The notes under the pieces were generated by a model. That model was not told where the DNA came from. It saw only the letters and a list, made by a program, of their open reading frames with translations, and ran no database searches. The position numbers were made by a program, and so were the translations under genes. Of a stretch of 64,000 bases of DNA, positions 1-64,000 are shown in pieces; position 1 is the first letter of the stretch; the number at the start of each line of letters is the position of its first letter. Where the stretch lies: assembly GCF_900116175.1 (NCBI RefSeq), contig NZ_FPCH01000001.1, positions 1,056,501 through 1,120,500 on the forward strand. Direction: 5' to 3'. This DNA is from Hyphomicrobium facile (GTDB taxonomy: Bacteria > Pseudomonadota > Alphaproteobacteria > Rhizobiales > Hyphomicrobiaceae).

Positions 1-22
1 TGGGCATCCGATTAGGTAGGAA

Positions 23-1849
23 ATGACGTACCTCCTGTTGCAGACATTCCTGCTTTTGCTCGCGTCGTATTTTGCGGGAGCGTTCGTTGCTTGCCTTGTG
101 AAGCGGGTAGCTCTCGGCTCGTCTGCAGATCTCTCCGAAGATGTTTTGGCGCCAGTGCAGCTCGAGGTGCCTGTTCGTCCTCCGGTCATGTCGCCGTCGC
201 CGCCGCCCGTTCGTGGCCGCGTGGCGCCTCGGATGCCGCAGCCCGTGGTCGCGCCGCGGGCGATCGACCCCGTGCAGCCTAAGATCGACGTCTTGCGGCG
301 CCCGGAGCCGCGGCCTGCTCCGAAGGTGCTCGACCCTTCGCGTTTCTTGCGGGCGCTGATCGGGCCGGATCCCAACGAAGGTATTCCCCGGCGCGCAATC
401 GTTGAATTGCGTCCCTCGGTATTGAAGCCCGTAACGGGGATTTACCGGCCGAAGCCGCCTGAGCCTGTGGCGCCGCCGGAACTCGAGCCGCCAGCTCCTG
501 AGCCTATAGCGGAAGAAGCGCCGCCTTCATTGTTGCCCGAGCCTGAGCCCGTCACGAAACCGGAACGGCCTGGCGGTCTCGCCGCGAGATTGCGTGACGC
601 GACGACGGCGGCTGCTGCCGGCGCTGTGGCCGCTGCAAAGGCCGCTGCGGCTGCGTCCGCCATGATGCCCGGTGCGTTCTCTCGAAAGGCCGTCGAGGAG
701 GAGAAGAAGGAAGAGCCTGTAGAAACCGCGGCCGAGCCTGCGGAAGTGGCAATGGAAGATGTCCCGCTGGAATCGCCAATTCTCGGATATTCTGATGCGA
801 ACGTGTCGAAAGCGGAAACGCCAGCCGCGATCGCGCCCGAGTACCAGCCAGAACCCGAGCCGGAGCCAGAACGAGCGCCTGAACCCCAGCCAGCTCCAGC
901 GCCCAAGATCGTTCAGCCGCCGGTCGCGAAGCCCATCGAAGGCGGGGATGATTTTCAGCGCATTCGCGCGATCGACGGCGACATCGAGCAGAGGCTGAAG
1001 GCCGCTGGCGTGAATTATTTCGAAGACATTGCCGGGTGGACGCAGGCCGACGTCAAACGGTATGGCCAAGACCTTCAAATACCGGGCCGGATCGACCGCG
1101 AGCAATGGGTCGAGCAGGCGCAAATTCTCGCCAAGGGCGGGGAGACGTATTATTCGCGCAACCGTTTGGCGGCGCTCAAATCGAGTGCTGCGGCTGCCGC
1201 TCCCAAGTCCACCACGGATAACGATCGTGGGCAAAAGGCTGAGTCGGATAGCGGCAACCCGGCATCGCCGCCGAGCGGGCAAGAGCGGACGGATTTGTCT
1301 GGTGTCGCAGCTGCGAGCCAGGGACGTTCGGTTGCGGAGATGGCTGCTGCCGCGGCTGCTGCAATCGCCGCTGCGTCCGCCAGCGTGACGCGCGGCTTGA
1401 AGCCCATCGAGCCGATTTCGCCGCTCTCCAAGGTCGATCCGAAGATCTCGATCCCTGCGAGGATCACCGACGCGATCCGAGAGCGGAACGGAGCCGCAGC
1501 GCCAGCGCCTGTCGCCAAGGATGACGCCGAAACTGACGCTGACGCGGCCGCAGAAGAGAGCGCACCGCCGTCGAGCGAGGCCGATGGATCCCACGACGAT
1601 CTCAAGCGCATCCGTGGCATCGGCGTGTTGATCGAGAAGCGGCTGAACGCCTTAGGCGTCGGCACTTACGACCAGATCGCGAACTGGACGAGCGGCGACA
1701 TCGATCGCATCAGCCGAAGCCTCGAATTCAAGGGCCGGATCGAACGCGAGAACTGGGTGGAGCAGGCGCGCATCCTGGCGAGCGGCGGTCAGACCGAATT
1801 TTCGCGGCGCGTGGACAGGGGCGAGGTCGATACCAGCCGCGAGACGTGA
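23..1849 (+). CDS. Membrane-anchored Pro/Ala-rich protein with two HhH-like domains
   Basis: The 608-residue product starts with one hydrophobic segment (about residues 3-26), which suggests an inner-membrane anchor. A long low-complexity region rich in Pro, Glu and Ala follows. Two related domains of about 75 residues lie at about 309-382 and 525-598. Both carry the pattern RIR-x-I/G, IE-x-RL, QA or QIA-NW, GRI-x-RE-x-WVEQA and GG-T-x-SR. This resembles the helix-hairpin-helix-like domain found at the C-terminus of alphaproteobacterial NuoE and in some L21-associated proteins. The linker has runs of Ala. The ATG follows a purine-rich AGGTAGGAA, so the start is credible. Its 3' end overlaps the convergent hydrolase gene by 61 bp. 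Function is unknown; a scaffold or nucleic-acid-binding role is inference only. Confidence 0.75.
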   Translation: MTYLLLQTFLLLLASYFAGAFVACLVKRVALGSSADLSEDVLAPVQLEVPVRPPVMSPSPPPVRGRVAPRMPQPVVAPRAIDPVQPKIDVLRRPEPRPAPKVLDPSRFLRALIGPDPNEGIPRRAIVELRPSVLKPVTGIYRPKPPEPVAPPELEPPAPEPIAEEAPPSLLPEPEPVTKPERPGGLAARLRDATTAAAAGAVAAAKAAAAASAMMPGAFSRKAVEEEKKEEPVETAAEPAEVAMEDVPLESPILGYSDANVSKAETPAAIAPEYQPEPEPEPERAPEPQPAPAPKIVQPPVAKPIEGGDDFQRIRAIDGDIEQRLKAAGVNYFEDIAGWTQADVKRYGQDLQIPGRIDREQWVEQAQILAKGGETYYSRNRLAALKSSAAAAAPKSTTDNDRGQKAESDSGNPASPPSGQERTDLSGVAAASQGRSVAEMAAAAAAAIAAASASVTRGLKPIEPISPLSKVDPKISIPARITDAIRERNGAAAPAPVAKDDAETDADAAAEESAPPSSEADGSHDDLKRIRGIGVLIEKRLNALGVGTYDQIANWTSGDIDRISRSLEFKGRIERENWVEQARILASGGQTEFSRRVDRGEVDTSRET

Positions 1850-2772
1850 CCAAAATCGCTGCGTGATAGCGTTCCATAGCGCGCACCGTCACGCGGCTCG
1901 TCCGTCTCGGCGAAGAACGATGCGATTGCCGATATCGTCGGCGCATCCCGCAATAGCGGTGCGTGGCCTTCATCGGGGACGGTGAGGGATTTGAGCCGGG
2001 GATGGCGCTGGCGCATTTCCTCGACCGTCTTTTCCGAGAGAAGGTCGGTATTTGCGCCACGGATGACGAGCACCGGTACGCGCTTCATCGCTTCGAACTG
2101 CGGCCATAGCTCCGGTATTGGGCCGTCGAGAACCGATAGACAATTCGCCAATTTGGGATCGTATCCTCGCGCGGGCTTGCCCTTCCGTTCATTGAAGAGC
2201 TGGCGGGCGACGGCTTCGAAATCCTTATCCGTCATCCTGGGAAAGTCGCGGCGAAAGAGATCGCCGACGATGCGCGTTGCGTCCTCCCAGTTCTTCGCGA
2301 GCGGAACGCGGCCGACGTAGCCGGCTATGCGCGCCAAGCCTTCGGCATCGATGACGGGACCGATGTCGTTCAGCACGACCGCTCCGATCAGCGACGGCTG
2401 GACGGCCGACAAAACCATGGTGACGAGGCCGCCTCGCGAGGTGCCGATGACACCGACGTTATGCAGACCAAGCATCGTCAGGAAATCGATGACGTCCTGC
2501 GTCTCGATCGGCACGGCGTAGTTCTTCCAATTGGCATCGTGATCGGAAAGGCCGCGTCCGCGCGTGTCGAGCGTAAAGACGTCGCGAGGAACATCGCCTC
2601 GGCTCAAGGCGATGGCAACGTCATGAAAGTCGCGGCTGTTGCGCGTCAAACCAGCGAGGCAAAGCACGGGACGCGCGCGCGATAGAGTCTGCGGCCGGTA
2701 GTGCCGCCCATAGAGGCGCAGCCCGTCGCGGCAGGTGAAGTAGATTTCCTCGAATTCTTGCCCGGTCGCCAT
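1789..2772 (-). CDS. Alpha/beta hydrolase
   Basis: A 327-residue alpha/beta-hydrolase-fold protein. The nucleophile elbow GTSRGG places the catalytic Ser at 112. The acid is probably Asp243 (GANTDLL) and the base His270 (DEGHAPLL). The family covers esterases, C-C hydrolases and haloperoxidase-like enzymes; nothing here fixes the substrate. The recognisable fold ends near residue 290. The remaining ~37 residues are translated across the 3' end of the neighbouring convergent gene and look like read-through past an ancestral stop. The gene lies 30 bp downstream of the lytic transglycosylase gene on the same strand, so they may be co-transcribed. No signal peptide is visible, so the product is probably cytoplasmic. 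Confidence 0.85.
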   Translation of the reverse strand: MATGQEFEEIYFTCRDGLRLYGRHYRPQTLSRARPVLCLAGLTRNSRDFHDVAIALSRGDVPRDVFTLDTRGRGLSDHDANWKNYAVPIETQDVIDFLTMLGLHNVGVIGTSRGGLVTMVLSAVQPSLIGAVVLNDIGPVIDAEGLARIAGYVGRVPLAKNWEDATRIVGDLFRRDFPRMTDKDFEAVARQLFNERKGKPARGYDPKLANCLSVLDGPIPELWPQFEAMKRVPVLVIRGANTDLLSEKTVEEMRQRHPRLKSLTVPDEGHAPLLRDAPTISAIASFFAETDEPRDGARYGTLSRSDFGHVSRLVSTSPLSTRRENSV

Positions 2773-2802
2773 TCGTGTGCCGTCGCCCTTGTCCTGAAGG
2801 TT

Positions 2803-5010
2803 TCAACCGTCGTTGTTCTCAGCAACGCCTTGCGTGTCGCCCGGCACCTTCGTGTCGCCGCGGTCGCGCAGAAGATCCTGCTTCAACCGAAGCGGATTTT
2901 TCATGCCGAGCCGGGCCCGGTAGATCTGGATGTTCGCCAAGACCTTTGTGACGTATTCCCGCGTCTCAGTGATCGGGATCCGTTCGATCCAGTCGATGGT
3001 GTCGACGTTGGGATCGCGCGGGTCGCCGTTTTCCCGGATCCATTGCCGGGCTCGTCCGGGGCCGGCGTTGTAGCCTGCGAGGCCCAGCACATATGAGCCG
3101 CCGAAGTCATCCATGCGATCGGCAATATAGGCGGATGCGATCATCACATTGTACGGGGGATCGGAAAGAAGGCGCGGGATCGAACATTTGATCTTGTAGT
3201 CGCGGCATACGTGATGCGCCGTCGGCGTCATCACCTGCAAGAGACCCTTGGCGCCTGCGCCCGAAACGGTTTGCGGGTCGAATTCGGTTTCCTGACGCGC
3301 GATGCCGAGCAGGAGCGGAAGCTCGGGCGGCGCCCGCAACGGCGCGTAACCCGGGAAGGGCTTCAGCGGATACCCGTAGGTCAGCAGGTTCTGTCCCTTG
3401 CCGATCGCGACCTTGGAAATGCGCAGCGACATCTGCGGATCGCCCAAAGCGTCGGCGAGGTAAGCTACCATTGCGACCTCGGCTTCGGTGTTCGCCGAGT
3501 TGCGAAGGCCGGCGAGCAGCGTGCGGGTAATTTCCCGCTGGAGATTGGCTTTGCGCGCGATGACCAGGGCTCTTGCTGCGTCGGACGACAAGAGCTTTTG
3601 GATTTGATCGGCCGCCGGGTAGGCGGGGGGCGACATCTCAAGGCTCGAACGGTTTGGCTCGAGCATTTGCATAGAAAGCAAGCCGTGGAAGGTATCCGGG
3701 TTCTTCGCGGCCGCGCGGTATTGCTTCAATGCTTCCGGCTTATCGCCGCGTGCATCGGCTACGCGGCCGAGCCAATAGGCTGCCTTGGCGCGGCTCAACG
3801 GACCATCGGCAGCCGTCGCCATATCCTTGAAGTGCCGCTGAGCGACATCGGCCTTATTGAGGTATCGGAACGCGATCCATCCGGCCAAGAACGTCTGGTC
3901 TTTACGCGGATTGACCGATAAGGGCCCCGCATCCTTGACGAGATCATATGCGAGTTTGGCGTTGCCCAGTTTCAGCGCGCCATAGGCAAGCTCGCGCCGT
4001 TCGGCCCACCATTCATCAAGTGCTGCGATTTTGTCCGGGTTGGGTGGAATGGCGAGGATGATTGCCGCCGCTTCCTCGGTTTTTCCGGCTTTGCGCAAAA
4101 GTTGCGCTTTATGAAAGGCGAGCCCCGTGTCGTCGCGACTGCCGGGGGGAAGAGCATTCATCAGCGCCTGCGCGTTCGACGCTCGATTGAATACGGCGAG
4201 GCGGGCTGTGGCTCTTTTGCGCTCGCTCTCGGGCAGAAGCGGAATGAGGCGGTGTGCGAGAGCGACGCGATCGGCGCGATTTCCGGCATAGCGGACGTCG
4301 TCCGTCACCAGCCGGTCGAAGCGCCATTTGTGATCTGCGGGCGACAGCAGACTACCGAAGCGATCGAGAAAGCCGTTTTCCAATGACGGAGGAATGCTCA
4401 TCTCGCGCCATGCCTGCGCGGCGAGCTTTCGAGCTTCTTCCGTTTTGCCGTCGGCGAGATTGGCCGAGGCCAGGGCCGCGTACCCCGCGCCGGTCTCGGG
4501 CAGGGTATTTGGGAAGTAGCTTTTGATCGTCTTCGCGGTGCCGCCGTGCGTGAAGAGCGCTTCTTCAAAGCGCTGGGTCAGCGTCGGCCGGTCCGGCCAT
4601 GCCGGATTGTCCTTTAGAAACTTTTGAAATTCCGGCGGCTCGCCGAGCCCGGCCCGCAAGCGGATCCAATCAGCGAGCTTGCGGACGACAGGGTCGTTAA
4701 TTTTCTCTTTCGCTTCCATAAAGCGGCCGATGTCATTAGCGCGTACGGCGGCTATCGCCTGGCGCAGGGCTTCGACGTCTGCCGAATCAGGGGAGATCGA
4801 TAAAAGTGGCGCGAGGGCCGCATCGAATTTGCGGAGCTGGTCCTTTTCGGCCGGCAGGAGCTGGGGCGCCGGCACGGGCTTCTGCGCCGATTCGGCTCGG
4901 GCGGGCGCGCTCGCGAGGGCAAATCCAAGGATCGCGACGGCCGCCGCGAATTTCGGCAAAGCGCGCGGAAGCGAGCGGATTAATATTGTATGATTGGGGG
5001 TTAGATGCAT
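2803..5010 (-). CDS. Soluble lytic murein transglycosylase (Slt70-like)
   Basis: A 735-residue periplasmic enzyme that cleaves the MurNAc-GlcNAc bond of peptidoglycan with formation of 1,6-anhydroMurNAc. An N-terminal signal peptide ends near an APARAES cleavage region (about residue 40). A long alpha-superhelical region (about 60-540) resembles the U-shaped part of Slt70. The SLT catalytic domain lies at about 560-690. The catalytic Glu is E574 in ARQETEF; most relatives have Glu-Ser at this point, and this one has Glu-Thr. The downstream AKGLLQVMTPTA and AGYNAGPGR motifs are typical of the family. The C-terminal ~40 residues are charged. It is divergent from dapA across about 280 bp. Confidence 0.92.
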   Translation of the reverse strand: MHLTPNHTILIRSLPRALPKFAAAVAILGFALASAPARAESAQKPVPAPQLLPAEKDQLRKFDAALAPLLSISPDSADVEALRQAIAAVRANDIGRFMEAKEKINDPVVRKLADWIRLRAGLGEPPEFQKFLKDNPAWPDRPTLTQRFEEALFTHGGTAKTIKSYFPNTLPETGAGYAALASANLADGKTEEARKLAAQAWREMSIPPSLENGFLDRFGSLLSPADHKWRFDRLVTDDVRYAGNRADRVALAHRLIPLLPESERKRATARLAVFNRASNAQALMNALPPGSRDDTGLAFHKAQLLRKAGKTEEAAAIILAIPPNPDKIAALDEWWAERRELAYGALKLGNAKLAYDLVKDAGPLSVNPRKDQTFLAGWIAFRYLNKADVAQRHFKDMATAADGPLSRAKAAYWLGRVADARGDKPEALKQYRAAAKNPDTFHGLLSMQMLEPNRSSLEMSPPAYPAADQIQKLLSSDAARALVIARKANLQREITRTLLAGLRNSANTEAEVAMVAYLADALGDPQMSLRISKVAIGKGQNLLTYGYPLKPFPGYAPLRAPPELPLLLGIARQETEFDPQTVSGAGAKGLLQVMTPTAHHVCRDYKIKCSIPRLLSDPPYNVMIASAYIADRMDDFGGSYVLGLAGYNAGPGRARQWIRENGDPRDPNVDTIDWIERIPITETREYVTKVLANIQIYRARLGMKNPLRLKQDLLRDRGDTKVPGDTQGVAENNDG

Positions 5011-5292
5011 CGCTTCCTATAGGATGGAACGCCCAACCCGCCCGATCTTGCGGCGGGCTTTCCGAGCGCCTAATGTCGCGCCGCTTGCCTCATCAGCAAC
5101 GTTAGACCGTATTAAGCGGAGACATGGCGACTGAAGCAAGCGGTTCAATCCGTACGAGGTGGCACGCGCGTGCGGCGAGACAGTGACCCATGGCCGTAAC
5201 GGCATGAGTCTTTCACGTTGATTTCCCGAGCAAGGCCAAGGGCGCAGCATCGAGCGGTGTTCGTCACGGTCTTTTCAAGTTAAGGCGAACGC

Positions 5293-6183
5293 ATGTTCAA
5301 AGGTTCAATTACGGCACTCATCACGCCATTTCGTAACGGGAAGGTGGACGAAGCCGCGTTTACGCGGTTCATCGATTGGCAGATCAGCGAGGGTACCCAC
5401 GGGATCGTGCCTGTCGGGACGACAGGCGAAAGCCCGACGCTCGATCACGATGAACATAAGCGCGTGATCGCGCTCGCCGTAGAGGCCGCGAAGAAGCGTA
5501 TTCCCGTGATTGCCGGTACGGGCTCGAACTCGACGGATGAGGCTGTCGAGCTTTCGCAGTATGCCGAGGAAGTTGGAGCGGACGGCGTGCTCATCGTTAC
5601 GCCCTACTACAACAAGCCGAGCCAGGAAGGCCTCTATCAGCACTTCAAGGCGATCAACGACGCTATCAATATACCGATCGTTATCTACAACATTCCGAGC
5701 CGGTCGGTCGTCGACATGTCGGTCGCAACCATGGCGCGTTGTTTCGAGTTGAAGAATGTCGTCGGCGTCAAGGATGCGACGGCGAACCTCGCGCGCCCGT
5801 CGCAGACGCGTGCTGCACTGGGAACCGAGTTTTGCCAGCTCTCGGGCGAAGACGCGACGGCGCTCGCCTTCATGGCGCATGGCGGTCATGGCTGCATTTC
5901 CGTGGCCTCGAACGTTGCGCCGCGGCTCTGCGCCGAGTTTCAAAATGCGTGCATGGCCGGAGACTTCAAGAAGGCGCTGGCGCTGCAGGATCGGCTGATG
6001 CCGCTGCATGAGGTTCTCTTCATCGAGACGAACCCGGCGCCCGTAAAGTATGCCGTTTCGCGGCTGGGCTTCGGTACTCCGGATATGCGCCTTCCCATGG
6101 TTCCTGTCTCCGAGGCGAGCCGCCGGGCGATAGACGCAGTTCTGCTGCGCCTCGATCTCCTCGACGCAAAAGCCGCCGAGTGA
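5293..6183 (+). CDS. dapA: 4-hydroxy-tetrahydrodipicolinate synthase
   Basis: Condenses pyruvate with L-aspartate-4-semialdehyde, the first committed step of lysine and meso-diaminopimelate synthesis, in the cytoplasm. The 296 residues match the usual family length and a complete TIM barrel. Visible landmarks are GTTGES (41-47), YYNKPSQ (105-111), YNIPSR (132-137, with catalytic Tyr132) and the Schiff-base Lys160 in VVGVKDAT. Located 23 bp upstream of smpB, so the two are likely co-transcribed; the same dapA-smpB order is common in Alphaproteobacteria. The ATG lies about 9 bases behind a weak AAGG-type ribosome binding site. Confidence 0.97.
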
Positions 6184-6206
6184 CGGCGGCCGGAAAGCAT
6201 TGATCA

Positions 6207-6680
6207 ATGGCTTCGAAACGGGACGACGGCACAACGCTGGTCGCCGAAAACCGCAAGGCGCGGCACGAGTATTTCATTACCGACAGCTGGGAAGCAGGCA
6301 TCGAGCTTCTCGGGTCGGAAGTGAAATCGCTTCGCCGCGGTCAGTCGAATATCGCGGAGAGCTATGCTTCGGTTGAGGACGGCGGCGTCTGGCTGATCAA
6401 CAGCTACATCGCGGAATATCCGGGAGCCGCGCTTTTTCCGCATGAGCCGCGCCGCAAACGGCGCCTTCTCATGCATGCGAGCGAGATCCACAAGATCGGT
6501 ATCGCGGTCGAGCGGAAAGGCATGACGCTCGTTCCGCTCGAACTTTATTTCAACGAGAAGGGCCGGGCGAAGGTCAAGATCGGTTTGGCCGAAGGCAAGA
6601 ACCACTCCGACAAGCGTCAGGATGCAGCCAAACGCGACTGGAACCGTCAGAAAGCACGTCTGATGCGAGAGAAGGGCTGA
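6207..6680 (+). CDS. smpB: SsrA-binding protein SmpB
   Basis: Binds tmRNA and delivers it to stalled ribosomes for trans-translation. The 157-residue protein has the SmpB core: NRKARHEY, GSEVKSLR, then SYA and the conserved HEPRR-x-R-x-LLMH segment. It has the basic C-terminal tail (KRQDAAKRDW) that enters the vacant mRNA channel. It lies directly downstream of dapA. I could not find the tmRNA gene itself in this window. Confidence 0.97.
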   Translation: MASKRDDGTTLVAENRKARHEYFITDSWEAGIELLGSEVKSLRRGQSNIAESYASVEDGGVWLINSYIAEYPGAALFPHEPRRKRRLLMHASEIHKIGIAVERKGMTLVPLELYFNEKGRAKVKIGLAEGKNHSDKRQDAAKRDWNRQKARLMREKG

Positions 6681-6713
6681 GCACGACCGGTCAACAGCGT
6701 GCTATTGAGTGCA

Positions 6714-7256
6714 ATGTCAAATTTCCCAATTCCTGAGGACGACGGGGCCGCCAAACATCTGATCGCGGGGACGCGTCTTCCTGATGTCGCGCTCACCGCG
6801 ACACGAGGGGCGAGCGTCAATCTCGCCCGCTATCAGGAGCGAGCCGTCGTTTTCGTCTACCCGATGACGGGGACGCCGGGCGTCGCCAACCCGCCTGATT
6901 GGGACATCATTCCGGGAGCGCACGGATCGACGCCGGAGGCGGAAGGATTTCGCGACGCGCATGAGGAATTCGAGCTTCTCGGCTACGAGATCTTCGGGCT
7001 CAGCAGTCAATCGCCGGACAGCCAGCAGGCTTTCGCGATGCGCGCCGGTATCCCGTATCTTCTGCTCAGCGACGAGACGTTCGCGTTCGCCGATGCACTG
7101 AAGCTGCCGCGCTTCGAGACGGGTGGAGCGACGTATCTCAAACGATTGACGATGATTATCCGGAACGGCGTGATCTATCGCGTCATCTATCCGGTGACAG
7201 CGCCCGGGACGCATGCGCAGGATTTGCTGGCGTCTCTCAGGCCAGCTCGCGCCTGA
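6714..7256 (+). CDS. Peroxiredoxin-fold protein without any cysteine
   Basis: The 180-residue product has the AhpC/TSA thioredoxin-like layout: GTRLPDVAL near the N-terminus, VVFVYPMTGTPG at the active-site strand, FRD helix start, FGLSSQ, LLSDE and a C-terminal strand. Relatives with this YPMTG-x-PG insertion carry the peroxidatic Cys in a G-C-T-P-Q-x-C motif. Here the aligned segment reads GSTPEAEGF, and no Cys is present anywhere in the translation. The codon at the expected position is TCG (Ser). It therefore cannot use thiol peroxidase chemistry as known for the family. I chose the ATG at 6714; an in-frame GTG lies 15 bp upstream. It overlaps the convergent UDG gene by 20 bp. Confidence 0.85.
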   Translation: MSNFPIPEDDGAAKHLIAGTRLPDVALTATRGASVNLARYQERAVVFVYPMTGTPGVANPPDWDIIPGAHGSTPEAEGFRDAHEEFELLGYEIFGLSSQSPDSQQAFAMRAGIPYLLLSDETFAFADALKLPRFETGGATYLKRLTMIIRNGVIYRVIYPVTAPGTHAQDLLASLRPARA

Positions 7257-7899
7257 TCTCGGCAAAAACCGATCGGAACATCTCGGTCGTCAGACGGCGC
7301 GTATTGGTATTGTAGCGCGAGCAATGGAAGCTGTCGTAGAGGACGCGATCAGGGCTCAGCTCGTGGCGCGCTCCGTGGGCAAACGGGTGGAGCGTTTTTC
7401 GTTTCTCGAGCGTTGCCAGCGTTTGATCGTGGGCTATGCGGCCGAGGGCGAGGATAACCTTCAATTTCGGTAGATTCGCCAACCGAGCCTCGAAGAAGGG
7501 GCGGCAATTGGCTATTTCGCTCGGCTCCGGCTTGTTCAGGGGTGGCACGCAGCGCACGGCATTCGTTATCATGCAGTCGATAAGCTTCAGCCCGTCGTCG
7601 GGGCTGGCGCGGTACTCGCCTTTGGCGAAACCGAATTCGAGCAGCGTTTGATAGAGGAGATCGCCGGCGTAATCGCCGGTGAAGGGTCGTCCCGTGCGGT
7701 TGGCGCCGTTTCGTCCGGGCGCCAGGCCGACGATCAGCAGACGGGCTTGGGAGGTGCCAAAGGACGGCACCGCTCCGTTGAACCAATCAGGTTCCTGGTT
7801 CTCGTTTTCCTTGCGGTAGGCGACGAGCCGCGGGCAGCGCGTACACTTTGCGGGAGGCTCGGGACCAAAGACTATTTTGCCCATTGCCCCGGGTGCCAT
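7237..7899 (-). CDS. Type 5 uracil-DNA glycosylase (UdgB-like)
   Basis: Removes uracil and related deaminated bases from DNA to start base-excision repair. The 220-residue protein has the four Cys ligands of a [4Fe-4S] cluster: C19, C22, C117 and C132. Motif A is GLAPGRNGANRTG followed by PFTGD (about 58-76). The C-terminal motif HCSRYNTNTRRLT is the type 5 (UDGb) variant rather than HPSPLN of other families. A second ATG five codons in is also possible as the start. It lies 30 bp downstream of the NYN-domain gene on the same strand, so they may share a transcript. Confidence 0.9.
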   Translation of the reverse strand: MAPGAMGKIVFGPEPPAKCTRCPRLVAYRKENENQEPDWFNGAVPSFGTSQARLLIVGLAPGRNGANRTGRPFTGDYAGDLLYQTLLEFGFAKGEYRASPDDGLKLIDCMITNAVRCVPPLNKPEPSEIANCRPFFEARLANLPKLKVILALGRIAHDQTLATLEKRKTLHPFAHGARHELSPDRVLYDSFHCSRYNTNTRRLTTEMFRSVFAEIRRELA

Positions 7900-7929
7900 G
7901 CGTCGATGCTCGTGTCGAAGAGAAAGTTC

Positions 7930-8571
7930 TTAGACTTCTTCTTCCGCGAGGTCATCGTCTCCGAGATAGTTGGAGTCGCGTGCAGGAGAAAGCGGCGGGC
8001 GAGCCGTATATTGGCGTGGCGAACGACCAGCGGGTCCGCCGCTCTGGGAGCGTCCAACCTGCTCTTCAAGATCGGCCAGGTCGACGAACTGATCGGCCTG
8101 ACGGCGCAACTCATCGGCGACCATCGGCGGCTGAGTCTGAAGGGTCGAGACGACGCTTACGCGCTTGCCCTTTTGCTGCAGCGCTGCGACGAGGCTGCGG
8201 AAGTCTCCGTCGCCCGAGAAAATGACGATGTGATCAAGGTTGTCGGACAGACGCATGGCATCGACAGCCAGCTCGATATCCATGTTGCCTTTGATCTTCC
8301 GGCGGCCGGTGGCGTCGGTGAATTCCTTCGTCGGCTTAGTCACCATCGAAAAGCCGTTGTAGTCCAGCCAATCGATCAGCGGACGGATCGATGAATACTC
8401 CTGCTCCTCGGCGAGGGCCGTATAATAGAGCGCTCGTACGAGCTGACCCTTCTGCCGGAAGAGTCCGAGGAGGCGCTTGTAGTCAATGTCGAAGCCTAAT
8501 GACTTGGCTGTCGCATAGAGGTTCGCGCCATCGATGAAGAGTGCAACTCGTTCGGTCGGATAAAAATGCAT
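7930..8571 (-). CDS. NYN (PIN-like) domain protein, LabA/DUF88 family
   Basis: A 213-residue protein with a NYN domain over about residues 5-165. Typical acidic positions are seen: the FIDGANLY motif (Asp14), Asp in KGNMDIELAVD, and the SGDGDFRSLV motif. These Asp residues form the metal site of the PIN-like nuclease fold, so an RNase role is likely from family knowledge but not shown here. The C-terminal ~40 residues are polar and disordered, with an acidic end. It sits upstream of the UDG gene and divergent from rpoZ. Confidence 0.88.
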   Translation of the reverse strand: MHFYPTERVALFIDGANLYATAKSLGFDIDYKRLLGLFRQKGQLVRALYYTALAEEQEYSSIRPLIDWLDYNGFSMVTKPTKEFTDATGRRKIKGNMDIELAVDAMRLSDNLDHIVIFSGDGDFRSLVAALQQKGKRVSVVSTLQTQPPMVADELRRQADQFVDLADLEEQVGRSQSGGPAGRSPRQYTARPPLSPARDSNYLGDDDLAEEEV

Positions 8572-8963
8572 TTTTCTTTTCCTAAAAAGCGGAATGGTCC
8601 GAACTAAACGGCGTCCAGTAATCTCGCTGGAGGGGGCGTTGAAAGCCCGAGTCTCTAATCGGCTACAAGGACTTAGGTAATTACGGCAGGTTCAGGCATC
8701 TACGGTGTAGAACTCTGCTTTCCTAAGGGTTATCAGATGTGAATGCCAGTCAACAATTGTGACAATTAGTCTATTTAAACCCGATCGAGTTAGAATGCTA
8801 CCGGGCGAGCAATTTTGCTTTTGCTTCTCCCGTGTACTACTTGCTTAATCCACAATTACGTGGCAAAGAGGCATCAGCGTGGCGCTGGAAGGCGGTCCGA
8901 TCGGCTGTTTGCGCCCTATAATGCCCTACAACGTGCCAGTTTTACCAAGGGAAGGTTCTGCCC
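8572..8963 (+). other. Intergenic region between NYN gene and rpoZ
   Basis: A 392-bp divergent gap with lower GC than its surroundings. A perfect TATAAT at 8917-8922 lies 41 bases before the rpoZ start and may be its -10 box, but no good -35 box is at the expected distance. A 13-bp perfect palindrome, AATTGTGACAATT, is at 8755-8767. I found no credible ORF or tRNA here. Confidence 0.5.
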
Positions 8964-9428
8964 ATGGCTCGCGTCACCGTCGAAGATTGCGTCGACAAAA
9001 TTCCGAATAGATTTGAGTTGGTACTCCTCGCAGCGCATCGCGCGCGGTCGATCACCAACGGCAGCGCTATTACGATTGCCCCCGACGACGACAAGAACCC
9101 CGTCATCGCATTGCGCGAGATCGCAGAGCGTACGCTGTCGCCCGACGACATGCGCGAAACGCTGATTTCGTCGATCCAGAAAAATACCGAAGTCGACGAG
9201 CCGGAAGCCGTTGCAGCACCGTTGCTGCCGCCGGAGCGCCGCGCACCGATGCTGGGACGCGACGATCTTTCGTCCGATACGCAGGTCGACGTCATGACGG
9301 AAGAGCAGCTTCTTCGCGGCTTGGAGAGCATGACCCCGCTGGAGCCTTCGGCCAATATCGGATCGGGATCAGGTTCGGGTTCGGGTTCGCGCGAACGGGA
9401 CCGCGATCCGCGCGATCGTTCTCGCTAA
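8964..9428 (+). CDS. rpoZ: DNA-directed RNA polymerase omega subunit
   Basis: The small RNA polymerase subunit that helps assemble beta-prime and contributes to ppGpp sensitivity. The N-terminal ~65 residues are classic omega: [37 protein letters not shown]. The protein is 154 residues, well beyond the ~90 of E. coli. The extra C-terminal part is acidic and then ends in a Gly-Ser run encoded by repeated GGTTCG hexamers (9361-9390) and an Arg/Asp-rich tail. It directly precedes the rel gene, the usual alphaproteobacterial arrangement, which links omega with the stringent response. Confidence 0.95.
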
Positions 9429-9529
9429 GACTCAATTCTTCTGCCTCGCGACATCACGCTCGCACTGATCCACTTTAATGTGTGCTGCGTCTTCGGTTAC
9501 GCTTGCGCACTGAAGGAGTGCGGCGGGTC

Positions 9530-11755
9530 ATGATGCGGCAATACGAACTCGTCGAGCGGGTTCTCAAATACGATCCAAAGGCAGACGAGGCGCTTCTCAA
9601 CCGCGCCTACGTCTATGCGATGAAGGCGCACGGCCATCAGAAGCGTGCGTCGGGCGCGCCCTATTTTTCGCATCCGCTCGAAGTGGCGGCCATTCTCACC
9701 GATCTGAAGCTCGACGACGCAACGATTGCGACGGCGCTGCTTCACGACGTGATCGAGGACACGGATGCGACGCGAACCGAAATCGATCAGATGTTCGGGC
9801 CGGAGATCGGCAGCCTCGTCGACGGCCTGACGAAGATCAAGCGCCTGGATCTCGTTTCCAAAAAAGCTGAACAGGCGGAAAACTTCCGCAAGCTTCTCAT
9901 CGCGATCTCGAGCGACATCCGCGTGCTTCTCGTCAAGCTCGCGGACCGTTTGCACAACATGCGAACGCTCGAGCACATGAGGCCCGAGAGCCGCCGTCGC
10001 AATTCGGAGGAGACGCTCGATATCTACGCGCCGCTCGCCGGCATGATGGGTATGCAGGCGCTTCGCGAGGAACTCGAGGATCACGCTTTTCGCTGGCTGC
10101 ATCCCGAAGCCTACGATGCGCTCACCGAAAAGCTCGCGGAAATGCGCGAGCGCAATCGCGGGCTCGTCGAAGAGATCCGTCAGGCTATCGCGCGCAAGTG
10201 CGACGACGCCGGCATCAAGGCCGAGACGTTCGGAAGAGAGAAGAAGCCTTATGCCATCTGGAGCAAGATGAAGCATAAGCAGATCAGCCTCGAGCAACTC
10301 TCGGACATCTACGGCTTCCGGGTCATCGTGAGTTCGATCGAAGACTGCTACCGGGTGCTTGGCATCGTGCACACGACATGGAGCACCGTTCCCGGCCGCT
10401 TCAAGGATTACATCTCCGCTCCGAAGCGGAACAATTATCAGTCGATACACACGACCGTTTATGGTCCCCGTCATCAGCGCGTCGAGCTGCAAATCCGCAC
10501 GTCCGACATGCAGCATATCGCCGAGTTCGGCATCGCGGCTCACGCGCTCTACAAGGATCAGCAGCACGGCCTCGTGAACGGCCATGAGTTCGAGGCCGGC
10601 ATAGACGTAGACGACAGCCCCTATGGCCGTCTCCGGGTGATGATTTCTTCGCTGCTCGAAGCGGCGAACCCGGAAGAATTTCTCGAGCATACGAAGCTCG
10701 AGCTTTTTCACGACCAGGTTTTTTGCTTCACGCCGAAGGGCCGGCTCATTGCGCTGCCGCGCGGGGCGACGCCGCTCGACTTCGCGTATGCGGTGCACAC
10801 GGATATCGGCAACGAGGCCACCGCCGCCTACATCAACGGCCGGCACGTACCCATCGATACGCATCTGCGGAACGGCGACGAAGTCGTCATCGAAACGTCG
10901 AAGGGGCACATCCGGCCGGCCGCGTGGGAGGCCTTCGCCGTTACCGGGCGTGCGCGGGCGGCGATACGAAGAGCGGCGCGCGAGGCCGAACGCCGGCGTT
11001 TCATCGAGCTCGGGCGGCAGCTCGTCAATTCGACGCTTGCCGGACTCGAGGTCGATTACTCGGAAGAGAAGGTTAAGGCGGCAGCGCCAAAGATCGGCTT
11101 CAAGACCGCCGATGACCTCTTAGCGGCGGTCGGGCGGAACGATATTCCGCTTCAAGACGTGGTTGGCGCCATCCTGCCCCAGGGGCAGGCGCCTGGAGAT
11201 GAGGGCTATAAGCCGACGCGGCGCTTTGGCCGCGCCCGGGACCAGGAAGGCTGGTTCAACATCGAGAAGGTCAACAGCCTCAAGTTCCGGACGGCCGAGA
11301 TCGACAGCACAACGGCGGTTTCAATCGGCGGTCCGAGCCAGGAGTTGCCGGTTGCGTTCGAGCCCGGAGGCGCGGTTCCGGGGGACCGGATCGTCGGCGT
11401 CATGGCTCCGGGCGAGGGGATTCGCGTCTTTCAGATCCATTCACCGCGTCTGAAGGAGTACGAAGAAGAGCATTGGATCGACGTGACCTGGGACGTCGAT
11501 CCGGAGCGACCCCAGCGTTTTCCGGCCCGAATTAGCGTGACCGCCGTCAATGCGCCCGGTTCATTGGCCGAGATCGCCAAGGTGATCGGCGAGACGGGTG
11601 GCAATATCGACAATATCAAGATGGCTCGCCGTGCTGCAGACTTCACGGTGATGCATATCGAGCTCGAGGTTTTCGATTTGGTGCATTTGAACCACATCGT
11701 TGCAGGACTCAGGGCGAAATCCGCAGTTGCCAAGGTGGAACGGCTGTTCGAGTGA
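9530..11755 (+). CDS. rel: Bifunctional (p)ppGpp synthetase/hydrolase (RSH)
   Basis: Makes and degrades (p)ppGpp in the stringent response. Domains in order, numbered from the chosen start: HD hydrolase (about 30-180, with HDVIEDT at 72-78), synthetase (about 230-350, with YGFRVIV near 260 and a KDYI-x-APK-x-NNYQSIHT motif), TGS (about 395-455) and a C-terminal ACT domain (about 665-740). Both catalytic motifs look intact, so it should be bifunctional. I chose ATG 9530 (or the adjacent ATG 9533), because AAGGAG lies about 10 bases upstream. The in-frame GTG at 9482 has no such support. Alphaproteobacteria usually carry a single RSH enzyme. Confidence 0.96.
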   Translation: MMRQYELVERVLKYDPKADEALLNRAYVYAMKAHGHQKRASGAPYFSHPLEVAAILTDLKLDDATIATALLHDVIEDTDATRTEIDQMFGPEIGSLVDGLTKIKRLDLVSKKAEQAENFRKLLIAISSDIRVLLVKLADRLHNMRTLEHMRPESRRRNSEETLDIYAPLAGMMGMQALREELEDHAFRWLHPEAYDALTEKLAEMRERNRGLVEEIRQAIARKCDDAGIKAETFGREKKPYAIWSKMKHKQISLEQLSDIYGFRVIVSSIEDCYRVLGIVHTTWSTVPGRFKDYISAPKRNNYQSIHTTVYGPRHQRVELQIRTSDMQHIAEFGIAAHALYKDQQHGLVNGHEFEAGIDVDDSPYGRLRVMISSLLEAANPEEFLEHTKLELFHDQVFCFTPKGRLIALPRGATPLDFAYAVHTDIGNEATAAYINGRHVPIDTHLRNGDEVVIETSKGHIRPAAWEAFAVTGRARAAIRRAAREAERRRFIELGRQLVNSTLAGLEVDYSEEKVKAAAPKIGFKTADDLLAAVGRNDIPLQDVVGAILPQGQAPGDEGYKPTRRFGRARDQEGWFNIEKVNSLKFRTAEIDSTTAVSIGGPSQELPVAFEPGGAVPGDRIVGVMAPGEGIRVFQIHSPRLKEYEEEHWIDVTWDVDPERPQRFPARISVTAVNAPGSLAEIAKVIGETGGNIDNIKMARRAADFTVMHIELEVFDLVHLNHIVAGLRAKSAVAKVERLFE

Positions 11756-11812
11756 GCTATTGTATGCGTTTTGGGTAGTTGATTTCGGTAGAGTCGATAG
11801 GATCGTTGTGGG

Positions 11813-12367
11813 TTGAACGAGAAGCTTACAGCATCGGGAGAGCGTGACGGTTCCAGGCTGTTCAACATAGCTGCCGTGCGCTCGAAAATCCGGTTCTTCT
11901 GGCGACGAGTACTTCTTCTTCGCGCGACGCCGCATCAGGTGGCGCTCGGCTTCGCGATCGGCGTTTTCAGCGCCTTTACCCCGTTTCTCGGCGTCCAGAC
12001 CATTCTCGCGTTTGCGCTGGCCTTCGTCCTCCGTGTCAGCATGCCCGCGGCGCTGCTCGGGACCTTCGTCGGCAATCCCCTGAGCTGGCCCGCCATCTGG
12101 AGCGGGTCTTACTTCGCGGGGGCGCTTCTTCTCGGGCAGGATCCGGCCTATGCGGCCGACCATTTTACCGACACGGCCAACGCGCTCGGCGCGACGTTGA
12201 GCGCTCCTTCGCCGGAGACGCTCAATACGGCGGTCGATTATCTTTCTCCGATCGTCGAGCCGATGATCGTCGGCGGTCTTCTCGTCGGCTTGATAGCGGC
12301 GGTGTTTAGCTACTATCCTACACGGCGAGCGGTGCGCGTTTTCCAACGGCACCGCAGGCTCCGCTGA
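11813..12367 (+). CDS. DUF2062 membrane protein
   Basis: A 184-residue integral membrane protein with the DUF2062 signature: [16 protein letters not shown], then FTPFLGVQT and FVGNPLSWP. Three or four transmembrane segments are visible, the last at about 150-172. Function is unknown; the family is common near rel and pdxJ in Alphaproteobacteria. The longest frame opens with a TTG at 11813; a GTG at 11876 is an alternative, so the start is uncertain. It lies 57 bp downstream of rel and 49 bp upstream of pdxJ. Confidence 0.85.
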
Positions 12368-12416
12368 ACTATCGGCGGCAGGACAGTCCTTTCCTCATCA
12401 TTGGTGGCAAAAGCAC

Positions 12417-13229
12417 GTGGCGGCTAACCGTAAGCTTCCGGAAACCGGTCAATCGACGACGCCCGCTCGCGCGTTGCGGCTCGGCGTAAACATCGATCAT
12501 GTCGCGACGCTCAGAAATGCGCGCGGCGGCCTCCATCCAGATCCGTTGCGTGCGGCTCATCTTGCGATCGAAGGGGGTGCCGACGGGATCACGGCGCATT
12601 TGCGCGAAGACCGCAGGCACATTTCCGATAGCGACATTACGCGGCTCAAGAACGAGCTGACGCGCCCGCTCAATCTGGAAATGGCCGCGACGGACGAGAT
12701 GCTGGACATCGCGTTGCGCCATGTGCCGAACGCCTGTTGCCTTGTGCCGGAAAGGCGCGAGGAGCGGACGACCGAGGGCGGCCTCGATGTGCGGGGGGCG
12801 GCGAAATCTCTCGCGCCGTTGATTGCAAAGCTCAAGGATGCCGGCATTCGGGTATCGTTGTTCGTCGAGCCCGATATCAAGACGATCGAGGCGGCGTCGG
12901 CTGTCGGCGCCGACATTGTCGAGCTTCATACCGGCAAATATTGCCATCTCGCACTCGAACACGACGCGGCGGGCGTCGCTCGCGAACTCGAGCGGCATAA
13001 GAAAGCGGCGAATGCCGCAGCGTCGGCGGGGCTCGAGGTCCACGCCGGGCATGGGCTTACCTACAACACGGTGCAGCCGATTGCGCGCATCCCAGAAGTC
13101 GTCGAGCTGAATATTGGGCATTTCCTGATCGGGGAGGCGATCTTCGGTGGCCTCTCCATGGCCGTCCGGCGCATGCGCGTCCTGATGGATGAGGCGCGAG
13201 AAGCGCTCTCCATGCGGGGAGCGGGATGA
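12417..13229 (+). CDS. pdxJ: Pyridoxine 5'-phosphate synthase
   Basis: Condenses 3-amino-2-oxopropyl phosphate with 1-deoxy-D-xylulose 5-phosphate to form pyridoxine 5'-phosphate in the DXP-dependent vitamin B6 pathway. The 270-residue TIM-barrel protein shows [17 protein letters not shown], the [12 protein letters not shown] segment, LVPERREE-x-TTEGG, ELHTG and HAGHGL, all hallmark motifs. It starts at a GTG with a weak GGTGG upstream. The first ~20 residues are an unstructured extension compared with E. coli PdxJ. The stop overlaps the acpS start in ATGA, so translation is coupled. Confidence 0.96.
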
Positions 13230-13642
13230 TCATCGGGATCGGCAACGATCTTTGTGATATCCGGCGGGTCGAGCGAACGATCGCGCGCTTTGGCGATCGT
13301 TTTCTCAACCGTGTATTCACTGCGGAAGAGCGCCGGAAGGCATTCTCACGGGCGCATTCGGCCCGAACTTTTGCAAAGCGGTTCGCGGCGAAGGAGGCTG
13401 CGTCGAAGGCTCTCGGGACCGGATTTCGCTACGGCGTGCATCTCAAGGACATCGGCGTCGTGAATGCTATATCCGGGCGTCCGACATTGGCGCTCACAGG
13501 GGGCGCGGCCGATCAGCTCGCGCGATTGATACCGGCGGGCTTCAAGGCCCGCATTGACGTCACTTTGACTGACGAATACCCGATGGCCCAAGCCATCGTC
13601 ATTATTTCCGCAGTCCCGGCTCAAGAAAATCTACGCGACTGA
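13226..13642 (+). CDS. acpS: Holo-[acyl-carrier-protein] synthase
   Basis: Transfers the 4'-phosphopantetheine arm of CoA to acyl carrier protein, which activates fatty-acid synthesis. The 138-residue protein shows [10 protein letters not shown]-x-RVE (2-14), FT-x-EER and [15 protein letters not shown], the metal- and CoA-binding motifs. Its ATG overlaps the stop of pdxJ by four bases (13226-13229). It belongs to the pdxJ-acpS-lepB-rnc-era-recO block. Confidence 0.96.
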
Positions 13643-13839
13643 CCATTTCGCCGCGGCTATAAACGTCTTGGACGCGCTACTACATGCATTGTCCGGCAGC
13701 GTTGAGTTGCTGTTATTCCTTACGTTTTTGTCAGGTTTGTAGCCGTCGTTGCGGCTCAGGGGCAAACTCGCTATAGCGGACCGCCTAACAAGAAGCGAGC
13801 CCCGGCCAGTGCCGCCTGGCGGCGCAGAGGAGCCTCCGG

Positions 13840-14598
13840 ATGAGCGTTGGTATTAAGACGTCGAGATCGAGTTGGTTTGAAACACTCGTCATCGTCGTCG
13901 AAGCACTCGCCATTGCGATGTTCGTCCGCATCTTCTTTTATCAGCCGTTCAATATCCCCTCTGGCTCGATGAAAGAAACGCTGCTGATCGGCGATTACCT
14001 TTTCGTTTCGAAGCTATCCTACGGGTACAGCAAGTTCTCGTTCCCGTTCAGTCCCAACATCTTCGAAGGGCGGATTTTCGGCGCCGAACCGAAGCGGGGC
14101 GACGTTGCCGTCTTCAAGCTGCCGCGGGATAACTCGACCGACTACATCAAGCGGGTCATCGGGCTCCCGGGTGACGAAATTCAGATGAAGAACGGCCAGC
14201 TCTTCATTAACGGTGCGGCCATTCCGAAGGAGCCCGCGGGCGAATTCACGACGTTCGAGGAGGGCCGGGAGCGGACCATTCCGGTGTTCGAGGAAACGCT
14301 TCCGAATGGCGTGAAGTATAAAGTTCTCGATAGCGACCCGAATGGACCCTATGACAACACGGGGGTCTACAAGGTTCCTGAGGGTCACTACTTCATGATG
14401 GGTGACAATCGCGACAATTCCACCGACAGTCGTGTTCGAAGCGCCGTCGGGTTCGTCCCTTATGAGAATTTTATCGGTCGTGCCGAGATCATCTTCTTCT
14501 CCGCTAAAGTCGATGAGCCCGATGCCTTCCGGTGGTACGCGCCCTGGACCTGGCCGTTTGACATCCGTTGGAACAGGTTCTTCAATCTCGTGCGGTGA
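13840..14598 (+). CDS. lepB: Signal peptidase I
   Basis: Cleaves signal peptides from exported proteins at the outer face of the inner membrane. The 252-residue protein has one N-terminal transmembrane segment (about 13-33). The catalytic Ser43 is in PSGSMKETL and the general base Lys104 in YIKRVIGLPGD. The MGDNRDNSTDSR box is also present. A clear GAGGAG lies 8 bases before the ATG. The ~200-bp gap behind acpS probably holds a separate promoter for lepB-rnc-era-recO. Confidence 0.96.
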   Translation: MSVGIKTSRSSWFETLVIVVEALAIAMFVRIFFYQPFNIPSGSMKETLLIGDYLFVSKLSYGYSKFSFPFSPNIFEGRIFGAEPKRGDVAVFKLPRDNSTDYIKRVIGLPGDEIQMKNGQLFINGAAIPKEPAGEFTTFEEGRERTIPVFEETLPNGVKYKVLDSDPNGPYDNTGVYKVPEGHYFMMGDNRDNSTDSRVRSAVGFVPYENFIGRAEIIFFSAKVDEPDAFRWYAPWTWPFDIRWNRFFNLVR

Positions 14599-14619
14599 CC
14601 GCCACGCGGCATTTGCGCC

Positions 14620-15327
14620 ATGCTGAGACCTCGGAAGTTTAAAGAACTCGAGACCAAACTGGGATACAGGTTCAAGGATCCTGCGCTCTTGGAGCGTGCG
14701 CTGACGCATGCGAGCGTTCGCGGTGGAAAAGTTGCCCGGTTCGACAACGAACGCCTGGAATTCATCGGTGATCGCGTTCTGGGTCTTGCGATCGCGGAGG
14801 CGCTCAACGGGCAGTATCCCGATGCGAGCGAGGGCGAACTCGCCCGCCGTTACAATCGCCTCGTCCGCGGGGAGGCCTGTGCCAAGGTCGCCCGCACCAT
14901 CGGGCTCGGCGACCATCTCATTCTTTCGGAAAGCGAAGCCGACAGTGGCGGCCGAAATAAAACAACGATCCTTGCCGACGCCGCGGAAGCCCTCCTCGGC
15001 GCGGTGTTCATCGACGGCGGGTTCGAGAAGGCACGCGGCGTTGTCCACAGGCTCTGGCGGGAACAATCCGAGCTCGTTCCGGAAGTGGCGGTCGATGCCA
15101 AATCGGCCTTGCAGGAATGGGCCCAAGGTCAGGGGCTGGCACTACCTCGATATACGGTCGTCGCGCGCAACGGACCGGATCACGCGCCGCGATTTACGGC
15201 CGAAGTCTTGATCGCCGGGAAGGCGCCCGCACAGGGCGAGGGGGCATCGAAGCGCATTGCCGAGCAGGCCGCGGCAAGTGCTCTTCTAACCCGGGAAGGC
15301 GTAGGAGCGCACATAGGCGATGTCTAA
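14620..15327 (+). CDS. rnc: Ribonuclease III
   Basis: Cuts double-stranded RNA in rRNA precursors and regulatory duplexes. The 235-residue protein has the RNase III signature NERLEFIGDRVLGL, with E47 and D51 in the metal site. D120 and E123 lie in the second metal-binding motif DAAEALLGA. A C-terminal double-stranded RNA-binding domain follows (about 163-228). It lies 21 bp behind lepB, and its end overlaps era by 8 bp. Confidence 0.96.
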   Translation: MLRPRKFKELETKLGYRFKDPALLERALTHASVRGGKVARFDNERLEFIGDRVLGLAIAEALNGQYPDASEGELARRYNRLVRGEACAKVARTIGLGDHLILSESEADSGGRNKTTILADAAEALLGAVFIDGGFEKARGVVHRLWREQSELVPEVAVDAKSALQEWAQGQGLALPRYTVVARNGPDHAPRFTAEVLIAGKAPAQGEGASKRIAEQAAASALLTREGVGAHIGDV

Positions 15328-16258
15328 TAACACCACAGGTTCAGCGCCGCTCGACGCCGGTGACCGGCGATGCGGTTTCGTTGCCGTCATTGGGCCGACG
15401 AATGCCGGCAAGTCGACGCTCGTCAACGCGCTCGTCGGCGCCAAGGTCGCGATCGTTTCGCATAAAGTTCAAACGACCCGGGCTCCCATTCGCGGCATCG
15501 CGATGGAAGGGAACAGCCAGATCATCTTCATAGATACGGCCGGCATCTTCAATCCGAAGCGCCGATTGGATCGCGCGATGGTAGACGCGGCGTGGGGCGG
15601 GCTCGAAGACGCCGATGCGGTGCTGCTCGTCATCGATGCGGCAGCCAGCATAGATGACGACGTGAAAGGCATCATCGAGCGGCTCAAATCGGCCCGGATG
15701 CCGAAGATCGTCATCTTGAATAAGATTGACCGCGTGGACGACAAGCCGAGGCTCTTGTCGCTGGCGAAAATGGTCGATGAGCTGCTTGTTGCCGATCGCA
15801 TTTTCATGATCTCGGCGACGGAAGGTCAGGGCATCAAGGATCTCAGATCCTATCTCGGAAATCTCGTACCTGTGGGTCCGTGGCACTATTCAGAAGATGA
15901 CGTCACGGACGTGCCGATGCGGACGCAAGCGGCTGAGATGACCCGTGAAAGCGTCTATCGCTTCCTGCACCAGGAGCTGCCTTATACGACGACCGTCGAG
16001 ACCACGGACTGGAAGAGCCTGAAGGACGGCTCGGCGCGCGTCGAGCAGACCATTTACGTCGAACGCGACAGCCAGAAGAAGATCGTGCTCGGCAAGGGCG
16101 GCGATACGATCAAGAAAATATCGAGCACGGCCCGACATGCGATCGAGGAGATGGCCGGCCACCGGGTGCATCTGTTTCTATTCGTCAAAGTGCGTGAGAA
16201 CTGGGAAAGCGACCCTGAGCGTTATCGGGAAATGGGTCTGCCTTTCCCGAAATCGTAA
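15320..16258 (+). CDS. era: GTPase Era
   Basis: An essential GTPase that binds the 3' end of 16S rRNA and aids maturation of the 30S subunit. The 312-residue protein has the G1 motif GPTNAGKST (about 30-38), the G3 motif DTAGI, and the G4 motif NKID. A C-terminal KH domain is present (about 215-300, with KIVLGKGGDTIKKI). Translationally coupled to rnc through an 8-bp overlap. Confidence 0.96.
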   Translation: MSNNTTGSAPLDAGDRRCGFVAVIGPTNAGKSTLVNALVGAKVAIVSHKVQTTRAPIRGIAMEGNSQIIFIDTAGIFNPKRRLDRAMVDAAWGGLEDADAVLLVIDAAASIDDDVKGIIERLKSARMPKIVILNKIDRVDDKPRLLSLAKMVDELLVADRIFMISATEGQGIKDLRSYLGNLVPVGPWHYSEDDVTDVPMRTQAAEMTRESVYRFLHQELPYTTTVETTDWKSLKDGSARVEQTIYVERDSQKKIVLGKGGDTIKKISSTARHAIEEMAGHRVHLFLFVKVRENWESDPERYREMGLPFPKS

Positions 16259-16279
16259 GGCGCCGGTACCTAAGCCCAT

Positions 16280-16999
16280 ATGCAATGGTCCGATGAAGGC
16301 ATTGTACTTTCGGTAAAGCCCCACGGCGAGACTGCCGCGATCGTCGATCTATGGACGAGAGCACATGGCCGGCACATGGGACTCGTGCACGGCGGCCGCT
16401 CGCGGCGGCTGCGTCCCGTTCTTCAGCCGGGCAACCACATCGATGCGGAATGGAAGGCGCGTCTCGCCGACCAACTCGGCACCATGAGCGTCGAAATGCG
16501 ACGCGCTTTCGCTGCCGAGGCGATGGACGACGCGCAGGCGTTGATGGCGCTTTCCTCCATCACGTCCCTCACGCGGCTTCTGCCTGAGCGTGATCCGCAT
16601 CCCAATCTTTACGAGATCACGCTGTTCGTTCTCGGCTTTCTCAATGATGCGACCGTGTGGCCCGCGCTTCTCGTCAGATGGGAGATGGCGCTGCTCGATG
16701 AGCTGGGCTTCGGCCTCGATCTCAGCCAGTGCGCGGCAACGGGCAGCAATGATCAGCTCATTTATGTGTCGCCGAAGTCCGGTCGCGCGGTCTCGGCATC
16801 GGCGGGCGAACCCTATCGCGATAAGCTTCTGGCACTTCCCCAGTTCCTGACGAAACAGCGATCCGGCGCGGTGACGATGCAGGACGTCAGTCTCGGGTTT
16901 GCGCTCACCGGGCATTTCATCGAAAAGCATCTTTTACTCCCGCGGGGAGAAACGCTCCCTCAATCGCGCGCGCGGCTCGTTGCGCTGCTTGCGGCCTGA
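16280..16999 (+). CDS. recO: DNA repair protein RecO
   Basis: Works with RecR and RecF to load RecA on SSB-coated single-stranded gaps. The 239-residue protein begins with the OB-fold signature WSDEGIVLSVKPHGE and GHMGLVHGGRSR-like segments. The rest is the helical RecO C-terminal domain with FEL-like GFGLDLSQCAATG (zinc-binding positions are degenerate). It is the last gene of the lepB-rnc-era-recO group; a terminator lies about 220 bp downstream. Confidence 0.93.
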   Translation: MQWSDEGIVLSVKPHGETAAIVDLWTRAHGRHMGLVHGGRSRRLRPVLQPGNHIDAEWKARLADQLGTMSVEMRRAFAAEAMDDAQALMALSSITSLTRLLPERDPHPNLYEITLFVLGFLNDATVWPALLVRWEMALLDELGFGLDLSQCAATGSNDQLIYVSPKSGRAVSASAGEPYRDKLLALPQFLTKQRSGAVTMQDVSLGFALTGHFIEKHLLLPRGETLPQSRARLVALLAA

Positions 17000-17217
17000 G
17001 GTTCAGTCGCGCGATTTTGTTCGCGGTCATCGACGCGTATTCGATCGGGCCGGCGACGGATGTCCGGCAGGCGCTCGTTCTTCTAACAACTGCGAAGCGA
17101 AGTGATTGCGGGATCACGCGGCTTTGCGGCAAGCGACCGCGCCGCGGAGGTTTTGCCTTCTGCGGGCCGGAGCAATTCCACTGGCCACGTGCGCCCAGAA
17201 CCGCACTCAGCCGGTCA

Positions 17218-17256
17218 GCCCGTTCGGAAATCCCCCCTTCCGGACGGGCTTTATTG
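17218..17256 (+). terminator. Rho-independent terminator downstream of recO
   Basis: A 12-bp stem, GCCCGTTCGGAA with TTCCGGACGGGC, has one G-U pair and an 8-base loop. It is followed by TTTATTG. It could end the recO transcript or a small RNA from the preceding 200 bp. Confidence 0.75.
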
Positions 17257-17260
17257 TTTG

Positions 17261-17299
17261 CATCCGGCGACTCCCCTCCGGGGAGCCGGCCGCCGGATG
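17261..17299. repeat. Strong two-tier inverted repeat
   Basis: The outer arms CATCCGGCG and CGCCGGATG enclose an inner CTCCCC-TCC-GGGGAG hairpin. It lies 12 bp behind the terminator stem and has no T-tract. It might be a second structural element of the same RNA or a REP-like unit. Confidence 0.65.
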
Positions 17300-17408
17300 C
17301 GCGAACAGGACCGGGCGATGCGAGCCTTCAGCAACCATTCATTCTGAGGTGTAGATAACTCTCCTGAAACTTACCCGTCGCGCACGCGGGAGCACGACGG
17401 GAGGTTAC

Positions 17409-17437
17409 GGGGGTCGCAGCGGGGAGCTGCGGCCCCC
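17409..17437. repeat. GC-rich hairpin upstream of the repeat-protein gene
   Basis: The arms GGGGGTCGCAGC and GCTGCGGCCCCC pair over 12 bp with one G-U and a 5-base loop. A short CGTCTTT follows. It is 150 bp upstream of the next gene and may act as a weak terminator or leader structure. Confidence 0.55.
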
Positions 17438-17586
17438 GAACGTCTTTGGCTGTCTGTGATGGCTGCGCCACAGTACCGTCGACGGGCCTTTTGGGTTTCC
17501 AATTTCGTGCGGCTCTTAAGTCGCAATTAAGTATCACGACCTACGCTCCGGACCATGTAGTTGGCCTGGGTGTGTGGGGGCATTCG

Positions 17587-18597
17587 ATGAGTGGGCTGCG
17601 GTCGCTGCCGATAAACGAGATGTTAAAGCGTCAGACGATCGGTTTGTCCGATATTTTGCTTCTGCGGCGCGTCTTTTACGATGACGGGATCATCTCGGCG
17701 GATGAAGCGGAAATTCTCTTCGCGCTGAACAACGCTTGCAATGCGTATCACCCCGAGTGGCCCGAATTCTTCATCGAGGCCATCACCGATTATATCGTCT
17801 ATCAGGAAGCGCCGCGCGGCTACATCACGGCCGACAACGGTCATTGGTTGATCGATCGCGTTTCCAGAGACGGGAAGATCGATACGAAGACGGAACTCGA
17901 ACTTATCGTCAATGTCATCGACAAGGCGCGCTGGGCGCCTGTCAGTCTCGTGAAGTTCGCGCTGGAGCAGGTGAAGCACGCTGTCGTCGACGGGGCGGGT
18001 CCGCTGCGCGACGGCAAAGCTCTGCAGGCCGGCACCATCAGCGAAGGCGAGGTCGATCTTCTTCGCCGCATGCTCTACGCATTCGCGGGCGATGGGAACG
18101 TCGCTGTGACGCGTGCCGAGGCCGACGTTCTCTTCGATATAGACGAAGCGATTTCGGCGTCCGCGCCCAATCCCGCATGGACCGATCTCTTCGTGAAGGC
18201 CATCGCGAACGTCATGATGGCGGCATCGGGCTACGCGGTTCCCTCGCGCGAGGAGGCGCTTCGGCAGGAAGCAACGCTCGAGGAGCCGGAAGAACAGACG
18301 TCCGTACTCGCCGCACTCCTGTCGATGGTGCAGTCGAACCTCGCTTCGGTGCAGGACGCGTATCACGATCAGACGGCAGAGGAGCGGGCGCTGGCCCGGC
18401 TCGAGCATCAGCGCATCGAGATCATCACGCATGAGGAAATCACCGAAGCGGAGGCGACTTGGCTCGTCAGCCGCCTCGGTCGCGACGGCCGCTTGAGCCC
18501 GAGCGAGAAGGCGCTGGTCTCCTATTTGAATCAGGAAAGCCCGCGGATTCACCCTGTTCTCACCGAGGCCGTCTGCAGGCTCGGCGACGCCGCCTAA
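17587..18597 (+). CDS. Repeat protein with half-EF-hand-like motifs, function unknown
   Basis: A 336-residue cytoplasmic-looking protein that I cannot assign to a named family. It contains at least four spaced copies of a motif with the sense D/R-D-G-x-I/L-S-x-x-E, namely DDGIISADEAE, RDGKIDTKTE, GDGNVAVTRAE and RDGRLSPSE. Each is followed by a helix and, in some copies, a segment like N-x-x-W-x-x-F/L-F-x-x-AI. The motifs match the second half of an EF-hand loop (D5, G6, I8, S9, E12), but the acidic positions 1 and 3 are mostly missing. Calcium binding is therefore doubtful. I chose ATG 17587, which has GGGGG upstream. The frame stays open further upstream with no sign of coding. Confidence 0.75.
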   Translation: MSGLRSLPINEMLKRQTIGLSDILLLRRVFYDDGIISADEAEILFALNNACNAYHPEWPEFFIEAITDYIVYQEAPRGYITADNGHWLIDRVSRDGKIDTKTELELIVNVIDKARWAPVSLVKFALEQVKHAVVDGAGPLRDGKALQAGTISEGEVDLLRRMLYAFAGDGNVAVTRAEADVLFDIDEAISASAPNPAWTDLFVKAIANVMMAASGYAVPSREEALRQEATLEEPEEQTSVLAALLSMVQSNLASVQDAYHDQTAEERALARLEHQRIEIITHEEITEAEATWLVSRLGRDGRLSPSEKALVSYLNQESPRIHPVLTEAVCRLGDAA

Positions 18598-18812
18598 GGC
18601 GTTAACCCGCCTCTCCTTAGCGACCGCCCGACCGTCCGGGTGAACGGCGGCCGCCGGCGATCTTCAGGTGTGCGGCAGCGGATCGCACAGCTAGCGGCAT
18701 CGGCCTACTCGTGGCGTGTTTACGACGCCTTCCACACCCTCTAGAAGGGCGTGTTGCCTTGCGACAAGCTGAGGCACTTGAAAGTGCTTACGGGAAGGAC
18801 CGGGACCCGCCG

Positions 18813-20831
18813 ATGTTCAAAAAAATTCTGATTGCCAATCGCGGTGAAATCGCCTGCCGCGTTATCAAGTCGGCGCGCAAAATGGGCATCAAGACGGTCG
18901 CGGTCTATTCGGATGCCGATCGAGACGCCCTTCACGTCGAAATGGCGGACGAGGCCGTCCATATTGGTCCCGCGCCCGCCAATCAGTCCTACCTGCTGAT
19001 GGATAAGATCATCGCGGCCTGCAAGGCGACGGGCGCCGAGGCGGTTCATCCGGGCTACGGATTTCTCTCGGAGCGCGAGGCGTTTCCGGTCGAGCTTCAG
19101 AAAAACGGCATCGTCTTCATCGGGCCCAATCCCGGAGCCATCGCGGCGATGGGCGACAAGATCGAGAGCAAGAAGGCGGCTGCCGCCGCCAAGGTCTCGA
19201 CCGTCCCCGGCTACATGGGCGAAATCAAGGATGCCAAGCACGCGGTCGAGATCGCGAACCAGATTGGCTATCCGGTCATGATCAAGGCCTCCGCAGGTGG
19301 CGGCGGCAAGGGCATGCGCATCGCCTACGACGCAAAGGAAGCGGCGGAAGGTTTCGAGCTTGCCCGTTCCGAGGCCAAGTCGTCGTTCGGAGACGACCGT
19401 TGCTTCGTTGAAAAGTTCATCGAGAACCCTCGCCACATCGAAATTCAGGTGCTGGGCGATAAGCACGGCAACGTCGTTTATCTCGGCGAGCGCGAATGCT
19501 CCATTCAGCGCCGTAACCAGAAGGTCCTCGAGGAAGCGCCTTCGCCGTTGCTCGACGAGAAGACCCGGAAGGCGATGGGCGAGCAGGCCGTCGCCCTCTC
19601 GAAGGCCGTCGGTTACGACAGCGCCGGCACCGTCGAATTCGTCGCCGGCCAGGACCGCTCGTTCTATTTTCTCGAAATGAACACGCGTCTCCAGGTCGAA
19701 CATCCGGTGACGGAACTCGTGACAGGCGTCGACCTCGTCGAGCAGATGATCCGGGTTGCGGCGGGCGAGAAGCTTCCGTTCAAGCAGTCGGACATCAAGC
19801 TCAAGGGCTGGGCCGTCGAAAGCCGGGTTTACGCTGAAGATCCATTCCGGAACTTCCTGCCTTCGATCGGCCGTTTGGTTAGGTACCGGCCTCCGGCTGA
19901 AGGCAGCAAGGACGGCGTTACGGTTCGGAACGACACCGGCGTCTTCGAGGGCGGCGAGATCTCGATGTATTACGACCCGATGATCGCCAAGCTCGTTACG
20001 CATGCGCCGACCCGTGAAGAGGCGATCGATGCGCAAGCGGCCGCTCTGGACGCGTTCTATATTGACGGCATCCAGCATAACGTCCCGTTCGTCTCGGCGA
20101 TGATGCAGCATCCGCGCTGGCGTTCGGGCAAGATTTCGACGGGCTTCATCAAGGAAGAATACCCGGAAGGATTTACGCCCCGCGCGCCCGAGGGCAAGGA
20201 TTTGATTACGCTCGCCGCTGTGGCGGGGACGATCGATCATCTGGGCAATACGCGCCGCCGCGACATCACGGATCAGATGTCGGGGCACTCGGTCAACTTT
20301 GCCAAGCGCCGTATCGTCAGGATCGGATCGGCCGAGGTCGAGCTCGAAGTTCTCGGCGCGATTCCTGGGCCTTACTACGTGTCGATCCTCGACGGCGACG
20401 GCCAGCCGACAAAGACAATGGAGATCACATCGGAGTGGTGGCCGGGCGAACCCGTCTGGTTTGGCACGGTCGACGGGGCAGATGTCGCCGTCCAGGTGCG
20501 TCCGATCTCCAACGGCATGACGCTTTCGTATCGTGGCATTCAGGCGCCGACGTACGTTTATACGCAACGCGAGGCCGAGCTTGCCGCGCTGATGCCGGTC
20601 AAGCTTGCGGCCGACATGTCGAAGTTCCTGCTGTGCCCGATGCCGGGGTTGGTCAAGGCCGTGAACGTGTCCGAGGGCCAAGAGGTCAAGGCAGGGGACA
20701 ATCTGGCGATCGTAGAGGCCATGAAGATGGAGAACATCTTGAAGGCCGAGCGCGACGGCAAAGTGAAAAAGGTTGCGGCGAAACCCGGCGACAGCCTCGC
20801 GGTCGACGCGGTCATCCTCGAGTTCGCCTGA
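18813..20831 (+). CDS. pccA: Propionyl-CoA/acetyl-CoA carboxylase biotin-carrying alpha subunit
   Basis: Carboxylates biotin with ATP and bicarbonate and presents it to the carboxyltransferase subunit. The product is most likely methylmalonyl-CoA from propionyl-CoA. The 672 residues contain a biotin carboxylase (about 1-450, with KILIANRGEIA at the start and the ATP-grasp GGGGKGMR near 161-168), a linker BT-like domain (about 480-590) and a biotinyl domain with the attachment Lys638 in EAMKMEN. The length and the BT domain favour PccA over AccC or MccA. The beta subunit is not in this window. I chose ATG 18813, since GGAAGGAC precedes it. Confidence 0.92.
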   Translation: MFKKILIANRGEIACRVIKSARKMGIKTVAVYSDADRDALHVEMADEAVHIGPAPANQSYLLMDKIIAACKATGAEAVHPGYGFLSEREAFPVELQKNGIVFIGPNPGAIAAMGDKIESKKAAAAAKVSTVPGYMGEIKDAKHAVEIANQIGYPVMIKASAGGGGKGMRIAYDAKEAAEGFELARSEAKSSFGDDRCFVEKFIENPRHIEIQVLGDKHGNVVYLGERECSIQRRNQKVLEEAPSPLLDEKTRKAMGEQAVALSKAVGYDSAGTVEFVAGQDRSFYFLEMNTRLQVEHPVTELVTGVDLVEQMIRVAAGEKLPFKQSDIKLKGWAVESRVYAEDPFRNFLPSIGRLVRYRPPAEGSKDGVTVRNDTGVFEGGEISMYYDPMIAKLVTHAPTREEAIDAQAAALDAFYIDGIQHNVPFVSAMMQHPRWRSGKISTGFIKEEYPEGFTPRAPEGKDLITLAAVAGTIDHLGNTRRRDITDQMSGHSVNFAKRRIVRIGSAEVELEVLGAIPGPYYVSILDGDGQPTKTMEITSEWWPGEPVWFGTVDGADVAVQVRPISNGMTLSYRGIQAPTYVYTQREAELAALMPVKLAADMSKFLLCPMPGLVKAVNVSEGQEVKAGDNLAIVEAMKMENILKAERDGKVKKVAAKPGDSLAVDAVILEFA

Positions 20832-20890
20832 GTTTTTCGGTATGTGGCTGCCGGCCCCGCGTTGCGGGCCGCCATCCGAGATCAAATTGT

Positions 20891-20928
20891 GCCTGGCGGC
20901 ATCACATTGGCGATGCCGGCCGCCAGGC
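20891..20928. terminator. Hairpin between pccA and the LysR gene
   Basis: The arms GCCTGGCGGC and GCCGCCAGGC pair perfectly, and GGCATC/GATGCC can extend the stem inward. It sits between two convergent genes, so it may serve both. No clear T-tract follows on either strand. Confidence 0.5.
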
Positions 20929-20943
20929 AAAAGACAGACACGA

Positions 20944-21792
20944 TCAGCCGAGCTTCGCGGCCGCTCGCCTCAATCCCCGCAGAATTGGCTCGTAAGCCTC
21001 TTCGTTCCGCGTTTCCGGATAGACCATATAGACCGGGTAAACGAATTTTCTCGCGCGTTTGGGCTCTCTCACCCGGCCGCGTGCGATCAGCTTGCGCACC
21101 ATGCGCGCCGGAAAATACCCCGAGCACTCGTTCGCCAGCAGATAATCGAGGCCCATCGGTCCGAGATCGAGGCTGATCGCGGGGTTGGCATGCTCTGGAA
21201 ATGCGGCCGCGTGATCCTGCAAGAAGTCTGCGCCCCAATCGACCAGCAGATAGTCGTTAACTCCGCGCCGCGTTGACGGTTTCGCCGAGGAAACCAAAAC
21301 AAACTCTTCGTCAAAAAGGTGTTCGATAGTCAGGCCAGGGGGAGGCGATGGCCGATACATGATCGCGAGATCGAGCGTCCCTTCTATCAACCGCTGGCTC
21401 AACATCGGCGATGTGCCGGCAGTGGCGGAAACGGCGATCCCGGGGATCTGAACCCTCAATCCCGTGACCCATTTCAATAGGAATCCACCCCAAAGGCTCA
21501 TCGGTGCTCCAACCGAGACGTGCTCGGGATGCTGATCGGCGAGCGAGACCTGCAGCTGAGCCTGCTGCCAAACGCGTACCATCGCGAGCGCATGCTTCTG
21601 GAAGAGTTCGCCGGCGCCGGTTAGTTCCGCGCCGGACTTGGAACGCGTGAAAAGTGGCCGTCCCAACAGGTCTTCGAGGCCTTTGATGCGTGCGGAGACG
21701 GTTGATTGGGTAATGTTCAGTTTGCGTGCGGTGTCGACGAAGCTTCCAGTCTCAGCGACGACGAGAAAGGTGCGAGCGAGATTGACGTCCAT
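20944..21792 (-). CDS. LysR-family transcriptional regulator
   Basis: A 282-residue regulator. The N-terminal winged helix-turn-helix (about 1-60) has the LysR signature F-x-x-VAETGSF-x-x-TARKLNITQSTVSARIK-type segment. The co-inducer-binding domain follows (about 90-280). The ligand is unknown. No divergent partner gene lies right next to it: the tiny Lys/Ala peptide gene begins 175 bp upstream on the other strand. Autorepression from the shared gap is possible but not shown. Confidence 0.92.
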   Translation of the reverse strand: MDVNLARTFLVVAETGSFVDTARKLNITQSTVSARIKGLEDLLGRPLFTRSKSGAELTGAGELFQKHALAMVRVWQQAQLQVSLADQHPEHVSVGAPMSLWGGFLLKWVTGLRVQIPGIAVSATAGTSPMLSQRLIEGTLDLAIMYRPSPPPGLTIEHLFDEEFVLVSSAKPSTRRGVNDYLLVDWGADFLQDHAAAFPEHANPAISLDLGPMGLDYLLANECSGYFPARMVRKLIARGRVREPKRARKFVYPVYMVYPETRNEEAYEPILRGLRRAAAKLG

Positions 21793-21967
21793 CGCGTGTG
21801 ATCCTCATCGAGGAGTGGAAAACTCATCTATCGAAATTTCCGATATCACCAAACGTCAAATTTCGTTTGTGCATTGTCTTGAATCTTATCAATGTCAAGT
21901 CGACCCGACTCGAGTCAGGTCGACAGACGTGCGTCTGTCAACGATCCAAACGGAAGGACGATTTAAA

Positions 21968-22036
21968 ATGGCTAAAGCTGCAAAGAAAGCCGCCAAGAAG
22001 GCCCCTGCCAAGAAGGCAGCTAAGAAGAAGAAGTAA
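21968..22036 (+). CDS. 22-residue Lys/Ala-rich peptide (histone H1 tail-like)
   Basis: A tiny gene with a strong GGAAGGA ribosome binding site 10 bases before its ATG. The product has 22 residues, of which nearly all are Lys and Ala with a single Pro, in the repeated pattern AKKAAKK. This resembles the Lys/Ala repeats of bacterial histone H1-like proteins. It could bind nucleic acids, or act as a leader peptide that controls the next gene. Its TAA overlaps the ATG of the next gene in TAATG, so the two are translationally coupled. Confidence 0.65.
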   Translation: MAKAAKKAAKKAPAKKAAKKKK

Positions 22037-22413
22037 TGAATTTCTGCCGCGATCGCAGGAGCGGCCGTTTTGACCTTCTGGCTCTTACGGCTAGCGCGAT
22101 CGCAGTTCTTCTTATGACCTCGGCTGCTTCCGCAGCCACGATTACCAACCGAGGTGATAAAGAGGTCAAGCTCACCATCACCCAGGGCTCATCTCGCCAA
22201 GATGAGATTCTGCCAATAGGTAAGGTGATCGACGGGGTCTGTCAGAAGAGCTGCATCATCCGCCTTAACGATAGTGTGAATGCCGAGTACGAACTCGAAG
22301 GTTCGGAAAGCGTCTCGGTCGAAGAGGGATTTCTCTACTACGATTCTCCCGAAAAGGGGCTCGCGCCGCCCGCTGGCAGCGCCTCGAAAGCGGGAGAGAG
22401 GAAGATAAGGTAG
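22036..22413 (+). CDS. Secreted protein of unknown function
   Basis: A 125-residue protein with an N-terminal signal peptide. The hydrophobic core LLALTASAIAVLLMTSAASA ends in a likely AxA cleavage site near residue 33. The mature part has two Cys close together (VCQKSC), a mixed-charge beta-type region and a Lys/Arg-rich tail. It is presumably periplasmic. It depends on re-initiation from the overlapping upstream peptide gene, as no separate ribosome binding site is apparent beyond the AAGAAGAAG codons of that gene. Confidence 0.75.
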   Translation: MNFCRDRRSGRFDLLALTASAIAVLLMTSAASAATITNRGDKEVKLTITQGSSRQDEILPIGKVIDGVCQKSCIIRLNDSVNAEYELEGSESVSVEEGFLYYDSPEKGLAPPAGSASKAGERKIR

Positions 22414-22439
22414 AGAAAAGGTTGCGGCATCGCCTGTTT

Positions 22440-22480
22440 GGCGCTTGTGTCCCCATCGGATGCAGGCGCCTTTTTCTTTT
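22440..22480 (+). terminator. Rho-independent terminator
   Basis: The arms GGCGCTTG and CAGGCGCC pair with one G-U. They are followed by TTTTTCTTTT. It ends the peptide/secreted-protein transcript. Confidence 0.8.
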
Positions 22481-22517
22481 GTGGGGCCGCGATCGGGGCC
22501 GATCGTCCGCTTTGAGA

Positions 22518-23225
22518 CTAGATTTCCAGCGCTTTGCCCGGCTCAACGAGCCTCGTCGGTCCGAAAATCTGTTGAAAACTTCCGCGTAGTGCGACGTCGA
22601 CATCATAAAGCGTCACGGGCAAGCCGAGGTCCGCCAAGCTCGTCACGCCGTGGTCGCGGATCCCGCACGGGACGATCCCGCTGAACTGGGAAAGATCCGG
22701 GTCGACGTTGAGGGCGATGCCGTGGCTCGATACCCAGCGGCTGACACGCAGCCCGATCGCGGCGATCTTGTCCTCGATCATTTCACCCTTTGACGGCCGT
22801 CTCACCCAGATGCCGACGCGATCACGCCGGGTTTCGCCCTTCACGTTGAACTCGGCGAGGGTGGAGATCAGCCATGTTTCCAGATGAGTGATAAACTCAC
22901 GGATGTCACGGCCGCGCGTTTCGAGATCAAGCATCACATAGGCCACGCGCTGACCCGGGCCGTGATAGGTGAACTGACCGCCGCGGTTCGTTTGATAAAC
23001 AGGGAGCGAGCCGGAATTCAGAAGGTCTTTTTCCTTCGCACCCGTGCCGGCTGTGTAGAGCGGCGGATGCTCCAAGAGCCAGACCAGCTCCTTCGCTCGG
23101 CCCTCGCGGATCGCCGCCGTCCTGCGCGCCATGATGTCGAGGGCGCGATCATATTCGACGTAGCCATTGCTAACGGTCCAATCGACGGCGGCAGACAAGT
23201 TTGCAATCGATATTTTGGATGGCAT
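22518..23225 (-). CDS. lipB: Octanoyl-[acyl-carrier-protein]:protein octanoyltransferase
   Basis: Transfers the octanoyl group from acyl carrier protein to lipoyl domains, the first step of endogenous lipoate synthesis. The 235-residue protein has the LipB hallmark RGGQ-x-TYHGPGQ, the Lys-containing [12 protein letters not shown] region and the catalytic Cys in [12 protein letters not shown]. An [12 protein letters not shown] segment precedes the active site, as usual. It stands alone here; lipA is not in the window. Confidence 0.96.
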
Positions 23226-23477
23226 CGGCGTTAATCTGGATGGTTCATTGACGACGGCGGACCTCGAAAATAGACGAAACTACCGCTGTTTCGATGGCTC
23301 GGCGCGGAGCCTAGCGTGACCTCCTCATTATATAGAGTGAGTCCGAGCCCATGGGTTCGACACGATCCTGTCAAACTGCCGCTTGCGTTTGTGGAAGGGC
23401 TCTGTTACGTCGGCGTCTTCGCGGATATGGGCAGCGCCAAAGCCCTTCGCGAATTCCAGATCTTACGGGTCTGAACT

Positions 23478-23564
23478 GCGGTTGTGGCGGAATTGGTAGA
23501 CGCACTACCTTGAGGTGGTAGCGCTGGAAACGGCGTGAAGGTTCGAGTCCTTTCAACCGCACCA
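23478..23564 (+). tRNA. tRNA-Leu (anticodon GAG)
   Basis: An 87-nt class II tRNA. The acceptor arm GCGGTTG pairs with CAACCGC, and the CCA end is encoded. The anticodon stem CTACC/GGTAG encloses the loop TTGAGGT, which gives anticodon GAG for CUC and CUU codons. A long variable arm and a T-loop TTCGAGTC are present. A terminator follows 43 bp downstream. Confidence 0.96.
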
Positions 23565-23606
23565 TTAATTTTCAAGTGCTTACGTACTTGAGCAAGGTTT
23601 CCATCC

Positions 23607-23650
23607 GGAGCCGTCCGCCAACTATTGGCGGACGGGCTCCGTTTTTTTTT
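23607..23650 (+). terminator. Terminator of tRNA-Leu
   Basis: A near-perfect stem, GGAGCCGTCCGCCAA with TTGGCGGACGGGCTCC, encloses a 3-base loop. It is followed by G and nine T residues. Confidence 0.9.
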
Positions 23651-23714
23651 CCTCGATGCTTGGCCGGCAGAGTTGGTTAGTCGCTTGCCGGCCCGAATGT
23701 TAACGCGCTCGGCC

Positions 23715-25235
23715 TCAAGCGGTCGGCATGGCGACGTAGCGATTGCCCTGGGCCGTCTTCAACTGCATCAGAACGGCGCGCTTGCTCTGCTTCTTGGCGT
23801 CCTGGAGCGCCTGCGTCACATCGTGCGGACCCGATACCGATTTGCCTCCGACCGAGAGGATGATGTCGCCCTTCTGAATGCCCTTTTCGGCGGCTTTGCC
23901 GTCAGGGTCGATGGTCACGACGACGGCGCCGTCTCCGCCTGCGCCTTCCACCTGGTTGGCTGGGGCGAGCGTCATGCCGAGCTTCGTCGCGCTACCGGTC
24001 GGAGGGGCGATCTCGGCAGTCTTACCACTCGGATAGGCCGCGACAGTCAGATCGACTGTTTTATCGTGCCCATCGCGAATGAGGGCTATGCTGATCGTTT
24101 TTCCAGGCGAGATGGCGGCGATCGTGCGGGCAAGATCGCGTCCATCCTTGATCGGCCTTCCATCTACGGAAACGATCACATCCCGCGACTTGAGGCCGGC
24201 TGAGAGTGCCGGGCCACCGTCTTGCGGCTCGTCAACCAAGGCGCCTCTGGCCTCCTTCAGCCCGAGGGTCTCGGCAATATCGGGCGTTACCGGCTGGATC
24301 GATACGCCAATCCAACCGCGTACGACCTGGCCCGACGATTTGAGCTGGTCGGAAACGCGCTTTGCGGTTTCGGCGGGAATGTCGAAGGCGATGCCGACCG
24401 AGCCTCCGGATGGTGAAAATATGGCGGTGTTCACGCCAACGACTTCGCCCTTCTGGTTGAAGGTCGGGCCGCCCGAGTTGCCGTTATTGATCGGGGCGTC
24501 GATCTGAATGAAATCATCGTAAGGACCGGCGCCGATGTCGCGTCCGTTGGCGGACACGATGCCGGCGGTGACGGTGCCGCCGAGGCCAAACGGATTGCCC
24601 ATCGCCACAACCCAATCACCGATGCGCGGGGCCTGCGAGGCAAAGCGCACGTACGGGAAGTCGGACGATCCCTCCACTTTCAGAAGGGCGATATCCGTTT
24701 TCGGGTCAGTACCGGCGACCTTCGCCGGATAGCGCTTTCCGTCCTCCATCGCGATCTCAACGGTCTTGGCGTGATCCACGACGTGATTATTCGTAATCAT
24801 GTAGCCGTCTGCGGAAATGAAGAAGCCGGAGCCCTGCGCTTGCATCACGTGCTTGCGGGGTTCGGCATTGCCCTGTTCGGACTGCGGATCGGGTTGGCGG
24901 AAGTCGAAGGGTAGACCCTGAAGCGGATTGTCTCCGTCGTCCTGTCCCGCCGCATCCGCGACGTCATCGATCCGTTCCGATTTGACGAACACGGAAACAA
25001 CCGCAGGTTTCACTCGCTCGACGAGGTTGGCGAAGCCCGGCTCGCCCTGGTCGCTCGCAGCAGAGTCGCTGAGGTTCGCGACCGGCGTCAGCATTGAAGA
25101 ACCTGGCAGGCTGCTATTGTTGGCAAAGACTGCGGTCGTGCCGAGGGCCGCGATAATTGCGGCGCAGGCCGCCAGCGTTCGTTTGTGCGAAGCGATAATG
25201 CCCTTCACTTTGGGGGTGCTTGCCGTGTCATTCAT
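23715..25235 (-). CDS. Do-type periplasmic serine protease (DegP/DegQ-like)
   Basis: A 506-residue envelope quality-control protease. The N-terminus has a signal or anchor segment (about 20-38). The trypsin-like domain has the complete triad His151 (TNNHVVDH), Asp181 (KTDIALL) and Ser254 (NGNSGGP). Two PDZ domains follow at about 290-375 and 405-500. The linker between signal and protease is long and acidic. Orthologues in Alphaproteobacteria are called DegP, DegQ or HtrA; I leave the symbol open. Confidence 0.95.
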   Translation of the reverse strand: MNDTASTPKVKGIIASHKRTLAACAAIIAALGTTAVFANNSSLPGSSMLTPVANLSDSAASDQGEPGFANLVERVKPAVVSVFVKSERIDDVADAAGQDDGDNPLQGLPFDFRQPDPQSEQGNAEPRKHVMQAQGSGFFISADGYMITNNHVVDHAKTVEIAMEDGKRYPAKVAGTDPKTDIALLKVEGSSDFPYVRFASQAPRIGDWVVAMGNPFGLGGTVTAGIVSANGRDIGAGPYDDFIQIDAPINNGNSGGPTFNQKGEVVGVNTAIFSPSGGSVGIAFDIPAETAKRVSDQLKSSGQVVRGWIGVSIQPVTPDIAETLGLKEARGALVDEPQDGGPALSAGLKSRDVIVSVDGRPIKDGRDLARTIAAISPGKTISIALIRDGHDKTVDLTVAAYPSGKTAEIAPPTGSATKLGMTLAPANQVEGAGGDGAVVVTIDPDGKAAEKGIQKGDIILSVGGKSVSGPHDVTQALQDAKKQSKRAVLMQLKTAQGNRYVAMPTA

Positions 25236-25561
25236 CTTGGTCGTTCCTAAATAAATGAGGCCTGATGCAATGAGGGACGTGCGCGTTCAGGCGCGTCGGG
25301 GGGACTCCAATTTGCCTGCGCCAATCTTTCCGGAAGCCGTCCAACGCCTTAAAATTCAGAAAGCAATGGTGATGCGCCGGCGCGCTTCGCGAATACCCCT
25401 GCCGGCCGGAACATTCGTGCAGATGCGATGGTTACCGCTCAACGATGGTAGCCGCGTGAGCCGGGCAATCCGACATCGTCCAATTTGATCTATTTCCTTG
25501 GCAATGAAGTTGGATCGTTCGGCGCAAGATCCGCAGGACCATTAACGCTGGAGAGAACGCC
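25236..25561 (+). other. Intergenic region between the Do protease and DUF1269 genes
   Basis: A 326-bp divergent gap that should hold the promoters of both genes. A GGAAC at 25408 lies 17 bp before a GGTT; this is close to an EcfG-type stress promoter but too weak to call. I see no gene here. Confidence 0.4.
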
Positions 25562-26104
25562 ATGTCCGATCTGATCGTCATCGTTTATCCGACCGAGGCG
25601 AAAGCCGAGGAAATGCGTGCGAAGCTTCTCGATCTTCAAAATCAGTATCTGCTGTCGATCGGCGATGCCGTCATCGCGGTGAGGCGTGAAGACGGCAAGG
25701 TGAGACTCAATCAGCTCTTGAATACGACCGCGGCGGGCGCGGTAACCGGCGGCTTTTGGGGCACCTTGGTCGGCTTGATCTTTCTGATGCCATTGCTCGG
25801 AGCGGCGGTCGGCGTCGCCTCGGGTGCGCTCGGCGGGGCATTGGCCGACTATGGCATCAACGACGACTTCATGAAGAAGCTAGCGTCAAAGCTGAAGCCG
25901 GGAAGCGCCGCCCTGTTTGTCGAAATCAGGAAGATGACGGAAGACAAGGTATTGGAGGCGATCAAAGGCACGGGCGGCGAGTTGCTGCAGACTTCGCTCG
26001 ATCACACGAAGGAGCAAGCTCTGCGAGAGGCAATCTCGGCTCACCTTCCGCCGCCTCCGGAAGCGTCGCCGCCGCCGAATCCAAATCCCAATCCGACGTC
26101 CTGA
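25562..26104 (+). CDS. DUF1269 membrane protein
   Basis: A 180-residue protein. The N-terminal part begins with SDLIVIVYP and has the DUF1269 pattern, with the GDAVIAVRREDGKV-type segment. A hydrophobic hairpin with many Gly (about 62-100) forms one or two membrane segments. The C-terminus is Pro/Asn-rich. GGAGAG precedes the ATG. Function is unknown; homologues are often stress-related, but that is not shown here. Confidence 0.85.
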   Translation: MSDLIVIVYPTEAKAEEMRAKLLDLQNQYLLSIGDAVIAVRREDGKVRLNQLLNTTAAGAVTGGFWGTLVGLIFLMPLLGAAVGVASGALGGALADYGINDDFMKKLASKLKPGSAALFVEIRKMTEDKVLEAIKGTGGELLQTSLDHTKEQALREAISAHLPPPPEASPPPNPNPNPTS

Positions 26105-26223
26105 ATTCCGTGGCAGCCGATTGTCGGGTTGCGCTTGGAGTGCGTCGCGCACCATCGGGCCGTGCTGCGCGTGCGCATAGGCGCGGAGTCCGCGTGATCG
26201 ATCGTGGGGCGGCTAGTGTACGG

Positions 26224-27333
26224 TCAATTGAAGAACGACCAGGGCAAATCCGGTTCCTTCGGCTTGCCGCCCTTTTTGGGTTTGCCGGCCGGCGCCGGAG
26301 TTCCCGAAGTTTCGCCCGATAGATCTTCCGAAATCGAGGGCTTGGTCGAGATTTTCTTGTAGCGGGACGGTTTGTGCTTCGATCCAGGCGGTGCCATTGC
26401 GGCGACGTCCGTTTCCTCCGTCGGCGTAGGCGCCGGGGACATGGGCCATACGATCGAGCGCGCAGCGATCGGATTCGCGGTCTTTTTTGCAGACTTGGCC
26501 GCGATTGCCTTAAGGGCCGCGTCGTCGTAGGACGCGATCGTCTCGACCTGGCCCTTGGGCACGAAGTGAACGACCTTGAAGCCGCGCTGCTGAAGTTCCT
26601 TCAACAGATCGGGGAGCATGGCGGCAGTCCACGCGTGAATATCGTGCATCAAAATGATGCCCTTCTTGGTCTTCGCAAGCTGGGCAAGGATGCGTTGCTG
26701 GACGACTTTCGGGCTACGCGTCAGGTAATCCTTGGAATCGACGTCGACCCAGATCGATCCGATATTCCGGTCCTTGAGATAACTCGAGGTCTGCTTCGTT
26801 CCGTTCAGATAGGGAAAGCGGAAAAGCGGCGCGACGGGCGCTCCCTTGGCCAGCGATACCGTTGAGATCGAAGCTTCGATTTCCTGCTGGGCTTTGGCCA
26901 GCGAGACGGCGCGGAGATTCTTATGTGACCACGTATGCGTGCCGACGGTGTGGCCTGCAGTCGCTACTTCCCGCACCATCGCGGGGTCGGAGAGCGCCAT
27001 TTGGCCGACCATGAAGAAGGTCGCTTTGGTGCACTGGTCGGCGAGAGCCTTCAGGATGGGCCTGGTGACCGAACGTATCGGACCGTCATCGAAGGTCAGA
27101 ACGACTTCGCCATCGTTGAGCAGCTGCTGAGCGCCGGGAGTGTCGCCGCCGATATCGCCGCCGGCTGCCGGGTCGATTTCGACGACGCGCGAGACACCCA
27201 AGCGAGTCGTATCGCCGGCGCAGGCGTCCAACTTAACGGATCCTCCGGCTTCGAACTCGGCCGAAAGCGGATTGTACGCTGCAAACGCCAAAAGCGACGC
27301 CAAGGCCGCAATGTAAATCGAAGGTTGCCGCAT
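26224..27333 (-). CDS. Secreted polysaccharide deacetylase (NodB-like, CE4)
   Basis: A secreted enzyme with a NodB homology domain (about 75-275 of 369 residues). The carbohydrate esterase 4 motifs are visible: TFDDG with the metal and base Asp, H-x-x-x-H in HTWSH, RFPY, and the His motif LMHDIH. Likely substrates are peptidoglycan or an exopolysaccharide. The signal peptide MRQPSIYIAALASLLAFAA supports the start at 27333; a start 54 bp upstream would place it inside the protein. The C-terminal ~90 residues are Pro/Lys-rich and disordered. Confidence 0.88.
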   Translation of the reverse strand: MRQPSIYIAALASLLAFAAYNPLSAEFEAGGSVKLDACAGDTTRLGVSRVVEIDPAAGGDIGGDTPGAQQLLNDGEVVLTFDDGPIRSVTRPILKALADQCTKATFFMVGQMALSDPAMVREVATAGHTVGTHTWSHKNLRAVSLAKAQQEIEASISTVSLAKGAPVAPLFRFPYLNGTKQTSSYLKDRNIGSIWVDVDSKDYLTRSPKVVQQRILAQLAKTKKGIILMHDIHAWTAAMLPDLLKELQQRGFKVVHFVPKGQVETIASYDDAALKAIAAKSAKKTANPIAARSIVWPMSPAPTPTEETDVAAMAPPGSKHKPSRYKKISTKPSISEDLSGETSGTPAPAGKPKKGGKPKEPDLPWSFFN

Positions 27334-27572
27334 CTTTCTCGCTTCGTGCCCAGAGCCGAATTGCCCTTGTACGGGCGAGCACATCAATGTTCAAGGAATG
27401 GGCATTACGGGCCATCGATCGCTTTTCTTCTGTTACTGAATAGCCGCGATAACGGGCGGGCCGGTTAAATGGCAGGCAGGATTGCGGTTGTGCAGGCCGG
27501 CTGACATCGCCTGCCGCGTGCTGCATAGAGGCAACCCGCGTCGCGGAAACGTTAAATTGGAAGGTGCAGCAG

Positions 27573-28013
27573 ATGGCGGTCAGCGTGAGGCCGGTGGTGG
27601 CAAGCGACGAGCAAGAGTGGCTAAAGCTCTTTCAGGATTACATCGTTTTCTACAAGGCGAGCGTGCCCAAGGATGTCATCGCGCTGACGTGGCGCCGTCT
27701 TCTCTCGCGAGAGGATAAAATGATGGCCCTGATCGCTCGCGACGCCGAGGGACGCGCAGTCGGCATTGCGGCTCTCGTCTTCCATCGGTCGACGTGGTCG
27801 TCCTCCTGGTATTGCTATCTTGAAGATCTCTTCGTCGCTTCCGACGTGCGCGGGCAGGGCGTCGGCCGGGCGCTGATCGAGGCGACATATGCGGAAGCGG
27901 ATCGCCGCGGCGCGGAGCGGACGTATTGGGCGACCCAGGACGACAACGCGACGGCTCGCAAGCTTTACGACCGCGTCGGTCAGCTGACGGAGTTCGTCCA
28001 GTACCGGCGATAG
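27573..28013 (+). CDS. GNAT family N-acetyltransferase
   Basis: A 146-residue GCN5-related acetyltransferase. The acetyl-CoA loop is seen as VASDVRGQGVGRALIEA, and the C-terminal DDNATARKLYDR-x-G segment is typical. The acceptor substrate is unknown. TTGGAAGG lies about 9 bases before the ATG at 27573. It is convergent with the next gene, with only 8 bp between them. Confidence 0.9.
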   Translation: MAVSVRPVVASDEQEWLKLFQDYIVFYKASVPKDVIALTWRRLLSREDKMMALIARDAEGRAVGIAALVFHRSTWSSSWYCYLEDLFVASDVRGQGVGRALIEATYAEADRRGAERTYWATQDDNATARKLYDRVGQLTEFVQYRR

Positions 28014-28021
28014 GGCGTTCG

Positions 28022-29029
28022 TCAGACGAGGCTGTCGATGTGGTCGAAGAGTTCGACGGCCTGCGGATAGGCCCCGAGAATTTGGGACATCTCGCCGGAA
28101 AGCTCGCGCAACCTGGATTTCTGTGCGGAGGTCGGCGTTCCGGCGCGCATGAGCAACTCGAGTTCGGACAGGCGTTGTTCGAGATGCTGGGTGCCTGCCT
28201 GGCGCGCATAGAAGCGGTGCATTTCGACGATCGCCGGAAGGACGCCGGTGTAATCGATGAACGCGTCGGCCGATTGGCTGGGCGCGGCCGCTCCATTCAA
28301 CGTCGATGATAGTGCCGGTTGCCCGCGCTGGGGTTGCGGCTGCTGCTGCGGGCGAGGCGCGGGGCCGGAGATTTCTGCCGGACCTTGGGCCGGACCTGAA
28401 CCAGGACCTGGGCGCGGTCTCTGAGCGGCAGGCTGCGAATTTCGGTCCGGAGGGGCGCCGCTATTGCCTGGGTGGGCCGGGCGGCCGCCGGTCGTCACGT
28501 GTTGTTGTTGGCTCGGTGCGTGACCGCCGGAGTGAGCGGGCGCAAGATTTTCGATCTGGCCGCGCTCGAAGTCGACGCTGAACGTCATCGCCTCGTCGTT
28601 GCGGTTGATCTTCTCGGTGAGAATGCTGCGGACTTCTTCCAGTATGGAGCGGTCGGGCGCGGAAAATCGCGAGAGGATCCCATCGTTCGAAGAGATCAGC
28701 AGATAGTGCGTTTTATCTTCGGGACGAACCGCGAGGCCCGCGAATGCGAGTGCAATGAAACCAAGCACCACCGTTGCGCCGGTCGGCGTCAGCGGACCCC
28801 ATGAGAAGTCCGGCCGCATCGAACCCAAGGTCATCAGAAAGAACAATGCCGCGAGCAGCCAGAAGAACGCCGTCGGCCGCGGCGTGACGTGCGTTCCGAC
28901 ACTCACCGTGGAAATGTTGGAGATCGCAATGGTTCGCGTCGGCGTCGACAGCACACGGCGGTCTACACGCAGCGACGCGAACGTCTTCGTTGCCGCCGCG
29001 CTCTCTCTAATCTGTCCCGAAAACACCAT
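28022..29029 (-). CDS. Membrane protein with Pro/Gln-rich linker, DUF6232-like
   Basis: About 335 residues. The N-terminal ~120 residues have a short beta-type segment (RVDRRVLSTPTRTIAISNI) followed by two membrane helices, a layout like the DUF6232 family. A long Pro/Gln/Gly linker (about 170-260) leads to a C-terminal helical domain of ~80 residues. Starts at 29074, 29044 and 29029 are all possible; I preferred 29029 because CAGG is near it. The function is unknown. Confidence 0.7.
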   Translation of the reverse strand: MVFSGQIRESAAATKTFASLRVDRRVLSTPTRTIAISNISTVSVGTHVTPRPTAFFWLLAALFFLMTLGSMRPDFSWGPLTPTGATVVLGFIALAFAGLAVRPEDKTHYLLISSNDGILSRFSAPDRSILEEVRSILTEKINRNDEAMTFSVDFERGQIENLAPAHSGGHAPSQQQHVTTGGRPAHPGNSGAPPDRNSQPAAQRPRPGPGSGPAQGPAEISGPAPRPQQQPQPQRGQPALSSTLNGAAAPSQSADAFIDYTGVLPAIVEMHRFYARQAGTQHLEQRLSELELLMRAGTPTSAQKSRLRELSGEMSQILGAYPQAVELFDHIDSLV

Positions 29030-29125
29030 CGCATGCCTGATCATGGGACAACGTAATAGTCCGAGCCTGAGCATAGTCGATGCGGCACGGAAACAGAAGC
29101 CTCGGCACCCGGTTACACAGGCTTT

Positions 29126-30466
29126 TCAGCTTGCGGGGACGTCGAGCTTGCGCGTCAAATCTTCGAATTCCCTACGCAACTCATCGCTTTTGAAGATTTG
29201 CTCGAAGCTTGGGGCTTCGAGTTTCTGAATTGCTTCGAACGATGTCGAGCTTTCGCGAATCAAATTTCGAAGCTGCACGCTCGCTTCCACCGTCTCGTAG
29301 GTGTTGTCCGCGATTTTCAGGTCGTGCGTCGCCTTGAGGCGAGCACCGGCAATCTGTTCGCGCTGCTGCTGCAGATAGCGCTTGTATGCTTTTGCCGCTT
29401 CGTCAGCGACTTGCTGGCTCGCGCGATTGGACTCGAGCGCGCGCTGCTGGTCGGGCCGATTTTCCGCTTTCATCAATTCGGCTGTCCGGGTACGCGCGGC
29501 TGCGATGTCGGCAATGATGGCGTCGAGTTTCGGCAGGTACTGCGTGTCGATTTTCGTGATCGTGGCGTCTTGCGCCTGGACCAGCATAGCAAAGAGGGCG
29601 GCGTGCATGGCGAAATAGCGCCGGGCTGCCTCCATGTTATCGCCGGTCGTTCCGATCAGCTTTGCCAGTTGCCCGTCGATCATTTTCGCCGCGTTGAATA
29701 CGGCGACGAGGCGAACGAGATCGCCCGAGAGCACGCTGTCGAGCAACAGATCGACCTGATCCTGTGCGAGATCGATGCCGGAGTTTTTCAAAGCCGTAGC
29801 AATCTCGGCTTTTTGGCTTTTGATCTCGGCGCGGTTTGCTTCGATCCTTTTTTTGTTCTCCGTAATCTGGTCTTCGATCGAGGCGACGGTGTCGTTCAGG
29901 ATGCCGGGCAGTGTTGCGTCTTTCGGCGCAACGAGCTGCTTCTCCTTCAGCTTGACGTTCGCGTCCTCGAGCTCGCGGATGTTGTGACGTAGGACCTCCA
30001 CCCGCTTTTGCACTTCGACGACTGGCGCGTTGGTGACGATTGCAAGTGCGGCATCGAGAAGATCGCGGACCTTGGCGTTGCGATCTTCGCGCGTCTCCTT
30101 CCAAAAGGGAGGGATGATGAATTCGTCGCGGCTCGGCAATTTACCCGCGCCCACACGCGTCGTCGCCGCATCCCTCAGGATCGCGTCGATCGCGGTCATC
30201 AGCGCTTTGGCCTGCTCGTATTGTGGATCGCCATCGCGCGGATCGGCGATCGCTGCCGGTGGCGCGGGAATCTCGGGCTTCGTCGATTTTTTGGTGGGAT
30301 CGAGCGCGTTGTCGGGAGCTTCCGCCGCCGTCTTGCCTTCGACCGTCTTCAGCCAATCGGCAATGGCGTCGCGCTTCGCGGTCTGGGCGCTAACGCCGCT
30401 CGACAGCCCTAGCATCAAAATAATTGCGAGATATCGAGCCCTTGCGGGTCCCTGCTTTGCCGACAT
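29126..30466 (-). CDS. Secreted coiled-coil protein, function unknown
   Basis: A 446-residue protein with a signal peptide (RYLAIILMLGLSSGVSAQ) that ends at an SAQ site near residue 28. The mature part is almost wholly helical and rich in Lys/Glu/Gln/Arg, with heptad-like stretches at about 165-235 and 300-400. It is likely a periplasmic or outer-membrane-associated coiled coil. I chose the start at 30466 because an upstream start would place about 31 residues before the signal peptide. It lies about 95 bp from both neighbours on the same strand. No known family is recognised. Confidence 0.75.
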   Translation of the reverse strand: MSAKQGPARARYLAIILMLGLSSGVSAQTAKRDAIADWLKTVEGKTAAEAPDNALDPTKKSTKPEIPAPPAAIADPRDGDPQYEQAKALMTAIDAILRDAATTRVGAGKLPSRDEFIIPPFWKETREDRNAKVRDLLDAALAIVTNAPVVEVQKRVEVLRHNIRELEDANVKLKEKQLVAPKDATLPGILNDTVASIEDQITENKKRIEANRAEIKSQKAEIATALKNSGIDLAQDQVDLLLDSVLSGDLVRLVAVFNAAKMIDGQLAKLIGTTGDNMEAARRYFAMHAALFAMLVQAQDATITKIDTQYLPKLDAIIADIAAARTRTAELMKAENRPDQQRALESNRASQQVADEAAKAYKRYLQQQREQIAGARLKATHDLKIADNTYETVEASVQLRNLIRESSTSFEAIQKLEAPSFEQIFKSDELRREFEDLTRKLDVPAS

Positions 30467-30561
30467 CGACGCCTCCACAGCCGCAATGGCGCGAAAATTC
30501 CGGCAAATCAATGGTGCCTGCCGTACACGGTAGATGCAATCGAACGGGGGGCTCGCCAATG

Positions 30562-31293
30562 TTATCGAGCCGCCGCCGCGCGGATCAGGCGCTGGAAGTC
30601 CTCGTCGACGTTGCGGACATCGTCCAGCACCAGCATCTCCCGGAACGGCGGGGCGCTTTTGTTCGCCGGTTCCGCGGGTATGCTGCGATTGACGCCTGCA
30701 GGTCCAAAATTTGCGTAAAGACGCAGCTTTTTTGGCCCGGCATGCAACGCGGCGAAGGGGGTGGGGGCGGACATCATGACAAATGTGGCCGTCGCTGCAA
30801 ATTCGGTCGTAGGCACGGCGCGGCCGACTTCGCGGAGCACATGCTCGGCGAGCGGCCGCAAACCTTTGGCGTCGCTCAGGAGGTGCTGGATCGGGTCGCC
30901 GATCACCGGCGGCTGCGTTGGCGCTGCAGGCGGCGGTTGGGGTTTCAGGTCACGGAATGGCCGCGCGCGGGCAGGTGGTTCATCGCCTGCATCCCTCGCT
31001 GGATACCTCCCTGAATCCCTCCCTGAATCCCTGGGCGACGGTTGGCGGCTCGCGGTTCGCGGCTGGTTGCCAGTGTCGGCATAAATGAGCCGGCCATCAT
31101 TGTGATGAATGCGCTCGAGCCACGAGGCCCACTGGAACTGAAAGCCCTGGTGACGAAGCCAATCGATGATGTCGTTGCGTTGCCTGAGGCCGGTTTCGCC
31201 GATCGCCGCCATCCAGCCGGCGAGGTCGCGGCCCGTGTCCTCGGCGAGCGCGGCTATGAACTCACGTTCCTTTTCGGCAAGATCGGTGCTCAT
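30562..31293 (-). CDS. DUF4287 and DUF5655 domain protein
   Basis: A 243-residue protein. The N-terminal DUF4287 part (about 1-75) has DIIDWLRHQGFQFQWASWL and a GRLIYAD segment. The C-terminal DUF5655 part (about 130-240) has HVL-x-EVG-like and FAAL-x-GPKKLRL-type segments. The linker is Arg/Asp/Pro-rich and contains a 12-bp DNA repeat (31006-31032). Function is unknown; homologues are often described only as DUF4287 proteins. Confidence 0.75.
   Translation of the reverse strand: MSTDLAEKEREFIAALAEDTGRDLAGWMAAIGETGLRQRNDIIDWLRHQGFQFQWASWLERIHHNDGRLIYADTGNQPRTASRQPSPRDSGRDSGRYPARDAGDEPPARARPFRDLKPQPPPAAPTQPPVIGDPIQHLLSDAKGLRPLAEHVLREVGRAVPTTEFAATATFVMMSAPTPFAALHAGPKKLRLYANFGPAGVNRSIPAEPANKSAPPFREMLVLDDVRNVDEDFQRLIRAAAAR
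31006..31032. repeat. 12-bp tandem repeat inside the DUF4287 gene
   Basis: A CTCCCTGAATCC unit occurs twice in a row with a partial third copy. It encodes the RDSGRDSG linker on the minus strand, an in-frame repeat that could vary in copy number. Confidence 0.6.
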
Positions 31294-31306
31294 GGCGGGT
31301 CAGATA

Positions 31307-31792
31307 TCAAATCCAGCGCCGTGTGCGGGATTTATAGTCGGTATACGCGTCGCCAAAGATCGTTTCCAGGTGGCGCTCCTCCGGAATGATTTGCAGCGCC
31401 GTCACCAGAACGGCGAATAGCGCCGCGGCCACGACGAACCAGATCGATTTGGTGATCTCGGCTCCATAAAGGAGGAGCAAGACTTCGCCAAGGTAGATCG
31501 GATTGCGGAACCTGACGTAGGGGCCCGTCGTCACGAGCACCGTCGGGGATTTGTGCGGCGGGTTCTTCGTTCGATTTGCCGCGAGCGCCCTCAACGCAAA
31601 GACGATCAATAAAATTCCGAGAATTCCGCAGGTGAGGCCCAGCCAGTGCGCGGGGGCGTCATCGATCCCCGGCCACGGCAACGGCGCCACAATCGTCAGC
31701 GTCCAGCCGAGCGCGATTGCGCCCACCAGCAGCAGCGGCGGCCAAGGGATCACGGTTCCCATAGGGGAGGAAGCGGAGTCGCGGTCGGTCAT
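31307..31792 (-). CDS. Isoprenylcysteine/phospholipid methyltransferase-family membrane protein
   Basis: A 161-residue integral membrane protein of the ICMT/PEMT methyltransferase family. Four membrane segments are visible. The C-terminal half has the family motif GPY-x-x-xRNP-x-YLGE (about 92-105) and the EER-x-L-x-x-x-FG-x-x-Y segment that binds S-adenosylmethionine. The acceptor (lipid or protein) is unknown. It lies 13 bp upstream of the DUF4287 gene on the same strand, so they may be co-transcribed. Confidence 0.85.
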   Translation of the reverse strand: MTDRDSASSPMGTVIPWPPLLLVGAIALGWTLTIVAPLPWPGIDDAPAHWLGLTCGILGILLIVFALRALAANRTKNPPHKSPTVLVTTGPYVRFRNPIYLGEVLLLLYGAEITKSIWFVVAAALFAVLVTALQIIPEERHLETIFGDAYTDYKSRTRRWI

Positions 31793-31847
31793 GCGACTAG
31801 CTTATCGCCAAATGCCGCCGTGGTCAGCCGGACGTAATAGACTTCAG

Positions 31848-32306
31848 TTAGTTGGCCGCGGCGGGCGCCGGTGTGGCTCTGGGCTCGACGGAAGCCGGGG
31901 CCTTCTTCTTTTTCGGCGCCGGAATGGTCGGCGAGGGAGTTGCGAGCGGGTCTGTCTTCTTGAGTTCCGACTCGAGGTCGTAGCTCTTGCAACCCAACTC
32001 GACGAGGCGCTGATTGTACGCGTGGAGGGACTTGATATCCTCGGCGTAGGCGCCTTGAGGGTCGGTGCCGTGCGAAAGATTACCGAACGTCGCCGCCATG
32101 CCGGCCTGTATGCCGCGTGCCAAACCCGAAGCCTGTTTCCTATCCTCGAAACCGCGGAGTTGCAGAATGCGCACTTGCATCCGGCCCGAAATCTGTTTGC
32201 AATTGAGCTTGTCGTCCGGCGTATCCGGTTTCTGCTTCTTGGCGTGGGCCGCAGAGGGCAATGCCATCGCCAATGAGAGCAGGATAAATAAAGCTGTTGG
32301 TCGCAT
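31848..32306 (-). CDS. Small secreted protein, function unknown
   Basis: A 152-residue protein with a clear signal peptide that ends at AHAKK (about residue 22). It has a Cys pair (KLNCKQI and LGCKSYD), a helical middle and a Pro/Ala/Lys-rich tail. It may be periplasmic with one disulfide. No family is recognised. Confidence 0.75.
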   Translation of the reverse strand: MRPTALFILLSLAMALPSAAHAKKQKPDTPDDKLNCKQISGRMQVRILQLRGFEDRKQASGLARGIQAGMAATFGNLSHGTDPQGAYAEDIKSLHAYNQRLVELGCKSYDLESELKKTDPLATPSPTIPAPKKKKAPASVEPRATPAPAAAN

Positions 32307-32485
32307 GGCCTCTCGCCATAAAGGTTAGGGGCGCAGCCCATACCATGTCCGCGGCGGTCTCAAGGCAAACCGCGAGTGCAGACGACACCCGACTGCGGCA
32401 TCGACGACGGCCGCGTTCAGGTTGCTACGATTCCCGGTGTTTTCGGAACACCGGTTGGGGACTTCTTGCGAAACGGAATATTGCA

Positions 32486-32917
32486 ATGCTGAATTGCCGG
32501 ATTGGAACTTTGATCGTGGCGCTTTTGGCGAGCCCGGCGGCGGCTTTCGCTCAGGAGAACATACCAGGGCACGTCACGTGCGATTTCGACAACGGTTACG
32601 CCTGGACCTACGAAGCCGGAAAGTATCAAGCCGCTCCGCCAAAAGACCTGACGTTCGAGATCGGAAGCATCGATCTGGAGAGTCAGTCGGCGTCGCTTAT
32701 TCTCGACGGGCGCACAGCCGCCAATCTCAAAATCGTACGCGCGATTAACGCCAATCATTTCCTCGAGGTCGTGAACGAGGGCTTTCTCAATCTTACGACC
32801 ATTTATGACCGTGACCCTGCGACCGGAAAATTCCCAGCCGTGCATTCGCGGCACTTTGGGCTTTTCGGCCAGCCGGTTTTCGCCCAGTACGCCGGAAGCT
32901 GCGTTGCCAAGCCCTGA
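32486..32917 (+). CDS. Small secreted protein, function unknown
   Basis: A 143-residue protein. The signal peptide TLIVALLASPAAAFAQ ends near residue 22. The mature part is beta-rich with two Cys (VTCDFDNG and AGSCVAKP near the C-terminus), suggesting one disulfide. I chose ATG 32486 because translation from further upstream would bury the signal peptide. No family is recognised. Confidence 0.75.
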   Translation: MLNCRIGTLIVALLASPAAAFAQENIPGHVTCDFDNGYAWTYEAGKYQAAPPKDLTFEIGSIDLESQSASLILDGRTAANLKIVRAINANHFLEVVNEGFLNLTTIYDRDPATGKFPAVHSRHFGLFGQPVFAQYAGSCVAKP

Positions 32918-32973
32918 GCGGATCTGGATCGTCCCGTTGCCGTTGACCCTGTCCTGGTGCAAAAACGGTTCCC

Positions 32974-33411
32974 ATGACATTGCACCTCGTCAAGCTCTGC
33001 GTCGGCGCCAGCACGATCGAGGATCTCGCCGCCTGGCAGACCGAACATCGCCCGTATAAGACCCACGACGGCAAGCGCTGCGTTTATCATCGGACGTTCC
33101 AATCGCCGAAACGAACGACCGAATTGCTTGATGGCGGTTCGATCTACTGGGTGATGAAGGGCGTCATTCTCGTGCGGCAGAAGCTCGTCGGCTTTGAAGA
33201 CGGCACAAAGGACGACGGCACGCCGTGCTGTCTTCTGCTCTTCGCCCCGCCGCTCATTCCTGTCCGCCCCAGCCCCCGTCGCGCGTTCCAAGGCTGGCGG
33301 TATCTCAGCGCAGACGACGCTCCTCCCGATCTCACACCGGGCAAAAGCGATCAGATTGCATCGATGCCCGCTGATATGCGTAAGAAGCTCGCCGACTTGT
33401 GTCTGATCTGA
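32974..33411 (+). CDS. DUF1489 family protein
   Basis: A 145-residue protein with the DUF1489 hallmarks: LHLVKLCVG at the start, RTFQSPKRT, YWVMKG and RRAFQGWRYL. The family is mostly alphaproteobacterial, cytoplasmic and of unknown function. The end lies 26 bp before the aminotransferase ATG, so both are probably in one transcript. Confidence 0.9.
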   Translation: MTLHLVKLCVGASTIEDLAAWQTEHRPYKTHDGKRCVYHRTFQSPKRTTELLDGGSIYWVMKGVILVRQKLVGFEDGTKDDGTPCCLLLFAPPLIPVRPSPRRAFQGWRYLSADDAPPDLTPGKSDQIASMPADMRKKLADLCLI

Positions 33412-33437
33412 ACATCGAACCGAAATTCGAGCCATCC

Positions 33438-34544
33438 ATGTCCCGTCCCCCTTTCACGCCGACAGTTGCAGCACTGCCGAAGCTCGTACCGTTTGTCGGT
33501 CCCGAGGCGATGGAGCGCGCACGAGGCCGTCCCTTTCGCGCCAGGCTCGGTGCCAATGAAAGCGTTTTCGGGCCGTCGCCGCTTGCCGTCGCGGCCATGC
33601 GCGAGGCGGCGGGCGAAAATTGGAAGTACTCGGATCCCGAGAGCTATGAATTGCGCGCGGTGATCGCCGCGTATCACGAGGTGCCGGTCGAGTGCGTCGT
33701 GGTCGGCGAGGGGATCGACGGGCTTCTCGGTCTCACATGCTCGTTGTTTCTGACGCCGGGCAGTCCTGTCGTCACGACCGACGGCGCCTATCCGACTTTC
33801 AATTTTCACGTTCTGGCGCATGGGGGAAAGGTGCATGCCGTGCCCATGCGCGCGTTTCGCGAGGACGTTCCGCGCCTCATCGAAACGGCCAAGACCGTTT
33901 GCGCGCCTCTGATTTATGTGTCCAATCCGAATAGTCCGATGGGGACGTGGTGGACCGCCGGCGACATTGCGGCGTTCATTGCGGAGCTTCCTCCCGAAAC
34001 GCTGCTCGTTCTCGATGAAGCTTATTGCGATACGGCACCCGAGCCGACATCACCGGCGATCGACGTTTCAAATCCTCAAATCATCCGGTATCGGACCTTC
34101 TCGAAGGCTTACGGGCTTGCGGGCGCTCGCATCGGCTACGCCGTTGGGGAACGGAGCACGATCGAAGCATTCGATAAGGTTCGCAATCATTACGGGATCA
34201 ATCGCGTGGGGCAGCTTGGCGCTTATGCCGCCCTTCGCGATCAGGATTATTTGAAAGGTGCCGTGGCGCAGATTGCAGCATCGCGAAACCGGATCAGGGC
34301 AATCGCGGAGGCGAACGGACTTTCCTCGCTTCCCTCCGCCGCCAGCTTTGTCGCCGTCGACTGTGGAGCGGATGGCGCGTTTGCATCGCGCGTGCTTACC
34401 GGCCTTTTGGACAGGGACGTCTTCGTCAGAAAGCCGGTCGCGAAGGGATTGGAGCACTTCATCCGCATTTCGTGCGGGCAGGATGAAGATCTCGCACTTT
34501 TCGCCGGTGCTTTGTCGGATGTGCTTGCTTCAGTGCACGCCTGA
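33438..34544 (+). CDS. PLP-dependent aminotransferase (HisC-like)
   Basis: A 368-residue class I/II aminotransferase that resembles histidinol-phosphate aminotransferase. Visible landmarks are GANES near 35, YPTF, NPNSPMG, DEAYCD and the PLP Lys in TFSKAYGLAGARIGY. The C-terminal arm has RISCG. No other his genes are nearby, so it may act on another amino acid. An upstream in-frame GTG at 33399 would overlap DUF1489; I preferred the ATG at 33438. Confidence 0.88.
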   Translation: MSRPPFTPTVAALPKLVPFVGPEAMERARGRPFRARLGANESVFGPSPLAVAAMREAAGENWKYSDPESYELRAVIAAYHEVPVECVVVGEGIDGLLGLTCSLFLTPGSPVVTTDGAYPTFNFHVLAHGGKVHAVPMRAFREDVPRLIETAKTVCAPLIYVSNPNSPMGTWWTAGDIAAFIAELPPETLLVLDEAYCDTAPEPTSPAIDVSNPQIIRYRTFSKAYGLAGARIGYAVGERSTIEAFDKVRNHYGINRVGQLGAYAALRDQDYLKGAVAQIAASRNRIRAIAEANGLSSLPSAASFVAVDCGADGAFASRVLTGLLDRDVFVRKPVAKGLEHFIRISCGQDEDLALFAGALSDVLASVHA

Positions 34545-34563
34545 CATCATCGGGGACCCTTGA

Positions 34564-35253
34564 TCAGGAATCTTTGGATTTCCGAGTTCGCGGCTTCTTC
34601 TTCCGCAAACCCTGTTTCGCCGCTCGAGTTTCGATGCCCGAAATTAGGATACCGATCATGGTATCGAAAACCTCGTCGTCGCTGAGGTCGGCAAAAATCG
34701 GCAGCAGCTTCTTTGTGAGCGGCAGATCGCTCTGCCCTTCAATTTCTCTCAGAGTTGCGACGCTGGGTTTGTCGAGCAAGCCGCCGATCTCTCCCGAGCA
34801 GACGCCGAGTACGGCTGCGTACGTCGCGCATGCTACCGGCGGAATATCGGCCTCACGCAGGCCTGCGTCATAAAGAGCCTGATGCCATTCTTCGCTGATC
34901 TGCATGTCGCGCGGTCCGGTCGTCCAGAAGCGGAGCAACAACGGGAAGGCGTTCGGATAACGCTTGGCGACCTGGCGATATGCATTCGCCAGCCCGGTGA
35001 GGCGGGCCTGCCATCTCAATTGCGACTTCGGGGCGGCGACCTCTTCGTGCAACCGATGAGCGATGGCGCGTTCAAGGCCCTCCTTGGAGCCAAAGCGGTA
35101 ACTCAATGTCGCAACGTCGCAGCCAATTGCCCGCGCGGCACACCGAAGGCCGAATCCCTCCAGGCCAGCGCGCTCAACTTCCATGAGCGAGGCGTGAACG
35201 AGGTCGGCTTCTAAAAGCCCTCTTTGGCCACGAGTGTGCTTCGTTTTCATCAC
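34564..35253 (-). CDS. TetR-family regulator
   Basis: A 229-residue regulator. The N-terminal helix-turn-helix (about 15-65) has the TetR pattern GFGLRCAARAIGCDVATLSYRF-like, with RFGSKEGL. A helical ligand-binding domain follows, and the C-terminus is Lys/Arg-rich. It is divergent from the MFS transporter gene with only 76 bp between, so it is very likely to repress that transporter. The ligand is unknown. Confidence 0.9.
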   Translation of the reverse strand: MMKTKHTRGQRGLLEADLVHASLMEVERAGLEGFGLRCAARAIGCDVATLSYRFGSKEGLERAIAHRLHEEVAAPKSQLRWQARLTGLANAYRQVAKRYPNAFPLLLRFWTTGPRDMQISEEWHQALYDAGLREADIPPVACATYAAVLGVCSGEIGGLLDKPSVATLREIEGQSDLPLTKKLLPIFADLSDDEVFDTMIGILISGIETRAAKQGLRKKKPRTRKSKDS

Positions 35254-35329
35254 TGTTGAAATTTGCCCTTGCGGACCGGCAAGTCAAGCATTATTCCAAC
35301 GTTGTTGAAATGAACGGGCGGCGAGGGAC
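35254..35329. promoter_or_regulatory. Divergent promoter/operator between TetR and MFS genes
   Basis: The 76-bp gap contains the exact 9-bp direct repeat TGTTGAAAT at 35254-35262 and 35303-35311. A CAACGTTG palindrome lies at 35297-35304. Such sites are good candidates for the TetR operator; binding is inference. Confidence 0.5.
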
Positions 35330-36526
35330 ATGACGTCTGCGATTGATGACGGAATAACCGAGCGCCAAAGGCTGTTGAGTATCGCAGCCGTCTGCTCGAC
35401 GTCGTTCGGCACCGGGATTTCGTTCGGCATAGGCTTTCCGCTCACCTCGCTGACCTTCGAGCTGTGGAATCAGCCGAGCTGGATGATCGGACTGGCAGGG
35501 GCGGCTCCGCCTTTTGCAATCCTCTTGGCGCTTCCAATCGCGCCCCGTTTGATCGCCAAGTTCGGACCGGTTGGTTCAATCGTTGGCGGATGCTTGATCG
35601 GCGCTCTCGGCTTCTTGGCGCTCGCTCTCTTTCAATCGCCCTGGGCCTGGATTGCGATCCGTGTTCTCATGAGTGCCGGCTTTGCGATGCCGTGGCTCGT
35701 TGGCGAGACGTGGATCAATGCGGTCACGCGCGAGGAGACGCGCGGACGGGTCATCGCAATTTATGCAATGGTCTTTTTCACGGGCTATGCGATAGGGCCA
35801 GTTTTGTTGCAGGCACTTGGTCTCCATGGGCCATTGCCATTTCTCGCCGCGGCGGTGGTGACGGGGCTTTCCGGGTTCCCGGTCATGATCGGGCGGCAGC
35901 TCGCTCCGCCGGTCGAGCACGATACCAGTCTCAATGTCGCTGCTGCTTTTCGCTGGGCTCCGGTGGCGATGGTCGCTGCGTTTGTCGGCGGCTTTTCCGA
36001 GATCACCGTTCTCTCGTTGATCCCGAACGTGGCGCTCGCGGCCGGATGGTCTCAGTACCCCGCTTTGGCTTTGCTCACCGTCACGACGGTCGGCGGCATC
36101 GTGCTGCAGTATCCGGTCGGCTGGTTGTCGGACCGCGTCTCCCGCTTCGCCATGATGATCGTATCGGTGCTTCTGTTCATTGCGCTGGCTCTCGCGCTGC
36201 CGCTTGCCCTCACCAATCCGGTCGCCGGATACATGACTGCGTTTCTGATGGGCGGCGTCATTCTCGGGTTCTATGCGCTGGGCCTCGCCATCATCGGCGA
36301 ACGGGTATCGGCCAGTGGCCTCGCGGCCGTGAACGCGGCATTCATCATCATGTACCAGCTCGGCGCTCTTGTCGGTCCGATCTCTGCCGGCATGGCGATG
36401 ATGGACGATGCCGTACACGGCTTTGTCACCATCGTTATCGTGACGATGGTCATTACCGGTATCGCCTTACTCGTCTTCAATCGTATGGAGCGCCGGTGGG
36501 CGGCTGAGGCACTGGATCATGGTTAA
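35330..36526 (+). CDS. MFS transporter (drug/metabolite efflux type)
   Basis: A 398-residue inner-membrane protein with 12 predicted hydrophobic segments. It shows a GETWIN and ETRGRV-like cytoplasmic loop between helices 4 and 5, and LSDRVSR between helices 8 and 9, typical of the major facilitator superfamily. The divergent TetR gene suggests substrate-induced efflux. The substrate is not known. Confidence 0.88.
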   Translation: MTSAIDDGITERQRLLSIAAVCSTSFGTGISFGIGFPLTSLTFELWNQPSWMIGLAGAAPPFAILLALPIAPRLIAKFGPVGSIVGGCLIGALGFLALALFQSPWAWIAIRVLMSAGFAMPWLVGETWINAVTREETRGRVIAIYAMVFFTGYAIGPVLLQALGLHGPLPFLAAAVVTGLSGFPVMIGRQLAPPVEHDTSLNVAAAFRWAPVAMVAAFVGGFSEITVLSLIPNVALAAGWSQYPALALLTVTTVGGIVLQYPVGWLSDRVSRFAMMIVSVLLFIALALALPLALTNPVAGYMTAFLMGGVILGFYALGLAIIGERVSASGLAAVNAAFIIMYQLGALVGPISAGMAMMDDAVHGFVTIVIVTMVITGIALLVFNRMERRWAAEALDHG

Positions 36527-36595
36527 CGGTTTATTCGCGTCTCAGCGCTAGCCTCATGCAAGGTTCAGCGTTGCGGATATTCTCCGAGTTCGACC

Positions 36596-36904
36596 ATGAT
36601 CGTGCGGTCCATCCTGTCGTTTTTTTCCGTGCTCGCATTCGGCGCGATGACGGTCGCCGCTTTCTTTGCGGTGCTCCCTTGGTTTTCCGGTCATGTTCCT
36701 GAGAGCGTGCGCTCCCTGACCGAGGGGCTTGAGTTCAATTCCCTTATTATCGGACTGGTGCTCGGCTTGACGCTCGGCGCGGTTGGCCGCTGCAACTGGT
36801 CCGACATCCCGCGCCGTATCGTGACGTGGTTCCTCGTTCGCGAGCAGAAGTTTTTCTATTACGCGCTGATCGCCGTGTGCGGCGGGGTCCTTTTTTTCTA
36901 CTGA
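36596..36904 (+). CDS. Small membrane protein, function unknown
   Basis: A 102-residue protein with three likely membrane segments (about 8-28, 50-66 and 83-101). The loop around RCNWSDIPRRI is positively charged. No known family is recognised. It is convergent with glnA. Confidence 0.65.
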   Translation: MIVRSILSFFSVLAFGAMTVAAFFAVLPWFSGHVPESVRSLTEGLEFNSLIIGLVLGLTLGAVGRCNWSDIPRRIVTWFLVREQKFFYYALIAVCGGVLFFY

Positions 36905-36913
36905 GCGCACAAT

Positions 36914-36942
36914 AGGAAAAGGCGGCCCTTTCGAGCCGCCTC
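36914..36942 (-). terminator. Terminator of the glnB-glnA operon
   Basis: On the minus strand, AGGCGGC and GCCGCCT pair around a short loop and are followed by TTTTCC. It may also end the convergent small membrane-protein gene. Confidence 0.75.
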
Positions 36943-36969
36943 TTCGTATTCCAAACTGCCGAGCAGCCC

Positions 36970-38379
36970 TTAGACCGAATAGTACATGTCGTACTCGACC
37001 GGGTGCGGCGTCATCTCGTAGCGCATGTTCTCTTCCATGCGCAGCGCGATGTAGGCGTCGATCATATCGTCGTTCATGACGCCGCCCGCTTTCAGGAAGT
37101 CACGATCCTTGTCGAGGCTGTCGAGCGCTTCGCGAAGCGAGGCCGCGACGGTCGGGATCTTGGCAAGCTCGGCCGGGGGCAAGTCGTAAAGGTTCTTGTC
37201 CATGGCCGGGCCCGGATCGATCTTGTTCTGAATGCCGTCGAGGCCGGCCATCAGCATCGCCGTGAAGGCGAGGTAGGGGTTCGCGCCCGGATCGGGGAAG
37301 CGGATTTCGATGCGCTTCGCCTTCGGGCTCGTGACGTGCGGAATGCGGCACGATGCCGAGCGGTTACGCGCCGAATAGGCGAGCAGCACGGGAGCTTCGA
37401 AGCCCGGAACCAAACGCTTGTAGGAGTTGGTCAACGGATTGGTGAAGGCGTTGATAGCCTTCGCGTGCTTCAGGATGCCGCCAATGTAGTAAAGGCACAT
37501 CTGCGAGAGGTCCGCGTACTTGTCGCCCGCGAACATCGGCGTACTGCCCTTCCAGATGGACTGGTGGACGTGCATGCCCGAGCCGTTGTCGCCATAGACC
37601 GGCTTCGGCATGAACGTCGCCGTCTTACCGTAGGCCTGAGCGACGTTGTGCACGACGTACTTATAGATCTGCATGTGATCGGCCATCGTGATCATCGGGC
37701 CGAACTTGACGCCGAGCTCATGCTGGGCGGCCGCAACTTCGTGGTGATGCTTTTCGACGGCGACGCCCATCTCCGAGAGGACCGAGAGCATCTCGGAACG
37801 AATGTCCTGGGCGCTATCGATCGGGGGAACGGGGAAGTAGCCGCCCTTTACGCGGGGGCGATGGCCGAGGTTTCCGGTCTCGACGTCTGCGCCCGTGTTC
37901 GTCGGCAATTCGCTCGAGTCGACCTCGAAGCCGACCGAGTACATGTCGGTCGAGAAGCGAACGTCGTCAAAGATGAAGAATTCGGCTTCGGGGCCGAAGT
38001 AGACTTTGTCGCCGATGCCAAGCGACATCATGTAGGCTTCGGCCTTCTTGGCGACCGAGCGCGGATCGCGCTCATAGGGCTGACCGGTCGAGGGCTCGAG
38101 CACGTCGCAGAAAATCGCGACGGTCGTCTGAGCAAAGAAGGGGTCGATATGGGCCGTTGCCGGATCCGGCATCAACGTCATGTCGGACGCTTCGATCGAC
38201 TTCCATCCAGCGATCGATGAGCCGTCGAAGGCGTAACCGTCGGTGAAGATACTTTCGTCGACGCAACTGACGTCGGCGGTGACGTGCTGCATCTTGCCTT
38301 TGGTGTCCGTGAACCGAAAGTCCACGAACTTGGCTTCCTTGTCCTTGATGAACTTCAGGACGTCACTCGCGTTTTTCAT
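36970..38379 (-). CDS. glnA: Glutamine synthetase type I
   Basis: Makes glutamine from glutamate and ammonia with ATP; the main entry of ammonium. The 469 residues match the usual dodecameric GSI-beta length. Landmarks are FDGSS (51-55), the metal site EAEFFIF (131-137), NGSGMHVH (265-272), and the adenylylation Tyr398 in NLYDLPP. I chose ATG 38379, preceded by GGGGAG. It is downstream of glnB in one operon and should be controlled by adenylylation and by sigma-54/NtrC transcription. Confidence 0.97.
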
Positions 38380-38479
38380 AGACACTCCCCTGTCTAGGCG
38401 TTTCGTTGCAACACACGCATGCCGGTTGTTGGGCCGACAAAGGCCGGTTCAGGCGTGGTCAGCTTTTGTAAAGTTCGGT

Positions 38480-39123
<644 letters not shown>

Positions 39124-40689
39124 ATGAATGAATTGTTGACGCCCGCGGAAACGGGGGAAGCCGATCGCTTAACGGAGGCGGGAGGGACGCCCGGTCTGGA
39201 CCTTATGGCGCGGGCCGGCAAAGCGGTCGCAGATGTGGCTGCGCTGATGACACGCGGGCCCGATACGCGCATCGCCGTACTTTGCGGGCCGGGGAACAAT
39301 GGCGGCGATGGGTTCGTCGCAGCGAGGCTGTTGCGTAATGTCGGCTTCGACGTGCGCGTGTTCCTGCTCGGCGACAAGTCCGCTTTGAAGGGCGACGCCG
39401 CCGAAATGGCCCGGCGCTGGCCATTGCCCATTCGGGCCGCCACGCCCGATGCTCTGCAGAGCATGTATCTCGTCATAGACGCGCTTTTTGGAGCCGGTCT
39501 TTCGCGCCCGATCGAGGGCGATGCGGCCGAATTGGTCGAGGCGGTCAATGCCAGTGGGCTGCCGGTGCTTGCCGTCGATGTGCCGAGCGGCGTCGACGGG
39601 GCCAGCGGAGAGGTGAGGGGCGTCGCCATCAAGGCGCGGCGGACGGTCACGTTTTTCCGCAAAAAGCCGGGGCATCTCCTGATGCCGGGGCGCGACCTTT
39701 GCGGCGAGGTCACCGTTGCAGACATAGGCATCCCCGAGAGCGTGCTCGAAACCTTGAAGCCTCGCTTGCATGAGAATGCGCCCGGGATCTGGATCTCGGA
39801 TTTCAATTGGCCGACGGACGGAGGCCATAAGTACGACCGAGGTCATGCGGTCATCGTGTCGGGGCCAGCGTTGCAAACGGGCGCTGCGCGACTGGGCGCG
39901 CGGGGCGCGCTCAGAGCCGGCGCGGGCGTCGTCACGATCGTCGGCAATTCGACTGCAACGGCGATCATTGCGACACAGGTCACATCGATCATGGTTCGCT
40001 CCGTGTCGGGAGCCAAGGCGCTCTCGGAATTCCTGCGCGACCAGCGGCGCAACGCGGTTCTGATCGGTCCGGGCGCGTCCGTTGGACCGGATACAGTGGC
40101 CGATGTTCTGGCAATCCTGAAGTCATCGGCGTCGGTGGTGCTCGATGCCGATGCGCTCACGTCGTTCGCGGATCCGGAGGACGACGGAGATCGTGCCGAG
40201 GCAAGCATGGGATTTCTTGCGCGCAACGGTGATCGTGGCCCGGCTCAGCCGTCCACGCTGTTCGCGGCGATCAAAGGGCGGCAAGCACCGGTCGTGATGA
40301 CGCCGCACGAAGGTGAGTTCAAACGGCTCTTCGGTGAGCTTCCCGGTTCCAAAGTCGAGCGCGCGCGGACGGCAGCGGAGCAGTCGGGGGCCGTCATCAT
40401 TCTCAAGGGCACGGATACGGTCATCGCGGCGCCCGACGGCCGCGCCATCATCAATTCGAACGCGCCGTCGTGGCTCGCGACGGCGGGCTCAGGCGACGTG
40501 CTTGCCGGTATCGTTACGGGGCTATTGGCGCAGCGCATGCCGGCATTTGAAGCTGCGTCGGCGGCTGTCTGGCTGCATGGCGAGGCCGCCAGCGCTTTCG
40601 GGATCGGCCTGATTGCCGAGGATCTTCCGGACGTTTTGCCCAAGGTTCTGCAGAAACTTTATGCGGAGAAGCCGAGGGGCAGACGTTAG
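39124..40689 (+). CDS. nnr: Bifunctional NAD(P)H-hydrate epimerase/ADP-dependent dehydratase
   Basis: Repairs damaged hydrated NAD(P)H. The 521-residue protein has an N-terminal YjeF_N epimerase (about 1-205, with CGPGNNGGDGFVAARLL) and a C-terminal ADP-dependent dehydratase of the ribokinase fold (about 225-510, with TPHEGEFKRLF and the catalytic NS-x-SWLATAGSGDVLAGI-like segment). Both motifs look intact. The stop overlaps the convergent thioesterase gene by 4 bp. Confidence 0.94.
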   Translation: MNELLTPAETGEADRLTEAGGTPGLDLMARAGKAVADVAALMTRGPDTRIAVLCGPGNNGGDGFVAARLLRNVGFDVRVFLLGDKSALKGDAAEMARRWPLPIRAATPDALQSMYLVIDALFGAGLSRPIEGDAAELVEAVNASGLPVLAVDVPSGVDGASGEVRGVAIKARRTVTFFRKKPGHLLMPGRDLCGEVTVADIGIPESVLETLKPRLHENAPGIWISDFNWPTDGGHKYDRGHAVIVSGPALQTGAARLGARGALRAGAGVVTIVGNSTATAIIATQVTSIMVRSVSGAKALSEFLRDQRRNAVLIGPGASVGPDTVADVLAILKSSASVVLDADALTSFADPEDDGDRAEASMGFLARNGDRGPAQPSTLFAAIKGRQAPVVMTPHEGEFKRLFGELPGSKVERARTAAEQSGAVIILKGTDTVIAAPDGRAIINSNAPSWLATAGSGDVLAGIVTGLLAQRMPAFEAASAAVWLHGEAASAFGIGLIAEDLPDVLPKVLQKLYAEKPRGRR

Positions 40690-41246
40690 GTGGTGACGCG
40701 CCCCGCCTGCTTGAGCTGATCGTCTGCGTGCAGAAACGCTTCGACCTCGGGCGTCGAGGGAGGGCTCACTTCCGAGACACCGAGGAGGGCCATCAGCCGG
40801 GCGATCTCTACGAACTTCCGTTCTTTCCGGTCGTAGAGGCCGCCTTTGAACAGGGCGCGAGCGGCGGCCTGTCCATCGCGCTTTCCGCCGTCGATGATGA
40901 ACGTCTGCTCCATCACGACAAGAGCCGCGTCCCAACAGAGCAGACGCGTTTCGAGCCGGAACTTCTGGAACGGTCTCAGCTCACGCTGAAAGCGGATCGT
41001 GATGGCGCTGGCGATCGGCGTCCAACGATGGTTCAGCACCTGACGCCAGAGGCCGGAACGCACCATGACGTCGAGGCGGCCGAGATCCATCATCGTAAGA
41101 TAGCGGCCGTTGTTCATATGGGCGGAGATGTCGAGGTCGTGCAGCCAGACCCGAAATTGAAGCACGGACGTCTGACGCGGTATGTCGAGGTGGCCGCGGC
41201 TGCGGGCCGTCAGCAGAACCCATATCAGTCTGAACCAAAGGTTCAT
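40686..41246 (-). CDS. Thioesterase-family protein (hotdog fold, THEM6-like)
   Basis: A 186-residue protein. The N-terminal segment of ~17 residues is hydrophobic. The hotdog domain has the acyl-CoA thioesterase pattern VWLHDLDISAHMNNGRYLT-MDLGR, with the Asp/His active-site region, as in 4-hydroxybenzoyl-CoA thioesterase and THEM6-like proteins. The substrate is unknown. A later start would lack the hydrophobic segment; I keep the longer form. Confidence 0.8.
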   Translation of the reverse strand: MNLWFRLIWVLLTARSRGHLDIPRQTSVLQFRVWLHDLDISAHMNNGRYLTMMDLGRLDVMVRSGLWRQVLNHRWTPIASAITIRFQRELRPFQKFRLETRLLCWDAALVVMEQTFIIDGGKRDGQAAARALFKGGLYDRKERKFVEIARLMALLGVSEVSPPSTPEVEAFLHADDQLKQAGRVTT

Positions 41247-41427
41247 CGGCGGGTCTCCGGAGCAACTCGCACCAGGGCCTCCTACGGCAGCTTTTACGTA
41301 TGCGTCAACAGGACGGGAAGCCGCGAGCGGAATTCGCCATTGCCCGTCCGAGGGTCACAATGGCACCCTACCTCGTGTAAGATATGAATCGCGGTCCAAG
41401 GCACCCAAAAGGAATTTGGCTCAGATA

Positions 41428-43104
41428 ATGAAAAGGGGCTTTCGCGCGGCGTCGGTATTGCTTGCATTGGCTTCGCCGTTGGCGATTGGGCCAGCGCTTG
41501 CGTCCGAGGGTGCTTCGGCGCCGTCGCAGGTTGAAGAGGGCGCGGCCCAGCTCGTTCGTGGCGACGTTGCGAAAGCCGTTACAACCTATACGGAGGCGTT
41601 GAAAGATACGGGGCTTGCCAACGATCGGCGCGCTACGATTCTCAATGACCGGGGCGTCGCCAACGTGCGGCTCGGCGAAACCAAGCTGGCGCTCGAAGAT
41701 TACAATCGCGCAGTCGAGCTCTTTCCCGAATACCCCGTGGCTTATAACAATCGCGGCAATCTGCTGTTGGCGCTCGGGCAGTACGGCGAAGCGCTGAAGG
41801 ATTTCGATCGCGCGATCGTGCTGGCGCCAGGATACGCGGCTGCCTATTCAAACCGCGGCAATGCGAAAATGAAGGCCGGTAAAACCGGTGATGCCATTCT
41901 TGATTTCACCAAGGCTATCGAGCTGATGCCGGCGAGTGCACCACCGCTGTCGGGCCGTGGTCTCGCTTACCTCGCAGCCGGTAAGCCGCACGCAGCGATC
42001 CGCGATTTTTCGCGCGCGGTGAACTCGGACGCTCGTTTTGCCTCCGCCTATCGAAACCGTGCCGAGGCACGCATGGCGGTGGCGCAAAGGGAAGAGGCGA
42101 TCGAAGATCTTTCCCGCGCCGTCGCGTTCGACGTCGGTAACAGCGAGCTTTATGTTGTTCGCGGCTATGCGTATTTGCTGGACGGCAATACCGCGTCGGC
42201 GATCAAGGATTTTTCGCGGGCCATTGAGCTCGACGGCAAATCCAGCGCGGCCTACGAGGGGCGCGGTCTCGCCAACGGATTGGCAGAGGCGTCGGACGAC
42301 GCTTATGCCGACCTCAACCGCGCGATTGAACTCGATCCGCGCTCGCCCGTCGCATTCGCCTTCCGTGCTTTCGTCTACAAGCAAAACAGCCAGGCGGACA
42401 TTGGCGCCAAGGACGTGCAAACGGCCATCAAGCTCGATGCCAACTCGCCGGAAGCGCTTTGGGCGCGCGGCGAGATCGAGGAAGCAAACGGGGCCGCCGA
42501 CACCGCGATTACGGATTTGCGGCGCGTGCTGCAGTTACGGCCGAGCTGGCGTTTCGCGGCGGACGCACTGAAGCGGCTCGGCGCGCCCCCCGACGATGCG
42601 GATGACAAGCCGGAGCCATCGCTCGATCTCGGAAAATGGCACGTCGTCCTGAGCGGAAAGGATTACGTGGCGACCAGCGAAGAGTATCCGCAGATCCGCG
42701 TTCCGCTCGAGATGACCGGGACGGGACTGCCGAAACTGCTCGCTTGGGAGGTCAAGCCGCCGCCGTACGCCAGCTATGGGATACTCCGGTTTTCGGGTGG
42801 CCGGGTGGCGGTAAAGGGCGGTTTCGAGGATGCCGAGCTGGCGGCGATCATCGACATCACATCGGCAAAGGTCATCGCGATCGAACCGGATCGGCTCGGC
42901 AACCGGGTGGCGACCTGGACGTGGGATGGCGATACGCTGCAGGTCGCGAGCGTCGATGGCGCGACGGACCAATATCAGCTTCGTCCCGTCAACGTCGCCG
43001 TCGCCGGTCAGCGGCGCCCTTATGGTGCGGGTCAGGCGAGCGATGCCGGTTCGCAACGGCGATCGAAGCCGAAAACGATATTCGATCTTTTGTTTGGCAA
43101 CTGA
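41428..43104 (+). CDS. Secreted TPR-repeat protein
   Basis: A 558-residue protein. The signal peptide FRAASVLLALASPLAIGPALA ends near residue 28. Nine or so tetratricopeptide repeats follow at about 35-370, with repeated A-x-x-NRG, AI-x-DFS-RAI and LDP-type positions. The last ~180 residues form a non-repeat domain with beta-type sequence. TPR regions mediate protein interactions, so it may be an envelope scaffold. The true start is set by the signal peptide at 41428, although the frame is open for about 80 codons upstream. Confidence 0.82.
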   Translation: MKRGFRAASVLLALASPLAIGPALASEGASAPSQVEEGAAQLVRGDVAKAVTTYTEALKDTGLANDRRATILNDRGVANVRLGETKLALEDYNRAVELFPEYPVAYNNRGNLLLALGQYGEALKDFDRAIVLAPGYAAAYSNRGNAKMKAGKTGDAILDFTKAIELMPASAPPLSGRGLAYLAAGKPHAAIRDFSRAVNSDARFASAYRNRAEARMAVAQREEAIEDLSRAVAFDVGNSELYVVRGYAYLLDGNTASAIKDFSRAIELDGKSSAAYEGRGLANGLAEASDDAYADLNRAIELDPRSPVAFAFRAFVYKQNSQADIGAKDVQTAIKLDANSPEALWARGEIEEANGAADTAITDLRRVLQLRPSWRFAADALKRLGAPPDDADDKPEPSLDLGKWHVVLSGKDYVATSEEYPQIRVPLEMTGTGLPKLLAWEVKPPPYASYGILRFSGGRVAVKGGFEDAELAAIIDITSAKVIAIEPDRLGNRVATWTWDGDTLQVASVDGATDQYQLRPVNVAVAGQRRPYGAGQASDAGSQRRSKPKTIFDLLFGN

Positions 43105-43144
43105 TGGTGGAGCCGTCACGGACGGCGAGATTGCGACGGGATGA

Positions 43145-44611
43145 ATGAGCAGCGCGCCCGTCATTGTCTGGCTTCGCAATGACTTTCGGCTGCGCGATCA
43201 TCCGGCGTTGAATGCCGCCGTCGCCGCCGGTTCGCCGGTTATTCCCCTTTACATTCTCGACGATGAAACGCCCGGCCAATGGGCGCTTGGCGGAGCGTCG
43301 CGGTGGTGGCTCGGCAAGACAATCGAGGCGTTCGCTCGTGATATCGCCGCTCGCGGCGGAAAGCTCATCCTCCGTCGTGGCGCGGTCGCACGCGAACTCG
43401 CGCGCGTCGTTGAAGAGACTGGAGCGACGGCGGTCTATTTCATGCGAGGCTACGAGCCGTCCGTGGCTGCGCTGGAAGATCAGTTGAAGCTGGCTTTCGA
43501 CGATATGGGCGTCGCGTTCAAGCGGTACGGCGGACGCCTGCTGAGGACGCCTGAAGAGACGCGCACGAAGGCCGGCGGCGCCTACCAGGTCTTCACGCCA
43601 TTCTGGCGGGCATTCACGAAAGATCTGACGCTGCCGAGAGCGTTGGCCGCGCCGGATCGGATCAAGGCGCCTTCGCGAACGCCGAAATCAGACGATCTTC
43701 GCGACTGGCAACTTTCTCCGTCGAAACCCGATTGGTCGCGGGGGCTCGCCAAGGCGTGGCAGCCGGGAGAAAGCGGAGCGCGCGCCCGGCTGGCGGAATT
43801 TACGAAAACGGGGCTCGCGACGTATGCGATAGATCGCAATCAACTCGATAGGGACGGCACGTCGCGCCTCTCGCCGCATCTGGCTTTCGGAGAGATCTCA
43901 CCTGCCGCCTGCTGGCGGGCGGCAGCGGACGCGGCGCGCGGAAAGAGCGCAAACGATCAATCGATCGAGACATTTATGCGAGAGCTCGTATGGCGCGAGT
44001 TTTCGTATTCGCTGCTTTTTCATTTTCCGAAATTGCCTGAGGAGCCGCTTCGCCGCGAATTCGCGGAATTTCCCTGGCTCGGAGACGCTGGGCAATTGAA
44101 AGCGTGGCAACGCGGAAAAACCGGCTATCCGATCGTCGATGCCGGAATGCGCGAGTTATGGGCCACGGGCTACATGCACAATCGCGCGCGGATGATCGTG
44201 GCGTCATTTCTCGTCAAGCATCTGCTTATTCCTTGGACGGCGGGGGAAGCGTGCTTCTGGGATACGCTCGTCGATGCCGACCTCGCGAACAATTCCGCGA
44301 GCTGGCAGTGGGTTGCTGGCTGCGGGGCTGATGCGGCGCCGTATTTCCGCATCTTCAATCCTGTATTGCAGGGCGAGAAGTTCGATCCGAATGGCGACTA
44401 CGTTCGGCGCTGGGTGCCCGAGCTTGCGGGATTAACGGCAGATGCAATTCATAAGCCTTGGACGGCGAAGCCTGAGAGCCTGGCGCAGGCAGGAGTTGTG
44501 CTCGGAAAGTCATATCCTCGGCCGCTCGTCGAACATGCCTATGCACGTGTTCGCGCCTTACAAGCCTATGAGCAAATAAAGGCCACTCCCAAAAAAGAAA
44601 ATCGCGACTGA
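43145..44611 (+). CDS. phrB: Deoxyribodipyrimidine photolyase
   Basis: Repairs cyclobutane pyrimidine dimers using blue light and FADH. The 488-residue protein has the N-terminal photolyase domain (VIVWLRNDFRLRDHPAL) and the FAD-binding helical domain (about 200-470). FAD/substrate motifs seen are REF-like WREFSY, MRELWATGYMHNRARM and the WQWVAGCGADAAPYFRIFNP signature. The class I antenna site is not resolvable from sequence alone. Its 5' end lies 40 bp behind the TPR gene. Confidence 0.95.
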   Translation: MSSAPVIVWLRNDFRLRDHPALNAAVAAGSPVIPLYILDDETPGQWALGGASRWWLGKTIEAFARDIAARGGKLILRRGAVARELARVVEETGATAVYFMRGYEPSVAALEDQLKLAFDDMGVAFKRYGGRLLRTPEETRTKAGGAYQVFTPFWRAFTKDLTLPRALAAPDRIKAPSRTPKSDDLRDWQLSPSKPDWSRGLAKAWQPGESGARARLAEFTKTGLATYAIDRNQLDRDGTSRLSPHLAFGEISPAACWRAAADAARGKSANDQSIETFMRELVWREFSYSLLFHFPKLPEEPLRREFAEFPWLGDAGQLKAWQRGKTGYPIVDAGMRELWATGYMHNRARMIVASFLVKHLLIPWTAGEACFWDTLVDADLANNSASWQWVAGCGADAAPYFRIFNPVLQGEKFDPNGDYVRRWVPELAGLTADAIHKPWTAKPESLAQAGVVLGKSYPRPLVEHAYARVRALQAYEQIKATPKKENRD

Positions 44612-44819
44612 GTATTGGAGTGGATTCAAGCCGTTATCGGCTGAATGCGGGCATAAGAAGCGAAATGCTCATCGCGATATAAGAAACACATTCGTAATCT
44701 ATTTGAATTTCCGGGCTTGATGAGACGCGATTTATTCGTGATTTTCTTAACCGTTCAGCATCTTTCGAGATATTATCGTGGTGTGAAGAAGCTTGTCGCG
44801 TATTGCGTAGGGAGTTGTG

Positions 44820-45677
44820 ATGTTGCGGGCATTTATGTTGGCGGCGATTGTTTTCGCTGCTGTTCCTTCGGCCGGTGTGTTCGCTGAGACGTCGAAAACC
44901 GACGCTCCGGCAGCGACGACCACCGAAACCCAGTCGGGCACAACGATGTTCTTCGGGGACGCGAGCAAAGCCGCCGCTCCGGAAGCCGCAAAACAGCCAG
45001 CACCCGTCGCTGCAAAGCCGCAGCCGTTGCCGCCGCCGACGCTGACCGCCTCGGTCGATCTCAGCCGTCAGACGATGAGCGTTTCGGTCAACGGCGACCA
45101 CCTCTACACCTGGGCGATCTCGTCAGGCACCGCTCAATTTCCTACGCCGACCGGAAACTTTCGCCCGGAATGGACCTCCAAAATGTGGTATTCGCGCAAA
45201 TACGATAACGCGCCGATGCCCCATGCCGTTTTCATCAATGGCGGCGTGGCCGTGCATGGCACGTCACACGTACGTTCGCTCGGTGCTCCGGCTTCTCACG
45301 GCTGCATCCGGCTTGCGCCCGGGAATGCGAAGACCTTTTACAATCTCGTTCAGCGCCATGGGCTGCAGTTGACGCGTGTCAGCGTTCACGGACGTCCGAA
45401 CTGGCGCGACGGGGCTGTTGCGAGCCGCCGGGAGTCGCGCCGGGAGGTTGACGTTGCAAATAGCAACCAGGGCGGTTGGTTCTGGGGCAACAGCTGGGGA
45501 AGCGCCGATTCATCCTACGATGCGCCGCCCGTGAAAAAGAAAGACCATAAGGGATACGCCTACGTCTACATCGATGGCGTGCCGACGAAGGTCTATCGGC
45601 AGAAGAATGGCGAGTACGTCTATAAAGTCCCGGCCAAGCCGAAAAATTATTACAACACGTACGGTTCCGCTTATTGA
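44820..45677 (+). CDS. L,D-transpeptidase (YkuD domain)
   Basis: A 285-residue envelope enzyme that forms 3-3 cross-links or attaches proteins to peptidoglycan. A signal peptide spans about 1-22. The YkuD domain lies at about 75-190. The catalytic motif is H146-GT...SH160-GC162-IR, with Cys162 as nucleophile. The C-terminal ~90 residues are Lys/Tyr-rich and disordered. I preferred ATG 44820, five bases behind AGGGAG; a GTG precedes it by one codon. Confidence 0.92.
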   Translation: MLRAFMLAAIVFAAVPSAGVFAETSKTDAPAATTTETQSGTTMFFGDASKAAAPEAAKQPAPVAAKPQPLPPPTLTASVDLSRQTMSVSVNGDHLYTWAISSGTAQFPTPTGNFRPEWTSKMWYSRKYDNAPMPHAVFINGGVAVHGTSHVRSLGAPASHGCIRLAPGNAKTFYNLVQRHGLQLTRVSVHGRPNWRDGAVASRRESRREVDVANSNQGGWFWGNSWGSADSSYDAPPVKKKDHKGYAYVYIDGVPTKVYRQKNGEYVYKVPAKPKNYYNTYGSAY

Positions 45678-45700
45678 TAGCGATGTGACTTCTCAAAAAG

Positions 45701-45730
45701 AAAAGGCCCGGTGTTTCCGGGCCTTTTTTT
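45701..45730. terminator. Bidirectional rho-independent terminator
   Basis: AAAAGGCCCGG pairs with CCGGGCCTTTT around a 5-base loop, with a T-run on the plus strand and A-run complement on the minus strand. It sits between two convergent genes. Confidence 0.9.
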
Positions 45731-45737
45731 GCGGACT

Positions 45738-46940
45738 TCAGAACGGGTTCCAAGTCGGCTTTTCGGTGAAGCCCAGATATCCGACGTTTGCGCCGAGGCG
45801 CATGCCGACGCCCGAGCGGATCGGCGCCATGATGACCGGTCCGCCCTTGAGAACAGTCAGTCCGACGCCGCCGACGAAATATGCCGAGCCGTCGATCCCA
45901 GTGAAGTTGCGATAGAGCGCGGCCGGATCGTCCATATTGTAAATGAGGAAAAGCGTTCTCGATCCGGAGGCGCCAAAGTCGGTGCCGAGCGAGGGGCCGT
46001 GCCAATAGACTTTTTTGACGCCGGGCTGCGAGCGCATGAATAGGTTGCCCTGGCCGAAGCGGAGGCCGGCCAGGAATGCTCCGCCGCCCTCTATTCCGAG
46101 CACGTAAGCTGTCGGGCGTCCGAATTGCTTGAAGGCATGCTCGATGACGCTCGCAAGGCTCGTCGAAACCGTGCCGAAGAAACCCCGCGTCGCGTCGCGG
46201 ATTTCGTCGATCGTATAGCCGCCTTCCGCGGGAGGTAGCGGTGCAGGGGGCGGGAACGGCAATCCTTCATTCGGCTGCGTCATGGCGACGACGGGTGGGC
46301 CGCTCGCATCATTGTGCTTCGTACTCGCGGCCCAGCCTTCTGACGGCGCTGGAGCTGCTTTCGCTACGACTTCGGGCGGCGGGCTCTTTTTGGCCTTTGG
46401 CGCACTTGGGGCCGGACTTTGCGGCGTGTTCTGAACCGGCTTCGGAGGCGCGGCAGGCGCAGCCGAAGCGACGGGCTTTGTGGGCTGGGCGTTGCGATGG
46501 GCCTCGGCGATCTTCTCATCGAGGCGCTTCAGCATGTAGTCGGACTTGCTCTTGATGACCGTATTCAGCTCGTCGGCGGCGGCGTGCAATTCCTGCAGCT
46601 TCGCGCAATCGGGCTGCACGCCCTCCGGCACGCGGCCGAGCGAATCCACGCGCAGCAACAGCGCGCTGCTCTTCTGGTCGAGGTCATCGAGCGTCGCGTC
46701 CTGGATCGCGTCCAGCGCCACGTTTTCGTAATCGGTATCGCTGAGTTTGAGAGCGGCCCGATAGCGCTGCATGCGTTCTTGGAGTTTGGGTTGTGCTTCA
46801 AGCGTCAGCGTTCTGAGGCTCGCGCCCGATTGGTCTATTGCGGCCGCGAAATCCTTCGTGGTGCAGGGCTCGGCCGCGGCGGCCGGTCCGGCGACAGCCA
46901 GCGAGGCGGCGAGGGCAAAGAGAGCTGGCAACAATCGCAT
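45738..46940 (-). CDS. EipA-like (DUF1134) protein with long N-terminal extension
   Basis: A 400-residue protein with a signal peptide that ends at PAAAAEP (about residue 23). The C-terminal ~165 residues are the DUF1134 domain, with GFFGTVSTSLASVIEHAF, YVLGIEGGGAFLAGLRFG and YNMDDPAALYRNFTGIDG. DUF1134 is the fold of EipA, an envelope-integrity protein described in Brucella and Caulobacter, which is about half this size. The N-terminal part here (about 25-230) adds a helical, then Pro/Ala-rich region not seen in classical EipA. Confidence 0.85.
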   Translation of the reverse strand: MRLLPALFALAASLAVAGPAAAAEPCTTKDFAAAIDQSGASLRTLTLEAQPKLQERMQRYRAALKLSDTDYENVALDAIQDATLDDLDQKSSALLLRVDSLGRVPEGVQPDCAKLQELHAAADELNTVIKSKSDYMLKRLDEKIAEAHRNAQPTKPVASAAPAAPPKPVQNTPQSPAPSAPKAKKSPPPEVVAKAAPAPSEGWAASTKHNDASGPPVVAMTQPNEGLPFPPPAPLPPAEGGYTIDEIRDATRGFFGTVSTSLASVIEHAFKQFGRPTAYVLGIEGGGAFLAGLRFGQGNLFMRSQPGVKKVYWHGPSLGTDFGASGSRTLFLIYNMDDPAALYRNFTGIDGSAYFVGGVGLTVLKGGPVIMAPIRSGVGMRLGANVGYLGFTEKPTWNPF

Positions 46941-47019
46941 AGGTCAGAAACTCCGGTGGTGTTGCCGTGCGGCGCACTCAAGACGGCTAGCGCGAGCGGA
47001 CGAGTGCTGCAGGCTTCCT

Positions 47020-47430
47020 CTAACGTCGTGGCAGAGATTTGGCGGCGAGACGCGCCATGAAGCGGGGGGTGTCGACGACAATTCGCGTGTGCACACCGGA
47101 TCCTATCTGTTCGACACCGTCGCTGGCCGAGACGTCGAAGGTCAGCTTGCGTCCGTCGACCGCTTTCAAGGTTGCCTTCGCCGTAACGGTGAAGCCGATC
47201 GGGGTGGGAGCAGAATGGGTCACGTTGAGGTGGACGCCCAGGCTCTGGTGATCATCCGGCAGATGCCCGTCGAGACAGTCGACGGCTGCTGCTTCCATCA
47301 AGGCAATGAGCATCGGGCTGGCGAAGACCGGGACGTCACCGCTGCCGACCTTCGTTGCGAGACGTTCTTCAGTGACAAGCGCACTTGCCGATCCTTCGAG
47401 GCCCACTTTCAACAATGATAAATCAGCCAT
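47020..47430 (-). CDS. Hotdog-fold thioesterase (FlK-like)
   Basis: A 136-residue protein that resembles fluoroacetyl-CoA-type thioesterases of the hotdog fold. Landmarks are the segment SPMLIALMEAAAVDCL and the later HLNVTHSAPTP. The substrate is unknown; FlK-type specificity is not implied. The start at 47430 has GGAGCG upstream; the frame is open further upstream but lacks such a site. Confidence 0.82.
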   Translation of the reverse strand: MADLSLLKVGLEGSASALVTEERLATKVGSGDVPVFASPMLIALMEAAAVDCLDGHLPDDHQSLGVHLNVTHSAPTPIGFTVTAKATLKAVDGRKLTFDVSASDGVEQIGSGVHTRIVVDTPRFMARLAAKSLPRR

Positions 47431-47613
47431 TTCAGCCCGCTCCTGTTCATCCTGCAGGCCATAAGGTGCGAAATCTGCCAGATCAATAGGGAGGATGAAT
47501 GACAGGCTCTTTGCGACGTTAACCTCGTTTCGCCGATGCGATGCACAACGCTCCCCCGACCGATCAAGATGCGGCGTGACTAGAAGGGGTTTGCCTGGCC
47601 TCCGAGGGGACGC

Positions 47614-47895
47614 GTGCTTCACCGCTTTCGCTGGTTCGTGATCGCATTTTCGATGGTGCTGGCACTCGCGCCATTCGCGGGCATTGCCGCGGCCGCTCTC
47701 CTCGCGCTGGTTGCCCGGTGCGAGATCAACGATGCGGCGAAAAACGCGTGCTTTGCGTTCGGCGCCGACCTTCAGCCGTGGCTATCCAGCCTGTCGACGA
47801 CAGCGGTCCTCGGCAATATCACGCTTCCGGCCGTAGCCGCCGTCCTGATGTTTTGGGCCGTAGTCGAGAGCGCAGGGTTGCTTTTCCGGCGATAG
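47614..47895 (+). CDS. Small membrane protein, function unknown
   Basis: A 93-residue protein with two membrane segments (about 8-34 and 67-88). The central part has two Cys (ARCEINDAAKNACFAFG). It starts at a GTG with GAGGGGA 4-10 bases upstream. It is divergent from the thioesterase and convergent with the next gene, just 5 bp away. Confidence 0.65.
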   Translation: MLHRFRWFVIAFSMVLALAPFAGIAAAALLALVARCEINDAAKNACFAFGADLQPWLSSLSTTAVLGNITLPAVAAVLMFWAVVESAGLLFRR

Positions 47896-47900
47896 CTCCC

Positions 47901-48356
47901 TCAAGGCCGGGAAAATTCCAGCAATCCCGGGAGGGCCGTGCCCTTGGGGCCAATTTCCGTCAAGGCAGCTGCGCAGCTTTCGTCGATGATGACCTTGCAC
48001 TGGTTCGGATCATCCTCGCGAACGCAATGTTTGACCCTGATCCAGGCGTCGTAGATCTTCTTCTGCTGCGCCTTGAATTCCTCGAGTTCGGCGTCCGCGT
48101 AGAGGGCGGGAAGCGCCGACGCCTTGTCGGTTACCGTCGCACCCGTGCAGAGTTCAGCGGCGCCCAACGCCTGACCGTAGCGGGACCCGGTGTCCCGCGG
48201 CGTCAGACGGGCGGTCGCAACCGCTGCGCGGGTGGTGCCCACGATGTCCTCAGGAGGCTCGGCGGCGGCCGCTTCCCAGCACATGCTCCCCCAGAACATG
48301 CTCGCCGCAATCGCACCGATTAGAGATCCCAGGCTTTTATGATGCCCAAGGGACAT
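47901..48356 (-). CDS. Secreted Cys-containing protein, function unknown
   Basis: A 151-residue protein with a signal peptide that ends near AAAAEP (about residue 32). The mature part is helical, with several Cys (ELCTG, KHCVRED, NQCKV, ESCAAA) that could form two disulfides. I chose the ATG at 48356, since GGAGGAAG lies just upstream. No known family is recognised. Confidence 0.75.
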   Translation of the reverse strand: MSLGHHKSLGSLIGAIAASMFWGSMCWEAAAAEPPEDIVGTTRAAVATARLTPRDTGSRYGQALGAAELCTGATVTDKASALPALYADAELEEFKAQQKKIYDAWIRVKHCVREDDPNQCKVIIDESCAAALTEIGPKGTALPGLLEFSRP

Positions 48357-48650
48357 CGCTTCCTCCACGCCAATTGTATCGACAAGCTTAGGGTGTTCCG
48401 CGCCTGATCGCCATGCCGGTCAGGGAATGGCTCCGCACAGGCTCGAACCGTTTCTCTTCGTCCGAAAATGAGGGCTATGCCTATACTTTTTAGTAAGTAG
48501 ACCCGAATCCGCATTTCCGCAGTATCGCCGAATGCTTATATCGTGGCCGGGCATGCGAAAGCGCAACACCTGTCTTTGTCTTTGCTGCCGGGCGGGGATA
48601 TAGTTTTTTGCGGGCCGGCTTCTTCATCGCGCCGTCCAAGGAGAATTCAG

Positions 48651-49088
48651 ATGACGTCACGCTTTCTGGTTTCGGCAGCAGTGTTCGCGACATTCGTTGC
48701 CGTGGGCGCGAGCCCGAGCTTTGCACTTTCGACGAAAGAATGCAGCGTGAAGTACCAGGCAGCGAAGTCTGCCGGGACTTTGAACGGCGAGACCTGGAAC
48801 GAATTCCGGAAGAAGGAATGCGCCGGGGGTGAGGCGGCTGCTCCGGCAACGACCGAGGAAAAGCCCGCTGCCAAGACCGAGACGACTGCACCGGCCCCTG
48901 CCGGCGCCGCTGTCTTCCCCAAGGCAATAGACGCAAAATATTCCAAGGAGACGGCGGGCAAAGCCCGTATGCACACCTGCCTCGATCAATACAGGGCCAA
49001 CAAGGCGAACAACGGCAATGGTGGGCTCAAGTGGATCCAGAAGGGCGGCGGCTATTATAGCCAGTGCAACGCGTCGCTGAAGAAGTGA
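48651..49088 (+). CDS. Small secreted protein with Lys/Cys repeat-like motifs
   Basis: A 145-residue protein. The signal peptide RFLVSAAVFATFVAVGAS ends near FALS (residue 24). Two related segments are seen: ECSVKYQAAKSAGTLNG-WNEFRKKEC and a C-terminal RMHTCLDQYRANKA-GLKWIQKGGGYYSQC, separated by an Ala/Thr/Pro-rich linker. Each has two Cys. GGAG precedes the ATG. Function unknown. Confidence 0.75.
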   Translation: MTSRFLVSAAVFATFVAVGASPSFALSTKECSVKYQAAKSAGTLNGETWNEFRKKECAGGEAAAPATTEEKPAAKTETTAPAPAGAAVFPKAIDAKYSKETAGKARMHTCLDQYRANKANNGNGGLKWIQKGGGYYSQCNASLKK

Positions 49089-49133
49089 TCAACGCTGCAG
49101 CTTCTCTTGACGAACGGTTCTCCTGAAACGGCA

Positions 49134-49166
49134 ACGGCGAGATTTTTATCTCGCCGTTTTTGTTTT
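49134..49166 (+). terminator. Rho-independent terminator
   Basis: ACGGCGAGAT pairs with ATCTCGCCGT over 10 bp with a TTTT loop, followed by TTTTGTTTT. It ends the preceding secreted-protein gene. Confidence 0.9.
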
Positions 49167-49184
49167 CTGATTGTCGCGCGGGTC

Positions 49185-49469
49185 TCAGCGCTTCGTGAGG
49201 CGGTCGCGCTGCCACGTGAGGAACATCACGGTGACGAGCGCGGTCAGGAACATCGTTCCCAGGATTGCCGGCTGACGCATGAATGCGCGCCAGACATCGA
49301 AGCCTTCGAGCCATCCGCCGCGGTTCGTCAGCACGTTGTTCAATACCAAAATGGCGAAAGCGACCAGCGATGTCAGCCCGGTTGCAATGACGGCTTCGAC
49401 GAGCCGTTTCGTCATTCGGGGTACAGATATCGAATTGCGTCCAATTGCAAGTTGGGTCCGGTCCGACAT
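49185..49469 (-). CDS. Small membrane protein, function unknown
   Basis: A 94-residue protein with two membrane segments (about 24-46 and 66-85) and an Arg/Lys-rich C-terminus. AAGGAG lies just before the ATG at 49469, which sets the start; the frame is open further upstream without a site. No family is recognised. Confidence 0.65.
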   Translation of the reverse strand: MSDRTQLAIGRNSISVPRMTKRLVEAVIATGLTSLVAFAILVLNNVLTNRGGWLEGFDVWRAFMRQPAILGTMFLTALVTVMFLTWQRDRLTKR

Positions 49470-49773
49470 TTTGTGCTCCTTTTGAGTTTCGGCGAAGGGG
49501 CACGGCGATCGCCACGGAGCCCCGGATTTATTCTCCCTATTTACCAGATTCGCTCCCTCGACGTGGCATAGGCGAGGCATTTGCCGATGCTCGATGGCGG
49601 TGGACTTATGCCAATTCTGATGTTTTCATCACCCGCGACGTCGCGGCGAAACGAATTCCTCACCATGTTTCGGCTTGCAGCAGCGGGGCTTGCGACGGTC
49701 GCGCTAGATTCATTGTGATGCTCGCAACGAGGGGGCATTCTCGCTGAAAAACAACCAGGTGAATGGGTGAGCT
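49470..49773. other. Divergent intergenic gap
   Basis: A 304-bp gap between two divergent small genes. I see no convincing gene, hairpin with T-tract, or known operator. It probably holds both promoters. Confidence 0.35.
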
Positions 49774-50031
49774 ATGAGGACTGCTGTTCGTATCCTGATC
49801 GCGTTGGCGCTTCCGGTGCTGCTTTCGAATGCCGCCGCCAGCGGGGATTCGATATTTGATGTAGAGCACGCGCGTGCGGAGTACCGCGCGGGTCGACTGA
49901 CGCATGAAAATGCGGACCTCATGGACCGGTGGGGTTGGCCGAGCGGCTGTTATTCGCGACCCTGCTTAGCGACACCGCCTCCGGACAGACCTTTCTACGT
50001 TCGCCGGCCGGATTGGCGAGCCCGGCGGTAA
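49774..50031 (+). CDS. Small secreted protein, function unknown
   Basis: An 85-residue protein with a signal peptide (VRILIALALPVLLSNAAAS, about residues 5-23). The short mature part has a single close Cys pair (GCYSRPC) and an Arg-rich end. It lies 62 bp upstream of the msrB start on the same strand and may be co-transcribed. Confidence 0.6.
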   Translation: MRTAVRILIALALPVLLSNAAASGDSIFDVEHARAEYRAGRLTHENADLMDRWGWPSGCYSRPCLATPPPDRPFYVRRPDWRARR

Positions 50032-50093
50032 CGGCGGCCAACGTCCAAGCGTATGCTCTTGAAGGTCAACAGTGGTTGGACGATATAGGGCGC

Positions 50094-50507
50094 ATGGATA
50101 AGAAAACGATGCCGATGGACGAGTCTGAGTGGCGGAAGCGATTGTCGCCCGAGCAATATCGGGTGCTGCGCGAAAAGGGTACGGAGCCGCCGTTCACAGG
50201 CGAGTATCTGGAAGTCGACAGCGACGGCACGTTTACGTGCGCGGCGTGCGGCAACGCGCTCTTCTCGTCGGATGCGAAATTCGACTCCGGCACGGGTTGG
50301 CCATCGTTCGACGAGGCGCTTCCGGGCGCGGTCGAATATCATACCGACACCACTCACGGCATGGTTCGCACCGAGATCACATGTGCTCGTTGCGGCTCGC
50401 ACCTCGGCCACGTTTTTGACGATGGCCCGACCGAGAGCGGAAAGCGCTATTGCATCAACTCCGTCTGCCTCAATCTCGACGAGACGGACGCGGCGGGTAA
50501 GAAGTAA
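50094..50507 (+). CDS. msrB: Peptide methionine (R)-S-oxide reductase
   Basis: Reduces methionine-R-sulfoxide in oxidised proteins. The 137-residue protein has the MsrB zinc site C49, C52, C97 and C100. The catalytic Cys120 is in RYCINS and a resolving Cys125 follows in SVCL. GTGWPSF and GHVFDDGP are also present. I chose ATG 50094, because a further upstream start (49929) adds a non-conserved stretch. The protein is cytoplasmic as annotated. Confidence 0.93.
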   Translation: MDKKTMPMDESEWRKRLSPEQYRVLREKGTEPPFTGEYLEVDSDGTFTCAACGNALFSSDAKFDSGTGWPSFDEALPGAVEYHTDTTHGMVRTEITCARCGSHLGHVFDDGPTESGKRYCINSVCLNLDETDAAGKK

Positions 50508-50530
50508 AGCTCGGGGGCATTTCTTCCCGC

Positions 50531-50878
50531 TTAAGCGTGGGTGTCGTCGTGTTCGAGCCGGCGAACCTTCCTTATCGCTCGGATCCAGAGAACCAAGTAA
50601 GCGACCATCAGGACCATGAACGGCGTGGCTATCAGACCGTCGAGATCCGGGCTCGCGTGCGGGATGAAGCCGAAATGCATGCCAAGCTTTGCGAGGTTGG
50701 CGCCGCATAGCGCCACGAGCATCACGTTTCCTGTGGGGCCGAGATACTTCTCGGCGTGGTAATACGCCGTCAACCGACTGTTTTCAGGCGGCGCCGAGCC
50801 GGTCGCCAGCGAGTAAAGCGCGAGCGGCAACAGAACGAATGAAAAAGAATAGAGTGCGACTTCGAAGTTGCTGAGCAT
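50531..50878 (-). CDS. Small membrane protein, function unknown
   Basis: A 115-residue protein with three membrane segments (about 7-26, 49-68 and 82-102). The C-terminus is basic and then acidic (RKVRRLEHDDTHA). No known family is recognised with confidence. It is convergent with msrB. Confidence 0.65.
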   Translation of the reverse strand: MLSNFEVALYSFSFVLLPLALYSLATGSAPPENSRLTAYYHAEKYLGPTGNVMLVALCGANLAKLGMHFGFIPHASPDLDGLIATPFMVLMVAYLVLWIRAIRKVRRLEHDDTHA

Positions 50879-50989
50879 CGGGTCATCTCCTGGCCGGCCA
50901 CGGCAGCAGCCTCAGCTGCGTGCAAGCGGTTATGGCCGGAGGACGATTGCGCTGCCTGTTCCTCGAGGAACGACCGGTGGCGTTTAGGA

Positions 50990-51832
50990 TCAGGCGCGCG
51001 TTTTCCCTACTTTGCCCGTTGGCGAGACCAGCTCTTGAAAGGCCATGGCTGCAGCCGGAGCGCGGACTTTGCCTTCGTGGATGAAGTAGACGAAGACGTC
51101 TCGCGATTTCTGCGGGGGCTTGATCTTCGGATCGATCGTCGGAATATCTTGCGGCACGCTGCCGGATGCCCAGACCTTCGCGCGTTCGGCCCACTCACCG
51201 AGCGCCTTCGGCTTATAAGCCGTCGGGATCGTGTCTTGGCCTTTCTGTAGGCGCGCGTAGACGAAATCGGCCGTGACGTCGGCGATCGCGGGGTATGTCG
51301 CGTGATCGGCAAAGACGATGGCGACGGATTTTTTCCGCGCAAGTGCTATGAACTCCGGCGTGCAGAACGAGGGGTGGCGCGGTTCGACCGCATGTTTCAA
51401 ATTGTGTCCGCCGACCTTCGCCGGGAGGAGATCGAGGAAGGCGGCGAAGTCCGCTTCGTCGAACTTTTTCGTCGGTGCGAATTGCCAGAGCAGGGGACCG
51501 AGCTTCGTTCCGAGTTCGGTTATGCCGGAATCGATGAAACGCGAGATCGATTCACCCGCCTCGGCCAGGACGCGGCGGTTCGTCGTGTAGCGGGGTCCTT
51601 TCAAGGAAAAGACAAAATTATCGGGACTTTCCTTGGCCCAGCTTGCAAACGTCGCCGGCTTTTGCGTGCGATAGTAGGTGCCGTTGACCTCAATCGTGGC
51701 AAGATGGTGGCTGGCGTATGGCAGCTCTTGTGAATGGGGAAGGCCATCGGGGTAGAACACGCCGCGCCAGGGCTCGAACGTCCATCCGCCGATTCCGGCG
51801 CGGATACTGCCGGTTGCGCTTTTACGGGGCAT
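50990..51832 (-). CDS. DUF72 family protein
   Basis: A 280-residue TIM-barrel-like protein of the DUF72 family. Landmarks are AGIGGWTFEPWRGVFYP at the N-terminus, EVNGTYYR, SLKGPRYTTNRR, AVEPRHPSF and the C-terminal YFIHEGK. The biochemical role is unknown. A start 14 codons upstream at 51874 is possible; I preferred 51832, which matches the family's N-terminus. Confidence 0.9.
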   Translation of the reverse strand: MPRKSATGSIRAGIGGWTFEPWRGVFYPDGLPHSQELPYASHHLATIEVNGTYYRTQKPATFASWAKESPDNFVFSLKGPRYTTNRRVLAEAGESISRFIDSGITELGTKLGPLLWQFAPTKKFDEADFAAFLDLLPAKVGGHNLKHAVEPRHPSFCTPEFIALARKKSVAIVFADHATYPAIADVTADFVYARLQKGQDTIPTAYKPKALGEWAERAKVWASGSVPQDIPTIDPKIKPPQKSRDVFVYFIHEGKVRAPAAAMAFQELVSPTGKVGKTRA

Positions 51833-52052
51833 GGAGCGAGGCCCGCGCCGTTTTCTCGATGTAAAGAGCGTCAATCATCGGGTCCAGCGAATCGCCTAGT
51901 TTGGATGGAATTGTTTTTCCCGCGACCTCGGGGCGCATCATAGATAATCGCGGATATGCCATCTCGGCGTTTTTCCGCCGATCAATTATCATTCCTGGTT
52001 CGGGCCGGGGCAAGAAGAGTAATTTGCTACCGTTGGGATCAAACTTAGAAAC

Positions 52053-53087
52053 ATGACTGCCGAGGACGTGGGGCAAACGGCTGGTCTTTCTATTGCGGGC
52101 TTCGCGCGCTGGGGCACGGGCGCGTCGAATCGCGAGCGAAATTTCTACATCGCGCTCGCGTGCGCTGCGATCCTACACGCCTCGTTTTTCATAAGCGCCG
52201 CCCACAATGGCGATGCCAAGCGTCTGGGCAGCGAGAACGGCGCCGACGATGCGATCAGCGTTTCGCTGGTGACGGAAGCCGATCTCAAGAGCCGCGCGAT
52301 GGCCGATGAGCCGGTGACGCCGCCGCCCGGCCCAATGGCGCCGACACAGGAGGCGCAGCCGCCGCCGCAGCCGGTCCCAACTCCGAAGCCGGAAGAAGCC
52401 CAGCAACAGCCCCAGCCTGAACCTCCCCCTCCGCCACAGAAGCAGGAGAAGCCGCAGCCTGAAACGCCTCCGGATGTGCCGGAGGAGGTAGCGGAACCCG
52501 ACCCGGTGAAGCCCACTCAAGAGGCTGCGGCCAAGCCGGAAGAAGTCAGTCCCGAAAGCATCCCTCCGGATCTCTTCTCGCTGGAGACGGAAGATCCTTC
52601 GAAGACGCAGAGCAGCGACAAGCCGACGCCGAAGCCGGAGGCTAAGACAGAAAGCAAGCCCGAGACCAAAAAGCCGACGCCGAGCAAATCTGCATCCAAA
52701 CCGCCCGCGAAGCCGCAAAAGAAGAACCTTGCGGCTCTCGATCTTTCAACGCCAGTGGCGCCGTCGTTCGGGGGCGGGGGCGGAGCCGCATTCCAGCGGC
52801 CGCCCGGCATTACGCGATCGGGCCTCAATGATGCGTTCGCTCGAGCAGTGATCCGCGCCTTGCAACAGACGATGCCGCAGCTCACTGGAGCGCTCGGCCG
52901 GGTGACGGTCAGGATACTGCTTTCGGAAAGCGGGAACGTCGTCGAGGTGAAGTTGCTGTCCGGCGCGAAGGATCCGTCACTCAGTCAGGACGTCGTGTTC
53001 GCCGCCAAGCAGACGAGCTATCCGATACCGCCTGCTGGTTCCAACCTCGCCGACCGCACGTTCATGGTCACGTATATTTACGACTGA
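52053..53087 (+). CDS. TonB-like energy transducer
   Basis: A 344-residue protein with one N-terminal membrane helix (about 30-50). A long Pro/Glu/Lys/Gln-rich periplasmic spacer (about 85-225) resembles the TonB stalk. The C-terminal ~95 residues have the TonB/TolA-type fold with RVTVRILLSESGNVVEVKLL and the final YIYD. It should transmit proton-motive energy to outer-membrane receptors or act like TolA; no exbBD or receptor genes are in the window. Confidence 0.8.
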   Translation: MTAEDVGQTAGLSIAGFARWGTGASNRERNFYIALACAAILHASFFISAAHNGDAKRLGSENGADDAISVSLVTEADLKSRAMADEPVTPPPGPMAPTQEAQPPPQPVPTPKPEEAQQQPQPEPPPPPQKQEKPQPETPPDVPEEVAEPDPVKPTQEAAAKPEEVSPESIPPDLFSLETEDPSKTQSSDKPTPKPEAKTESKPETKKPTPSKSASKPPAKPQKKNLAALDLSTPVAPSFGGGGGAAFQRPPGITRSGLNDAFARAVIRALQQTMPQLTGALGRVTVRILLSESGNVVEVKLLSGAKDPSLSQDVVFAAKQTSYPIPPAGSNLADRTFMVTYIYD

Positions 53088-53168
53088 AATCGTTCATTCG
53101 TCGTGCGGTTCGAGGGCGAAGCGCAGGCATCGTTCGCGCTTCCGGTCATGCGCTGCAATAGGATTTGA

Positions 53169-53291
53169 TCAGCGAAGATATTCTGTCGGGAAGCCTTGGT
53201 CCTCTGCGTGCGTGGCCGACGAAACGGCCAAGCCGACAATCGTCAAGATGAGGAGAGCAAGGAGGAAGATAGCGTCAGTCTTTTCCGTCAT
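53169..53291 (-). CDS. 40-residue membrane or exported peptide
   Basis: A very small gene. The ATG at 53291 follows GGAG with a 6-base gap, which favours this start over a 43-codon extension. The product has one hydrophobic segment (FLLALLILTIVGLAVSSA) that ends at a possible ATHAE cleavage site. The mature part would be about 11 residues. The role is unknown. Confidence 0.5.
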   Translation of the reverse strand: MTEKTDAIFLLALLILTIVGLAVSSATHAEDQGFPTEYLR

Positions 53292-53489
53292 GATCGCTCC
53301 AAATCGTCCATCGATGCAGCGAATAATCCGCTGTCGATCCAACTTGTGCGTGACCTCGAAAAGTTTCTTCAGACGTTGGGATAAGGGTAAGTTCGACTCA
53401 GGGTCGGTCTCAATAGTCAAAGTGAAGCAGCGCTGGCGAGACGCTGAACGAGTGGCGCCGGCGCTGCACTATGCAATTTCAATGTGCGA

Positions 53490-53621
53490 TTAGCGCTGCG
53501 GAGCGTCTTGAGAAACCGATGCTGGTCCACCGAGCTTCATCGGTGTGTATTCCGGCGTCTCGCGACGGCAGGCTCCAAGCATCAACGCGGCAATGCATAT
53601 TCCAAGAGCGGCGACTTTCAT
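53490..53621 (-). CDS. 43-residue lipoprotein
   Basis: A short gene with the ribosome binding site GGGAGAAAG. The product starts MKVAALGICIAALMLGAC; the LGAC sequence is a lipobox, with Cys18 as the lipidated residue. The mature part has only about 26 residues. A small lipoprotein of this type could anchor in the outer or inner membrane. The stop is TAA at 53490. Confidence 0.65.
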   Translation of the reverse strand: MKVAALGICIAALMLGACRRETPEYTPMKLGGPASVSQDAPQR

Positions 53622-53813
53622 TGGTCTTTCTCCCGGTGTGACTGACTGCGGTGGGTATAATGAATGAGCGCAGGCAATTAACGTCTAGTCGATTAAGGTT
53701 GTTCCCAGGTTACCAAGTGCGCTGAATAAACGGCGTCCGCCTTCTCTCGACCATGCTCCAGCCATTGTGACGCGGTTTAATCCGATCCGTTCTCATCGTC
53801 GCGAGTGCTCTGC

Positions 53814-54548
53814 ATGTCAGCGCGTCTTCGCCATCCCGCCTTCATTCTATCTGTTCTCGGATTGTTGTCCGGGCTGGTCGGCAGCCAGCTTATCGGCGGC
53901 AATTACGGCGCGGCTCCGGGTCCCGGCATCTACCTCGTTCTCACCGGACTGTGGTTCGGCCTGGTCGTGGGTTTTGGCGTCTGGCGCTTTGGCCCGGATT
54001 CCAGCAGCCTGACATCCGTCGCCGGTGCGGTCACTGCCGTTCTGACAACGTGGATCGCATGGGAAGCGGCGGTCAACGTCGCGATCCAGATCGATGGGCC
54101 GTTGCTCGAGGCGACGGGGCCCAGTGCGCTGAAGTCCTATGTCGCGGGCTTTGTCGCGGGCGCAGTCGGCGCCGGGATCACTTGGACCGGAGCGGCATTG
54201 CACGTGCCTTCGCTAAGAACCAGGGTCGCTTCCCTCAGCATCGTCGCGGCGGGAGCTATTCTCGGCTTGTTGTTGCCGATGACGAATACATATGACAGCG
54301 GCGCGGTCTTATTGATCCCATGGCAGACCGCGATCGCGGGATTGCTCGGCCTCAATATGCTACCCTTGCGTGGCCGGAGCCGGAGTTCCCCCGCGGCCTT
54401 TGCTTCCGCGGCTGATCAGGCCGGGAGGATGTTCGATGTTTGCTCGGATGACGTGCGCCGCTTTAATTGCGGGAATTCTGATCGCGCCGGTCGTGTCTGG
54501 TGCCGCCTACGCCGATGCCATCTCGGAAGAATCCGCCGGATCAATTGA
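53814..54548 (+). CDS. Membrane protein with six or seven segments, odd C-terminus
   Basis: About 244 residues. Several Gly-rich membrane segments lie between residues 10 and 185, and no known family is recognised. From about residue 190 on, the sequence changes to a Ser/Arg/Cys-rich composition. There the frame runs through the start of the next gene for 113 bp in another frame, which suggests a lost stop or a frameshift. An in-frame GTG at 53805 is also possible as the start. Confidence 0.6.
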   Translation: MSARLRHPAFILSVLGLLSGLVGSQLIGGNYGAAPGPGIYLVLTGLWFGLVVGFGVWRFGPDSSSLTSVAGAVTAVLTTWIAWEAAVNVAIQIDGPLLEATGPSALKSYVAGFVAGAVGAGITWTGAALHVPSLRTRVASLSIVAAGAILGLLLPMTNTYDSGAVLLIPWQTAIAGLLGLNMLPLRGRSRSSPAAFASAADQAGRMFDVCSDDVRRFNCGNSDRAGRVWCRLRRCHLGRIRRIN

Positions 54549-54720
54549 AGATCTCCTGAAGTCGGGCTGGGAGATCGCAGGCTACGCCAGCAATTTCGAC
54601 AACCGGTCGACCTTCATTCTGTTCAAGAAGCCCAACGAAAATTATCTCATTCAATGCCTCGCCGGGTACGACGTCACGCGATCCCCCCGCGTCTTCCATA
54701 ACTGCTACCGGTTGCGGTGA
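54436..54720 (+). CDS. Small secreted protein, function unknown
   Basis: A 94-residue protein with a signal peptide (RMTCAALIAGILIAPVVSGAAYA) that ends near residue 27. The mature part has EDLLKSGWEIAGYAS, two Cys (IQCLAG and HNCYRL) and a beta-type composition. GGGAGG lies about 10 bases upstream of the ATG. It overlaps the preceding gene's 3' end in another frame. Confidence 0.7.
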   Translation: MFARMTCAALIAGILIAPVVSGAAYADAISEESAGSIEDLLKSGWEIAGYASNFDNRSTFILFKKPNENYLIQCLAGYDVTRSPRVFHNCYRLR

Positions 54721-54763
54721 GGGCGGCTTCGGCGTAAGTCGCTCCGGGGTCTTGGGCGTGGGA

Positions 54764-56026
54764 ATGACAGCAAAAGCAAGCCGCGTAGCGTGGGCGATTG
54801 TCGGCATGCTGTGGGCTGTCGCGTTGCTCAATTATCTCGACCGGCAGCTCGTCGTCACGATGCCCGGTCCGATCAAGGCCGATCTTCGCCTCGGTGACGA
54901 GAAATTCGGACTTCTGTCGTCCGTCTTTCTTTGGGTCTACGGCATCTTTTCGCCCGTCGCGGGCTACGTTGCCGACCGGGTCGGCAAGAAGCCCGTTATT
55001 TTGGCCAGTCTCGTCGTCTGGTCGGCCGCCACGTTTGCGAGCGGGCTCGTCAGCTCATTCGAAGGCATGCTTCTTGCGCGCGCGACGCTCGGGATCAGCG
55101 AGGCCTTCTATATGCCTGCCGCCGTGGCGTTGATCGTCGAATATCACCGCGGACCGACACGCAGCCGGGCAACGGGTTTGCATCTCAGCGGGGTTTACGC
55201 GGGATCGGTGCTCGGGGGGCTCGGCGGCTTCATGGCGGAAGCGTTCGGCTGGCGTGCGGTCTTTCTCGTTGTCGGAGCCATCGGCGTAGCGTACGCGCTT
55301 TTGCTGACGATCATTTTCCCGGCTTCGTCCGACGGCGCGCATTCGACGGCGCCTGAGGATGTCGACGTTCCTTCTAAGGGTGGGGCCGCGTTCTCGACGC
55401 TGTTGTCGACGCCGGGCTTTCTGCTGCTCCTTGCGATGAACGTGCTCGATGGCGCCGCGTATTGGCCGGTACGGAATTGGCTTGCAGAGTTCTTCCGCGC
55501 GGAACTCGGTGTCGATCCGGCATGGGCGGGCGTTTATGGTCCTATGACGTTCAACGGCGCGGCATTCTTCGGAATGCTGATTGCGAGCAACGTTTCGGAT
55601 TGGTGGGCGGGTTGGAACCTGCGGGCGCGTGCTCTCGTTCCGGCCATCGGTTTTATCATTGCGGCGCCTTGCCTCTTTCTGATGGGGGCCGTTGAATACG
55701 TTCCCGTCATTCTCGGCTGCATCGTCGTCGCGGGCATGTCGCAAGGGTTTCTCGATGCGAACCTGATGCCGGCGGTGTGCACGGTTGTCGATTTTCGCTT
55801 TCGAGCCACGGCATACGGGCTTCTGAACTTTGCAGGGACGACTGCGGGCGGTGTCATGACCTACGTCGGCGGCAGGTTGAAGGAGCAGCAGGTTCCGTTC
55901 AGCGCCACGTTTCAGTTTGCGAGCGGGATGATCCTGGTAGCGGGTCTTTTACTTTTGATGGTCAAGCCGGCGGCCCGGCGGTTGCAATCCTCCGACGCAG
56001 CGGTTGATGAAGCCGTGGCTCGCTGA
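54764..56026 (+). CDS. MFS transporter
   Basis: A 420-residue inner-membrane transporter with 12 hydrophobic segments. The first loop has the MFS motif LNYLDRQ and ADRVGKKPV, and a helix-4/5 region with ISEAFYMPA. The long central loop (about 190-215) is acidic. The substrate is unknown; sugar-phosphate or organic-acid uptake cannot be told apart from efflux here. I chose ATG 54764 over an in-frame TTG 12 bp upstream. Confidence 0.88.
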   Translation: MTAKASRVAWAIVGMLWAVALLNYLDRQLVVTMPGPIKADLRLGDEKFGLLSSVFLWVYGIFSPVAGYVADRVGKKPVILASLVVWSAATFASGLVSSFEGMLLARATLGISEAFYMPAAVALIVEYHRGPTRSRATGLHLSGVYAGSVLGGLGGFMAEAFGWRAVFLVVGAIGVAYALLLTIIFPASSDGAHSTAPEDVDVPSKGGAAFSTLLSTPGFLLLLAMNVLDGAAYWPVRNWLAEFFRAELGVDPAWAGVYGPMTFNGAAFFGMLIASNVSDWWAGWNLRARALVPAIGFIIAAPCLFLMGAVEYVPVILGCIVVAGMSQGFLDANLMPAVCTVVDFRFRATAYGLLNFAGTTAGGVMTYVGGRLKEQQVPFSATFQFASGMILVAGLLLLMVKPAARRLQSSDAAVDEAVAR

Positions 56027-56346
56027 CGGCCTTAAGCTTCGCGCAAGCATATCCAAAGATACCCCGCGGTTAAGCCGATGTGATCTGAACAGCTATTAGT
56101 GGAAAGCGGCCGCGGCAGCCGGAGCGGAGCGCGGCGTTAGCTTTTCTCAACGTATTGAAAAGTATCAGAAGTTTTTGGCGCCGCCGGTGGGGCTGATTTT
56201 GAACCGGCTTCAGTTAAGTTCCGATGTTTTCTGAAATGAGAGCGCTGGACTGCTCACATGCCTCCAGGCTTACCTCATCTGTGTACCTCCTATTAATGCG
56301 CCGGCCCTAACGTTGGTTTTGCTCATGCTGATGAACCAAGCAGAGT
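56027..56346. other. Intergenic region before the diguanylate cyclase gene
   Basis: A 320-bp gap with some lower-GC stretches that may carry a promoter. No tRNA, convincing ORF or T-tract terminator was found. Confidence 0.35.
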
Positions 56347-57600
56347 TTGCGTGTGGTGGACCGAGTGACGGGCGATTCTATCCCTGCCGGCATCGACTCG
56401 ACGATCGTCGAGAGGACGATCGATTCTGGCTTCCCGTTGTTGATGTTTCCCCGCCGGCTCGAGGCGGCATTCGAAGGCGAAGGCGCTGCCGAGCGGTGCC
56501 GGAAACTCGCTATCGGCGGCCTGTTCGGCATCGTGCTTTACAATCTGTTTTTGATATCGGACCGCCTGACGGCGCCCGATACTTTTCATATAGCGGTGTG
56601 GCTGCGCCTTGGGGTTGTTACGCCCATTGCGTTGCTCCTGATCGCGGCTCTTTACCTCAATCCGCCCGTCGCGGTGCGCGAATTGATTGTGGCAGGTGGC
56701 GCCGTCATCCTTGGAGCGGGCAGCAACTTCTATTTGATGCTGGTTGCACACGGGCAGCACCACGACGCTCAGCACCAAGTCATCATCTTGATCCTGCTTT
56801 TCGTGACGATGGTTGAGCGGGTTCGGTTCTGGTACGCGGTCGCGGCGTGTCTTGGGTGCTTTGCGATCCACGCCACGGCCCTGGCAATGCTTCCCGCCTA
56901 CCCGCTCCAATATCAGATCTCGTCGAATGCCGTTTTCGGCTGTGCCGTTGTCCTGTCGATCTTCGCCTCGTACGTGCTCGAACGCGAAATGCGGATGAAC
57001 TTTCTTCTGTCGCTGCGGGGACGTCTACAGCGCCGCGATCTCGACCTCGAGACCCGCCGCGATCCGTTGACCGGTCTTCTCAACCGCCGCTCGCTCGACG
57101 AAGTGATAGAAGCTTGCAACCAGAGCAAGTCTGCCGGGCTGGAACTCGCGATCGTGCTGCTCGATATCGACCGCTTCAAGTCATTCAACGATACCGCAGG
57201 TCATCAGGCAGGCGATGTATGCCTGAAGCGCGTCGCCGGCATCATTCAGAGCGAGCTGCGCGATTACGTAGATGCGGCGTTCCGGTTCGGCGGGGAAGAA
57301 TTCATTCTCGTCCTGCGCGGGATTGATCTTGCCACCGCCGTCAGGATTTCGGAGCGCATCAGGCGCGCGATCGAAGACGCTGCAATTCCGCATCCCGCGT
57401 TACCATTGGGCGAAGTCGTAACCGTGAGCATGGGCGTCGCGTCCGCCGTTGTGAGCCGCGAGATACGAGTTGGCGTCATCATTGCCGCTGCAGATACGGC
57501 GCTATATGCGGCGAAGCGCAACGGACGAAATCAGGTTTCGCCACGCCTGCCGACCGCAGACATCGTCGAGATGCCGGATCGCAAACTTCGTTCGAAGTGA
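56347..57600 (+). CDS. Membrane-bound diguanylate cyclase (GGDEF)
   Basis: About 417 residues. Six membrane segments span about 55-215 and form an unassigned sensor region. The GGDEF domain lies at about 235-395, with the signature FRFGGEEFIL and the DIDRFKSFND metal motif, so it should make cyclic di-GMP from GTP. The inhibitory RxxD site is degenerate (DYVD). The start is uncertain: the frame opens with TTG at 56347, GTG at 56353 is possible, and the first ATG is at 56443. Confidence 0.9.
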   Translation: MRVVDRVTGDSIPAGIDSTIVERTIDSGFPLLMFPRRLEAAFEGEGAAERCRKLAIGGLFGIVLYNLFLISDRLTAPDTFHIAVWLRLGVVTPIALLLIAALYLNPPVAVRELIVAGGAVILGAGSNFYLMLVAHGQHHDAQHQVIILILLFVTMVERVRFWYAVAACLGCFAIHATALAMLPAYPLQYQISSNAVFGCAVVLSIFASYVLEREMRMNFLLSLRGRLQRRDLDLETRRDPLTGLLNRRSLDEVIEACNQSKSAGLELAIVLLDIDRFKSFNDTAGHQAGDVCLKRVAGIIQSELRDYVDAAFRFGGEEFILVLRGIDLATAVRISERIRRAIEDAAIPHPALPLGEVVTVSMGVASAVVSREIRVGVIIAAADTALYAAKRNGRNQVSPRLPTADIVEMPDRKLRSK

Positions 57601-57903
57601 AATCCTCTCTGTGCCGATAAGTCTCAAGCCGCGCGTATTTTCGTCGAATTGAATTCGAAGGGACTGCTTTCCGTTGTGCGATCGCTCATCGGCGCGTGCT
57701 GAGCTTCGCAGCGTCTTGCTAAACTTCAATGCATGCATATGCGCATTCTTCATGCATCAGTCGATTTCTAACATGCGTGTGACGCGTGCGATTTCATTGA
57801 CATCCTTCTTGCCCTGTTGCGTTTCTGTTTGTCGCTATTGACCGCGGAACAACGTCACGTCATTTGCGTTGCCTCTGGGGAATAGCTTTGAAGGAAGATC
57901 GAA
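57601..57903. other. Intergenic region with TGCAT-rich stretch
   Basis: A 303-bp gap. Around 57729-57757 the sequence carries several TGCAT or ATGCA copies that can form short inverted repeats. I see no gene. Confidence 0.35.
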
Positions 57904-58161
57904 ATGCAAAGGCTCGCAATTTTTGCGGCGGTGACGCTTGCTTTGTCCGGTAGTGCTCTCGCGGTGAGCCAAGCTGTCAAGGATGCGTGCAGTTCCGATT
58001 ACGCAGCCTATTGCAGCCAGCATAAAGTCGGTTCGGAAGCTGGAAGGCAGTGCATGCGCGAACATCGCAAAATGCTGACCGAGAGTTGCATTCATGCGCT
58101 CGGCAAGTCGAGCGAAGTCACGCAAGCCGACATCGAGCTCTACAAGCGCGAGCACCAGTAA
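57904..58161 (+). CDS. Small secreted Cys-rich protein
   Basis: An 85-residue protein with a signal peptide (RLAIFAAVTLALSGSALA) that ends near residue 20. Four Cys (DACSSD, YCSQH, QCMREH, SCIHAL) have spacing like the GlpG-type Cys-rich repeats of small periplasmic proteins. Function unknown. Confidence 0.75.
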   Translation: MQRLAIFAAVTLALSGSALAVSQAVKDACSSDYAAYCSQHKVGSEAGRQCMREHRKMLTESCIHALGKSSEVTQADIELYKREHQ

Positions 58162-58184
58162 GTAGCCGGTTCGAGATCCGGCGA

Positions 58185-58211
58185 CCGCCGCCTGCCGTAA
58201 GCAGGCGGCGG
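58185..58211. terminator. Perfect hairpin between convergent genes
   Basis: CCGCCGCCTGC pairs with GCAGGCGGCGG over 11 bp with a 5-base loop. No T-tract follows, so it would be a weak intrinsic terminator. Confidence 0.55.
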
Positions 58212-58226
58212 ATTGCTGTGTCCGGA

Positions 58227-59072
58227 TCACCAGCGGACCTTATTCAACGAAAAAAACCGGATGAAGATTTTGCGCACGAGCGTGCTTGGCAATTTGCCGC
58301 GCGCGAAGTGCATGAACTTCGCCGTCGGCCCGACCGCATAGCGAAACTTGGGCCTCTTGGTCTCAAGTGCATTGGCGACCGCTTTGGCGACCTCTACCGG
58401 GTCCCGTGCAGCTTTTGCGACATGCGCGTCAACCACAACCTCGAGATGGTGCAGCATGGGAAAGTAAGGGCTCGTCTTTGGCAATACTCGCGGTGAGCTT
58501 TCCCAGATGCTCGTTTTGTACGCTCCGGGCTCGACCAATATAATATCGATATTGAAATGCTCGACCTCGTAGGCGAGGGACTCCGCCCATCCTTCGATCG
58601 CCCATTTGGATGCCGTGTATGGTGAGTTCGCTGGCATGCCAGCGAAGGCGGCCTCGCTCGAAATGATGACGATCCGCCCATGCCGCTGAGCGCGGAACGT
58701 AGGCAGCAAGCGCTTTGTCAGCGCCAGCACTCCGAAGTAATTGACCTCCATCACATGGCGCACGTGTTGTTCGTCCAGATCCTCGAACACGCCGCCGACC
58801 GCGACGCCGGCGTTTTGGACGACGGCGTCGAGAGGGCGATCAGGAAGGCCAAGGCTCGCGACCGCGCGGTCGATGGATTGCGGATCGGTCACGTCGAGCT
58901 GCTCTATCCGGACGTTCGAACTCGCTCCCCCGGCGGCCAGCGCACGGTCGAGCTCGTGGCGTTTTGCGAGGTCGCGCATGGTGGCGACGACGTCCCAGCC
59001 GCGTTTTGCAAGCTCGACAACCGTCACTAGACCGAAGCCGGACGATGTTCCGGTGACGAGAACTGTTGGCAT
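58227..59072 (-). CDS. Short-chain dehydrogenase/reductase
   Basis: A 281-residue NAD(P)-dependent oxidoreductase of the SDR superfamily. The cofactor motif TGTSSGFG lies at residues 7-14, NAG at about 85, and the active-site Ser plus YTASK (Tyr-x-x-x-Lys) near 155-160. The substrate is unknown. The family is close to classical SDRs annotated as 3-oxoacyl or steroid-type reductases. Confidence 0.9.
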   Translation of the reverse strand: MPTVLVTGTSSGFGLVTVVELAKRGWDVVATMRDLAKRHELDRALAAGGASSNVRIEQLDVTDPQSIDRAVASLGLPDRPLDAVVQNAGVAVGGVFEDLDEQHVRHVMEVNYFGVLALTKRLLPTFRAQRHGRIVIISSEAAFAGMPANSPYTASKWAIEGWAESLAYEVEHFNIDIILVEPGAYKTSIWESSPRVLPKTSPYFPMLHHLEVVVDAHVAKAARDPVEVAKAVANALETKRPKFRYAVGPTAKFMHFARGKLPSTLVRKIFIRFFSLNKVRW

Positions 59073-59313
59073 GATCGGAAAACCTCTCCCGGGTTAGGGT
59101 CATCCAAGAGATTACGCGAGCAACGGCTCCGGGGCGAGGTCGCGCTGTTCCCTGGGGAACAGAGGCCCGTACGCACACGTGCTTTAGTCCGGCTGGCCGG
59201 CTTCCGCATCGCGGTGTCGGTCCCGAAGCGCCTAGTCTGTGGACCCGCCGGCTCACAGGTGCGGTGTAAAGCGGCCGACTCCCCGGCGCGATGGCTGGCC
59301 CCGGTCGTCGGGC

Positions 59314-60027
59314 CTAGTCGAGAAAGGTGACGCGGCCGGTTGCGATGTCGTGCATCGCGGAGACGATTTTCAGCTCCTTTGCGGCGACGAGGTCGACGAG
59401 GACGCTGCCATTTTTCGTGAGATTTTCGACTCCGAGCCTGGCGTTCGAGATTGCCACGCGCTGGACGAAATCATCGTTCTTCGCCGTGTGTTCCCCCGGC
59501 GCATCCTTGTTGGCTTCAACGGCGGGGCTGATCTTTGCGAGCAGCTCCGTCAACATGCCGAGTTTGGCGCCGTCGATTGCGCCTTTGACGGCGCCGCATT
59601 CGCTGTGGCCGAGCACGACAATCAGTTTCGCCCCGGCGAGCTTGGTCGCGAACTCGGAGCTGCCGATGATATCGTCGTTGACGACATTGCCAGCGACGCG
59701 GGCGCTGAAAATGTCGCCTATGCGCTGATCGAATACGAGTTCAGGGGGCACGCGGGAATCGATGCAGCCGATCACGATGGACGCCGGGTATTGCCCGGTT
59801 GCCGTGGCGTGCACTTGCTTCATGAGATTGCAATTCAGCGTTTTCCCGGAGACGAAGCGCTGGTTCCCCGCCTTCAGGCCCGCCAAGGCTTCATCAGGCG
59901 TGATCGCCGCCTGCCGGGCTTTCGTAAATGCCTCGCACTGCCCGGCCGCGAAGGCCCGGTCAAGTGTGAGCAGGCTCGCAGCGATAGCTCCGCTACGGCA
60001 GAACTGACGACGTGAGAACATGGCCAT
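59314..60027 (-). CDS. Beta-carbonic anhydrase with Tat-type signal
   Basis: A 237-residue enzyme that hydrates CO2. The N-terminus has the twin-arginine motif SRRQF (5-9) and a hydrophobic core ending in AFAAGQ, so it is likely exported folded to the periplasm. The zinc ligands are C88, H141 and C144, with Asp90 and Arg92 (CIDSR) as the catalytic dyad. The remaining segments match beta-class enzymes. Most characterised beta enzymes are cytoplasmic. Confidence 0.93.
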   Translation of the reverse strand: MAMFSRRQFCRSGAIAASLLTLDRAFAAGQCEAFTKARQAAITPDEALAGLKAGNQRFVSGKTLNCNLMKQVHATATGQYPASIVIGCIDSRVPPELVFDQRIGDIFSARVAGNVVNDDIIGSSEFATKLAGAKLIVVLGHSECGAVKGAIDGAKLGMLTELLAKISPAVEANKDAPGEHTAKNDDFVQRVAISNARLGVENLTKNGSVLVDLVAAKELKIVSAMHDIATGRVTFLD

Positions 60028-60206
60028 CCCCCTTGGCTCGAAGAGGAATCAGCTCGCATAAGCCTGAACGGTGCGCCGCTGCCCCGAAGCACTGTATGCA
60101 CCAGTTCGCGGCAGGCGGTGAGTTCTTTTTATCGGCGTGAGCTTAAGTGCTCCCCAGTAGTGGCCCCCGGGCCGATCTGGTCGAGCCGGCTGCCAGCTGG
60201 CCCCCG

Positions 60207-60560
60207 CTATAGCAATTGCAGCGGGTCGGTGTGGCGGCGCGATTTGCCTTCGAAAAACGAGCCGTTCTCCAGCAACAGCCGCTTGTGCACGATGTCAGCG
60301 TTGACCGAGCAGGCGGCCTTGAGCGTCAGCAGGTTTGCGAAAATCTCGCCCGTAACCTCGCCCATCACCGTCACCTCCTCGGACTTGATCGTTCCTTCGA
60401 TCACGCCGCGTTCTGTGACAATGAGCGAGAGGCAGTTAACGTCGCCAAGGACGGTCCCGTCGATGACGACGGGTCCAGGGTAATCTACGCCCCCTTCAAT
60501 CGTCGCCGTGCGTGGGATGGAAAGCGTGCGGCCGATGTTTCCCGGCTTTCGCTCGATCAT
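60207..60560 (-). CDS. Bactofilin
   Basis: A 117-residue cytoskeletal protein of the bactofilin (DUF583) family. The beta-helix core is visible as repeated short strands with G at turns: ATIEGGVDY, VVIDGTVLGDVNCL, VTERGVIEGTI, VTVMGEVTGEIFA. It has short terminal tails. Bactofilins polymerise and support cell shape or stalk and envelope functions. No peptidoglycan-hydrolase partner lies beside it. Confidence 0.9.
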   Translation of the reverse strand: MIERKPGNIGRTLSIPRTATIEGGVDYPGPVVIDGTVLGDVNCLSLIVTERGVIEGTIKSEEVTVMGEVTGEIFANLLTLKAACSVNADIVHKRLLLENGSFFEGKSRRHTDPLQLL

Positions 60561-60758
60561 TGATATCGCCCCATAGCTGATGCCGTTTCCCGCGGGGGCA
60601 CTTTTGGAAAGATTGGTGGCGAATTTCGGGCCTGACTGAACGATGTGACGTCTCGCCTCAAATTGTTTTCGCGGCGGCTTGCAACACCGCTTGCGCGTTC
60701 GCAGCCAATCGTATTAGCAACCGCCCGGAAACCGGCACTAAAAGGAGTCTTTATTGTC

Positions 60759-61046
60759 ATGGCGGACAACACCAATACGAACGCGGCAATCGCGGACATG
60801 AAGCGCGAGATCGCCGAGCTCTCGGGGCTGTCGCTCGCCACGGGCGTCATCCTCACGCAGCTTCTGCAGAAAATCGCCAGCCGCGAGATGAACCCGCAGG
60901 CATCCGCCACCACGATCGTGAACAACGCACGAGCGGCAATCGAAAGCTTCACCTCGAAGGCGGGGTCAGATCCCGTGATGAAGGCGCGGGCGCTCGACGC
61001 GGTGAAGCAATACGAGGATCAGATCCGCTCGGTGCTTCGGGATTAG
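60759..61046 (+). CDS. Small helical protein, function unknown
   Basis: A 95-residue, mostly helical cytoplasmic-looking protein with several Ala/Ile/Leu heptad-like positions and no signal peptide. AGGAG lies about 13 bases before the ATG. I chose 60759; the frame is open further upstream without a good site. No known family is recognised. Confidence 0.65.
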   Translation: MADNTNTNAAIADMKREIAELSGLSLATGVILTQLLQKIASREMNPQASATTIVNNARAAIESFTSKAGSDPVMKARALDAVKQYEDQIRSVLRD

Positions 61047-61119
61047 AAATTTTGCTGGCGCGCGGTGGCCCGGTTCTCTGTCGCGTCTCGCGACCGCCGC
61101 CGGCCGTGCGCCTCAGCAT

Positions 61120-61154
61120 TTCGCGAAGCAGCCTTGGCTATTCCGCTTCGCGAA
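61120..61154. repeat. 10-bp perfect inverted repeat
   Basis: TTCGCGAAGC and GCTTCGCGAA flank a 15-base loop. Each arm also contains the palindrome TTCGCGAA. It lies in the gap between two convergent genes and may be a weak terminator or protein site. Confidence 0.55.
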
Positions 61155-61209
61155 TCCCGCCGTCTGCAGGAGGGGCTGCATTCGCCTCGCGGAAATCGAC
61201 CACCGCTCA

Positions 61210-61404
61210 CTAGGCTTCGCGTGGTCTAATCCGCTTTAAGAATTCCCATACCGGCAGAGCGGTCAGGCCGCCGACGAAACCTCCGATGTAGCTCGGCAAC
61301 GGGAAGTTGAGAATGGAGAGCCACACACGGCCGGCAATCCAACTCACGAACAGCATCGCGATGACGGTGATGAGAAGCCGCTGCCAGAAGGGGAGGTGGA
61401 ACAT
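61210..61404 (-). CDS. Small membrane protein, function unknown
   Basis: A 64-residue protein with two membrane segments (about 9-32 and 38-54) and a basic C-terminus. No known family is recognised. GGAAG or AGGGG-like bases precede its ATG. Confidence 0.6.
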   Translation of the reverse strand: MFHLPFWQRLLITVIAMLFVSWIAGRVWLSILNFPLPSYIGGFVGGLTALPVWEFLKRIRPREA

Positions 61405-61538
61405 GTTTGGGTCCGAGATCGCTGAGGAAATATTGCAAGGCCGCCCGCCGATGCGTAACGGCGGAACGATTCTATCTTAGATCGGGGCGTTCGTCCGCGT
61501 TAGGATGGTTACCTTCGTTTTGCACGCGCCCCGTCCCT

Positions 61539-62711
61539 TCACATATTTCGTGTATATTTCGCATAGAGCGTTTTCATCACCTCCAGCGTGGCGGGGTCGG
61601 CTCTGGGGCCGCCGATATTTGTCGCCACAACGATCGCCAAGTCACGATCGACATCAACAATGACGGACGCGAAGTTCATGCCGTTCGAGCCATTGTGCGT
61701 CAGCAGCGGTTTATCTGACCAGTCGAACTTCGACAGACCCCAGCCGAGTGCGTAGGATCCGGTCTTCGGCGTGCCGGGCTTCGGGTTCTTAATCTCCATG
61801 TCAACGACCGGCTGATGGATGCGCTTCAGCGTCTCCGGCTTGACGAGCGCCGGTCCGCGCTTGCCTTCGCCTGCGTTCCATCCGGCCCACGTCGCGAAGT
61901 CCTTGATGCTCATGTGGGCGAGCCCGGCGGGGCCAAGGGAACTTGGAAGATCAGCCGGTTGGCCCCAGGGGAACGGGGTTACCTTGCCCTTGTCGTCGAC
62001 GCGGTGGCCGACCGGAGCATCGTATTCGCCGAACGTCGCTTGCGCACCAAGACCGGCGGTCTTGAGGTCGAGCGGCATATAGATGCGCTCGAACATCAGC
62101 CGCTCCCAAGGCTTGCCGGAAGCCTTCTCGATCATCGCGCCGGCGATGACATAGCCGAGGTTCGCATACTGAAATTTGCCCGAATTTCCAAAGCTCGGAT
62201 CGTGCTTCGAGCCCCAGTCCTTGATCATTCGCAAGCGCCAATCGGTGAGCGAGTGGTCGTGCGCGTCCGCGTCGAAGTAGAGCCTGCCGATCTCGTCGTT
62301 GTCAGCCGCCACGCCACTTGTGTGGGAGAGAAGCTCGCGCAGCGTAATGGCGCCAAATCTCGGCCGGAGACCGGGGATGACGGGGCCTAGCACCTCGCTG
62401 ATGGTCGAGTCCCAGCGGAGCTTGCCTTCATCGACCAGCATGCCCGCGAGCGTCGCCGTCATCGCCTTGGTGTCGGAGCCGAGGTGGAAGCGGTCGTCAA
62501 CCGTCACCAGCGCGTCCCTGCCGGAAACGCGGACGCCGACCGCGCCGGCCGCGACCAGCTTTCCATCCTTCACCACCGCGGCTGCGAGGGCCGGCAGCTG
62601 ATATTTGGCGCGGATGGGATCGAGGATCGTGTTGAGGTTCTCTTCGGCGAGCGCGGGTGCCGTGCAATTCAAGGCGAAGAGCATTGCGAGGAAGGTGAAA
62701 AGGACGCGCAT
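61539..62711 (-). CDS. Secreted serine hydrolase, beta-lactamase class C/esterase family
   Basis: A 390-residue protein with a signal peptide that ends at ALAEEN (about residue 23). The SxxK motif is S79-D-T-K82 and the YxN motif is Tyr182-A-Asn184. A late HNGSNG segment matches the third (KTG-like) motif. The family includes beta-lactamases, DD-peptidases and esterases. The sequence alone does not show antibiotic hydrolysis. The start at 62711 is set by the signal peptide. Confidence 0.9.
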   Translation of the reverse strand: MRVLFTFLAMLFALNCTAPALAEENLNTILDPIRAKYQLPALAAAVVKDGKLVAAGAVGVRVSGRDALVTVDDRFHLGSDTKAMTATLAGMLVDEGKLRWDSTISEVLGPVIPGLRPRFGAITLRELLSHTSGVAADNDEIGRLYFDADAHDHSLTDWRLRMIKDWGSKHDPSFGNSGKFQYANLGYVIAGAMIEKASGKPWERLMFERIYMPLDLKTAGLGAQATFGEYDAPVGHRVDDKGKVTPFPWGQPADLPSSLGPAGLAHMSIKDFATWAGWNAGEGKRGPALVKPETLKRIHQPVVDMEIKNPKPGTPKTGSYALGWGLSKFDWSDKPLLTHNGSNGMNFASVIVDVDRDLAIVVATNIGGPRADPATLEVMKTLYAKYTRNM

Positions 62712-62965
62712 GAAACACCCGTTTTTTGTGACGATAGCTCGGAATGCCACACGCTGTCCCGGCTGACGGCCGGTCCGATAGGGGTTTGGTTTAGCGCCGG
62801 TTAAAACGACATCGTTCGACGGTATCTTAAGCGCCGGGAACGCCAGAAATGGCGACTGGGGCTTATATGGATTGTCTAAAATCAATATGTGTCGGGTGCG
62901 ATGTGGTTAGGGTCGCCTCGAGGAAGCGCAACGCAACCTGACAGAGGGGCAAACAGGGGGCAGGT

Positions 62966-63328
62966 ATGGGAAATCTTGGCAATTGCATCCGGATCATCGC
63001 GATGGCGCTCGGCACGCTTGCCGCGGTGTCGCCAGGCTTCGCCGCGCCACCGGACGATTATAACGCTGCCGCTAAAGGCCTGGCGATCCTCGAGAAGAAT
63101 TGCGCGCGCTGCCATGCGCTCGGACTGACGGGCGCCAGTCCGCATCCGCAGGCGCCGCCGTTCCGCGACGTCGTCGAGCGCTATCCGGTTGAAGACCTCG
63201 AGGAATCGCTCGCCGAGGGCATCGTCTCCGGGCATCCCGACATGCCGGAATTCACCTTCGAGGCGGATGAGGTCAATTCGATCGTGACTTACCTCAACAG
63301 CCTGAAGGCGAAAGAGAACGCCAAATAG
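62966..63328 (+). CDS. Periplasmic class I cytochrome c
   Basis: A 120-residue protein with a signal peptide that ends at GFAAPP (about residue 27). The heme-attachment motif is C46-A-R-C49-H50. The likely sixth ligand is Met93 in HPDMPEF. The protein is a single-heme class I type and should carry electrons in the periplasm. It is convergent with the oxidase-like membrane protein gene. Confidence 0.92.
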   Translation: MGNLGNCIRIIAMALGTLAAVSPGFAAPPDDYNAAAKGLAILEKNCARCHALGLTGASPHPQAPPFRDVVERYPVEDLEESLAEGIVSGHPDMPEFTFEADEVNSIVTYLNSLKAKENAK

Positions 63329-63351
63329 AGAGTTACACGCACGAGTTATCC

Positions 63352-63732
63352 TCAGGCGCGGCGCACGGACGGCCAGGCGACGATCGCGAAAAGGATCATC
63401 GACGCCAATAGTCCGGTGGAGCCTGCCGCAGCGAAGGGCTGGCCCGCTTCGGTGCGTCCCATGAAGATCTGGACGAGGCCGGCGAGCATGATCAGCAGGC
63501 TCGCCTCGGCCAGCCAGAAATGCGCGGCTGCGAGGCGGCTCTTAGCTGCGGCTGGGAAGAGATGATAGAAAAATCCGAATAGCGCGAAGCTGACCCAGCC
63601 GACGACGAGCATGTGTGCGTGCGTCGGCATTTGAGCATGATCTTCCGTCATGCCCATCACAAGGCCAAGCGTCATGCCGAGCACGGCGTAAATCAGCGCG
63701 GATGCGAAGAAGCGGCTTGCTAATCCGGTCAT
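63352..63732 (-). CDS. Small heme-copper oxidase subunit I-like membrane protein
   Basis: A 126-residue protein with four membrane segments. The motif THAHMLVVGWVSFALFGFFYHL has His residues spaced as in cbb3-type subunit I, where His ligands sit in the helices. The length is only about a quarter of a real subunit I, so it is not an oxidase by itself. Such short proteins are annotated as cytochrome-c oxidase-like. It may bind heme or sense redox. Confidence 0.7.
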   Translation of the reverse strand: MTGLASRFFASALIYAVLGMTLGLVMGMTEDHAQMPTHAHMLVVGWVSFALFGFFYHLFPAAAKSRLAAAHFWLAEASLLIMLAGLVQIFMGRTEAGQPFAAAGSTGLLASMILFAIVAWPSVRRA

Positions 63733-63859
63733 TGTTGTTCTCCCCGTCAGGTCTGTCTTTTCCGCCAGTAGTGCCCAAATGGCATTGCAGAAACGGTTGG
63801 CGAAGGCATTCGAGTCGTCTGATTAGCCGTGGCTAAGAGATACGACAAGGAGTTCAGTG

Positions 63860-64000
63860 ATGAGATGGAATTGGCGGCTTATGGCGGGTGCCGCGTTGAT
63901 CGTCATGTTTGCTGCACCGGCGGCGCAGGCGGAGACGGCGGCAAGCGCGGCGCGTGCTGCACGCGCTAAGAACTATCAGCACCGGAACCTTTACCCCGCG
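63860..64000 (+). CDS. Start of a secreted protein, cut by the window edge
   Basis: Only the first 47 codons are inside the window. AAGGAG lies 8 bases upstream of the ATG. The product begins with a signal peptide, with a hydrophobic core (MAGAALIVMFAAPAAQAE) and likely cleavage after AQA near residue 24. The rest is Ala/Arg-rich. The function cannot be assigned. Confidence 0.65.
   Translation, partial: MRWNWRLMAGAALIVMFAAPAAQAETAASAARAARAKNYQHRNLYPA

Follow-up and report, generated by a model that had tools for sequence, protein, structure and literature searches.

A cysteine-free peroxiredoxin-fold protein encoded beside smpB in Hyphomicrobium facile belongs to a conserved clade with serine at the peroxidatic position

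The window analyzed here is a stretch of 64,000 nucleotides of Hyphomicrobium facile (contig NZ_FPCH01000001.1, positions 1,056,501 to 1,120,500), and it contains on its plus strand an ORF at 6714..7256 (ATG at 6714, stop codon at 7254-7256) which encodes a protein of 180 residues with no cysteine, as the original prediction had stated. The motif at the peroxidatic position of this protein reads GAHGSTPEAEGFRD. Upstream on the same strand lie smpB (6207..6680; Pfam SmpB, 1.6e-54, and synteny) and, farther away, dapA (5293..6183; Pfam DHDPS), which recurs in related loci. On the minus strand, a convergent gene of the uracil-DNA glycosylase (UDG) superfamily (7237..7899; Pfam UDG) overlaps the 3' end of the ORF by 20 bases. 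We refer to the clade with Ser at the peroxidatic position (HGST), to which the window protein belongs, as copy B, and to its Cys-bearing relatives (GARGCT followed by a second Cys) as copy A.

By both domain and predicted fold, copy B is a member of the peroxiredoxin superfamily. Searched against Pfam at 1e-3, the window protein matched AhpC-TSA (7.9e-16) and Redoxin (4.1e-14), both over cut-off, and nothing else. An AlphaFold2 model built from a 12-row alignment (mean pLDDT 85.1, pTM 0.85) resembled PrxQ/BCP proteins and further PDB peroxiredoxins in a Foldseek comparison (best 2.7e-13), and in VIA, where rows within Z 1 count as tied, the top row of the leading group was the PrxQ C47S mutant 3ixr (Z 18.6, rmsd 2.4, 151 aligned). 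This mutant and a second one, 5io2 (C48S), share with copy B the kind of substitution and the fold, but they were made in the laboratory, whereas the Ser of copy B is natural and conserved. A copy A model reached a pLDDT of 87.8. In the copy B model, the active-site loop (residues 51-70) is of low confidence (block means of 57 and 58), which leaves the arrangement of His70, Ser72, and Arg144 unreadable.

The nearest solved structures by sequence are likewise PrxQ/BCP proteins. The PrxQ/BCP peroxiredoxins (PDB 2a4v, 5enu, 3ixr, 5iiz, and 9a4d) resemble copy B in fold over almost the full length and in an Arg column, and their Cys-x4-Cys pair has its counterpart at the matching place in the sister copy A. 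Copy B differs from them in lacking both of these Cys, in an insert of about 15 residues that precedes the peroxidatic position, in Ala at position -3 (found in copies A and B, versus Thr/Ser), and in scoring far under the cut-off of the PrxQ equivalog models (NF006960, 44 of 140 bits; NF053650, 41.6 of 260). The insert (residues 57-71; 6882..6926, plus strand) is common to copies A and B and is missing from the five ordinary PrxQ-like rows of the 12-row alignment.

We compared the catalytic positions across 166 distinct stretches (104 copy B, 57 copy A, and five PrxQ-like) kept of 223 by dropping duplicates; set aside beforehand were matches of fewer than 110 profile positions, among them one split copy B (L053, described below) and pieces at contig edges. 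The first motif sorting had placed 13 ORFs outside its pattern, and all were reclassified (11 read HGST, and the other two were a frame-shifted half and a fragment at a contig edge); hits of three genomes (G074, G078, and G092) were not in the fetched regions and stand outside the A/B sorting. At the peroxidatic position, Ser72 of the window protein (codon TCG, 6927..6929, plus strand), all 57 copy A sequences have Cys and all 104 copy B sequences have Ser. Two residues upstream, at His70 (codon CAC, 6921..6923, plus strand), copy A has Arg in 57/57 and copy B has His in 104/104. Of all reference columns, only these two are fixed to 90% or more for one residue in copy A and for another in copy B.

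In PrxQ/BCP proteins, the resolving Cys lies five residues after the peroxidatic Cys, and among the five PrxQ-like rows of the 12-row alignment, four have a Cys at this spacing. The corresponding position, Glu77 in the window (codon GAA, 6942..6944, plus strand), is Cys in 57/57 copy A sequences and in none of the 104 copy B sequences, which instead have Glu (79), Leu (13), Gln (7), Ile (2), Ala (1), Val (1), or Lys (1). By family (numbered f1, f22, and f31; f1 is Hyphomicrobium's own), Glu77 occurs in 62/70 copy B sequences of f1, 17/17 of f31, and 0/17 of f22, where the residue is Leu (12), Ile (2), Gln (2), or Lys (1); Glu77 is not general across copy B. Measured against the classical P-x3-(T/S)-x2-C motif of the superfamily (PMC5302317), copy B has Ser72 at position 0 (104/104), Ala69 at -3, and a variable residue at -7. 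Copy B appears to have kept the active-site Arg of peroxiredoxins, whose conservation PMC5302317 calls absolute: the column of Arg144 (codon at 7143..7145, plus strand) is invariant in the 12-row alignment, PrxQ-like rows included, and is Arg in 99% of copy B, an assignment made by alignment only.

The sister copy A (GARGCTPQSC) shares ∼44-53% identity with the window copy B, has the same insert, and often sits between smpB and the UDG gene; it differs in Arg70, Cys72, and Cys77 (57/57). It also has Ala at -3 rather than the Thr/Ser of the classical motif, and it lacks the canonical P-x3-T/S-x2-C spacing; copy A may itself be an unusual peroxiredoxin, and its peroxidase activity is putative. 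Several fusions were seen on the Cys-bearing side of the family. On a Microvirga plasmid (L205:2456-3310), a copy A relative reads GARGCTPQTL, in which the first Cys is kept and the second has become Leu, and it ends in a fused glutaredoxin domain, which may replace the resolving Cys; the fusion fits thiol chemistry for this side of the family. In a Streptomyces plasmid (L206:2087-3040) and in Catellatospora (L036:4551-5520), an N-terminal MerR DNA-binding domain precedes a GARGCT Redoxin domain with the second Cys, and these proteins are possibly redox-sensing regulators.

The absence of Cys from the whole protein, which the original prediction had stressed, is true of the window protein but not remarkable by itself. 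The seven window neighbors have 17 Cys in 2532 residues, a rate at which ∼30% of 180-residue proteins would be Cys-free (P about 0.30), and the SmpB next door also has none. Among the copy B matched stretches, 48/104 are Cys-free, and the others have scattered Cys (17/104 in the commonest column) with no conserved Cys column. We therefore set overall Cys absence aside as the key fact; it is the loss at both catalytic positions that is beyond chance. The codons at Ser72 are TCG (71), TCC (18), TCA (13), and TCT (2), with no AGY, the pattern that a single TGY-to-TCY change and long retention afterwards would leave, and because the codon is TCN in 104/104, selenocysteine or recoding can be set aside.

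Ser at this position is shared widely around the window genome. All 22 Hyphomicrobium genomes searched match at E ≤ 0.001, and 21 of them, the window's included, hold a full-length copy B, the 22nd being cut by a contig end. The other 20 full-length copies are 67-96% identical to that of the window, and the site reads HGST in 21/21. No close orthologue with Cys was found; Ser in 21/21 genus copies and in 104/104 distinct copy B sequences rules out a recent mutation or sequencing error. The loss of Cys is shared beyond the genus, as the copy B clade was found in three families of one order. In f1, 83/103 genomes match at 1e-10, and both copies are among the 60 regions read; in f31, 28/30 genomes match at 1e-25, with copy B and, in part, also an unlinked copy A in genus g55, copy A in g134, and copy B in g128; in f22, 19/60 sampled genomes match (17 copy B and two copy A). 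Across the class, where copy A is sporadic, 7/142 sampled genomes match at 1e-30, one of them the window genome through its copy B. Homologues also occur on plasmids: 72 records match at 1e-5, the top identity among the best 20 of the 72 is ∼46%, and all three homologue regions read have GARGCT. A phage origin was rejected, as copy B had no PHROG match at 0.01.

DNA-motif scans of sampled genomes looked for copy B outside the three families; their counts are lower bounds and do not prove absence elsewhere, since the pattern misses variants such as DAHGST. In the order, 37/397 genomes match, and 31 of the 37 read Ser as TCN (16 in f1, five in f22, and 10 in f31), the other six reading other codons. 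In the phylum, 9/398 match, with Ser in only the window genome and one further genome of f1 (G079). Read in frame by eye, the odd matches in G284, G451, and G138 (order scan) and G815 (phylum scan), together with an AGC-coded extra in the f1 genome G067, were not family-like; the remaining odd matches (G130, G283, G438, and others of the phylum scan) were judged by codon only. As a separate observation, copy B is split over two frames in one genome (L053; G023:C296:1900-2410; 76% complete), either a pseudogene or an assembly error.

Copy B is under purifying selection, according to the dN/dS comparison that the original prediction had called for. Pairwise dN/dS (Nei-Gojobori) was 0.05-0.18 for the 14 closest of 210 Hyphomicrobium copy B pairs and 0.15-0.26 for the 14 closest of 21 f31 pairs; in other f1 genera, six close pairs gave 0.05-0.21, and eight distant pairs, at large dS, gave 0.28-0.38. 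The low dN/dS in this frame also supports it as a coding frame. The copy A pairs listed gave 0.12-0.67, with larger distances and an actinobacterial row, so they are no clean control. Copy B combines a lost catalytic residue with purifying selection and in this works like a pseudoenzyme, as the original prediction had suggested.

The pattern of conservation places part of this constraint at the former active site. Averaged over positions 49-80, column entropy comes to 0.74 bits in copy B and 0.80 in copy A, against 1.76 and 1.41 bits over the other positions. Since the active-site segment of copy B is as conserved as that of copy A while the rest of copy B is more variable, the segment has not been abandoned, and such a pattern would not be expected of a site without a task. 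Among copy B columns with 95 or more letters, 13 show no variation at all: Pro23, Tyr49, Gly53, Gly56, Pro60, Trp63, His70, Gly71, Ser72, Thr73, Ser97, Ser119, and Asp120.

In a quick tree of the 166 rows (midpoint root), copies A and B lie apart (SH-aLRT 90 and 88), and the PrxQ-like rows fall outside. When the motif was masked in a random 82 of the 166 rows, copy A formed one clade (98), and the free quick search did not recover copy B as one side of a branch; with copy B constrained together, the log-likelihood was 8.1 higher, and the constrained tree was not rejected (p-AU 0.665). A single origin of copy B is consistent with these trees but not proven, and the Cys-bearing outgroup suggests that the change ran from Cys to Ser. 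In all 24 loci that hold both copies, copy A lies directly upstream of copy B on the same strand. The statement that the gene is next to smpB and not to a redox partner therefore holds for the window and fails for these related loci, where the neighbor is a Cys-bearing paralogue. In addition to a tandem A-B pair, one genome (G066) has another Cys-bearing copy A that is not linked to it (L083:2476-2952). The simplest history would be an A-B pair between smpB and the UDG gene followed by differential loss.

Together with these results, the chemistry of the family frames how copy B might function. Peroxiredoxin turnover needs the peroxidatic Cys, according to excerpts of PMC5302317 and PMC6466579, and no activity was detectable in a nematode peroxiredoxin that lacked both of its Cys, according to an excerpt of PMC6617597. 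It follows from this chemistry that copy B, as far as its residues tell, cannot run the peroxiredoxin thiol cycle. The explanation that we favor, with somewhat better than even confidence, is that copy B is an old paralogue, incapable of thiol peroxidase activity, whose pocket is still selected, probably for binding a non-redox ligand. Copy B would have arisen when a PrxQ-like family with the insert split long ago, as tree and synteny support; compared with copy A, it has Ser for the peroxidatic Cys, His for Arg70, and no resolving Cys. Judging by gene order and spacing, it is probably made together with DapA and SmpB from one operon. Residues Trp63, His70, Ser72, Thr73, Ser97, Asp120, and Arg144, which are fixed or nearly so, suggest that the pocket is still in use, although they could serve an interface instead. 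The hydroxyl of Ser72, with His70 and Arg144, would hold a small or peptide-borne ligand at the peroxide's place without redox chemistry, and non-redox recognition of such a ligand is the most likely use of the pocket. The nearest analogy is with glutathione transferases, some of which have Ser where others have Cys. The serine-type enzymes belong to a family with a thioredoxin fold and an active-site residue that varies between Tyr, Ser, and Cys, by an excerpt of PMC3091736; this is a working likeness and not membership, as copy B has no GST domain match in Pfam.

It is also possible, if unlikely, that copy B is a dead regulatory or structural partner which tunes copy A, or another peroxiredoxin, in a mixed complex. 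The invariable tandem order of the shared loci speaks for this explanation, as do the hetero-oligomers of eukaryotic Prx1-type proteins reported in an excerpt of PMC13038412, and the window genome, which has copy B without copy A, offers as candidate partners seven further AhpC-TSA matches that exceed the Pfam cut-off. However, copy B occurs without copy A in 17/21 full-length Hyphomicrobium genomes, and on the f1 copy B tree the locus switches between having and lacking copy A no fewer than 11 times (45 rows without and 25 with copy A, from hand-typed labels). Nor would a pure scaffold obviously need an invariant His and an invariant Ser at the catalytic position.

Those two invariant residues, both unlike their counterparts in copy A, are what a third explanation builds on, in which His70 would activate Ser72 as a nucleophile and copy B would be a hydrolase or transferase built on the fold of a peroxiredoxin. 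Prdx6 offers a precedent of a kind, as it carries a Ser-His-Asp lipase site, albeit on another side of the fold; the site is described as GxSxG with His and Asp (both points from excerpts of PMC6466579). We looked for GxSxG in the window copy B and it is absent, no third catalytic residue was identified, and the model geometry is unreadable at the site. We regard this explanation as quite doubtful, and give the same small credence to the idea that one ancient switch from Arg-Gly-Cys to His-Gly-Ser made a non-redox serine-enzyme site which has stayed unchanged since beside smpB.

The linkage to smpB raises a further explanation, that copy B acts with SmpB, in trans-translation or ribosome rescue, or with DapA. 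Synteny was counted over 104 copy B loci, a set equal in size to, and different from, the 104 distinct sequences. smpB lies upstream on the same strand at 99 of them, across the three families (21/21 in the genus, 45/50 elsewhere in f1, 16/16 in f31, and 17/17 in f22); of the five loci without it, the upstream sequence is shorter than 1300 bases in two and longer in three. Among the 76 B-only loci with smpB, the gap is 50 bases or less in 53, and the match ends overlap in two; gaps in this synteny count reach from -1 to 1004 and were measured from one match end to the next and not from stop codon to start codon. However, dapA and the UDG gene also belong to the neighborhood, so the linkage may be plain positional inheritance, and copy A occupies the same position at nine f31 loci where copy B is missing. 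We judge a joint function with SmpB or DapA to be very unlikely. 

The order of genes around copy B also varies in detail. Some of the larger gaps between smpB and copy B hold an inserted acetyltransferase-like gene; such a gene lies between smpB and copy A or B at L066:1969-2763 (Rv0428c_C plus GNAT by Pfam) and, by eye, at L067, L109, and L059. A gene for a DUF3775 protein lies between copy B and the UDG gene on the minus strand at L149:2035-2433 (Pfam), with similar frames by eye at L153, L078, L092, L103, and L070; the window has no room for it, as copy B and the UDG gene overlap there. Finally, that copy B is a decaying relic or an assembly error, as the loss of both catalytic Cys and the two-frame copy in the one incomplete genome might suggest, is next to impossible given Ser in every distinct copy B sequence and dN/dS well under 1.

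Peroxiredoxin-like domains without the classical Cys are already known, so copy B is not new in kind. The P-DUDES, by excerpts of PMC3091736, are peroxiredoxin-like domains that do not conserve the catalytic Cys, and 53 of the 145 analyzed there have another conserved Cys pair; set against them by description, copy B is unlike in having no conserved Cys column and, at 1e-3, only AhpC-TSA and Redoxin matches. Among the matches listed from the open-access literature, we found no clade in which His-Gly-Ser consistently replaces Arg-Gly-Cys. The resolving Cys loss, the Arg/His difference at position 70, the conserved smpB linkage, and the Cys-bearing tandem paralogue in relatives were all overlooked by the original prediction, whose central claim, that the catalytic Cys was lost with the rest conserved, stands, while the regulator or binding partner that it suggested is no more than a possibility.

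According to an excerpt of PMC5302317, the peroxidatic Cys is part of the definitive motif of the superfamily, and here a natural clade, at one chromosomal place and in three families, always has Ser in its stead. Copy B has the fold and the ancestry of a peroxiredoxin yet fails the defining motif, and it should not be classed among the peroxiredoxin enzymes; annotation based on its domain would mislead on its activity. With the A-B pair, one can examine what role is left to a peroxiredoxin pocket once its thiol chemistry is gone.
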